This document shows, in pieces, positions 1-42,712 of a stretch of DNA of 42,712 nucleotides. The notes below the pieces were generated by a model, which ran no database searches, was not told the origin of the DNA, and saw only the letters and a list, made by a program, of their open reading frames with translations. Numbering within the stretch: position 1 is the stretch's first letter; the number at the start of each line of letters is the position of its first letter. A program made the translations under genes and the position numbers. The stretch spans positions 1 through 42,712 of the forward strand of contig JAURYA010000061.1 of assembly GCA_030654155.1 (NCBI GenBank), written 5' to 3'. This DNA comes from Sulfurimonas sp. Its GTDB lineage: Bacteria > Campylobacterota > Campylobacteria > Campylobacterales > Sulfurimonadaceae.

Positions 1-43
1 GCAGAAGCGCTCAAGAAAATAGTTTCAAAATAAAGGAAAAAAT

Positions 44-424
44 TTGTTTGATTTTTTAGATAGTGACTGGTTCAATATAGCTTTAGAAGTGATTTTTATC
101 ATACTAATCTCTTACGATATAAAGAAATATATTGAAACTAAAAAAAGAGAGTATATAGTAAATATAGTTTTGACCATAGGCTTTGCCGTGTGGACTTTGT
201 ACCCGTACTATAACAGTTATTTCGGATGGGATGAGAAGCAAAAAGCAGAGATGATTTCTATCTGTAAAAGCGATAACAATGCCTCGTTGTGCGAATGTGT
301 AGATGAGAAGATTTTTAAAGAGTACACTTATGATGAGTACAAAGTGGCAGATAAAAACGGCTCTGATTTTCAAGAGTTTATAAAAGAGACTAAAGAGGAG
401 TGTGCGGATGATTCATGGTTTTGA
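44..424 (+). CDS. small membrane-anchored hypothetical protein
   Basis: ORF with TTG start, AAAGGA-like RBS upstream, N-terminal hydrophobic segments. Confidence 0.6.
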   Translation: MFDFLDSDWFNIALEVIFIILISYDIKKYIETKKREYIVNIVLTIGFAVWTLYPYYNSYFGWDEKQKAEMISICKSDNNASLCECVDEKIFKEYTYDEYKVADKNGSDFQEFIKETKEECADDSWF

Positions 425-659
425 TTTGGACAGTCCACTGGTTTGTGAGGGGATAGTCGGTGACGGATGCGGAGGTGGGAGAATATTTTTTATAGAAGAT
501 GAAACCCTCTACGCCCATGACCCACTCTCAAAAGAGAATAGAATGTTGTTTCAAGGTATAAAAAAAGCAAAAAAAATTAACAAAAGCGGGTGTGTTGTGA
601 GTATAGAGTGCGAAGATGAGACGATAGAGTTTGATTTGTCTAAGATTGGAAAAAAGTAG
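402..659 (+). CDS. small hypothetical protein
   Basis: 85 aa ORF overlapping the 3' end of the preceding gene. Confidence 0.55.
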   Translation: MRMIHGFDLDSPLVCEGIVGDGCGGGRIFFIEDETLYAHDPLSKENRMLFQGIKKAKKINKSGCVVSIECEDETIEFDLSKIGKK

Positions 660-681
660 TAATTATATTAATTTTAGTTAA

Positions 682-807
682 TATATATTTGAAAAACAAA
701 TTCCAAATGCCAACACTTCAGAGATGGAGACAAAAATAGATGCGATGGTGTATAAATTGTACAACTTAAGCGATGAAGAGATAAAGATTGTGGAGGGTGA
801 GAAATGA
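682..807 (+). pseudogene. C-terminal remnant of a type II restriction-methylase-like protein
   Basis: In-frame translation YIFEKQIPNANTSEMETKIDAMVYKLYNLSDEEIKIVEGEK* resembles the extreme C-terminus of Eco57I/TaqI-type restriction-methylases; no upstream ORF (in-frame stop at 679-681). Confidence 0.6.
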
Positions 808-1811
808 ACCTAGAACAGCAGCAAAACTTTAGTGAGATTTTAAATCTTATCAGCACTTCAAAACAAAAAGCGTTTAGTAGTGTAAATACTATTTTGATAG
901 AGCTTTACTGGAGTGTTGGCGAACATATTTCTAGTAAAACCATCAAAGAGAGTTGGGGAAAAAGCGTTGTGCAGGAGTTGGCAAATTTTATAGTGCAAAA
1001 AGAGCCGAATTTGCAGGGTTTTACAGCTAGAAATCTTTGGCGAATGAAGCAGTTTTATGAAACATATCAAGGCAATGAAAAACTGTCGCCACTGGTGACA
1101 CAATTGTCATGGACAAATAATCTTATGATTTTATCAGCATCTAAAAGTGATGAAGAACGCGAATTTTATATCAATTTTTGCTTACATGAAAGGTATTCAA
1201 AAAGAGAGCTAGAGCGACAAATCAAAAGTGGACTTTATGAGAGAACGATGTTAGCAAACAAAAAACTCTCTCCAGTGGTGACTGGGTTGCCTCAAGACAG
1301 CACAAATGTTTTTAGAGATATTTATTCGCTTGAATTTTTGGGACTTGACACACTTCATAGTGAAAAAGATTTGCAAAAATCGCTAGTGAGTTCGCTTAGG
1401 GATTTTATAGTAGAAATCGGAAAAGATTTTTGTTTTATGGGGCAAGAGTATAGACTGCAAGTTGGCAATAAAGATTTTAGTATTGATTTGCTGTTTTATC
1501 ATAGAGAGCTTCGCTGTTTGGTGGCTTTTGAGCTTAAAATCGATGAGTTTACTCCAGCATATCTGGGGCAACTTGAGTTTTATCTTGAAGCACTAGATAG
1601 AGATGTCAAAAAAGAGTATGAAAATCCAAGTATTGGAGTGCTGCTTTGCCGACAAAAAGATGATGAGGTTGTCGAATATGCGATGAGTAGAAGCCTAAGC
1701 CCAACTGTAATATCTCAATATGAAACAAAGCTTATCCCAAAAGAGCTTTTAAGACAAAAGCTAAATCAATTTTATGAGTATTTGGATGAAAAAACAAATG
1801 CTAAAATATAA
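804..1811 (+). CDS. DUF1016 / YhcG-type PDDEXK nuclease domain protein
   Basis: 335 aa; N-terminal YWSVGEHISSK..., C-terminal GNKDFSIDLLFYHRELRCLVAFELKI nuclease-like core. Confidence 0.88.
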   Translation: MNLEQQQNFSEILNLISTSKQKAFSSVNTILIELYWSVGEHISSKTIKESWGKSVVQELANFIVQKEPNLQGFTARNLWRMKQFYETYQGNEKLSPLVTQLSWTNNLMILSASKSDEEREFYINFCLHERYSKRELERQIKSGLYERTMLANKKLSPVVTGLPQDSTNVFRDIYSLEFLGLDTLHSEKDLQKSLVSSLRDFIVEIGKDFCFMGQEYRLQVGNKDFSIDLLFYHRELRCLVAFELKIDEFTPAYLGQLEFYLEALDRDVKKEYENPSIGVLLCRQKDDEVVEYAMSRSLSPTVISQYETKLIPKELLRQKLNQFYEYLDEKTNAKI

Positions 1812-1864
1812 AAATAATTCTATCTTCAACCAAAACCTGCTCGTTAAATAAAAAGTTAATTTGA

Positions 1865-1870
1865 TATAAT
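1865..1870 (+). promoter_or_regulatory. putative sigma70 -10 box (TATAAT) upstream of greA
   Basis: ttgaTATAATtg 31 bp before the start codon. Confidence 0.5.
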
Positions 1871-1900
1871 TGTAAAAAAATTGATAAAAGAGAATAATTT

Positions 1901-2398
1901 ATGGAAAAAATAGAACCGATGACACTTTTTGGATACAACAAACTCCAAGCAGAAGTAAAAGATTTAAAAAGCGTAAAAAGACCGGCCGTAGTAAAGGCGA
2001 TAGAAGAGGCGCTTGAGCACGGAGATTTAAAAGAGAATGCTGAGTACCATGCGGCAAAAGAGCAGCAAAAACAGTTGGATCATCGTTTGGCGGAGCTAGC
2101 TGAGATAATTGGGAGTGCAAAGATTGTCGATCCGACTGAGCTTGAGCACTCTAAGGTAAGCTTTGGCTCAACCGTTGTCGTTACCGATATTAAGAGCGAC
2201 GAAGAGTTCACATACACCATAGTCGGCGGGTGTGAGAGCAACCCTGACATGGGGCTAATCTCTTTTAACTCTCCTTTGGCAAAACAGCTTCTTGGAAGAG
2301 AAGAGGGCGATGAGGTAAAAGTTCAGCTTCCAAACGGGACAAAAGAGTTTGAAATAATGGAAGTGAGATATCAGGAGATAGTTTTTGAGTGCCATTAA
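1901..2398 (+). CDS. greA: transcription elongation factor GreA
   Basis: Characteristic EALEHGDLKENAEYHAAKEQQ and C-terminal GreA/B domain. Confidence 0.95.
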   Translation: MEKIEPMTLFGYNKLQAEVKDLKSVKRPAVVKAIEEALEHGDLKENAEYHAAKEQQKQLDHRLAELAEIIGSAKIVDPTELEHSKVSFGSTVVVTDIKSDEEFTYTIVGGCESNPDMGLISFNSPLAKQLLGREEGDEVKVQLPNGTKEFEIMEVRYQEIVFECH

Positions 2399-3389
2399 TG
2401 TAGGTGTTATAGGTGCAAGCGGATACACTGGGCTTGAACTTTTAAAGATTCTAGTTCATCATCCAAAATTCAACCTCTCTTACGTTGCAAATACGGAGGG
2501 CGGAACGACTCTCTCCAAGCTTCATCCCTCTCTAAATAAGGTTTATGAGTGCGATGTTAAAAAGGCAAATATTGACGACTGCTCAGAGAGTTGCGAACTT
2601 GTTTTTTTGGCACTTCCGCATCAAACGGCAATGGCTTATGTAAAGCCTTTAATAGAAAAAGGTTTAAAAGTAGTTGATCTCTCGGCTGACTATAGATTGC
2701 CGCAAGATATTTATGAAGCATTTTACTGCCCTCATACCGATGCCAAAAACTTAGAACATGCAGTTTACGGACTTCCTGAACTGTTCCGCAAAGAGTTAAA
2801 ATTGGCTTCGTTAGTCGCAAATCCTGGATGTTTTCCAACCTCTGCGATTTTGGGACTTTTGCCTTTTATGGACAAAAGAGTAAAAAATACACCGATAATA
2901 GTAGACGCAAAAACAGGTGTTAGCGGAGCGGGTAAAAAACTAAGCGATGTTACTCATTTTGTAAATGTAAACGATAATCTTTTTGCATACAATCCTCTTA
3001 TGCACAGGCATGCGCCTGAGATTGCTCAAAAATTACATGTAGATTTTGATGAGGTACATTTTGTACCCCATTTAGTGCCTGTTACCCGTGGAATGATAAG
3101 CTCTATCTACATTCAGGTAGAGGGCGATTTTGATGCTTATGAAGTTCTTGAGGAATTTTACAGAGATGCAAAACATGTAAGAGTGAGTAAAAATCCAGTT
3201 GATATGAAGAGTGTTGCGGGAACAAACTTTTGCGATATTTATGTAAAAAGAAAAGGCAATCTTCTTTTTATCTCAAGTGCTATTGATAATCTTATGAGAG
3301 GCGCATCATCCGCCGCAGTTGTAAATGCAAATCTGATGATGGGGCTTGATGAAGATTTGGGAATCCCAAACATAGCTTACGTTCCTTAA
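2385..3389 (+). CDS. argC: N-acetyl-gamma-glutamyl-phosphate reductase
   Basis: GASGYTGLELLKIL, LVANPGCFPTSAIL, HRHAPEI motifs. Confidence 0.95.
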   Translation: MSAINVGVIGASGYTGLELLKILVHHPKFNLSYVANTEGGTTLSKLHPSLNKVYECDVKKANIDDCSESCELVFLALPHQTAMAYVKPLIEKGLKVVDLSADYRLPQDIYEAFYCPHTDAKNLEHAVYGLPELFRKELKLASLVANPGCFPTSAILGLLPFMDKRVKNTPIIVDAKTGVSGAGKKLSDVTHFVNVNDNLFAYNPLMHRHAPEIAQKLHVDFDEVHFVPHLVPVTRGMISSIYIQVEGDFDAYEVLEEFYRDAKHVRVSKNPVDMKSVAGTNFCDIYVKRKGNLLFISSAIDNLMRGASSAAVVNANLMMGLDEDLGIPNIAYVP

Positions 3390-3392
3390 GTT

Positions 3393-4130
3393 ATGCTTCA
3401 AGAGCTGCAGATTTTAGAGGGTGCGTTTGTCGTAGCAGATGCGCACTACTCGCATAAACGACCGGAACTTTTAGAGTTTATAAAAGAGATTCACTCAAAA
3501 AAACTTCATCCAACCCAACTAATCCTTATGGGCGACATATTTGACGCGCTCTTTGGCGAAGTTGCGTACACCAACACCATAAATCAAGAAGCGATTACAC
3601 TTATAAACGAGATAGCGCTTGATATTGAAGTTATATATCTCGAAGGCAATCATGACTTTAATCTTAAAAATATATTTCCGCATGTAAAAATTTTTCCAAT
3701 CTCATTTCAGCCCGTTACATGTAGATTTGAGGGTAAGAAAGTTTTGCTCGCTCACGGCGATATTGAGAGCCCTCTTGGATACAGAGTCTATACATCGTTG
3801 ATTAGAAATTCTACTGTTTTATCTCTTTTAAGAGCTGTTGATTCGCTCACGGGACACTATATTTTAAAACGTTTAGATTTGTATTTGAGCAAAAAAGATG
3901 ACTGCAGAGAGTTTATAGGCTTAGAAAAATTTATGTCAAATAGACTTGGCGAAAAGTACAAATGCGACTACTTTGTTGAGGGACATTTTCATCAAAACAG
4001 AACCATAAAACTTAAAGATTTTACATATATAAACTTAGGTGCTTTTGCTTGCAATCAAAGATACTTTATAGTAAAATCAGCACAAGATATAGAGTTATTA
4101 CAAGAGAATATTTTCTCAAAAGGGATTTAG
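3393..4130 (+). CDS. metallophosphoesterase, UDP-2,3-diacylglucosamine hydrolase (LpxH)-like
   Basis: ADAHYSH, GDIFD, EGNHDFNL, AHGD, EGHFHQNR metallophosphatase motifs. Confidence 0.85.
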   Translation: MLQELQILEGAFVVADAHYSHKRPELLEFIKEIHSKKLHPTQLILMGDIFDALFGEVAYTNTINQEAITLINEIALDIEVIYLEGNHDFNLKNIFPHVKIFPISFQPVTCRFEGKKVLLAHGDIESPLGYRVYTSLIRNSTVLSLLRAVDSLTGHYILKRLDLYLSKKDDCREFIGLEKFMSNRLGEKYKCDYFVEGHFHQNRTIKLKDFTYINLGAFACNQRYFIVKSAQDIELLQENIFSKGI

Positions 4131-4133
4131 CGT

Positions 4134-5075
4134 ATGAATATAGAGAGTTCATTAAAAGTTGGCTCGAATGAGATGGAACTTGTAGATTTTCGCATCTTCA
4201 AACAAGAAGAGAATGAAGTCTATGAGGGCATTTATGGGATAAATGTCTCAAAAGTCCGTGAAATTATAAAGCTGCCAAAATTAACAGATCTTCCCGGCAC
4301 TCCTGAGTTTATAGAGGGTATTTTCGATTTAAGAAGTGTTGTTATTCCGGTTGTAAATCTGGCAAAATGGATGAAAATCAAAGAGCCCCAGAGTGCAGAA
4401 AAAAACTCAAGAGTGATAATTACAGAGTTCAATAATGTGCTTATAGGATTTATAGTTCACGAGGCAAAAAGAATAAGAAGAATAAGCTGGGCAGATATAG
4501 AGCCGGCATCTTTTATGAGCAATAGCAGTTCCGTAGAGGGAAGCAAGATAACCGGTGTTACCAAAATAGAGGGAGACAATGTTCTTCTTATTTTGGATTT
4601 GGAGAGTGTTATACAAGACTTAGGTCTTTATGAGCCTGATACTCATTTTACGGCTACGGAAAACGAAAATTTTTCAGGCTTGGCGCTTGTTCTGGATGAT
4701 AGCTCAACCGCTAGAAAAATAGTAAAAGAGGCGCTTGTAAAGATGGGCTTCGATGTGCTTGAGGCGATGGACGGAAAAGAGGGATTACAAAAGCTCGATG
4801 AACTTTATGAACTTTACGGCGAGGATTTGTCGAAAAATCTTAAGATAATCATCTCTGACGTTGAAATGCCTAGAATGGATGGTTTCCATTTTGCGGCAAA
4901 TGTCAAAGAGGATGGAAGATTTAGCAAGATACCGATTGTGTTTAACTCTTCAATCAGTGACCATTTTAGTGAAAATAGAGGTGTTGAGGCTGGCGGTGAA
5001 GCTTATTTGGTTAAATTCAAAGCAAGTTCATTTTATAACGAAGTAGCGCGAATTGTTCGTGCACATATGAAGTAG
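4134..5075 (+). CDS. cheV: chemotaxis protein CheV (CheW-receiver fusion)
   Basis: N-terminal CheW-like domain and C-terminal receiver (ALVLDDS, IISDVEMPRMDG, LVKF). Confidence 0.93.
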   Translation: MNIESSLKVGSNEMELVDFRIFKQEENEVYEGIYGINVSKVREIIKLPKLTDLPGTPEFIEGIFDLRSVVIPVVNLAKWMKIKEPQSAEKNSRVIITEFNNVLIGFIVHEAKRIRRISWADIEPASFMSNSSSVEGSKITGVTKIEGDNVLLILDLESVIQDLGLYEPDTHFTATENENFSGLALVLDDSSTARKIVKEALVKMGFDVLEAMDGKEGLQKLDELYELYGEDLSKNLKIIISDVEMPRMDGFHFAANVKEDGRFSKIPIVFNSSISDHFSENRGVEAGGEAYLVKFKASSFYNEVARIVRAHMK

Positions 5076-5085
5076 GAGTGGAAAT

Positions 5086-7485
5086 ATGGATGAATTTCAA
5101 GAGATATTACAAGATTTTTTAATTGAATCTTTCGAGCTGATTGAGCAGTTAGATCAGGATTTGGTAGAGTTAGAAACTAGACCGGATGATTTAGAACTTT
5201 TAAATAGAATATTTCGTGTGGCGCACACCGTTAAGGGTGCTTCATCGTTTTTAAATTTTGATGTATTGACACATTTGACCCATCATATGGAAGATGTTTT
5301 AAACAGAGCAAGACATGGGGAGTTGATAATATCTCCAAATATAATGGATGTTATTTTAGAATCAATTGACTTGATGAAGGCTCTTTTAAATACTATCCGT
5401 GATACAAGCGCTGACAGCGGCATCGACGTCTCAGGTTGTGTTGTTAGACTTGACTTGTGTACAAAAGGGTATGGAGATGTAGAGGCTCCTGCCGCTAAAC
5501 CTGCTGCTCCTAAAGTTGCCGAGAAAGTTATAGAAGAAGTTGCAGAGGAAGAGCCTTCTTCAAGCGATGAGCTTGATTATGACAATATGGGCGCTGACGA
5601 GCTTGAAGCAGAGATAGAGAGACTTCTAAATGAGAGAATGGCAGAAGATAAGGCTAGGAGAGTGTCTAAACTCTCAAGCGGTTCATCATCTAAAGAAGAA
5701 GATGATTCTAAAGAAGAGTATGAACCGATTGCAAATATTCCAGTCGTTGTTACTCCTGCGAGAAAACCGGCTTCAATGAGAGATGATTCAGACTCAATGG
5801 ACGATGCTAGAGCGGCGGCTCCTGCGAAAAAGCAGTCTAGTGTTGAGCAGACTATTCGTGTTGACGTTAAAAGACTTGACCACCTTATGAACCTTATCGG
5901 AGAGCTTGTTCTTGCAAAAAACAGACTTATTAAAATCAATGATGATGTTGAAGAGCGTTACGAGGGAGAGAGCTTTTTAGAGGAGTTAAATCAAGTTGTT
6001 TCGATAGTTTCTATTGTTACGACGGACCTTCAGATTGCTGTTATGAAGACGAGAATGCTTCCAATCGGCAAAGTATTTAATAAATTCCCGAGAATGATTC
6101 GTGACTTAAGCCGTGAACTGAACAAAAAAATAGAGCTTGAAATATTTGGTGAAGATACAGAGCTTGACAAATCGATTGTTGAAGAGATTGGCGACCCGCT
6201 TGTTCATATTATCAGAAACTCTTGTGACCATGGAATCGAGATACCTGCAATTCGTCTTGAACAGGGTAAAAGCGAAACAGGAACAATTAAACTAAAAGCA
6301 TACAACGAAGGAAACCAGATTGTCATTCAGATTGATGACGACGGCAAGGGACTTGATGTAGAGATGCTAAAGAGAAAATCTTTAGAAAAAGGTCTGATTA
6401 CCGAAAAAGAAGCCGATAATATGAGTGATAAAGAGGCATTTGCTCTTATCTTTAAGCCAGGTTTCTCGACAGCGGCAGTTGTAACAAACGTATCAGGCCG
6501 TGGTGTGGGTATGGATGTTGTAAAGACAAATATTGAAAAGGTAAACGGAATAATCGATATTGACAGCGAAATCGGTATCGGTACTTCAATGAAGCTCAAG
6601 ATTCCATTGACTTTGGCAATTATTCAAGCGCTTTTAGTCGGAGTTCAAGAGGAGCATTATGCAATCCCTCTTGCTTCGGTTCTAGAGACTGTCAGAATAT
6701 CAAAAGATGAAGTTTACACGGTTGAAGGTCGCTCGGTAATGAGGCTTCGTGAAGATGTTCTCTCTCTTGCGCATATCGGCGATATTTTTGAAGTTGAGCG
6801 CATTTTAGACTCAAGCGAATATGCTTATGTAGTTGTTTTAGGTCTTGGAACCAGCAAGCTCGGGCTTATAGTCGATACGCTTGTAGGACAAGAAGAGATA
6901 GTTATCAAATCTCTTGGAGAGTTTCTAAAGGGTATTGATGGAATTGCCGGAGCTACTATCCGCGGTGATGGCGGAGTTACGCTGATTGTTGATGTTGTGG
7001 CTATTATGGATATGGCAAAGCATGTTAAATCAACTGCTCTTGTAGACACTACCTCTGATGCCGCAATGCTGACACATGAAAAAACAAAGGCAAGTGATTA
7101 CACGGTTATGATAGTCGATGACTCTAAAACAGACAGAACCATTATGAGAAAAGCACTTGAACCGCTTGGAGTGACATTGGTTGAAGCAGGCGACGGACAA
7201 GAGGCGCTTAGTATCTTAAAACAAGGTGATTATAACTTTGATGCTATGCTTGTTGATATAGAGATGCCAAGAATGGACGGATACTCTTTGGCGACAGAGA
7301 TTAAAAAATATAACCGTTACAAAAATCTCCCGCTTATTGCAGTAACGTCACGTACGGGCAAATCTGACCGTATGCGCGGAGTAGAGTCGGGAATGATAGA
7401 GTATATCACTAAGCCTTACTCTGCTGATTACCTCATGAGTGTAGTTCAGAGAAACATTAATTTTAGATCGGAGTTTTTAAAATGA
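5086..7485 (+). CDS. cheA: chemotaxis histidine kinase CheA with C-terminal receiver (CheAY)
   Basis: P1 HTVKGASSFL, kinase HIIRNSCDHGIE, P5 CheW-like domain, C-terminal receiver MLVDIEMPRMDG. Confidence 0.95.
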   Translation: MDEFQEILQDFLIESFELIEQLDQDLVELETRPDDLELLNRIFRVAHTVKGASSFLNFDVLTHLTHHMEDVLNRARHGELIISPNIMDVILESIDLMKALLNTIRDTSADSGIDVSGCVVRLDLCTKGYGDVEAPAAKPAAPKVAEKVIEEVAEEEPSSSDELDYDNMGADELEAEIERLLNERMAEDKARRVSKLSSGSSSKEEDDSKEEYEPIANIPVVVTPARKPASMRDDSDSMDDARAAAPAKKQSSVEQTIRVDVKRLDHLMNLIGELVLAKNRLIKINDDVEERYEGESFLEELNQVVSIVSIVTTDLQIAVMKTRMLPIGKVFNKFPRMIRDLSRELNKKIELEIFGEDTELDKSIVEEIGDPLVHIIRNSCDHGIEIPAIRLEQGKSETGTIKLKAYNEGNQIVIQIDDDGKGLDVEMLKRKSLEKGLITEKEADNMSDKEAFALIFKPGFSTAAVVTNVSGRGVGMDVVKTNIEKVNGIIDIDSEIGIGTSMKLKIPLTLAIIQALLVGVQEEHYAIPLASVLETVRISKDEVYTVEGRSVMRLREDVLSLAHIGDIFEVERILDSSEYAYVVVLGLGTSKLGLIVDTLVGQEEIVIKSLGEFLKGIDGIAGATIRGDGGVTLIVDVVAIMDMAKHVKSTALVDTTSDAAMLTHEKTKASDYTVMIVDDSKTDRTIMRKALEPLGVTLVEAGDGQEALSILKQGDYNFDAMLVDIEMPRMDGYSLATEIKKYNRYKNLPLIAVTSRTGKSDRMRGVESGMIEYITKPYSADYLMSVVQRNINFRSEFLK

Positions 7486-7976
7486 GCGATAAATTAAAAC
7501 AGATTATTAAGAAACAGACTCAAAAAGAGAATGAAAACTTAGATCATGGGGAAGATGTAGTTCAGCTTGTCGGATTTATAATCGGGGATGAAGAGTATGC
7601 GGTGCCGATTCTTTCTATTCAAGAGATTATCAAACCGTTTCCTTGGACTAGAGTGCCTCAGGTTCCGAAGTACATAGTTGGTGTTTTTAATATGCGCGGG
7701 GCGGTTATTCCTTTGATAGATTTGCGTTTAAAGTTTGGATTAAGCCCTAAAAAACATAACGAAGATACAAGATTTATAGTAATGAGAGAGGGAGACGATA
7801 TCGCCGGGTTTGTTATAGACAGACTTACTATGGCAATCAGAATCAAAAAATCAGATATCGGACCTGCTCCCGATACAGCTAGCGGCGATGAGACGGCAAT
7901 TGACGGTGTCGGAAAACAAGCGGACAAGATTATAACTATTTTAAAGGTTAAAAAGCTTTTAAAGAGAGATTTTTAA
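7482..7976 (+). CDS. cheW: chemotaxis coupling protein CheW
   Basis: EYAVPILSIQEIIKP...GVFNMRGAVIPLIDLR. Confidence 0.93.
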   Translation: MSDKLKQIIKKQTQKENENLDHGEDVVQLVGFIIGDEEYAVPILSIQEIIKPFPWTRVPQVPKYIVGVFNMRGAVIPLIDLRLKFGLSPKKHNEDTRFIVMREGDDIAGFVIDRLTMAIRIKKSDIGPAPDTASGDETAIDGVGKQADKIITILKVKKLLKRDF

Positions 7977-7985
7977 CCTTTTCAC

Positions 7986-9110
7986 ATGCACAACTCATCT
8001 TTAGATATCATACATATTGATAACGGGCTCTCTTTAAAATTTAAAGGAGAGCTTACTCTTTATAATCTCACAAAATATAAAAAAATTATAGACAAGATAG
8101 ATATAAACAAAGAGAGCAGTGTAGTTATTGACCTCTCGGAGCTGAAGTTTTTAGACACTGCTGCATCAATTTTTATATATAACCTACAAAAGCAGTTGCG
8201 CTCTGAGAGTTCAATACATGTAGATACGCTTTGCGATAATCAAGAAGTCATAGATATGCTTGAGCTTGTAACTGTGCAGAAATTAAAATCAAAAAAAATT
8301 CCAGATAAGATAAAAAGAGGTTTTGTAAGAAAGATAGGCGAAAAAACATATCAGAACTATCTTGTTTTTTTATCTTTTATGAGCTTTATGGGCGAACTTT
8401 TTGCACATAAGATTCACTATCTGATATCACCAAAAAATATTAGGTTTAAAGAGATTGCTTTTGAAATAAACGAGAGTGCAATAAAGGCATTTGGTATTGT
8501 TGCGCTGACAAGTTTTCTGATAGGTTTGGTTATAGCTTATCAATCTGCATTTCAGCTCAAGCTCTATGGCGCAAATATATTTATTGTAGATATGCTGGGT
8601 ATATCGGTATTGAGGGAGCTTTCCCCGCTTATTACCGCCATAGTTATTGCAGGAAGAAGCGGTTCTGCATTTACCGCTCAAATAGGTGCGATGAAGATTA
8701 CGCAAGAGTTAGATGCCATGCAGACAATGGGGTTTGACCCATATAGATTTTTGGTTATGCCAAAAATAGCTGCTCTTATGATAACCATGCCGATACTCAT
8801 TTTCATATCTGACATTATGGCTGTTATCGGCGGAATGGTTGTTGCAAATGTAGAGCTTAATATTAGTACCGATCTGTTTTTGGATAGATTTGGTGAAGTT
8901 GTAGCGGTAAAGCATTTTTTTATAGGGATTGCAAAAGGGCCATTTTTTGCTTTTTTAATTGCCACAATAGGCATATATAGAGGTATGCTGGTTAGAGATG
9001 ATACTCAAAGCATAGGTTTCAACACAACAAAAAGCGTAGTAGAATCAATTTTTGCAGTTATTATATGTGACGCAGTTTTTTCAATAATATTTACAAACTT
9101 GGAAATATAA
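7986..9110 (+). CDS. mlaE: MlaE-family ABC permease with N-terminal STAS-like domain
   Basis: STAS-like VVIDLSELKFLDTAASIFI followed by MlaE core (REL(S)PLITAIVIAGRSGSAFTAQIGAMKITQELDAMQTMG). Confidence 0.9.
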   Translation: MHNSSLDIIHIDNGLSLKFKGELTLYNLTKYKKIIDKIDINKESSVVIDLSELKFLDTAASIFIYNLQKQLRSESSIHVDTLCDNQEVIDMLELVTVQKLKSKKIPDKIKRGFVRKIGEKTYQNYLVFLSFMSFMGELFAHKIHYLISPKNIRFKEIAFEINESAIKAFGIVALTSFLIGLVIAYQSAFQLKLYGANIFIVDMLGISVLRELSPLITAIVIAGRSGSAFTAQIGAMKITQELDAMQTMGFDPYRFLVMPKIAALMITMPILIFISDIMAVIGGMVVANVELNISTDLFLDRFGEVVAVKHFFIGIAKGPFFAFLIATIGIYRGMLVRDDTQSIGFNTTKSVVESIFAVIICDAVFSIIFTNLEI

Positions 9111-9847
9111 TGAAAAATATTATAGAAGTAAGAGATGTAAAAACGCTTTTTGATGAGAGAGTTATCCATAATAAAATAAGCTTAAGTGTGCCAAGAGGGT
9201 CTATCTATGGGCTTTTAGGTCCAAGCGGATGCGGCAAAACTACTCTGCTTCGAGAGATGGTAATGCTTCAAAAGTTTAATGGCGGAGAGATTGAAATATT
9301 GGGGCATAATCTTAACAATATCAGTTATGAAGAGGCGATGTTGCTAAGACGCGAGTGGGGAGTTTTATTTCAATCTGGAGCACTTTTCTCATCGCTTAAT
9401 CTAAGAGAAAATATAGCGCTGCCGCTCGTAGAGTACACTGATTTATCACAGGCTATGATTAAAGAGATAGTTGAATTTAAAATAAGCATAGTCGGGCTAA
9501 AATCAGAAGATGCAAACCTCTATCCATCCCAGATAAGCGGCGGTATGAAGAAAAAAGCGGCTCTTGCTAGAGCACTTGCTATGGACCCAAAGCTTCTTTT
9601 TTTGGATGAGCCGACAAGCGGACTTGACCCAGTCTCTGCAAGAGAGTTTGATGCTTTAATACTGAAGCTTCGCAGCCTGCTGAATTTAACTATTGTAATG
9701 GTTTCACATGATTTACAATCAGTTTATGATACACTTGACAAAGTTGCCGTTCTTGATAACAAGAGTGTTGTTTATGAGGGCGATTTAAAAAATATACTTA
9801 ACGTTGAAAATGAGTTTATAAGAACTTTTTTTAGGGGAATGAAATAA
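9110..9847 (+). CDS. mlaF: MlaF-type ABC transporter ATPase
   Basis: Walker A GPSGCGKTT, signature SGGMKKKAALARA, Walker B LLFLDEPTSGLDP. Confidence 0.93.
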   Translation: MKNIIEVRDVKTLFDERVIHNKISLSVPRGSIYGLLGPSGCGKTTLLREMVMLQKFNGGEIEILGHNLNNISYEEAMLLRREWGVLFQSGALFSSLNLRENIALPLVEYTDLSQAMIKEIVEFKISIVGLKSEDANLYPSQISGGMKKKAALARALAMDPKLLFLDEPTSGLDPVSAREFDALILKLRSLLNLTIVMVSHDLQSVYDTLDKVAVLDNKSVVYEGDLKNILNVENEFIRTFFRGMK

Positions 9848-9849
9848 AT

Positions 9850-10812
9850 ATGAATAACAGAGTTAATTATAGTTTGGTCGGTTTTTTAGTACTTCTCTCT
9901 TTGGCAATGATGATAGGATTTGGCTATTGGCTCTTAAAACCATCTGAAGAGGCTGAGATGAAGATGTATGCTATATACTTTGATGAGTCAGTTTTGGGTT
10001 TAAACTTAGATGCTCCCGTTAAATACAGGGGAATAAACGTCGGCAAGGTTGTGTCGCTTAAAATCAATCCCAACAACTCAGAGCAGGTAGAGGTTTTAGT
10101 CGATGTTTTAAAAACTACTCCCATAAAATCATCTACGGTTGCACAGCTTACATCGCAGGGAATTACAGGGTTGAGTTATATAAATTTGAGTTTTGGGGAT
10201 GAGAAAGCCGAACCGCTTAAGGCTAAAAAAGGTCAAGAGTATCCGGTCATAAAAACAATACCTTCACTGCTTATAAAACTTGAAAATACATTTGGAGATA
10301 TATCTGTAAATTTATCCCAAACCCTCGATAGAACACGGCAGCTGTTAAAAGAGGATAATCAGGCAGAGTTCTCTCTGCTTTTAAAAAACAGTGCTATATT
10401 TATGTATAAGATGAATCAAACACTAGATGATGAAACTATTGTGAATGTAAAAGAGACTATGAAAAATCTCAATAACGCTTCTAAAAAAATAGATGAGATG
10501 ATGCCTCGTGTTGAGAAATTTATAGACAATAGTATTGGATGGGAAAATAATATATCTGCTTCTTTTGGCTCAATTGTGAAAAGCTATGCGGTAATTGCAG
10601 GCTCTATGAATACATTTAAAGAAGCATTGCAGAGCGGAGATTTTAATATAAAAGAGATGACAAGCGATATCTTGCCGAATATGAATAACACGCTTTTGGA
10701 TATGCAAAATCTGATTATAAAGATTGAAGAGACGCTCAACAAACATGAAAGAAGTCCAAGCGATATTATATTAATGCAAGAAGAGATAAAAAAAGGACCG
10801 GGGGAAAACTAA
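9850..10812 (+). CDS. mlaD: MlaD/MCE-domain lipid transport protein
   Basis: Single N-terminal TM, MCE domain (YFDESVLGLNLDAPVKYRGINVGKV). Confidence 0.9.
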   Translation: MNNRVNYSLVGFLVLLSLAMMIGFGYWLLKPSEEAEMKMYAIYFDESVLGLNLDAPVKYRGINVGKVVSLKINPNNSEQVEVLVDVLKTTPIKSSTVAQLTSQGITGLSYINLSFGDEKAEPLKAKKGQEYPVIKTIPSLLIKLENTFGDISVNLSQTLDRTRQLLKEDNQAEFSLLLKNSAIFMYKMNQTLDDETIVNVKETMKNLNNASKKIDEMMPRVEKFIDNSIGWENNISASFGSIVKSYAVIAGSMNTFKEALQSGDFNIKEMTSDILPNMNNTLLDMQNLIIKIEETLNKHERSPSDIILMQEEIKKGPGEN

Positions 10813-10813
10813 C

Positions 10814-11407
10814 ATGAGAATAATTTTAATTATCTTAACAATACTCTTTAGCGGCTGTACAACAATCAAGCCTCCTGTTGCCGAGTATAGAATTGTTGCT
10901 AAAGATTTAAAGATTGCTAACGCTGCAACAGGCTGCAAAGAAAAGTCACTAAAGGTTGCACAAGCATTTAGCTCAAACTCTTTAATGTCTCTGAATATGG
11001 ATTATACCGAGGCAAACAACAGAGTATTCTCCTACTCACAGTCTCAGTGGCAAGAGTCTCCAAACAGCCTTGTGAGTGCAGAGCTGTTAAAAAGCATAAG
11101 AGATTCAGAGCTCTTTAGCAGCGTTCACTCATCAAAATCAAGAGTTAAAAGCAACTTGGTTTTAGAGATAAATATAGAAGAGTTTATGCAATTTTACGGA
11201 CAAGATATGAAAAGTTCATTCGTACATGTAGTAGTCAGTTTAACGTTAATAGATGCCAAAACAAACAGTGTAATTGCGGATAAAACATTTAGTTCTAAAT
11301 TTGATGCTAAAACAGTTGATGCCAAGGGCGGAGTTGAGGCTCTAAGCAGTGCATTGTCTGAAATAGTCTCTCAAAATATAGAGTGGCTTGGCGGAGTTTG
11401 TAAGTGA
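10814..11407 (+). CDS. ABC-type transport auxiliary lipoprotein
   Basis: Lipobox LFSGC, position in MCE operon, PqiC/ABC_trans_aux-like. Confidence 0.8.
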   Translation: MRIILIILTILFSGCTTIKPPVAEYRIVAKDLKIANAATGCKEKSLKVAQAFSSNSLMSLNMDYTEANNRVFSYSQSQWQESPNSLVSAELLKSIRDSELFSSVHSSKSRVKSNLVLEINIEEFMQFYGQDMKSSFVHVVVSLTLIDAKTNSVIADKTFSSKFDAKTVDAKGGVEALSSALSEIVSQNIEWLGGVCK

Positions 11408-12687
11408 TAAGCGAGAGTGAATTTAAAAAGAGAAGAGAATCTTTAGCTAGTAAGTTGCAAAATAGTTCAATCGGGATTATCTTTAGCGCAGAGCCTGCAA
11501 CCCGCTCTAACGACACGCATCATCCATACAGACAAGATAGCAACTTCTACTATTTAACAGGTTTTAAAGAGGACAATTCAACTTTAGTTTTTTTAAAAAC
11601 TAAAAATGAAGTTAAAACAATTCTGTTCGTTCAAAAAAAGGATAAAACATTAGAGCTTTGGAGCGGCGAGCGTTTGGGCGCTAAAGAGGCAAAGAGTAGA
11701 TTTTTAGTAGATGAAATTTATTTGAGTGATGATTTTAAAAAGAAGTTCAAAGAGTTTATAAAAGATAAAAAAAATATATTTTGCGAGCTTGCTTCAAAAA
11801 AAAGAGAAGTAAAAAAGGTTTTAAAACTGACGAAAGATTTTAAAACAAAGCATGACATCAGACCGCTTATACAAAAAATGAGACTTATTAAGTCTGCAGC
11901 GGAGATTGGACTAATAAGAGAGTCAATTGCAATAACAACAAAGGCTCATCACAGAGCTATGAGTATAAATAAAAAAGGGAAGTTTGAGTATCAGTTGCAG
12001 GCTGAAATAGAGCATGAATTTAAAATCAACGCCGCATACAGCGATGCATATACATCTATCGTGGCATGCGGAAACAGCGCAAATACGCTTCACTATATAA
12101 AAAACGACAAACCGCTTGAGGGCGGTGAGCTTATACTCATAGATGCCGGTTGCGAACACAACTACTATGCAAGTGACATAACAAGAACAATCCCCGTAAA
12201 TGGAAAATTTACCAAAGCCCAAAAAGAGCTCTATAACTTAGTTTTAGAAACACAGCTAAAAATCATCGGTATGATTAAGCCGCATGTAAAAAGAACTCAT
12301 TTACAAGAGTGTGCGGAGCAGTTGCTGACAAAAGGGATGATTGAACTTGGTATTTTAAAAGGCAGTTATAAAAAAGTGATTAAATTGCTAAAGCATAAGA
12401 AATACTATCCGCATGGCATAGGACACTGGATGGGGATAGATGTTCATGACCCTGCACCCTATAAAGATGACAAACATCAAGAGATAGCGCTTCAAAAAGG
12501 AATGGTTTTAACTATAGAACCCGGTATTTATATCGATAAGGATGATCAAAGCGTACCGGAAGCGTATCGCGGAATCGGCATAAGAATAGAAGATGATATA
12601 TTGGTTACAAAAGATGGGTATGAAAATCTATCTTCTGGTATTGCAAAAAGTATAGAGGAGATAGAGGCTATCTCTTCTAAATTTTAG
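11404..12687 (+). CDS. pepP: Xaa-Pro aminopeptidase (M24)
   Basis: DAGCEHNYYASDITRTIPVNGKF, HGIGHWMGIDVHD, EPGIYI motifs. Confidence 0.93.
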   Translation: MISESEFKKRRESLASKLQNSSIGIIFSAEPATRSNDTHHPYRQDSNFYYLTGFKEDNSTLVFLKTKNEVKTILFVQKKDKTLELWSGERLGAKEAKSRFLVDEIYLSDDFKKKFKEFIKDKKNIFCELASKKREVKKVLKLTKDFKTKHDIRPLIQKMRLIKSAAEIGLIRESIAITTKAHHRAMSINKKGKFEYQLQAEIEHEFKINAAYSDAYTSIVACGNSANTLHYIKNDKPLEGGELILIDAGCEHNYYASDITRTIPVNGKFTKAQKELYNLVLETQLKIIGMIKPHVKRTHLQECAEQLLTKGMIELGILKGSYKKVIKLLKHKKYYPHGIGHWMGIDVHDPAPYKDDKHQEIALQKGMVLTIEPGIYIDKDDQSVPEAYRGIGIRIEDDILVTKDGYENLSSGIAKSIEEIEAISSKF

Positions 12688-13115
12688 TCGTTATAGCTAT
12701 AGCTCCAACCGGTTAAACTTTTCTCTTTTGCTTCGCCAAAATTCTCAGAATCTGCTAGAAAATCCATAACCAGCATAGGAACATTTGGGATAGCTCTCAT
12801 ATCTTCCTCTTTTACTAAAAGCAGAGGCATTGGAGTCTCTTGAGAACCTTCTGAAAACCCGACAGGCATTATTTGGCTCATAACCTCTATTGGGCTTTTT
12901 ATCTCATTCTCATCTAAAAATTTATCAAAAATAGCCTTCTGGATCTCTTTTGGCAAATTATCAGATGTATTTAAAAAAATAGTAAAATGAATAGGCGTAT
13001 CTTTAAAATGTTCAGGCGCAGGAGCTGCCATAATGATATACTCAACACTGTTTAAGTGTTTTTCTATTTCGCCTGTGTCTAAATATTTCAGAGTTTTTAT
13101 AGCTTTTGCTTCCAA
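12684..13115 (-). CDS. uncharacterised protein at the 3' end of the nap operon
   Basis: 143 aa ORF abutting the next upstream ORF with no gap. Confidence 0.7.
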   Translation of the reverse strand: MEAKAIKTLKYLDTGEIEKHLNSVEYIIMAAPAPEHFKDTPIHFTIFLNTSDNLPKEIQKAIFDKFLDENEIKSPIEVMSQIMPVGFSEGSQETPMPLLLVKEEDMRAIPNVPMLVMDFLADSENFGEAKEKSLTGWSYSYND

Positions 13116-13415
13116 TTAGCTCTTTCCCTCGTCTATTAAGGGTTTGCCAATCTCCTCTTCAATCTCTCTTTGGAGTTTTGACATCTCAAACCTAACTATA
13201 TCCATAATGTGGGGGCGAACATCGTCTGCTTTGCCCCATCTTACTTCATCGATATTTCCGCCGTATAGAGCTCCAAGTTCTTCAACTTTTTTAGCATACT
13301 CCGGTAGATCTTTACAGATTCCTATGCTGCCATCCAAGGTGTCTTTTAGCTCTATATACCAATCTTCATTGCTGCCTTCAACCATCTTTATAGTCGATTC
13401 AAATATTACTGACAA
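13116..13415 (-). CDS. uncharacterised small protein directly after napD
   Basis: 99 aa ORF, 3 nt after napD stop. Confidence 0.7.
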   Translation of the reverse strand: MSVIFESTIKMVEGSNEDWYIELKDTLDGSIGICKDLPEYAKKVEELGALYGGNIDEVRWGKADDVRPHIMDIVRFEMSKLQREIEEEIGKPLIDEGKS

Positions 13416-13418
13416 AAG

Positions 13419-13808
13419 CTACCTCTTTGTTTGGTCAAATTTTCTAGTAAATGTTGCCAAGTCATCTCTTTTTTTCAAGTCGCCGTTATAAGTCATGTTG
13501 GTAAAATCTACACTATCATCATTTAATATTTTTGGCACTGCATCACCGTTTGCAATAATTTCCATATGCGCATCTAGCTCATCTTCACTGTATGCCATCT
13601 GCATGTCAGCAGTAATAACATGAGGAATAGCCTCTATAATACGAAGTTTTTCAAGCTCCTCGGCAACGCCTTCGCCCTCAATTGTGATTATAATCCTACC
13701 CATCTCATCGTGCATGTGATAATCACAAGCCTCACAATCTTTAAGACTTTGCACTACCTCGTTTAAGTATTTTGGTACTGTTTTAACTACTATGCTTGAT
13801 ATATTCAT
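13419..13808 (-). CDS. napD: NapD-like chaperone with C-terminal extension
   Basis: NISSIVVKTVPKYLNEVVQSLK...GRIIITIEG NapD fold, nap operon position. Confidence 0.85.
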   Translation of the reverse strand: MNISSIVVKTVPKYLNEVVQSLKDCEACDYHMHDEMGRIIITIEGEGVAEELEKLRIIEAIPHVITADMQMAYSEDELDAHMEIIANGDAVPKILNDDSVDFTNMTYNGDLKKRDDLATFTRKFDQTKR

Positions 13809-13823
13809 TTTTTATCCTTTTGT

Positions 13824-14774
13824 TTATTTTACACTATATAAATTAATAATTTTGTCATCACTTGAAATTAAAAAATCATTTTCGTTTATAAAAACTATTT
13901 TAGTAATCGTCATTTTGTTTCCGCCAAATTTACCTATAACAGATTTTGTAGAGCTATCTATAAGGGAAACATTATTTTGTTCATCAGATGCATACCCTAC
14001 AATTTTTCCACTCGGCGACAATCCTACGCTATAAACTAAAAAATCAGATTTTATATAGTAAGAGGAGTTTGCTTTTGGGACATATACAACCATTCTTCTA
14101 TCCTGTCCGGCGGTTGCAATTACACCTTTTTTATAATCTACCTGAAAAACATTATCTAAGTTTTCACCGGAGAGCGTTTTTATAAGTTTGCCATTTTTTG
14201 TACTGTGAATTTTTAGATTTCCGCTCTCATCTGCTATCACGACTTCATCTTTTGATTCATTTAAAACAAAATCTGAAAATTTGGCACCGGACACTTGAAC
14301 TATCCAATTATTGCGGCGATTCTTTATATCATAAGAGATAATTTCATCGCTAAGAAGCGCTAAAAGAATGGTGTTTTCATCCAAAAATTTGGCTTTTGCA
14401 ACCGTAAGTTCCTCCGAATGGTCAAACAAAAGTTCAGTTTTGTCATTTTGATAGATATGAACTCTTCTAAAACCTTGCTCTGCTTGAGAAAGAATTAATA
14501 TTTTGTTATTAATTTTATCGACAGAATAGACTTTAGAATCTACCTTTTCACCTAAAAAATCTTCTATTCTCGGTACTTTGATTTTTTTAACAACTGCTCT
14601 GCTTTTAAAATCAAAAATGTCCACACACCCAGCATCCGTAGCGCTATAAATTTTCCCGTCTTGAAAGATAAAATCAACTACCGAGCCGCTTGAAGCAAAA
14701 CGTGCCACGGGCACATTTATATTTGATGAAAATAGCATAGAGAGCAGAAAAGTTAAAAGTATAATTAGTTTCAC
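13824..14774 (-). CDS. napL: NapL-like WD40/beta-propeller protein (GTG start overlapping the napF stop)
   Basis: Repeated propeller strands, signal peptide VKLIILLTFLLSMLFSS; GTGA overlap with napF stop; ORF-track start at 14840 is probably too long. Confidence 0.78.
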   Translation of the reverse strand: MKLIILLTFLLSMLFSSNINVPVARFASSGSVVDFIFQDGKIYSATDAGCVDIFDFKSRAVVKKIKVPRIEDFLGEKVDSKVYSVDKINNKILILSQAEQGFRRVHIYQNDKTELLFDHSEELTVAKAKFLDENTILLALLSDEIISYDIKNRRNNWIVQVSGAKFSDFVLNESKDEVVIADESGNLKIHSTKNGKLIKTLSGENLDNVFQVDYKKGVIATAGQDRRMVVYVPKANSSYYIKSDFLVYSVGLSPSGKIVGYASDEQNNVSLIDSSTKSVIGKFGGNKMTITKIVFINENDFLISSDDKIINLYSVK

Positions 14775-15256
14775 GATACCACCCTTAGCATTATTGCATT
14801 GGCAGGACATTTGCTTATGCAAAATCCGCAGAATATACATTTGTCGTTTATGCTCGGCATAAACATGGCTTTAAAATCTATTGCATTCTCTAGGCATGGG
14901 TCTTTGCATGAAAAGCACAAAGTGTGACCCCAGCTTAAACATTTGCTATTGTCTATGCTGACATGCGCGTTTAAAAGTTTTTTTTCTTCAACCTTTAATA
15001 CTCCAAATTTACAGGCAATTGCACACTCATCACAATACGTACAACCGCGATATGAAAAATCTAAATAAGGAGTTTTGTCATCCGCTATTTTTATTATCTC
15101 TTCTTCACAAACAGTGACGCATGCGCCATCGCATTTGTAACACTCATTGCGAAAAAGAGATTCATCGCCGAAATAGGGTGGTCTTAGTAATGCCTCTTGC
15201 TTCTTTTTTCCGCTTACGGATGAAGCAAGAGAGCTGAAAAGCTCTCTTCTTTGCAT
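14771..15256 (-). CDS. napF: ferredoxin-type protein NapF
   Basis: Multiple 4Fe-4S motifs (CTYCDECAIAC, CIFCGFCISKCP), nap operon position. Confidence 0.9.
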   Translation of the reverse strand: MQRRELFSSLASSVSGKKKQEALLRPPYFGDESLFRNECYKCDGACVTVCEEEIIKIADDKTPYLDFSYRGCTYCDECAIACKFGVLKVEEKKLLNAHVSIDNSKCLSWGHTLCFSCKDPCLENAIDFKAMFMPSINDKCIFCGFCISKCPANAIMLRVVS

Positions 15257-15963
15257 TAGTGAGTCGAGCCGCCTAGAGCGCCGGCAGGAGAATTTTTATT
15301 TGCTATATCATCCTTCGTTATAAAACTTTCATTACCAACCGTATCTAGTGATTCAGTAAGTTTGCCGCCTGACCAGTTAGATCTGTTAGCACCGTCTTTG
15401 CTTGTGTAAACGGCCTCAAAAGTGTTTTCAACAGCTAGATTACCCTGAGACTGAGGAGCATGGCAGGCTGAACAGTTGAATCTTGCATTTTGAAGTTTAT
15501 CTTCTTGTACGATAGCAACTTCATTTTTCATTACATCCGTAGGTAATTCAAATTTGCCGTTAACCATTTTCCCTTTTGGTCTGAAATCCGTAAAGTGCGA
15601 CACCGGAATCGGCGTTGCACCCATTGATCCAGCAATTTCCGGCATGTGGCAAGTAATACATCTGTTGTCATCTGTCTTAATTGGAAGCATTCCGGTCGTA
15701 TCATGTGGAATCATTGGCGGAGCATCTTGAAATGCTCTTTGAATTTTACTGCTTGTTGTAGCCTGCGCACTTCTATACTCTGTTTTATCAGATATTGTAG
15801 CATCTTCAGTATATATGTCAGTTTTTCTTAAACCTAAAGACTCTTCGTTAACAGTCTTTGTTACAGCTTTTTGTGGCGCAGCTTTAACACTTTCGCCGAC
15901 ACAGCCAACCATCAGCAGTGCAGCAGCGACTAAACCAATCGTTATTTTACTCTTTGTTTTCAT
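15256..15963 (-). CDS. napB: periplasmic nitrate reductase diheme cytochrome subunit NapB
   Basis: Two CXXCH motifs (CITCH, CSACH), lipobox-like signal. Confidence 0.93.
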   Translation of the reverse strand: MKTKSKITIGLVAAALLMVGCVGESVKAAPQKAVTKTVNEESLGLRKTDIYTEDATISDKTEYRSAQATTSSKIQRAFQDAPPMIPHDTTGMLPIKTDDNRCITCHMPEIAGSMGATPIPVSHFTDFRPKGKMVNGKFELPTDVMKNEVAIVQEDKLQNARFNCSACHAPQSQGNLAVENTFEAVYTSKDGANRSNWSGGKLTESLDTVGNESFITKDDIANKNSPAGALGGSTH

Positions 15964-15964
15964 T

Positions 15965-16792
15965 TTACTCTCCCGTTCTTTTATTTTTTACTAGTTTTCT
16001 GATTGAAAAACCTAGAGCCTCGTCATCACACACTTCAATGCATCTAGCACAATTTGTGCATTCTCCTGAGAGAACGTCTACGCTCTCTTTAGCAATCATG
16101 TATAAAACTTGTTGCTCAGGACAAACAGTTTTACATTTCATACAAGAAGTACAATTTTCCATAGTGTGATGTACTCTTATCAGACTAAATTTACCCACAA
16201 GTGAATAAAATCCACCTAGTGGACACACATACCCACACCACCCATTTTTAAGAACAAACAGGTCAAAAAGAAAAATAATGAGCATCGCTGCCCATCCAAA
16301 ACCTAAACCAAATATAATACCTCTGTGAAGCATAGATATCGGTGATATAAATTCAAAGGCTGTAACGCCCATCATAAGCGATATAATCAGACTAAGCACT
16401 AAAACCCAATACCTCATATTTCGTGAAGCCGGTTGTCTTTTAGAGATGCTGTCAATATTTAGCTTTCTTCGCAAAAATGCTGCCGCATCCGTTACTAAGT
16501 TTATGGGGCAGACCCAACTACAAAAAGCTCGACCGCCTATAAGTAGATAAAACATAGTTATTATTAAAGCACCGATGATTATATCTGTTGCTAAAATAGC
16601 ACCGGCTGCAACCATTTGGAGTGCAGCATATGGATCACTTAGTGGAACAATATTTAGAAAAAGTGATGAACTGAGATTTCCCATCAGGATAGTCCATCCC
16701 CACGCATTTGCTCCAAAATATAACAGTAATAAGCCTATCTGAGTAGCTCTTCTTAAAATAAGGTATCGGTAATTATTCCAAAGAGTTGTCAT
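15965..16792 (-). CDS. napH: quinol dehydrogenase membrane component NapH
   Basis: Multi-TM, CSWVCPINLVTDAAAFLRRK, 4Fe-4S motifs CTSCMKCKTVCP and CTNCARCIEVC. Confidence 0.95.
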   Translation of the reverse strand: MTTLWNNYRYLILRRATQIGLLLLYFGANAWGWTILMGNLSSSLFLNIVPLSDPYAALQMVAAGAILATDIIIGALIITMFYLLIGGRAFCSWVCPINLVTDAAAFLRRKLNIDSISKRQPASRNMRYWVLVLSLIISLMMGVTAFEFISPISMLHRGIIFGLGFGWAAMLIIFLFDLFVLKNGWCGYVCPLGGFYSLVGKFSLIRVHHTMENCTSCMKCKTVCPEQQVLYMIAKESVDVLSGECTNCARCIEVCDDEALGFSIRKLVKNKRTGE

Positions 16793-17580
16793 TTGAAATC
16801 CTCCGAGTCGCTATTTAAAGAGTCAACCGCACTATCTTTGCTTATTTCTGTTGTTGTTTTGATTTCTTTAGCATTTTCTAAACGCTTCTCATCACCTTTA
16901 TCCCAACCTTTAATATAGTAATTACCGGCTTTTCCCATTGCAACTTCTCTAGGAAGCACAAATATTGCTGCTTTTTCTGTAACACAAGCTTTCTCGCATA
17001 ATCCGCAGCCTGTACAAATATTTGAGTGGACAATCGGCGTCAGAAATGCGTGTTTGCCTGTTCTATCATTTTTTTTGTACTCAACACTTATTGCTTCGCC
17101 TAGTAGAGGACAAGCTCTGTAGCATGCGTCACATTGAATTCCCCAAAAAGCTATACAGCTCTCATCGTCTATAACCGCAAGACCCATGTCTGCTACTTTT
17201 ATATCAAGAACTCCATTTGTTGTGACACTAGCTTCATCAAGTGCGCCTGATGGACAAATAGGCACACAAGGAATATCTGGACACATATAACAAGGTATAT
17301 CTCTAGGAATAAAATATGGAGTACCCATAGGTTTATTGTCACCAGGTTTAGCAAGTAAAAGTGTATTGTATGGACAAGCTTCAACACAAAGCCCGCATTT
17401 AATACATGTTTTTAAAAAATCTTCCTCTTTTATGGCTCCGGGTGGGCGAAGCAGCAGCTGTGAAGCTGTAACTTCATCAACATACGCACTCCACACAAAA
17501 CCGCCAAGTGCTGCAATACCAGCACTTCTTGCCATTTTTAGAATAAATTTTCTTCTATCACTTACAGCTCTATTTTCCAT
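16789..17580 (-). CDS. napG: ferredoxin-type protein NapG
   Basis: Tat-like DRRKFI, four 4Fe-4S motifs. Confidence 0.95.
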   Translation of the reverse strand: MENRAVSDRRKFILKMARSAGIAALGGFVWSAYVDEVTASQLLLRPPGAIKEEDFLKTCIKCGLCVEACPYNTLLLAKPGDNKPMGTPYFIPRDIPCYMCPDIPCVPICPSGALDEASVTTNGVLDIKVADMGLAVIDDESCIAFWGIQCDACYRACPLLGEAISVEYKKNDRTGKHAFLTPIVHSNICTGCGLCEKACVTEKAAIFVLPREVAMGKAGNYYIKGWDKGDEKRLENAKEIKTTTEISKDSAVDSLNSDSEDFK

Positions 17581-17635
17581 TTTTATTAGGTGTGGCTTGC
17601 GTGAGCAAAACTTCCCTTATCCTTTAGATATTTAA

Positions 17636-20458
17636 TTATGCTTTGTAAATTTTTACAGCACATTTTTTAAAGTCTGTCTGTTTTGACATAGGACATGTCG
17701 CATCCAAACATACTTTGTTGATAAATACTTTTTCATCAAACCAAGGTACAAATACCAACCCTCTTGGAGGTCTGTTTCTACCGCGAGTCTCAACTCTGGC
17801 TTTTACTTTGCCACGACGTGATTCTACCCAGCATAGACCACCTTGTTTAAGGTCTTTGTTTTTTGCATCAGTAGGGTGCATATAGCACAGCGCTTCAGGA
17901 ACAGCACGATAAAGTTCAGGAACACGCATAGTCATGGTACCTGAGTGCCAGTGTTCTAGCACACGACCTGTACATAACCAAGTGTCGTAAGCAGCATCTG
18001 GCATTTCTGGAGGATCCATGTACGGACGAGCAAATATTTTGGCTTTGTTGGCCAACGATTTTTGTTCGGTTTTTGCATCCATTCCACTTAATGTACCAAA
18101 TTTAAGCGCTTTTGCAATTTGTCCATAGAAAGCGTGTGAATTACCGCTCTCTTTAGTTGCTTTTGCCGCATATGGGTCATACTTAGCGTTAAATCTCCAT
18201 GCCGTCTCTTTACCGTCAACAACAGGCCATTTAAGACCACGTACTTTATGGTACATGTTAAATGGAGCCAAATCGTGACCATGTCCACGAGTAAATGCAG
18301 CGTACTCTTCAAAAAGATATTTTTGAATAAAGAAGCCGTAACCTTTAAACACTTTTCCGTCACTTCCTACAACATTTCTGCTGTCTCCATACCCCTCAGA
18401 GTTATCATACCCTTTTTGGATTGCGTCACTTTGGTCAAGTTGGTAAGATTTAGCAGTTTTGTTGGCAAAAAGTATATCGAACATAGTACTATTTTCACTA
18501 TATCCCATCGCTTTTGCTTTCTCTATAACACTTGGAAGAGCCTCTTTTCTTGCACCGCTTGGAGCCCATTCACCCCATAAATCTTTAACAGTAAATCTTT
18601 TAGAGAGCTCAACCCACTGCCAAGTATCACTCATAGCGTCACCGACAGGGAGAACTTGTTGTCTCCAGTGTTGTGTACGACGCTCAGCATTACCGTAAGC
18701 TCCCCACTTTTCATAAATCATAGCAGAAGGCAAGATAAGATCTGAAACTTTAGCCGAGATACCAGGGTATCCATCAGAAGTAACAATAAAGTTATCCATT
18801 TCGCGAGCTGCTTTAATCCAGTGATGAGCAGATGCAGAATCTTGGTAAGGATTACAAACATTTACCCATGCAAATTTAACTAAACCATCTTCGATATCTC
18901 TATGGATTTTCATAATGTGTTGCACGCCAACAGCGTTTAGAGTTCCCTCAGGAATCATCCATTTGTTTTCTGCAATTTTTCTATGTGCAGGATTTTCAAC
19001 CATCATATCGGCTGGCAATCTATGTGTAAATGTACCAACTTCACGAGCAGTACCGCAAGCAGAAGGTTGACCAGTTAATGAGAATGCACCATCACCAGGA
19101 TTAGCTTGTTTATTTAGTAAAAAGTGAACATTATAAGCAAGTGTGTTAACCCAAGTACCGCGAGTATGTTGATTCATACCCATTGTCCAAAAAGATACGA
19201 CCTTTCTGCCTTTTTCAATATAGAGATTAGCTAACTGTTGAAGTTTTTCTTTAAATACTTCAACATTTTCATCAGGGTCGCCTTTTACTATAGCAGCCGT
19301 GTACTCTAATGTGTATGGTGCTACTGATTTTTTATAATCTTCGTATGAAATTTCCCAGTGAGCCAGAGTTCCTGCTTGATGATTCATTGTATCACCGGCT
19401 TTATAGCCATAAGGTTCTAATGCAGGACCCTCTTTTTTGGAAACAATAGTCTTCATCTCTTTAGAGACGATTTCCATCTCTTTAGCACTATACTTTCCAT
19501 CTTTAAGTGACTTTTCGCCCTCTCTTCTAAGTCCGTAACCAATATTTACCGGACCAGCTGCAAAAATCATATGTTTTTTAACAAAATCCCAATCAATAAT
19601 TTTTTCAGCATCGTCTCTCATAACTATTTCTCTAGCGATGTAGTTCCATAGAGCGCCATCTGTATTTGGTGAGAAGATGATTTCAGTATCAGCTAAATCC
19701 GATGTTCTATGAGTATAAGTTTGTATTGATATAACTTTTACTCTATCAGGATTTGATAGTTTTCTGTCTGTAACACGAGACCAAAGAATAGGGTGCATTT
19801 CAGCCATATTTGAACCCCAAGATACAATCGTATCAGTTAGTTCGATATCGTCATAACATCCTGAAGGCTCATCAACACCGAATGTTTGATAAAAACCAAC
19901 AACTGCAGATGCCATACAGTGACGAGCATTTGGATCTATCGCATTTGAGCGAAATCCTGCTTTCATCATTTTTAGAGCTGTATAACCTTCCATAATTGTG
20001 TATTGACCTGATGCAAATACTGCAACAGACTCCGGTCCGCCATGTTTAAGCGCTTTTTTGATGTGAACTTCCATCTCATCGTAAGCTCTTTGCCATGATA
20101 CTGGAACAAATTTACCTTTTTTGTCAAACTTACCGTCAGCGCCAACTCTAAGTAGCGGTTGAGTAAGTCTATCAGCACCGTACATAATCTTAGCATTAAA
20201 GTAACCTTTAATACAGTTAAGACCACGATTTACAGGTGCAGCCGGGTCTCCTTTGACAGCAACGATTTTACCGTTTTTTGTTGCCATCATAATACCACAA
20301 CCAGTACCACAGAAACGACAAGCCGCCTTGTCCCATCTCCAGTCCCCTTCAGCTTGGTTTGCCGCTGCTTCTAGCTCCGCTGGTACACTCATACCAATCG
20401 CCGCTGCTGCAGATGCCGCCGCTGAACTTTTAAGAAATTCTCTTCTTGAAAGTGACAT
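17636..20458 (-). CDS. napA: periplasmic nitrate reductase large subunit NapA (start corrected to [10 protein letters not shown])
   Basis: Tat signal [29 protein letters not shown] 4Fe-4S, molybdopterin oxidoreductase length and motifs. Confidence 0.97.
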
Positions 20459-20545
20459 ATTTTCTCCTATTTGATAATTTTTAAAATAAAATAGCACAAA
20501 ACTATAATATTTTCATTTTTTTTGTTAAGGTGTCCATTAACGAGA

Positions 20546-20558
20546 TTGATAATATCAC
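20546..20558. promoter_or_regulatory. inverted repeat TTGATAATATCAC upstream of napA
   Basis: TGATA-A-TATCA perfect around one central nt; FNR-like half sites but 1 nt short spacing. Confidence 0.35.
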
Positions 20559-20577
20559 TTTTCAGCTGAAAAAATCT

Positions 20578-20591
20578 TTGACTTAAGTCAT
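20578..20591. promoter_or_regulatory. candidate Crp/Fnr-family operator TTGACTTAAGTCAT upstream of napA
   Basis: Perfect 12-bp palindrome TGACTTAAGTCA, Crp/Fnr geometry (TTGAC-N4-GTCAT), about 120 bp upstream of the napA start. Confidence 0.55.
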
Positions 20592-20677
20592 AAAAGTAGT
20601 TTTTATTATTAAGATGATTTTAATATCTTGAAAATGTATATATAAGTAGCACTTAAGATAAGAATAAGCTTTTAAAA

Positions 20678-21697
20678 TTATGATTCTTTATTCTTAAGCT
20701 CTTGGCAACTTTTAATAAGCTTATCCAGCTCTTTTTTTAAATTTGTTAATTTTTTTGTAGAGTTTATAAGCTCTTCGGTTGATTCTATAACTATGTCTTC
20801 GCTGTTGTTTAGGTGTTTTGATGCCAATGATTTATCTTTTAATTCTATTAAAATGGTATCAAACTCATCGGTTAGCTCTTCTAATTTTGATGAGGCTTTT
20901 TGAGATTGAAGCAATGCCTCATTTGAGTGTTCAACAGCAGAGTTTATCTTGTTTATAAAACAGTTTATAGTATCACTCACTTCAACAATCTCGATTTCAC
21001 TCTCTGCCTCAAGTTTGATAGGGGTAAGGTTTGATATATCCTCATTATCCACAAGCATTTTGGAGTACTGCATAAAAGAGTCAACGTGTGATTCAATCGA
21101 TTTTAATTGCATAAGAGAGTATAAAAACAGAAGGAAGAGTATTGCTCCGGAAGAGTATTGAAAACTTTTAATAAAGTTTGTTTTATCTTCACTGTGATTT
21201 GTGTACATTGTTACCAGCTTATCAACGTTGTTAAGCAGTATGGTGTTGTGTTTGTATATGGAAGCGACAATAAGTTCCAGCTCCTGGGTTTTTTTAACTT
21301 CTGAGCTTGAAAGCAGTTTAAAATTTTGAACATCTTCATAAAACTTTTCCCACAGTTTGCTCACTTCAACAAGCTGATTTGATATCTCATGTGTAGGTGC
21401 TACCAATATTCCTTTGTCATGGTTTCCATGTTTTAGAGTATTTAAGCCGTCAATAAATTCATCACATGCAGAATTTAATTCATAAAAATCTTGGGTGGAG
21501 TTATAGTATACATAAAAGATGTTTTTTGCTATTTTCTGAGTCAGCATTCTCTGTTTGCCTGCAATATTTATAACAAGAGCATCTTTAATATTTTGTTGAT
21601 TTAAATATATTGTCGTTCCTATTACACTGGCCATCAGAAATATTAACAGGGCACCGATAAGCTTTATTTTTGTGCTGATTTTATTTGGTTTTATCAT
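20678..21697 (-). CDS. membrane sensor with PilJ/NIT-type (type IV pili MCP N-terminal) domain, no output domain
   Basis: Two TM segments, NIAGKQRMLTQKIAKN signature similar to the nitrate-binding P-box/PilJ domain, coiled-coil C-terminus. Confidence 0.8.
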   Translation of the reverse strand: MIKPNKISTKIKLIGALLIFLMASVIGTTIYLNQQNIKDALVINIAGKQRMLTQKIAKNIFYVYYNSTQDFYELNSACDEFIDGLNTLKHGNHDKGILVAPTHEISNQLVEVSKLWEKFYEDVQNFKLLSSSEVKKTQELELIVASIYKHNTILLNNVDKLVTMYTNHSEDKTNFIKSFQYSSGAILFLLFLYSLMQLKSIESHVDSFMQYSKMLVDNEDISNLTPIKLEAESEIEIVEVSDTINCFINKINSAVEHSNEALLQSQKASSKLEELTDEFDTILIELKDKSLASKHLNNSEDIVIESTEELINSTKKLTNLKKELDKLIKSCQELKNKES

Positions 21698-22362
21698 GTC
21701 AGTTCACCCCTGTATGTATTTTTTAGCATCTCTTTGTCTAAGATAATGACATCTGTATTTTCTATATCTATAATGGAACTTCTTTTTAATTTTTTTAGAA
21801 CTCTAGAGAGAGTTTCAGGTTGAATGTGCAACATAAAAGAGATCTCATGTCTTTTAAGCGAGTTGAACATCTCTAAATCATTGTAAAGAGTAAAAGCAAC
21901 TTTCGCCGTCGCATCAAAAACAAGTTCTCTGTTTACAACGCAGTGAAGCTGCTGTGTTTTTAGCAGTATCTCATTTATAAACTCATTGTTTAGGATGTTT
22001 TTCGATAAAAATTCCGTTTTTAGTTCCTGAAAATTAACTTCCAGCACAATGCTCTCTTCCATAAATTCGGCATTTGAAAAACAGTGTATTGCGTTATCAT
22101 CTAGCGTTGTAAGTTCAGATATAAGAGAATTTTTATGTATGTGGTAGAGAAATATCTCGTTTTCAAATTTATCTATTTTGTAAACTTTTAAAAGCCCTGA
22201 AACTAAAAAAAAGAGTTTGTTGCTGGAGTCGTTTTCATAATAGAGTATTGAATTTTTTGGGTAGGTGGTTATTTTTGAGATGCTGTCGATAATATCCAAT
22301 TTTTCACTATCAAGAGAGTTGAAAAAAGATAGCTGTTTTATAAAATTTAATTTTTCATTCAT
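21694..22362 (-). CDS. Crp/Fnr-family transcriptional regulator
   Basis: cNMP-binding-like N-terminus and HTH (FMLHIQPETLSRVLKKLKRSSII); no N-terminal Cys cluster. Confidence 0.9.
   Translation of the reverse strand: MNEKLNFIKQLSFFNSLDSEKLDIIDSISKITTYPKNSILYYENDSSNKLFFLVSGLLKVYKIDKFENEIFLYHIHKNSLISELTTLDDNAIHCFSNAEFMEESIVLEVNFQELKTEFLSKNILNNEFINEILLKTQQLHCVVNRELVFDATAKVAFTLYNDLEMFNSLKRHEISFMLHIQPETLSRVLKKLKRSSIIDIENTDVIILDKEMLKNTYRGELT
22324..22347. repeat. copy 1 of a 24-bp direct repeat (AAAAGATAGCTGTTTTATAAAATT)
   Basis: 23/24 identity with 22437-22460. Confidence 0.8.
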
Positions 22363-22436
22363 ACCTGTTATCTTGCTTCTTTATAATATTTTATAGTACT
22401 GCTTTGTTAAAATTCCTACATTTTGTATTTTATCAT

Positions 22437-22460
22437 AAAAGATAGCTATTTTATAAAATT
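22437..22460. repeat. copy 2 of a 24-bp direct repeat (AAAAGATAGCTATTTTATAAAATT)
   Basis: 23/24 identity with 22324-22347. Confidence 0.8.
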
Positions 22461-22518
22461 AGTTTACACATTTGGTATGGTGTTTGCTCTAGTTAAATGA
22501 TGTTTTGTAGGGAGTTTA

Positions 22519-23775
22519 ATGAATTTTATAGAGGCTTTGAAATTAAAAAGTAAACTTTTTTTTATTTTCATTATTATTACCGTAGGTCTTCTATTTATTG
22601 GGATTATGGGCGCAATAAACTTAAACTCAATGAAAAAAAATCTAGATTCGCTATATTTTGGCTCATTTGTTCCTGTAATTGAACTAAATACTATTCTTCA
22701 AACATATCATGGAAATTTAGCAAGTAGCATATATAAAGCAAAAAATATGCAAATTACTCCATATGGGGTAAAGTTACAAATCAAACTTTCAATAAATACA
22801 ATCGAGAGAGAGTGGAAAAACTACGAGGCTCATTTTAAAAGAAATGGAGAGGCAGAATATGTTGAGTATGTTGCAGCAGAAATAAAAGATACAAACAGAT
22901 ATTTTTATACTATTTTAGAAGCCATTGAAAATGGTCATGACGCAAAAGATTTAGTAATGAGTAATGTTGAGAAAAAAATTACCCATATCCACGAAGTAGT
23001 AAATAAGTTGATTGATTACGAAGTAGAAGTCGCCAAGTATGAGCGAAAAGCTTTTTTAAACGTATATGGCTCTATTTTACTAAAAGTTGGTTCGATATTG
23101 GGCATCGTAATTTTCAGTGTTATGATAATCTCATTTTATGTGTTTAAAAGTATCCAGAGTAATCAAACAGCTCTTGAAATAGCTACAAAAAAACTAAAAA
23201 TAGCAAATAAAAAGCTAGAAAATGCTTCATACACTGACACTTTAACTGGACTTCACAATAGAAGATATTTCAATCTAATTTATGATAGAGAGATAAAAAG
23301 GGCTAAAAGAAATCACAGTTATATAACTTTTATGATGCTTGACATAGACTATTTTAAGCAGTATAACGACACATATGGACATATAGAGGGAGATGCGGCT
23401 CTTAAGAGTGTTGCAAAAGTTTTTAAAGATATTTTAAAACGTCCGAGTGACTTTGTTTTTAGACTTGGAGGTGAAGAGTTTGGAATTCTTCTCACAGAGA
23501 CGCCTGAATCGAACAGTACGGTAGTTGCTAGTAATATTTGTGATGCTATAAAGGCGCGGGAGATTAAGCATGCGGGCTCAAAAGTAAATAATTTTTTGAC
23601 TGTTTCTATTGGTGTGGCTTGTTGTATAGCCGATGAAGCGCTTAATGAAGAGGTTTTGATAAGTCGTGCTGATGAGATGCTCTACAGTGCAAAAGAGAGA
23701 GGAAGAGATAGATATAGCATAACTACAAACATAAGCGTGGCAACTCCGCATGTGGCGGAGGAGACAAGCGCTTAA
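22519..23775 (+). CDS. diguanylate cyclase (4HB-type MCP sensor + GGDEF)
   Basis: RLGGEEFGILL active site with RPSD I-site 5 residues upstream; two TMs flanking helical sensor. Confidence 0.92.
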   Translation: MNFIEALKLKSKLFFIFIIITVGLLFIGIMGAINLNSMKKNLDSLYFGSFVPVIELNTILQTYHGNLASSIYKAKNMQITPYGVKLQIKLSINTIEREWKNYEAHFKRNGEAEYVEYVAAEIKDTNRYFYTILEAIENGHDAKDLVMSNVEKKITHIHEVVNKLIDYEVEVAKYERKAFLNVYGSILLKVGSILGIVIFSVMIISFYVFKSIQSNQTALEIATKKLKIANKKLENASYTDTLTGLHNRRYFNLIYDREIKRAKRNHSYITFMMLDIDYFKQYNDTYGHIEGDAALKSVAKVFKDILKRPSDFVFRLGGEEFGILLTETPESNSTVVASNICDAIKAREIKHAGSKVNNFLTVSIGVACCIADEALNEEVLISRADEMLYSAKERGRDRYSITTNISVATPHVAEETSA

Positions 23776-25124
23776 ACTAGTCCTTGCTCAATCATAGCGT
23801 CTGCTACTTTTCTAAATCCTGCAATATTTGCACCTAAAACCAAGTTTGTAGGTTCTCCGAATTCTGCCGCGGTGGTACTTGCACTCACATAGATATTTTT
23901 CATAATTTTAGCCAATTTTGCGTCAACCTCTTCAAAACTCCAGCTAGTCATAGAAGCATTTTGTGCCATTTCAAGCTGGCTTGTTGCAACTCCGCCTGCA
24001 TTTGCAGCTTTCCCTGGACCATAGCATATTTTTGCATCGATAAATGCGTGAACAGCCTTAAGAGTTGATGGCATATTTGCACCCTCGCTTACGCATATAC
24101 AACCGTTTTTAAGAAGGTTTTTGGCATCGTTTAAATTTAGTTCATTTTGTGTCGCGCACGGAAAAGCTGCAAAACATGGAGTATTATAAACCGCATTTGT
24201 TCCAGCAGGGTACTCTTCAATAGGCGTATATTTTGCAGTCGGTCTATATTTTACATATTCGCTCAATCTTAATCTTTTAACCTCTTTTAACTCTTTTAAA
24301 AGTTCTAAATTGATACCGCTTTCATCATAAATCATACCGTTTGAGTCGCTGCATGTTACCGGAAGTGCGCCGAGATGATAAAGTTTTTCGATAGTGTAGA
24401 TAGATACATTTCCAGAACCTGAGACTACACATCTTTTCCCTTCGAGTGTTTCGTCTCTATCTTCTAACATGTATTTTGCAAAGTAAACTGCACCGTAGCC
24501 CGTAGCCTCGGTACGCGCCAGTGAACCACCCCATTTTAGAGACTTGCCGGTAAAGACGCCCTCATATTTGTTTGAGAGTTTTTTATACATACCGAACATA
24601 TAACCGATTTCTCTGCCTCCAACTCCGATGTCTCCTGCCGGAACGTCAGTATTTGCTCCGATATGTCTGAAAAGTTCACTCATGAAAGCTTGGCAAAATT
24701 TCATTATTTCGTTGTCGGATTTGCCTTTTGGATTAAAGTCGCTTCCGCCTTTTCCGCCACCGATTTGAAGACCTGTAAGTGAGTTTTTAAAAATCTGCTC
24801 AAACCCTAAAAACTTGATAACTCCGGCATTTACGCTTGGGTGAAATCTTAAACCGCCTTTGTATGGTCCTAAAGCCGAGTTAAACTCGATTCTATACCCT
24901 TTGTTTACTTGAATTTCGCCTTTGTCATCAAGCCAGTTTACTCTAAAAAGTATTTGACGCTCAGGTTCTACGATTCTCTCTATTATCTTGTATTTTGCAT
25001 ATTTTGGATACTGCAATATTAAAGGTCTTAGTGACTCCAATACCTCTTCTGCAGCTTGATAAAACTCGTTTTGAGCAGGGCTTGTTCTTTTTAAGTAATC
25101 TAAAACTTCTTTAACATACGGCAT
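23772..25124 (-). CDS. gdhA: NADP-specific glutamate dehydrogenase
   Basis: PYKGGLRFHPSVNAGVIKFLGFEQIFKNSLTGLQIGGGKGGSDF. Confidence 0.97.
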   Translation of the reverse strand: MPYVKEVLDYLKRTSPAQNEFYQAAEEVLESLRPLILQYPKYAKYKIIERIVEPERQILFRVNWLDDKGEIQVNKGYRIEFNSALGPYKGGLRFHPSVNAGVIKFLGFEQIFKNSLTGLQIGGGKGGSDFNPKGKSDNEIMKFCQAFMSELFRHIGANTDVPAGDIGVGGREIGYMFGMYKKLSNKYEGVFTGKSLKWGGSLARTEATGYGAVYFAKYMLEDRDETLEGKRCVVSGSGNVSIYTIEKLYHLGALPVTCSDSNGMIYDESGINLELLKELKEVKRLRLSEYVKYRPTAKYTPIEEYPAGTNAVYNTPCFAAFPCATQNELNLNDAKNLLKNGCICVSEGANMPSTLKAVHAFIDAKICYGPGKAANAGGVATSQLEMAQNASMTSWSFEEVDAKLAKIMKNIYVSASTTAAEFGEPTNLVLGANIAGFRKVADAMIEQGLV

Positions 25125-25184
25125 TTTTTTCCTTTGATTTAACTAGGCTTTTAGTAGTATTATATACTAAAATTAAAATTAAAA

Positions 25185-25529
25185 TCAATGTCCGTGTTTA
25201 AATCTAAAACCATTTTCTACAAGCAAAATTCTAAGTTTATCTTTGAGTTCACCCTGAAACTCCATCCAGCCGTCTTTAAGAGTACCGCCGCAGCCAAGCT
25301 TTTTTTTCAGACTTTTTAGTATCTCTTGGGAAATGTCTTCCTTTAGGCAAAATTCGCCGACAAGAGTTACTGTTTTCCCTCGTCTCTTCTCTTTTTTAAA
25401 AACTAAAAAGTGCTTGTTTGGCTCTAAAATCTCACCTGCAACAGCTGTCTTTCTAGGTGATTGAACTTCCGCCCATCCATCTTTTATTTCGGTACCGATA
25501 AAGAGATCCAGTTTTTTGCCTCTGCTCAA
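25185..25529 (-). CDS. SUI1/eIF1-like (YciH-type) translation initiation factor family protein
   Basis: C-terminal LKKKLGCGGTLKDGWMEFQGELKDKLRILLVENGF. Confidence 0.85.
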   Translation of the reverse strand: MSRGKKLDLFIGTEIKDGWAEVQSPRKTAVAGEILEPNKHFLVFKKEKRRGKTVTLVGEFCLKEDISQEILKSLKKKLGCGGTLKDGWMEFQGELKDKLRILLVENGFRFKHGH

Positions 25530-25738
25530 CTTTTTGCACCTATAAATTTAAAACGAGGTACGCTTTTGCCGCCGACTTCTACCTCTTCAAAAAACATTAT
25601 ATATGCCCTTACCCATAGATTTTCATCTCCGTAAAGTGCGCGATAAAGCACCATCAGCTCTTCGCTTTCGCTATCTCTTACGGTATCTATAACTTCATAT
25701 AGATTGCCTTTGTAGTGCTCATAAATTCCTGTTTTCAT
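25526..25738 (-). CDS. DUF1653 family protein
   Basis: GIYEHYKGNLYEVIDTVRDSESEELMVLYRALYGDENLWVR. Confidence 0.85.
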   Translation of the reverse strand: MKTGIYEHYKGNLYEVIDTVRDSESEELMVLYRALYGDENLWVRAYIMFFEEVEVGGKSVPRFKFIGAKS

Positions 25739-25740
25739 AG

Positions 25741-26577
25741 TTAAATGACTTTCTGTGCTAAAACGCTCATATTTTGGCTATTGTAGGAGTTTTTATCTAC
25801 ACTCTTAAGCAGATCGCTTGGCGAAAAACTGTTTCTATCGTAAACCGCTATTACAACTTCATCGCCGCTTTTTAAAAATGTACTTTCGCCGTATGGGGTA
25901 TATCTTGTTGCGCCTATGCTGATAATTGCATCGGCAGGATTTTTACATGTAGAAATATATTGGCTCAAAGGTTCAAGCGGTCCAAAATCTTTTTGGGTGT
26001 TTATCTGCTCAATCATCCAATCAAGGAGTTTCTCGTAAAAGTAGCTGTAACCATTTAGCTCCACATCTTCGCCGTAGGCATGAACTTCGCCGTCTCTTTT
26101 TAAAAAAGAGCATATAGAGTAGCTATCCATAACCCCGCCCTCACTGAACTTGTCTATCTTGATTAGGTTATCGCTTAGCCCCTTAGACGAAGCACCCCAG
26201 TTTTTTTTATCGCTTATTTTGCTAGCCCCCGCAACTCTAATTGAGCAGTCGTTATAGGCGCCAAAATGGGTAGGAGTTATTTTTGTAAGTTTGTTGTTTT
26301 CATACTCAAGTTTACAGACAAGTCCGACTTCGGGTTCTGCTTGAACATTTACATCTCTATTTGGGAGTCTGATAGCAGAGTGTGAGAGCGGGTAGGTGTT
26401 TAAAATCTCTTTAGCGCTCTCAACACGCTTTGGAAGATAAAAAGGAAACATCCCTTTTGGAGCCGCTTCATCGGCAGTGATTATCTCTTTAAAATCTTCA
26501 AGTTCGCCGGCTTGGGCAAGGTGCAGTGCAAAGTTGCCTGCAATTCCAAGTCCTAGAAAATCTCTATATTTATCCAT
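25741..26577 (-). CDS. DUF5718 family protein
   Basis: FLGLGIAGNFALHLAQAGE...PKGMFPFYLP. Confidence 0.75.
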   Translation of the reverse strand: MDKYRDFLGLGIAGNFALHLAQAGELEDFKEIITADEAAPKGMFPFYLPKRVESAKEILNTYPLSHSAIRLPNRDVNVQAEPEVGLVCKLEYENNKLTKITPTHFGAYNDCSIRVAGASKISDKKNWGASSKGLSDNLIKIDKFSEGGVMDSYSICSFLKRDGEVHAYGEDVELNGYSYFYEKLLDWMIEQINTQKDFGPLEPLSQYISTCKNPADAIISIGATRYTPYGESTFLKSGDEVVIAVYDRNSFSPSDLLKSVDKNSYNSQNMSVLAQKVI

Positions 26578-26623
26578 GTTGCTTCCTTTAAACTAATTCA
26601 CTAAAAGCTTTGGAGGCAAATGA

Positions 26624-28228
26624 CTATATAAGCCCTTTTTCTTTAGCCTCTGCAAACTCTTCGTAAGAGCCTTTAAAGTCTACATAAGTGCCGTCTGCTC
26701 TAATCTCTATAACGCGACTCGCAAATGCATCTAAGAGTTCACGGTCATGTGATACACAGATTACGTTGCCTTTGAAGTTGTAAAGAGCTTCACCGAGGGC
26801 TACGATTGCTTCAAGGTCAAGGTGATTTGAAGGTTCATCTAAAACTAAAAAGTTTCCGCCCTCAAGCATCATTTTGCTTAACATCATTCTATGTTTTTCA
26901 CCACCGGAGATGCTTACAACTGATTTTTCTTGCTGTTCACCGCTAAATAACATTCGTCCTAAACAGTTTCTAATCTCTGCAATATCGCGTTTTGGGTCAA
27001 ACCCTCTTAGCCAGTCATATAGAGTTCCATCACCGCTGATAATATCGGCTGTATCTTGAGGAAAGTAGCTGCTCTCGATAGTAGCTCCCCAGTGAATCTC
27101 TCCGCTGGTCGGCTTTAGTTCTTCCATGATTATTTTTAAAAGCGTTGTTTTACCGGCACCGTTTGGACCTATAAGAGCCACTTTTTCATCCGGTTCAAAT
27201 TTTAAAGTTATATTTTTTAAGACTTCGTTATCGCCGTAAGAGTGGTTTATGTTAGTAATATTTAAAGCTTCATCGCCCATAACTCTTTTTGCTTTAAAAA
27301 CAATGCTAGGGTCTCTTCTTGAAGATGGTTTTATGTCATCAATAACAAGTTTATCAAGTTTTTTCTGTCTTGATGTTGCTTGTTTTGCTTTTGAAGCATT
27401 TGCGCTAAATCGGCGAACAAAAGCCTCAAGTTCATCCTTTTCTTTCTCTTTTTTTGCATTGCTAAGCTCATTTTGTTTTGCGATAACATTTGCAGCAATA
27501 TACCAATCGTCATAGGTTCCTGTAAACTCGCGGATTTTTTGATAATCAACATCAAGAATATTTGTAACTACCGAGTTTAGGAAGTGTCTATCGTGAGATA
27601 TTACAACCATAGTGCCCTCGTGGCGTTGAAGTTCATCTTCCAACCAGCTAATAGTTTGAATATCAAGGTTGTTTGTAGGCTCATCAAGAAACAGTACGTC
27701 AGGTTTTGGATATAAAACTTGCGCTAGCAGAACTTTAAATTTATCAGCGCTGTCAAGTGTGCTCATAAGCTCTCCATGTAGACTTGCAGGAATACCGACG
27801 TTCTCTAGGATTTTTGCAATATTTACATCATACTCATAGGTCGGGTCCTCTTCAACACAGATAGTCTCAAGCTCGGCAAGGCGGTTATTTACAGCTTCAT
27901 CTTCGAAGTCGCCCGTTGCGTAGATTACCTCTTTTTCTTTGATTGCGTCATAGAGTCTTTTGTTTCCGTATAGTACGGCATCGGCAATCGTAAAATCTTC
28001 ATAAGCATATTGATTTTGTCCTAAAACTCCGACTTTGTTGGCTTTTGGGATAATGATTTCACCATCATACTCTTTAATCTGACCGCAGAGTATTTTTAAA
28101 AACGTAGTCTTTCCGGCACCGTTTGCACCGATAAGCCCATATCTTTTATGACGGTCAAGTTTAAGATTTATATCTTGAAATAGAACCCTGTTTCCATAAC
28201 GCATAACTAATTTTTGTACTGTTACCAT
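26624..28228 (-). CDS. ABC-F family ATPase (YbiT/Ettα-like)
   Basis: Two ABC cassettes with Walker A, LDEPTNNLD/LDEPSNHLD, no TMs. Confidence 0.93.
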   Translation of the reverse strand: MVTVQKLVMRYGNRVLFQDINLKLDRHKRYGLIGANGAGKTTFLKILCGQIKEYDGEIIIPKANKVGVLGQNQYAYEDFTIADAVLYGNKRLYDAIKEKEVIYATGDFEDEAVNNRLAELETICVEEDPTYEYDVNIAKILENVGIPASLHGELMSTLDSADKFKVLLAQVLYPKPDVLFLDEPTNNLDIQTISWLEDELQRHEGTMVVISHDRHFLNSVVTNILDVDYQKIREFTGTYDDWYIAANVIAKQNELSNAKKEKEKDELEAFVRRFSANASKAKQATSRQKKLDKLVIDDIKPSSRRDPSIVFKAKRVMGDEALNITNINHSYGDNEVLKNITLKFEPDEKVALIGPNGAGKTTLLKIIMEELKPTSGEIHWGATIESSYFPQDTADIISGDGTLYDWLRGFDPKRDIAEIRNCLGRMLFSGEQQEKSVVSISGGEKHRMMLSKMMLEGGNFLVLDEPSNHLDLEAIVALGEALYNFKGNVICVSHDRELLDAFASRVIEIRADGTYVDFKGSYEEFAEAKEKGLI

Positions 28229-28314
28229 GTTTTTTACTCTCGTTTAGGTAGAACTAAATCTGCCTATTATTTTTCGCGATTGTAGCTAATTATTGTTTAA
28301 AGCTTGATTTAAAC

Positions 28315-29811
28315 CTATATTTTACTATGCGGTTTGTCCCAAAAATCAGCGTCCGGTTTTCCTACATGTAACTCTTGAAGATACTTCTCCTCAGTTCTTT
28401 GTATCTCTGCTCTGATGAGGTTCACAACAGCTTTTTGCGATGCAATCGGCTCAGGAAGAGCGCAATATTCGCCATCAGTCAACTCATCTTTAAATTTCTC
28501 TTCATTGAAATTTTTTCCAAGATATTTGACTATATATCTTAAATCTCTCTCTGCATTTCCTAAGCATGATGTAGCTCCGGGAGAGGGCGTCATATTGAAA
28601 ATTACACCTTCACCTGTATATATGGAGGCTTCGCCTAAAAGTAATTTTTGCTCATCTTTATTTAATACCTGAGGACGGACACCGCCAAAACCTTTGGCAT
28701 ATTTAAATTCGCTAAGTTTTAGTGATGGAACTATTTTTCTGGCATCTTTTAAAAATAGGTATTTGTTTATAAAAGGAATCTCAAAAAGAAAGTTTCTAAA
28801 GATATAGTTGCGTATATCTCTCTCTTTTAAGAGTTTCCACAGCGCAGCGGCAATGTTTTTATCAAAGCGAAGAGTTTTCCAAAAATCCATATATGTCCCG
28901 CTTTTGTAACGCTCTAGTTTTGGCAGCATCAGTGCAGTCGGTCCATAGCGGGTATTGCCGTTTGCAAGAACGTCTGGATCCCCATGCAGAGCGGCAAATG
29001 GAAGTTTTGGATTTTGAATCATATAGACCTTGCCATTTAACATCTTTTCGTTTGTCATGTAAAAGCTTCCTGCAACAGGCAGACAGCCAAGGTTTAGACC
29101 AAAACCCATTTTATGTGCTAAAAAAAGTGAGTGTGCTCCGGCATCTACGACTACAAAGTCGGCATAAAATGTATTCTCTTTTGTTTTAACTACATATCCG
29201 CGTTTTTTGCTTTTTTTAATCTCTTCAACTTTGGTATTTAAAAAAAGTTCTAATTTTACATCTTGCTCTTTTTTTGCATTCTCCAAAAATGATTTTGACA
29301 ATTTTCCATAATCAACGGTAGTCCATTGACCGGTTGCGCCAATTCCGACGATATCTTCCTTTCGTTCATTCCCATTTTCATCAAACACAACGCGGGGCTC
29401 TAGCTCTTTTAATCTCTCTTTGTTCCACACTTCCAAATATGGAAACAGTTCCGAAAACTCTTCGTAGCGGTGAAGTAAAAATTCAACCTCTTTTTTACCG
29501 ACGCCTAAAGCCATTTTTTGGTGTGAAAATATTATTTCGTTTTGATAGTGATGATTCAAACAGTACTTCTCAACCATTTTTGCGGTGCGCTTTGTAACTG
29601 CAGCTTTTTGAAGTGTATAATTTGTTTCAATATCTCCTACATGTATTGTTTGAGAGTTGCTTGTCCCGCATGAATTTAGAGTAGCGATATCTTCATACTT
29701 TTCAATAATTCCGATAGATTTAATATCTGTATATCTTGCAAGCTCATACGCTAAAGCCGTACCTGAAACTCCGGCTCCGACGATTATAACTTCGAAATTT
29801 TTAGCAGCCAT
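28315..29811 (-). CDS. mqo: FAD-dependent oxidoreductase, malate:quinone oxidoreductase-like
   Basis: VIIVGAGVSGTALAYELAR, SCGTSNSQTIHVGDIETNYT, NMTPSPGATSCLGNAERD. Confidence 0.75.
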   Translation of the reverse strand: MAAKNFEVIIVGAGVSGTALAYELARYTDIKSIGIIEKYEDIATLNSCGTSNSQTIHVGDIETNYTLQKAAVTKRTAKMVEKYCLNHHYQNEIIFSHQKMALGVGKKEVEFLLHRYEEFSELFPYLEVWNKERLKELEPRVVFDENGNERKEDIVGIGATGQWTTVDYGKLSKSFLENAKKEQDVKLELFLNTKVEEIKKSKKRGYVVKTKENTFYADFVVVDAGAHSLFLAHKMGFGLNLGCLPVAGSFYMTNEKMLNGKVYMIQNPKLPFAALHGDPDVLANGNTRYGPTALMLPKLERYKSGTYMDFWKTLRFDKNIAAALWKLLKERDIRNYIFRNFLFEIPFINKYLFLKDARKIVPSLKLSEFKYAKGFGGVRPQVLNKDEQKLLLGEASIYTGEGVIFNMTPSPGATSCLGNAERDLRYIVKYLGKNFNEEKFKDELTDGEYCALPEPIASQKAVVNLIRAEIQRTEEKYLQELHVGKPDADFWDKPHSKI

Positions 29812-29896
29812 TATGAATTCCCATATTTAGACTCTTTTTTAGTTGTATTGTAGCAAATTTATTATAATATTTTATAATTTTTTTAGGCGGGTGTAT

Positions 29897-30319
29897 ATGC
29901 AGATTAGAGAGTTGGATTTAAGGGAACTTTTGATGGCTTATGAGGTGGTTTCTCAGCTTCGTACAACATTGACATATAATGAATTTGAAGATTTGATATA
30001 TGAGATGAGAAAAAGTGAATACAAAATGATTGGCATAATAGATAAAGAGATGCTAATAACTTACGCCGGCGTTGCGATACAAACAAATCTTTATCATAAA
30101 AGACATCTATATATTTTTGATTTGGTAACAGACGAGAAGCATAGAGGTGAAAAATATGGGGCGATGATGCTTGAGTATTTAAATGATTATGCAAAAATGG
30201 GTATGTGTGAAAATATAGTTCTATCTTCAGGATTTCAAAGAGAAGATGCCCATAGATTTTATGAGAAAAACGGTTTTTCTAAAAAGAGTTTTGTTTTTTT
30301 AAAAGAGTGTTTGAGTTAA
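29897..30319 (+). CDS. GNAT family N-acetyltransferase
   Basis: DLVTDEKHRGEKYGAMMLEYL...FYEKNGF; start trimmed to MQIRELD with RBS aggcggg. Confidence 0.88.
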   Translation: MQIRELDLRELLMAYEVVSQLRTTLTYNEFEDLIYEMRKSEYKMIGIIDKEMLITYAGVAIQTNLYHKRHLYIFDLVTDEKHRGEKYGAMMLEYLNDYAKMGMCENIVLSSGFQREDAHRFYEKNGFSKKSFVFLKECLS

Positions 30320-30359
30320 GTTGATTTGGAAGATTTAGAAAGAGTGAAGTAACAAAAGC

Positions 30360-30380
30360 TTGCAGGCACAAAGCCTGCAA
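30360..30380 (-). terminator. Rho-independent terminator of the cold-shock gene
   Basis: Perfect 8-bp stem TTGCAGGC/GCCTGCAA, 5-nt loop, followed on the minus strand by a CTTTTGTT tract. Confidence 0.75.
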
Positions 30381-30389
30381 AGTAAAACC

Positions 30390-30608
30390 TTATAAAGGAG
30401 TTACGTTCTCAGCTTGAGGGCCTTTTTGACCTTCTCCAAGTTCAAAAGTTACCTTTTGACCTTCAGATAATGAAACACGACCTGGTCCTGTTCTGTTTAC
30501 TTGGCGAAAGTGTACGAATACATCCTTACCGCCATTTTCTTGTTGAATGAAACCATAACCTTTTTCTTCATTGAACCATTTAACTGATCCGTCTAGCAAT
30601 TCTGCCAT
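30390..30608 (-). CDS. cold-shock protein (CspA family)
   Basis: [28 protein letters not shown]; start corrected to MAELLDG. Confidence 0.95.
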
Positions 30609-30834
30609 GTGTAGTACCTCTTGGTAAAAATTCACTTCTTTTGGAAGTGGAGTCAAATTATAGGGAGAGTCGTTTGTCTAGCAGAATATACTATAGATGA
30701 GCTCGCACACAAAAATCTTTCATCGAAAAAATTATAACCTAAGTTTTAAGTTTTTGTGCAAAAAAAATAAAAACTTTAGACAAGTTGGTTCTAAGCCGAT
30801 ATAATTGATAGAATACCATACATAAGGATTTACA

Positions 30835-31377
30835 ATGCAGATATCGTCAAACATGGGTGTTTTGAGCTCTACAAAAAACATAGTGCCTGTTAAAACTCTT
30901 TTTACCGAGAAGATTTCAAAAGATGATGCGAAAGAGATAAAAGAGCAGATTAAGCAAAATGCAAACGCTATTGCTTTTAATTCAGCCTCTATTCAGGGTG
31001 CTGTTACAAGCAAAAAAGATAATTTTAAAGGAGAGTATGAGGATTTTCAAACCTTTCTCAAAGATATAGGTTATGATGGAAAGCCAATAGCGGAACTCTC
31101 AAAAGAAGAGGCTTCCGCACTTGTAAGTGAAGATGGCTTTTTTGGTGTAAAACAAACATCTGATAGAATCGCCAATTTTGTTATAGACGGGGCAGGTGGA
31201 GATGAAGATAGATTTCGTGCCGGCCGTGAGGGGATGATACAAGGATTTAAAGAAGCTGAGGCTATGTGGGGAGGCAAGCTTCCAGAAATTTCACAGCAAA
31301 CTATGGCAAAAGCTATAGAGATGGTTGATAAAGCGATGTATGATTTAGGTTTTTCTATATTGGATGAAGAGGCTTAA
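30835..31377 (+). CDS. uncharacterised protein of the family often labelled 'hydrogenase-4 component G' in Campylobacterota
   Basis: 180 aa; FVIDGAGGDEDRFRAGREGMIQGFKEAEAMWGGKLPEISQQTM motif. Confidence 0.65.
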   Translation: MQISSNMGVLSSTKNIVPVKTLFTEKISKDDAKEIKEQIKQNANAIAFNSASIQGAVTSKKDNFKGEYEDFQTFLKDIGYDGKPIAELSKEEASALVSEDGFFGVKQTSDRIANFVIDGAGGDEDRFRAGREGMIQGFKEAEAMWGGKLPEISQQTMAKAIEMVDKAMYDLGFSILDEEA

Positions 31378-31428
31378 AGAAAGTAGTTAAGAAATCTGAT
31401 ATTATTTCAGCTATAAAAGGAATAGAGC

Positions 31429-31632
31429 ATGAAATATGAGTTAAAAGATGAATATATAGAACTTTTTAAGCTTCTTAAGGTTTTAGATTTAGTTGATAGC
31501 GGAGCAGAGGCAAAAATGATTGTAGCCGATGGACATGTAAGAAGAAACGGTGAGACAGAGCTCAGAAAAAGAGCAAAAATCCGCCGTGGTGATGTTATAG
31601 AAATTGCCGAGGTGGTTATAGAGGTTGTTTAA
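31429..31632 (+). CDS. S4-domain RNA-binding protein (YbcJ-like)
   Basis: FKLLKVLDLVDSGAEAKMIVADGHVRRNGETELRKRAKIRRGD. Confidence 0.9.
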   Translation: MKYELKDEYIELFKLLKVLDLVDSGAEAKMIVADGHVRRNGETELRKRAKIRRGDVIEIAEVVIEVV

Positions 31633-31648
31633 AGCTAATTTAATACTA

Positions 31649-31742
31649 TAGATTGCTTCGTCGCAGGCTCCTCGCAATGACGGTTATGACGGCTTCTCGC
31701 AATAAGAGTCATTGCGAGCTTCGCTAGAAGCGCGGCAATCTA
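31649..31742. repeat. MITE/REP-like palindromic element
   Basis: Perfect 8-bp terminal inverted repeats TAGATTGC/GCAATCTA and internal 11-bp inverted repeats CTCGCAATGAC (31671-31681)/GTCATTGCGAG (31708-31718); GC-richer than its surroundings. Confidence 0.75.
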
Positions 31743-31781
31743 AAAACATAAATTAAATTGAGGCAAAGTCCCTCTTTGAAG

Positions 31782-32492
31782 TTATAAAAGGAATGAACTA
31801 AGCAACCCGATAAGTCCGCCAAAAATTCCACCCCACACCACGAGCCAAGAGAGATGTTCATGTATGATTTTTTGAATCATCTCTTTTACCATTTGTGGAG
31901 TAAGTTCGCCAAGTCTTGCATCAATGATATTTTCAATTGATTTAATCATATCTTTGCTCAAAGATGAACTTTGCAAATGGTCTTGAAGAGTATGATTAAA
32001 ACCTTCGCTATTTACAATAGTTATAACAGCACTCTTCATCTTTAAAGAGAAAGGCTCGCGAAGAGTATTTAAAACGCTCTCTCCTCCAAACATACCAAGC
32101 ATTCCGCCAAAAGAGGACTCCATGACTGTTTTGCTAAGGGCGTCAAAAGCGGGAGAAAAGTCTGTCTTTTCGATAATAGGTGTTAAGTCTATCTTCTTAT
32201 TTTCATTTTTAAAGAAGTTCTCTAGCTGCTCCTGCGTGAAAAATTGAGTCATCATCAGGTTTTTGATAGAGTTTTTAAATGCTTCAAATTGCAGCGGTAT
32301 TACGCCTGAGCCATAGAGATATGGTACTTTTTCAAACAGCATATGTATGGCAAGCTGATTTGTAACCGCACCAGAGAGTGCGAAGAGACCGGTGTATAGC
32401 AGTAGAGAGCTAAGAGTGCTCTCAAATAAAAAAGATAAAAGAACGAGTATTGCAGCGATTAAGTTAGTCATAAAACTTTTATTTAGTTTCAA
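31782..32492 (-). CDS. DUF445 family membrane protein
   Basis: ALSGAVTNQLAIHMLFEKVPYLYGSGVIPLQFEAFKNSIKNLM. Confidence 0.88.
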   Translation of the reverse strand: MKLNKSFMTNLIAAILVLLSFLFESTLSSLLLYTGLFALSGAVTNQLAIHMLFEKVPYLYGSGVIPLQFEAFKNSIKNLMMTQFFTQEQLENFFKNENKKIDLTPIIEKTDFSPAFDALSKTVMESSFGGMLGMFGGESVLNTLREPFSLKMKSAVITIVNSEGFNHTLQDHLQSSSLSKDMIKSIENIIDARLGELTPQMVKEMIQKIIHEHLSWLVVWGGIFGGLIGLLSSFLL

Positions 32493-32571
32493 AATATATC
32501 TCCAATTGTAAAAGCGAAATTATACTAAAAAGATTCTATAATAATGCAAATCTAATAAAAATGGAAATTTT

Positions 32572-33045
32572 ATGAAACAAGAGAGTTATGCACTTTTTAA
32601 AAGTTCAGATATACAAACAATTTTAAAAACTTTAGAAGACGAACTGAAAAGCAGAAACGAATCTCCTTTTTGGAAAGATAAAGTCATACCTTTTAGCGAG
32701 GCAATTTTAAGCGTTTTAGTTCCGCTTAGAGAAGCAAATATGCTTTTTAATCCTGAGGGTATGTGCGCTGATGAGCTTACTCCGGAGCTTTTTTTTAAAT
32801 GGAGTGATTTTGTAAGCTTAAAAACTTTAGCATTTACAATTCAAAAATCAAATGATGCAGGAGTTTTACTCAGAACTACTCTTGATGAAGCTGCATGTAA
32901 AAATTATAATAGCATAGATTTGAATCTGCTAGGGGCTTATTTGGCACGTTATAGCGTAAATCTTGAAGATGAGTTTTTGGACTTTCCTATCTCAAATTAT
33001 AACTTGCATCAAGGTGTAAGCAACGTTATCAAATCGCTTTTATAA
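32572..33045 (+). CDS. hypothetical helical protein upstream of RND permease
   Basis: 157 aa ORF, 18 nt upstream of the RND gene. Confidence 0.65.
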   Translation: MKQESYALFKSSDIQTILKTLEDELKSRNESPFWKDKVIPFSEAILSVLVPLREANMLFNPEGMCADELTPELFFKWSDFVSLKTLAFTIQKSNDAGVLLRTTLDEAACKNYNSIDLNLLGAYLARYSVNLEDEFLDFPISNYNLHQGVSNVIKSLL

Positions 33046-33062
33046 GAGGAAATCAAAATAAA

Positions 33063-36000
33063 GTGATAGAGTATTTTATAAAAAACAGCAGGTTAAATCA
33101 TGCACTTCTAGTTTTAATAATTTTTATGGGGGTTTACTCCTACATAAAGATTCCAAAAGAGATGTTTCCCGATGTAGAGCTTGAGCAGATAAGCGTTCTT
33201 GGCTCTTACAGAGGTGCAAGTGCTATGATTATGGACAAAATGGCGGTTCGTGACATAGAAGATTCGCTTAGTAATATAAATGGCATAGATAAGACCGAAA
33301 CTATTATTACACCCGGGTCGTTTGCCATAATTTTGACTCTGAGCGATGGAGCAAGCAGAGAATTGACACTTAGCCGTGTAAAAGATTCTGTCGCACGAAG
33401 TAAACAAAACTTGCCAAGCGACATGAATGAACCGGTTGCTACACTTTTGGAGAAAACAAAACCGCTTATAAAATTGGCCATTTCATCATCGAGTATCTCT
33501 GTCGGCGAGCTGACAATAATTGCAAACGAGATGAAATCAAAAATAGCAAAAATGGATGGCATTAGTGAAGTTTTGATTCGTGGCGGCTCCGAAGAGGAGG
33601 TGATTGTCAAACTAAACTCTGAAGCAATTTTAGCGTATGGTTTGGATCATGCAACTGTTCAAAAAGCCATCTCAAATCTTTCATATATTTTTCCCATCGG
33701 AGATATAGAGCAGAGGGGAAATTTTGTATTCGTCTCAACAGTAAACGGCAAAGCAGATGCGGATGAGTATAGAGATGCCATCTTAAATATAAATGACAAA
33801 TATGTAAAACTCGGCGATATTGCGGAGGTTAGCATAGAGTATCCGCAAACAGACACTTTGGCTACTTACAACGGAAAAAAGGCCGTCTCTTTAAGTATCT
33901 CAAAGGGAGCAAGCGATGATGCAATAGTTTTGGCAAAAAAACTTCAAGAAGATGTTAAAAAACTGCAAAAAAACTATAAAGGGGCGGAGTTTACTTTTTA
34001 TGAAGACAACTCAAAACCTATTCAAGAGAGGCTAGACATAATCATATCAAACCTTATGCTCGGTCTTGTTTTGGTCTTTGTCTCTATGTATGTTCTTATA
34101 AATCTTAGAATTGCCATTATCGTCGCGGTTGGAATACCATTTTCTTTTTTGATTGGGGTTATCTGTCTCTACAACTTTGGATACTCGATAAATGTCGTTT
34201 CACTTCTTGGCGCACTTATAGTGATAGGAATTGTTGTTGACGATGCCATAGTTGTCAGTGAAAATATTCAGCGATACATAGATGAAGGAATGGATAATTA
34301 CAGTGCAACTATAAGAGGTGCAAAAGAGATGCTTTTGCCGGTCACTTTGGCAACCGTTACAACCGTGGTAGCATTTTTGCCTATTTTTATGATGCAAGGC
34401 GAGACGGCTCTTTTTATCATGCTTATTCCTCTTACCGTAATTATTATCTTGCTAGGCTCACTTTTAGAGAGCTTTTTATTCTTGCCGCTTCATGCGAATG
34501 ATTTTTTAAGAAAAAGTAACAATATTGTAAACTGGGTGCCTTTGCAAAATTTTTATGAGAGGGTGATTTTACGCTTTTTGCACTACAAAAAAATATCGCT
34601 TATCTTTTTCTTGATTTTGGTTCCGCTCTCAACTGTCTTTGTGGCAAAATCTATGAAGTTTCAATTTTTCCCAAATTATGACGGAAACTTTATCTATATT
34701 TCCGGAAAGCTAAATATAAATACTCCTCTTGAAGATACATATAAAGCTTCAAAAGAGATAGAAGAAGAGCTTGTAAAACATAAAGAAGAGTTTTCACTAA
34801 AAGCCATCTCATCTGTTGTCGGGTATAGACGAAGTATGGCTGGCGAGACTCAAAGAAACAGCGGTGTTTTTATGATTACCATGGAGCTCTACGATAAGCA
34901 AGATAGTAACTTTGTAGATAAATATATTAATCCTGTTTTAAATTTTAGTTTCGATTTTAACAACCCGCAAAAAATGCGCCAAGAGCAGACTTATGAGCTT
35001 GCTCCTCGTGCAAGGGAGATTGTTGCACTTTTTGAAAAAAAATATAATATGGAAGATTTAGGGGTACTGGAGGATAAACCAGGACTTATAAAGAGTGATA
35101 TTCAGATAAATCTCTCCGGAGCTGATGACAAACTGCTTCAAGAGAGCATAAAAAAATTAGAAAGCGAGATTTCTAAAATAGAAGGCATTAGAGATTTTAA
35201 CGATAACATAAAACTTGGAAAAATAGAGTATAAAATCAAGATAAACTCCTACGGGGAGAGCTTGGGTCTTAGCGAAGCATCTGTTGCCAAAACATTGAGT
35301 GCCTACTTTTTAGAGCAAAAACAGGCAAATACTTTTAACGAGAGTGGCGTTATGGAGATAAAAACAGAGGATAGTTCAAAAGATAGCATAGAGACATTCT
35401 TGAACTTTAGTATTGCGCTTGGCGATGGAAAATACGTAAAACTGACCGATATTGCACAAATTACTCAAATAAGGGATTATGAGAAGATAAATAAGCTCAA
35501 CGGAAGCATCATTAAAACTTTTTTTGCAAGCATCGACAAGAGAAAAACGACTTCTGGGGAGGTCTTAGACAAGTTGGAAACAACACTAGATGAGATTAGA
35601 AGCAAGGGTGTTGAGGTTGTGCTTTTGGGTGAAAAAGAGAAGAAAGAGCAACTTAAAGAGGACATGCAAAAAGCTGTTTTACTGGCACTGTTTTTGATAT
35701 TCTTATCTCTTTTGCTAATATTTTCAAAAGCAAAATATGCACTTATGGTTATGAGCGTAATACCGCTTTCTGTTTTAGGGGCGCTTCTTGGGCATAAACT
35801 GCTTGGCATAAATCTATCTATGACTTCCATCATAGGGATTTTGGGGCTTGCAGGAGTTGTTGTAAACGATGGGATAATTATGCTTGATTTTTTACATGGA
35901 ACTCATAAATTGGAAGAGTTTTTGCAGCGTGCAAAGTTGAGACTACGTCCGATAATTATTACATCGCTAACTACCTTTTTAGGATTTTTCACTCTTATTT

Positions 36001-36146
36001 TTTACGCTTCAGGGCAAGCTGTGATACTGCAGCCAATTGCGGTGTCAATAGGATTTGGTCTGGCTTGGGGGACAGTTTTAAATCTAATCTATTTACCAAC
36101 ACTATATGCGCTGGTAAATAAAATTGAACCAAAAAAAGAGGATTAG
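33063..36146 (+). CDS. RND-family efflux permease (AcrB-type)
   Basis: 1027 aa, 12-TM pattern, GALIVIGIVVDDAIVVSENIQR and GLAGVVVNDGIIMLDF TM4/TM10 motifs. Confidence 0.93.
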   Translation: MIEYFIKNSRLNHALLVLIIFMGVYSYIKIPKEMFPDVELEQISVLGSYRGASAMIMDKMAVRDIEDSLSNINGIDKTETIITPGSFAIILTLSDGASRELTLSRVKDSVARSKQNLPSDMNEPVATLLEKTKPLIKLAISSSSISVGELTIIANEMKSKIAKMDGISEVLIRGGSEEEVIVKLNSEAILAYGLDHATVQKAISNLSYIFPIGDIEQRGNFVFVSTVNGKADADEYRDAILNINDKYVKLGDIAEVSIEYPQTDTLATYNGKKAVSLSISKGASDDAIVLAKKLQEDVKKLQKNYKGAEFTFYEDNSKPIQERLDIIISNLMLGLVLVFVSMYVLINLRIAIIVAVGIPFSFLIGVICLYNFGYSINVVSLLGALIVIGIVVDDAIVVSENIQRYIDEGMDNYSATIRGAKEMLLPVTLATVTTVVAFLPIFMMQGETALFIMLIPLTVIIILLGSLLESFLFLPLHANDFLRKSNNIVNWVPLQNFYERVILRFLHYKKISLIFFLILVPLSTVFVAKSMKFQFFPNYDGNFIYISGKLNINTPLEDTYKASKEIEEELVKHKEEFSLKAISSVVGYRRSMAGETQRNSGVFMITMELYDKQDSNFVDKYINPVLNFSFDFNNPQKMRQEQTYELAPRAREIVALFEKKYNMEDLGVLEDKPGLIKSDIQINLSGADDKLLQESIKKLESEISKIEGIRDFNDNIKLGKIEYKIKINSYGESLGLSEASVAKTLSAYFLEQKQANTFNESGVMEIKTEDSSKDSIETFLNFSIALGDGKYVKLTDIAQITQIRDYEKINKLNGSIIKTFFASIDKRKTTSGEVLDKLETTLDEIRSKGVEVVLLGEKEKKEQLKEDMQKAVLLALFLIFLSLLLIFSKAKYALMVMSVIPLSVLGALLGHKLLGINLSMTSIIGILGLAGVVVNDGIIMLDFLHGTHKLEEFLQRAKLRLRPIIITSLTTFLGFFTLIFYASGQAVILQPIAVSIGFGLAWGTVLNLIYLPTLYALVNKIEPKKED

Positions 36147-36541
36147 TGTGCTTGATATGGCAAAATAGGTAGTTTTAGTTGTTTTGCGTACACTATGCCG
36201 CTTTTGATGTTTATGACATCATAGTTTAGCTTTTGCGATAAAAACGGTGCTAAAACACTTGTTCTGCTTCCTGTTCTGCATATAATGGCAAATGGTTTTT
36301 TTGTATCAACCGCACCGTTTAGTTTTTCTAAAAAATCTTTAAGATCATAGTTGCCTTTTTCGTCAAAAAGCATTATTGGTATAGAGCCTTTTAAAAGACC
36401 TGTTTCCTTCCACTCACCAGGCGTTCTGATATCAACTATCGGTATATTGGAGTCGATTAGCTTTTGTGATGCTTCCTCGTTTGTTATGGCAGCAAAAAGA
36501 GAAGCTGATACCATCAAGAGCGATAACACTATTTTTTTCAA
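36143..36541 (-). CDS. rhodanese-like domain protein, secreted
   Basis: Signal peptide (TTG)KKIVLSLLMVSASLFAA; IVDIRTPGEWKETG, active loop CRTGSRT; start corrected from 36637. Confidence 0.88.
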   Translation of the reverse strand: MKKIVLSLLMVSASLFAAITNEEASQKLIDSNIPIVDIRTPGEWKETGLLKGSIPIMLFDEKGNYDLKDFLEKLNGAVDTKKPFAIICRTGSRTSVLAPFLSQKLNYDVINIKSGIVYAKQLKLPILPYQAH

Positions 36542-36606
36542 TACATTCCCCTGTCTTAAATTAAGGGTATAATTATATCTATAAATAAATAAACAACAGG
36601 TAAAGA

Positions 36607-36975
36607 ATGGCATCTCAAAAAGCGATAGACAATTCACTTAGACTCAGATACATAAGAGCATTGGAGAGATTTCACAAAAGTATTATTTCATATCTCTCAA
36701 GCACATCAAATCTTTCTAAAGAGGGATATGATAAAAAAATAGACACCAGTCTAAAGGTGTTGCAAAAAGTTGACGAAATAGCACTCTATAAAGGGGATTT
36801 GCAAGAGTTGCAGAAGTTGGTTAAAAAGATAATCAGTTATAAAGAGAGCGATAAAGATATAGAGGAGATAAAAGAGGAGATTCTATACGGTTCAAACCAG
36901 CTTGATAAAACCAAAAATGCAAGACGATATAAAAAAGATAAACACTCCCAGTCAATCTATGATGATTGGGAGTAA
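36607..36975 (+). CDS. conserved hypothetical, highly charged
   Basis: 122 aa ORF with RBS, TATAAT-like box upstream (ggTATAATtat). Confidence 0.7.
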   Translation: MASQKAIDNSLRLRYIRALERFHKSIISYLSSTSNLSKEGYDKKIDTSLKVLQKVDEIALYKGDLQELQKLVKKIISYKESDKDIEEIKEEILYGSNQLDKTKNARRYKKDKHSQSIYDDWE

Positions 36976-37001
36976 AAAAGAGTAGATTTTACTACTCTTT
37001 T
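36976..37001. terminator. bidirectional intrinsic terminator between convergent genes
   Basis: Perfect 10-bp stem AAAAGAGTAG/CTACTCTTTT, 6-nt loop, A/T tracts on both sides; overlaps the chemoreceptor stop codon. Confidence 0.7.
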
Positions 37002-38884
37002 AGCATTTTATCCAGTAACACAAACACTTCGGAAGATACATCTTCCATATCATCAAAGTTTTTAATAATCTTATCCGCATTTTTAAGGGTCTCATTCTCG
37101 GCATCTTTTTCAAGGTAGCTGAGATTTTCATAAACTTTTCTGCTAACCATTATACGAGGTGCATCTAGTTTAGGGAAAGACCCCGTGTTGGCAAATCTTA
37201 ATTTGCCCTCTTCAGAGCACCACTCGCCAAGACGGCATTTCTCGCCTGCTTTTGAAGGTATGACATTTTTTAAAGATATGATAGAGTTATATGCACGAGA
37301 TTTAAACAGTATCTGATCTAACTTTGCAAGTACTATAAATACGCTATTTTCCATTCTGTATGAGTAGTTAACAATTTTTGAAGAGTTGTCGCTTAACTCA
37401 ACGAGCGTATTCTCAAATCCGCTAATTTTCTCTGTTGAGCCTTCGACTGTTTTTTTCATATTGTCAGAGCTTGTTTGAATCTCGCTCATATTTTGTTGTA
37501 GTGATTTTATAGAGACGGAGATTTCTCCCGTTGCTTTATGTGTTCTCTCCGCAAGTTTTCTTACCTCGTCGGCAACAACAGCAAATCCGCGGCCATGCTC
37601 ACCCGCACGTGCCGCTTCAATTGCTGCATTAAGTGCGAGAAGATTTGTCTGGTCTGCAATGTCCGTGATTAGCTGAATTACGGAAGTTATCTCATTTGCC
37701 TGACTTGCTATCTGGCCAATACTGTCATTGTTGATATTTACCTGCTCATTTAGTGCGTTTAGCTCATTTGTAATATCTGTAATATCATTACGTGAATCAG
37801 TGGCAAGTTCTGAAGCATCTCTTGTTGCGGATGTAATTGCCTTTAAATCATTAAGATTTCCGTCCAAATCGGAGATTATCATAGAGAGCGATTCAGAAAC
37901 CTTTACGCTTCTTGTGCTGATTTTAGAGTTAAATATATCTCTTTGTGCCTTAGCATTCTGAGTTTTCATAAACTCTATACTTTTTCCAACACTCTCGATA
38001 GCGTCAACAAACTCACCGCTCATCCCCTCAGATGAGATACGGCGATCAAATATACCCTTTGATGCATCGGTAATTGTGGTGTTTATTTGGTTTATAAGGT
38101 CTTGCGTATGTTTTATAAGTTGCGATAGCTCATGCCCCATAACACCAAGTTCGGTACGTGTGTCGGTTGTAGCCGCTTTATGGCTGAAATCGCCTTTGGA
38201 AACAAAACTGATTAGGGATGTAAAATCATTGATTCCGCCTGTGATAGACTTTCTAATTATTGTTGCAAAGAGAAGCACAATAATACCGACAACTATTCCT
38301 GCAATCAAAGCTAAATATTTAAAAAAGATTATCTTGCTTCCAAGATTAACAGAATCTTTTTCAAGCTCGTGAGATTTTAAATCTACAAGTTTTTTAAATG
38401 ACTCTCTGGATGCATTGGCAAAAGGGGTTAAATCTTTTTTGTAAGTTTCATATATCGCATCTTTATTATTTTTAATATCTTGCGGATTGAGGGATTTCAT
38501 CATAGTAAGAGAGTTGTTTAAAAATAGCATTGTCGAGTTTTTAGCTTCGACTACAATCTCTAAAGATTGATCTTTAGCCATGAGTGCTTCCAATGAGTCA
38601 AAACTCTTTCTAATGCTCTCGATTGTATCGCTAAGGTTTGCTATGTTTTTGTCATAATTTCCGCCAAGTATAATGTCTCGCGATAATCTACTTATAAAGT
38701 TTAGATTTTTTTCCATATCAAGTGTAGTCAGTGCACTTGTCATTGAGTTTTGATGCAGGTGGTCATATTTAGATTCAATGTGATCAAGCGCCAAAAATAT
38801 AGATATTGCAGCAGAAAAAACGGATAACGTTACCATTGCAATGAAGTAGTTCATCTTCTTATGAATACTCAAACTTTTAAACAT
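36992..38884 (-). CDS. methyl-accepting chemotaxis protein with C-terminal degenerate CZB-like domain
   Basis: MCP hairpin tip [48 protein letters not shown]-terminal [13 protein letters not shown]...KCRLGEWC. Confidence 0.93.
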
Positions 38885-38976
38885 TAGAATCCTTCAGTAT
38901 TATTTTTGTTGAATGATAACATATTATTTGTGATTATTTTATAATTTAATTATAAATGTATCTCAATTGTCGATTT

Positions 38977-39423
38977 TTAGAGATACATAAATTGAGATAA
39001 GAGGATGATTATGACAACTAAACTAAAAGGGAAAAAGTGGCTTTTGAAGAGCCATGGATTTATCTTGAAAAGTTTTTGATTGATTCCTCTAAGACCAAGC
39101 CAAGAGCCTAAAAATGCCTTTATTGCCAGAAGAGTTTGAAAATGCGACAATGAGCCGCCTTCAATCTTGCCAAAAATCTGAGAGATTAGATAAAGTCCGC
39201 TTGCGACCGCTACCATCAGAGCGTAGGGAACAACTTTTCTAACATGTTGCATTATTGCTTCTCTTGCTTTTTTATGTTCGTCATCGCTCAGAGTTTGATT
39301 CATTTTAGACAAAAACAGAACATCTACAAATAGAAATCCGCCATAAATAAAGACTGAGAAAATATGGATGGTGTGAATAAATGTGTAAGTGATAGCCAAT
39401 CCTTTTTTTGTGGATTTTATCAT
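38977..39423 (-). CDS. 4-TM membrane protein (CopD/DUF2269-like)
   Basis: 148 aa, four predicted hydrophobic segments, HTIHIFSVFIYGGFLFVDVLFL. Confidence 0.65.
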   Translation of the reverse strand: MIKSTKKGLAITYTFIHTIHIFSVFIYGGFLFVDVLFLSKMNQTLSDDEHKKAREAIMQHVRKVVPYALMVAVASGLYLISQIFGKIEGGSLSHFQTLLAIKAFLGSWLGLRGINQKLFKINPWLFKSHFFPFSLVVIIILLSQFMYL

Positions 39424-39527
39424 AAGTTGCTATAAACAAATTTGTTTTATATCAATAGCATAACCCTACATTTAGACTTTTTAGATAAAATCACAAACTA
39501 AAAAAATCAATACAAAGAATTAATAGA

Positions 39528-40145
39528 ATGCAAAATACAAAAGCAAGAGCTAATATTTACGCACTGCTATCTCGCGTACTGCTGCAAGAGTTGGATGAGA
39601 AGATGCTTCAAACAATCAAAAATGATGAGAACATTTTAGATTTTTTCCCAACCTTAAAAGAGTGGAAGCCTTTAAATGAGATTGAAAATAGCAAGCTTTT
39701 GGAAGAGCATTTAAATCCTGATTTTGTAAATTTATCTCTTTTGCACCTTATACCTTATGAGACGTTTTATACAAGAGAAGACCAAAAGATTGAAACAGGC
39801 GGAGCAAATCCCGTAACAGATATGTACAGCGCATATAATTTTATGGTTGATTATGAAGCGGCTCGCACTGTTGCCGCTGATCACATTGGAATAGAACTGG
39901 AGTTTATGCACCATTTAGTCGCTGCTGAATTAAAAGCTTTAGAAGACGGCGATAAAGATGCCGTAAAAGCACTTCAGGAAATAGAGAAAGAGTTTTTAAA
40001 TAAACACCTTTTACAGTGGGCGCCGCTCTATCTGATAAATGTAAAATATGAGGCTAGAACGCCGCTCTATTATGATGTTGCGGATATGGCTTTAGAGTTT
40101 ATCCTTAGCGATAATGAATATCTGGTTAAAGAGCTGAATATTTAA
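39528..40145 (+). CDS. TorD-family molybdo-enzyme maturation chaperone
   Basis: ARANIYALLSRVLLQ..., TDMYSAYNFMVDYEAARTVAADHIGIELEFMHHLVAAEL. Confidence 0.88.
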   Translation: MQNTKARANIYALLSRVLLQELDEKMLQTIKNDENILDFFPTLKEWKPLNEIENSKLLEEHLNPDFVNLSLLHLIPYETFYTREDQKIETGGANPVTDMYSAYNFMVDYEAARTVAADHIGIELEFMHHLVAAELKALEDGDKDAVKALQEIEKEFLNKHLLQWAPLYLINVKYEARTPLYYDVADMALEFILSDNEYLVKELNI

Positions 40146-41252
40146 ATGATACAACTAAAAGCTAGCCGTTGTGTCCGCTCGCTCTCAAAGGAGAGTGAAT
40201 GCAACAAGTGTGAAGTCATCTGCCCGACAGAGGCTATCGTAGTGGCTAATAACCCGCTTCCTAGCATCAACTTCTCCGCATGTGTTGAGTGTGGAGCTTG
40301 CGATGCGGTATGCCCAAATGAGGCACTTTCTCTGGATGATTTTAGTACGACTGACTTCTTTTTTAGTTTTATGGAAGATAAAGAGAATCTTATCTCATGC
40401 AGAAAAAATGTTCCCTGCATAGCGGCTCTGAACATAGAAAATATTATCTCAATGGCACTGCTTAAAAAAGAGATTGTTTTTGATATGGGGCACTGCGATG
40501 GGTGTGCGATAGCCCATAAATGCAAATCTGAGATAGAGAAGAACTACGAAGAGGCTTCTTACATGTTAGAAGCTATGGAGAGTGAAGCTGTTATAAAACT
40601 TGAAAATATCAAGTACGAAAAAGCAGACACAGGCGAAGAAAACATTAGCAACAGAAGAGAGTTTTTTAGCAAAATAAATTTAAAAAATATGGTTAAGACA
40701 AAAATAGAGTTTGAAAAAGAGATACAAAAAGCAACAGATGAGCTGGTTGAACATACTCTTCAAAAAAGCGATATAGCGCTTCTGAAGCAAAAACGTATAA
40801 CAGATAGAAGAAAGCTCTTTTTTACGGCTCTAAAGAGGGCTAAAAAGCCATCAGTGTATCACATAATAGAAGCAGGTGAACTGTCGTTCACTTCAATGAA
40901 GCTGCTAAATAGTGATACGTGTACGGCATGTCAGATGTGTTATAGAGTTTGTCCTACCGGTGCTTTAAGCTCAGACGTTAAAAACTCAAAGATAGATTTT
41001 GACCCGTTTTTATGCATAAAATGTAGTGTCTGCCATGATGTGTGTGAACCGGAAGCTATTACGCTCTCGTCCTCTTACAGGGTAAAAGAGTTCTTTGAGC
41101 CTGAAGTCCAAAATCTTATCTCTTTTAATGTAAGAAGATGTAACGAATGCAGTGTGATTTTTAGTACAAACTCTAGCGAAAAGCTCTGTTACAGATGCAA
41201 GGCAGAAGATGAAGAGGCTAGAGAACTTTGGGGTATAAGAGGAGATATGTGA
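40146..41252 (+). CDS. polyferredoxin (4Fe-4S) with C-terminal Cys4 zinc-ribbon-like tail
   Basis: CVECGACDAVCP, CTACQMCYRVCP, CIKCSVCHDVCEP; tail CNEC...CYRC. Confidence 0.9.
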   Translation: MIQLKASRCVRSLSKESECNKCEVICPTEAIVVANNPLPSINFSACVECGACDAVCPNEALSLDDFSTTDFFFSFMEDKENLISCRKNVPCIAALNIENIISMALLKKEIVFDMGHCDGCAIAHKCKSEIEKNYEEASYMLEAMESEAVIKLENIKYEKADTGEENISNRREFFSKINLKNMVKTKIEFEKEIQKATDELVEHTLQKSDIALLKQKRITDRRKLFFTALKRAKKPSVYHIIEAGELSFTSMKLLNSDTCTACQMCYRVCPTGALSSDVKNSKIDFDPFLCIKCSVCHDVCEPEAITLSSSYRVKEFFEPEVQNLISFNVRRCNECSVIFSTNSSEKLCYRCKAEDEEARELWGIRGDM

Positions 41253-41253
41253 C

Positions 41254-42051
41254 ATGATGAACAACGGTAATGAGATATCTCATCACACAAAGCTTTACGG
41301 CTTTATAGGCGAATATGCCGCTCAGAGCAGTATGTCGGCTACGCTAAACAAGCTCTTTAAAGCCCAAAATAGAGATGCCATGATGATTCCGATGAATATA
41401 CGCGAAGATGATTTCTATTTTACGGTAGTAAATATGAAAAAATCACATGTAAACGGTGCGCTGATATCTAACGAGTATGTAAAAAATGTAGTTGATATAG
41501 TTGATGAGGCGAGTGAAGCTGTTAAGCGTTCTGGAATGTGCGACATCTTGATAAGAGATGAGCAGAGGTTAATCGGCGACGTTTTGGGCATGAGAGTGCT
41601 GGTAGATTTTTTAAAAGATAAAGGTGCTAAAAAAGTTGCCCTCATCGGGGTTGGCTCAAGGGCAAAGGCATTTAGTTTTTTTGTCAATGGTTTTGATGTA
41701 AGCTATTTTTATGACGACTTAGAGAAGCTGATGAGTTTTACTAAAGAGATGGGTGTTCTAAATGCAGATATAAACCGCATGGCAGACGGGATGGATATAG
41801 ACCTCTCTGCTTATGATGCAGTAGTGGATTTTTCTGATTTTAACGCTCTAAATATGGCAACTAAACTTAGCAACATAAATGTTGATATGAAGCAAAAAAA
41901 AGAGTTCTCAGTGCTCAAGGTGAGAGCAAATGAATTAGGAGCTTCTTATCTCGGTTTTGATGATATGTTGAATGAGTTAAGTAGCGCTGTTTTTGAATTT
42001 TTAAAAGAGAAGAGACATCTAGAGTACGATAAAAGCGATATGAGATTTTAA
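41254..42051 (+). CDS. shikimate-dehydrogenase (AroE)-like protein, probably non-catalytic
   Basis: Global AroE-like layout: N-terminal GFIG..SMSATLN, central GALISNEYVKNVVDIVDEASEAV, GDVLGMRVLVDFLKDKGAKKVALIGVGSRAKAF. Confidence 0.6.
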   Translation: MMNNGNEISHHTKLYGFIGEYAAQSSMSATLNKLFKAQNRDAMMIPMNIREDDFYFTVVNMKKSHVNGALISNEYVKNVVDIVDEASEAVKRSGMCDILIRDEQRLIGDVLGMRVLVDFLKDKGAKKVALIGVGSRAKAFSFFVNGFDVSYFYDDLEKLMSFTKEMGVLNADINRMADGMDIDLSAYDAVVDFSDFNALNMATKLSNINVDMKQKKEFSVLKVRANELGASYLGFDDMLNELSSAVFEFLKEKRHLEYDKSDMRF

Positions 42052-42077
42052 CTTTAGTGCCATAGCGGCTAGCGAAG

Positions 42078-42099
42078 TCAAAGGGACGAGTTCCTTTGA
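42078..42099. other. intergenic stem-loop
   Basis: 7-bp perfect stem TCAAAGG/CCTTTGA, 8-nt loop. Confidence 0.5.
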
Positions 42100-42110
42100 T
42101 GGACAAATAG

Positions 42111-42133
42111 ATGGAGGGTTTCCTTCATTTTTT
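42111..42133 (+). terminator. candidate intrinsic terminator/attenuator
   Basis: ATGGAGG-GTTT-CCTTCAT stem (one G.U) followed by TTTTTT. Confidence 0.55.
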
Positions 42134-42155
42134 GCAAAAAAATTAAGGAAGAGAA

Positions 42156-42656
42156 ATGAACACACATGATTTAAGTGATTTAAGAGCAGAGTTTGACAAG
42201 TTTGTAAAAAATAGTTGCCCATCAGGCGAGATGGAACAAAGAGACCAAGACGCCGGAGATAAAGAGGATGAAGAGCCTGTCCCTCAGTTTGTGGATGCAC
42301 TGACGTCTAAACTTTTGGCTCCGGCACTTAGCGGAGTTTATCTTTCAAGACTTGATATAAAAAGGATTGCCGAGGCTATAGATGAGTCTCTTCCGATAAA
42401 AGAGCGTATTAGAATGGTTAGGGCTCTCTTTAGACATACGAACTCAAAAGAGTATCTAAGAGGCGCTTTTGATGAGATTAGCAAACATATAAATGGGCGT
42501 GTTTTAATCTACCAAGAGCTGAGTGAAGCATTTCCTGCATCTAAACCAATATTTGACGGACATGCGAGTAAAGCTAAAAAAACTATGAAGATGTTTGAGC
42601 AGATAATTGAAGATTTTGAAGAGATAGAGGCGTCAGATGACCCCCTGTTTATCTAA
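42156..42656 (+). CDS. hypothetical protein of the molybdo-enzyme maturation cluster
   Basis: 166 aa ORF, RBS aaggaagag, co-directional with the TorD module. Confidence 0.7.
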   Translation: MNTHDLSDLRAEFDKFVKNSCPSGEMEQRDQDAGDKEDEEPVPQFVDALTSKLLAPALSGVYLSRLDIKRIAEAIDESLPIKERIRMVRALFRHTNSKEYLRGAFDEISKHINGRVLIYQELSEAFPASKPIFDGHASKAKKTMKMFEQIIEDFEEIEASDDPLFI

Positions 42657-42688
42657 ATTCTTCCACGTAAGTAACTATAATTAAAATA

Positions 42689-42712
42689 GCAACGCATTTT
42701 CTGCGTTGTTGC
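42689..42712. terminator. stem-loop at window edge, possible terminator
   Basis: GCAACGCA-tttc-TGCGTTG inverted repeat; downstream truncated by window end. Confidence 0.4.

Follow-up and report, generated by a model that had tools for sequence, protein, structure and literature searches.

How does a membrane protein built like the input half of a nitrate sensor pass on what it senses when nothing recognizable follows at its output end? The question is raised by two adjacent genes on the minus strand next to the nap cluster of a Sulfurimonas genome assembled in 153 contigs. One of these contigs, 42,712 nts in length, is the window analyzed here. A preliminary description, made from the letters alone, took the two genes for an undescribed system in which a PilJ/NIT-like sensor signals to a translationally coupled Crp/Fnr regulator by direct contact or sequestration rather than phosphorylation.

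The two ends of the sensor

The sensor gene (20678–21697, minus strand) specifies a protein of 339 aa in which the only Pfam match is PilJ (PF13675, E 3.2e-21, residues 31–123). A sequence profile search gave PilJ again (E 2.5e-19) and the Pseudomonas aeruginosa chemoreceptor McpN (3e-13). The AlphaFold2 model (pLDDT 79, with a cytoplasmic part of low confidence, about 44–69) runs in the order TM1, periplasmic four-helix bundle, TM2, HAMP-like helix pair and C-terminal helical hairpin, the hairpin helices being modeled at 235–289 and 300–338. The top PDB structures found for it by Foldseek are those of NarQ comprising sensor, TM and HAMP (E 2e-5; on target, TM-score 0.77) and the nitrate-binding domain of McpN (0.82–0.84). 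The HAMP-like region, about residues 200–253 (20939–21100, minus strand), matches the NarQ HAMP fragment, though in a low-confidence part of the model.

The nitrate motif of McpN, [IVL]-[ND]-x-A-G-x-Q-R-M-L-[ST]-Q, is fitted at every letter, starting at residue 43, by the sensor's N-box or P-box, INIAGKQRMLTQ (residues 43–54, 21536–21571, minus strand), which includes Gly47 and Arg50. The pattern is a published one, and in McpN nitrate is held by a conserved arginine, R61 (PMC6381276). Arg50 is predicted to be the nitrate-binding residue here, without binding data. On each sequence test that could be applied, the input half comes out as a NarQ/McpN-type nitrate sensor, nitrate binding itself being inferred. 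The two TMs and the NarX/PilJ-like nitrate signature of the preliminary description are thus present in the model, the PilJ match and the exact N-box, and the N-box adds to its reading of the protein as a nitrate/nitrite sensor.

The resemblance ends at the cytoplasmic side. With NarX/NarQ-NarL/P of E. coli the sensor shares the periplasmic four-helix form, the P-box GxxR, the TM pair and the HAMP-like region, and NarQ fragments are its best structural matches, but it has no DHp/CA kinase, there is no response regulator, and its neighbor is a Crp/Fnr protein. DHp and catalytic domains were not found in 31 diverse homologues either, and as the sensor stops at 339 aa it does not qualify as a nitrate-sensing histidine kinase. 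Nor, lacking an MCP signaling domain, does it qualify as a methyl-accepting chemoreceptor: McpN has the PilJ domain family and N-box in common with it, but ends in an MCP signaling domain where the window sensor ends in a short hairpin. PilJ is the sole domain common to the 31 homologues, and no kinase, GGDEF or MCP domain was found by Pfam in the sensor or in common among them, just as the preliminary description had it. The HMM check that could have overturned that view, for a hidden known output domain, was run with Pfam and NCBIfam and revealed none in the sensor or common to the 31 homologues. PilJ domains are listed in regulators, kinases, chemoreceptors and cyclases, and the part of the source at hand names no kinase-less sensor paired with a Crp (PMC6381276).

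What the sensor does have at this end is conservation. Outside the N-box it peaks largely in the last helix (E300, D301, I304, E308, L310, L317, L320 and L324), with block 301–310 almost equal to the N-box itself. Residues 300–324 (20726–20800, minus strand), the most conserved cytoplasmic stretch, are a candidate Crp contact site for which there are no contact data. The conserved positions are common to nap-type and nos-type sensors, single and tandem, which is what would be expected if the helix talks to a common Crp partner. [In many of the relatives, those from Helicobacter and Sulfurospirillum among others, PilJ occurs twice in tandem, and the nap-linked ones usually keep both boxes.] No natural sensor-Crp fusion was seen among the frames listed, of which the longest, 477 aa, is too short for one; this survey was not exhaustive.

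The Crp/Fnr neighbor and the constancy of the pairing

The regulator (21694–22362, minus strand; 222 aa) has cNMP_binding and HTH_Crp_2 as its only Pfam matches above cut-off, and its recognition helix, QPETLSR, carries the E..SR of the TTGA type. Cys94 and Cys141 are its only cysteines, so that the FNR cysteine cluster is absent, as had been noted, and it is not an FNR proper with a [4Fe-4S] cluster; the cAMP R-S motif is absent too. Its cNMP-binding fold, HTH_Crp_2, E..SR helix and operator place it in the Nss group of the Crp/Fnr superfamily. [At the position of Cys94, 162 of 245 paired Crps have Cys and 52 have Ser; the position might be of significance for redox or for partner specificity.] The crp stop and sensor start share the ATGA at 21694–21697 (minus strand), which is the 4-nt overlap already described, and −4 is the commonest crp-sensor spacing (71 of 245 pairs).

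The earlier prediction that the gene pair is conserved holds to an unusual degree. There are 252 distinct tail-bearing PilJ proteins, and for all 249 that are testable a Crp is encoded directly upstream, 245 being paired automatically and 4 by inspection; the remaining 3 are cut by contig ends. Narrower samples agree: the first 29 neighboring loci (L003–L031) wherever the contig reaches that far, all 40 loci fetched outside the genus in a phylum-wide profile search, and 75 of 81 frames in the best 80 named loci. The other six frames reflect contig ends, broken frames and ORF-calling artefacts. As these best 80 are Campylobacterota or metagenome bins with looser labels, the scope of the pairing is limited accordingly. 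On being followed up, the seeming exceptions were of several kinds: L011, L158, L205 and L220 are at contig ends, L008 and L018 have a partial Crp at the contig start, L201 and L206 have broken sensor frames, and L163 and L251 are ORF-calling artefacts. A relative of the sensor is present in 126 of 200 sampled genomes of the family, and the pair occurs throughout the Campylobacterales, in at least seven families of the order, with Helicobacter, Sulfurospirillum, Arcobacter and Sulfurimonas among the records.

The pairing is equally strict from the side of the regulator. The paired Crps fall together in a single clade of the Crp tree (SH-aLRT 100), and Crps outside it have no PilJ partner; the sole unpaired row left inside the clade after checking is a long-branch row with 24% identity. 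When five genomes were searched for all their Crps, each of the seven strong matches was paired with PilJ and none of the ten weaker ones was. The linkage is far beyond chance, though strict operon pairing can reflect co-expression alone.

The gene on the other side of the pair is a divergent one, for a 4HB_MCP-GGDEF diguanylate cyclase (22519–23775). It is kept in this place in most genomes of the genus, and as a partner it was rejected, since among the loci examined none from outside the genus showed it beside the pair.

Which Crp this is can be judged by comparison with a relative genome of 2,110,355 bp having three Crp matches, which is presumed to be that of Wolinella succinogenes. The window Crp is 44, 32 and 26% identical to the three. 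The 44% Crp is nap-linked and is the only one of them with a PilJ partner, and the 26% Crp is directly upstream of nosZ. In W. succinogenes NssA mediates the response to nitrate, NssB that to NO and NssC that to N2O (PMC6682613). The nap-linked Crp of Nitrosophilus labii is 44.8, 29.2 and 26.1% identical to NssA, NssB and NssC, respectively (PMC11539149). By identity profile and nap linkage only, without an accession, the window Crp is assigned to the NssA of Wolinella, its role in nap induction being inferred. It shares with NssA/NssB/NssC, and with NssR of Campylobacter jejuni, the TTGA-N6-TCAA operator and the nap target. The differences are that a sensor partner goes unmentioned in such Nss literature as was accessible, and that NssB- and NssC-like Crps have no PilJ partner.

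The claim of an undescribed system has therefore to be divided. The regulator is by its identity profile one whose nitrate response is already published. The sensor does appear undescribed: no paper naming it was found in a literature search, though mention of the neighbor gene in Kern and Simon 2016 is not excluded. Campylobacterota regulate nitrate respiration, although orthologues of NarP and FNR are reported to be absent from them (PMC6682613), and how the Nss regulators sense their signals, nitrate included, was called unresolved in a 2021 review (PMC8139620). As judged from these comparisons the sensor most likely belongs to NssA, and most likely it is the missing nitrate sensor of a large bacterial group whose nitrate-sensing step has been described as unknown. 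The pair supplies a concrete candidate for that open step, and predicts the helix through which it has its output.

Co-expression without touching remains the basis of one alternative, in which the sensor works through another partner, such as a chemotaxis array or a PilJ kinase or cyclase with which it forms a heterodimer, and the Crp is itself the detector, of NO, of redox or of a small molecule. No contact signal was given by mean-field DCA on the 245 pairs (Neff 158, gap-dominated), the top Crp-tail z being 6.6 vs 7.8 for the Crp-periplasm control, a result which at this depth weighs neither for contact nor against it. Related Nss regulators do respond to NO or N2O with no PilJ neighbor. 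However, the sensor is matched exclusively, one to one, with a single Crp clade, the pair has been duplicated as a unit, and suitable other partners are scarce. The sensor has no MCP tip, it is the only protein of the source genome in which PilJ passes the Pfam cut-off, which leaves none to act as kinase partner, and the presumed W. succinogenes genome has only one other, likewise without an output domain. Such independence of the two proteins is considered improbable.

[That other PilJ protein of the presumed W. succinogenes genome (L140:1369-2109, G354; 246 aa) has an SGKQRMLAQRI box and is a second effector-less type, with neither the HAMP-like part nor the sensor tail, and no adjoining Crp.]

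The nap operator and a copy of the pair at nosZ

Directly downstream of the sensor is napA (17636–20458, minus strand), the first gene of napAGHBFLD (to 13419), the presumed target. NapA is present in all 54 genomes with a nap-type sensor vs 141 of 200 overall (P = 1.3e-10), and so the co-occurrence check bears out the association with nap made in the preliminary description. The sensor often precedes napA, which, with this co-occurrence, might suggest a structural or transport helper of Nap without a role in transcription. That notion can hardly be sustained, as the pair also occurs beside nosZ and in places where both nap and nos are lacking, and it is always with Crp rather than with napA that the sensor stays. 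Where nap sits elsewhere in the genome, the pair is kept together, and NapA is encoded in 27 of 28 such genomes.

Between sensor and napA is a putative Crp operator, ATGACTTAAGTCAA (20578–20591, minus strand), with one mismatch to TTGACnnnnGTCAA. It is the only match in the window, but as 1.5 chance matches would be expected in 42.7 kb its weight comes from its conservation. Among the nap-linked loci, 89 of 115 have TTGAC-N4-GTCAA, with no or one mismatch, downstream of the sensor gene, and so do 50 of the 51 that are nos-linked; shuffled sequence gives about 1 and 0.4, respectively. A −10-like hexamer, TATTAT (20549–20554, minus strand), begins 23 nts after the operator and puts it near −41.5/−42.5. 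In most nap loci, and at nos loci too, a −10-like TAnnnT is 22 or 23 nts beyond the operator. From this fixed spacing the operator center is deduced to lie near −41.5 of the napA and nosZ promoters, as is usual for class II activators. The preliminary interpretation gains from this conserved operator at napA. Before crp, in the nap group, exact operators are absent and only one locus in 26 has an operator with a single mismatch, fewer than the 4 expected from shuffling, so that autoregulation is not indicated in that group.

The source genome has a second pair, directly upstream of nosZ (Crp 47% and sensor 30% identical to those of the window). [It is at L032:7953-9548 (G000:C24), the nosZ is of clade II, and it has about 50 relatives.] In the Crp tree the nos-linked clade arises once from among the paired Crps. 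GxxR is kept in 114 of 115 nap-adjacent vs 1 of 51 nos-adjacent sensors, the latter carrying N-x-x-K (NEQKAFTQ) in its place. The sole nos-adjacent sensor with GxxR (L078/L086:7467-9142) is from another family (G386), has an intact nitrate box, and is an independent move of a nap-type pair to nosZ. Changes of the P-box arginine, to lysine included, make NarQ/NarX ligand-insensitive (PMC8199190), and for this reason the nosZ-linked sensors probably answer to a signal other than nitrate. Since the contrast between GxxR and NxxK is essentially one evolutionary event, it counts as a strong correlation and not as many independent ones. The two paralogous Crps appear to have one operator in common, in which case it would be the sensors that confer specificity. 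In bacteria that consume N2O, a greenhouse gas, the nosZ-linked paralogue is a candidate for the control of N2O respiration.

Passage of the signal from sensor to Crp

What is established, at the level of sequence, is that the pairing is obligate, that the sensor has the nitrate motif but no output domain, and that the operator and its spacing are as described. The reading preferred, and thought to be probably right, is that the pair is a dedicated nitrate signaling system free of phosphorylation, in which the sensor hairpin touches the Crp, holds it without nitrate and releases it with nitrate. Periplasmic nitrate would bind the N-box at the sensor dimer interface and, as in NarQ, the signal would pass the membrane via TM2 and the HAMP-like region. 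It would end in the short conserved helical hairpin, driving no kinase but touching the Crp/Fnr protein. The likeliest sign is that without nitrate the sensor would keep the Crp inactive at the membrane, and that nitrate would release it for class II activation of napA from TTGAC-N4-GTCAA at about −41.5. In the absence of interaction data the contact, the tail as its site and the hold-and-release sign are all inferences. If they are right, phosphotransfer is not needed for an input module of the NarQ type to drive a Crp/Fnr protein.

Hold-and-release is preferred on two grounds: nothing in the sensor is catalytic, and the Crp has to get to the DNA. The same pair could work with the opposite sign, the nitrate-bound sensor contacting and activating the Crp by co-activation or dimer ordering, with no sequestration when nitrate is lacking. 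NssA being an activator under nitrate, and the operator being at the class II position, fit that equally well. A membrane-bound Crp would then have to activate the promoter from where it is, for which release is the simpler solution; no data decide, and the opposite sign is held to be the less likely one, though not so unlikely as the two proteins never touching.

For release from a membrane partner the closest working analogy is with the LytTR systems HdrRM and BrsRM, where the two genes are for a transcription regulator and its transmembrane inhibitor, and no phosphotransfer is involved (PMC6193735). It is one of working only: their regulators are of the LytTR family and positively autoregulated, whereas the window regulator is Crp/Fnr by Pfam, with no conserved operator before the crp-sensor genes of the nap group, and so is not of LytTR type, and inhibition by its sensor is inferred. 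In Thermus DrpAB-DnrT, which does without NarXL, protein contact has likewise been proposed as the way in which a nitrate signal gets to an activator of the CRP family, but there DrpA is periplasmic and DrpB is a membrane-attached cytoplasmic protein (PMC7694296). That a membrane protein can form a complex with a CRP-like regulator has been demonstrated with CyaC and Clr (PMC10463352).

A broader reading is offered only tentatively. It is that, besides kinase and chemoreceptor, there may be a third nitrate route in which a NarQ-like sensor gates a Crp/Fnr protein by contact, and that this route may have been duplicated so that two ligand motifs feed one operator, the NxxK copy at nos sensing a downstream signal, e.g. 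N2O.

The window as a whole has no Rfam match, and elsewhere in it the proteins encoded at 30835–31377 and 12684–13115 are without any Pfam match. Near the contig start is a gene for a DUF1016/YhcG-type PDDEXK nuclease (804–1811). In other loci the end of the nap cluster repeatedly has a gene, often following napD or napL, for a small PAS protein with a single domain and about 150–175 aa (L034:5901-6425, L037:5879-6400, also L039 and L049–L051), which is a possible redox partner of nap regulation.
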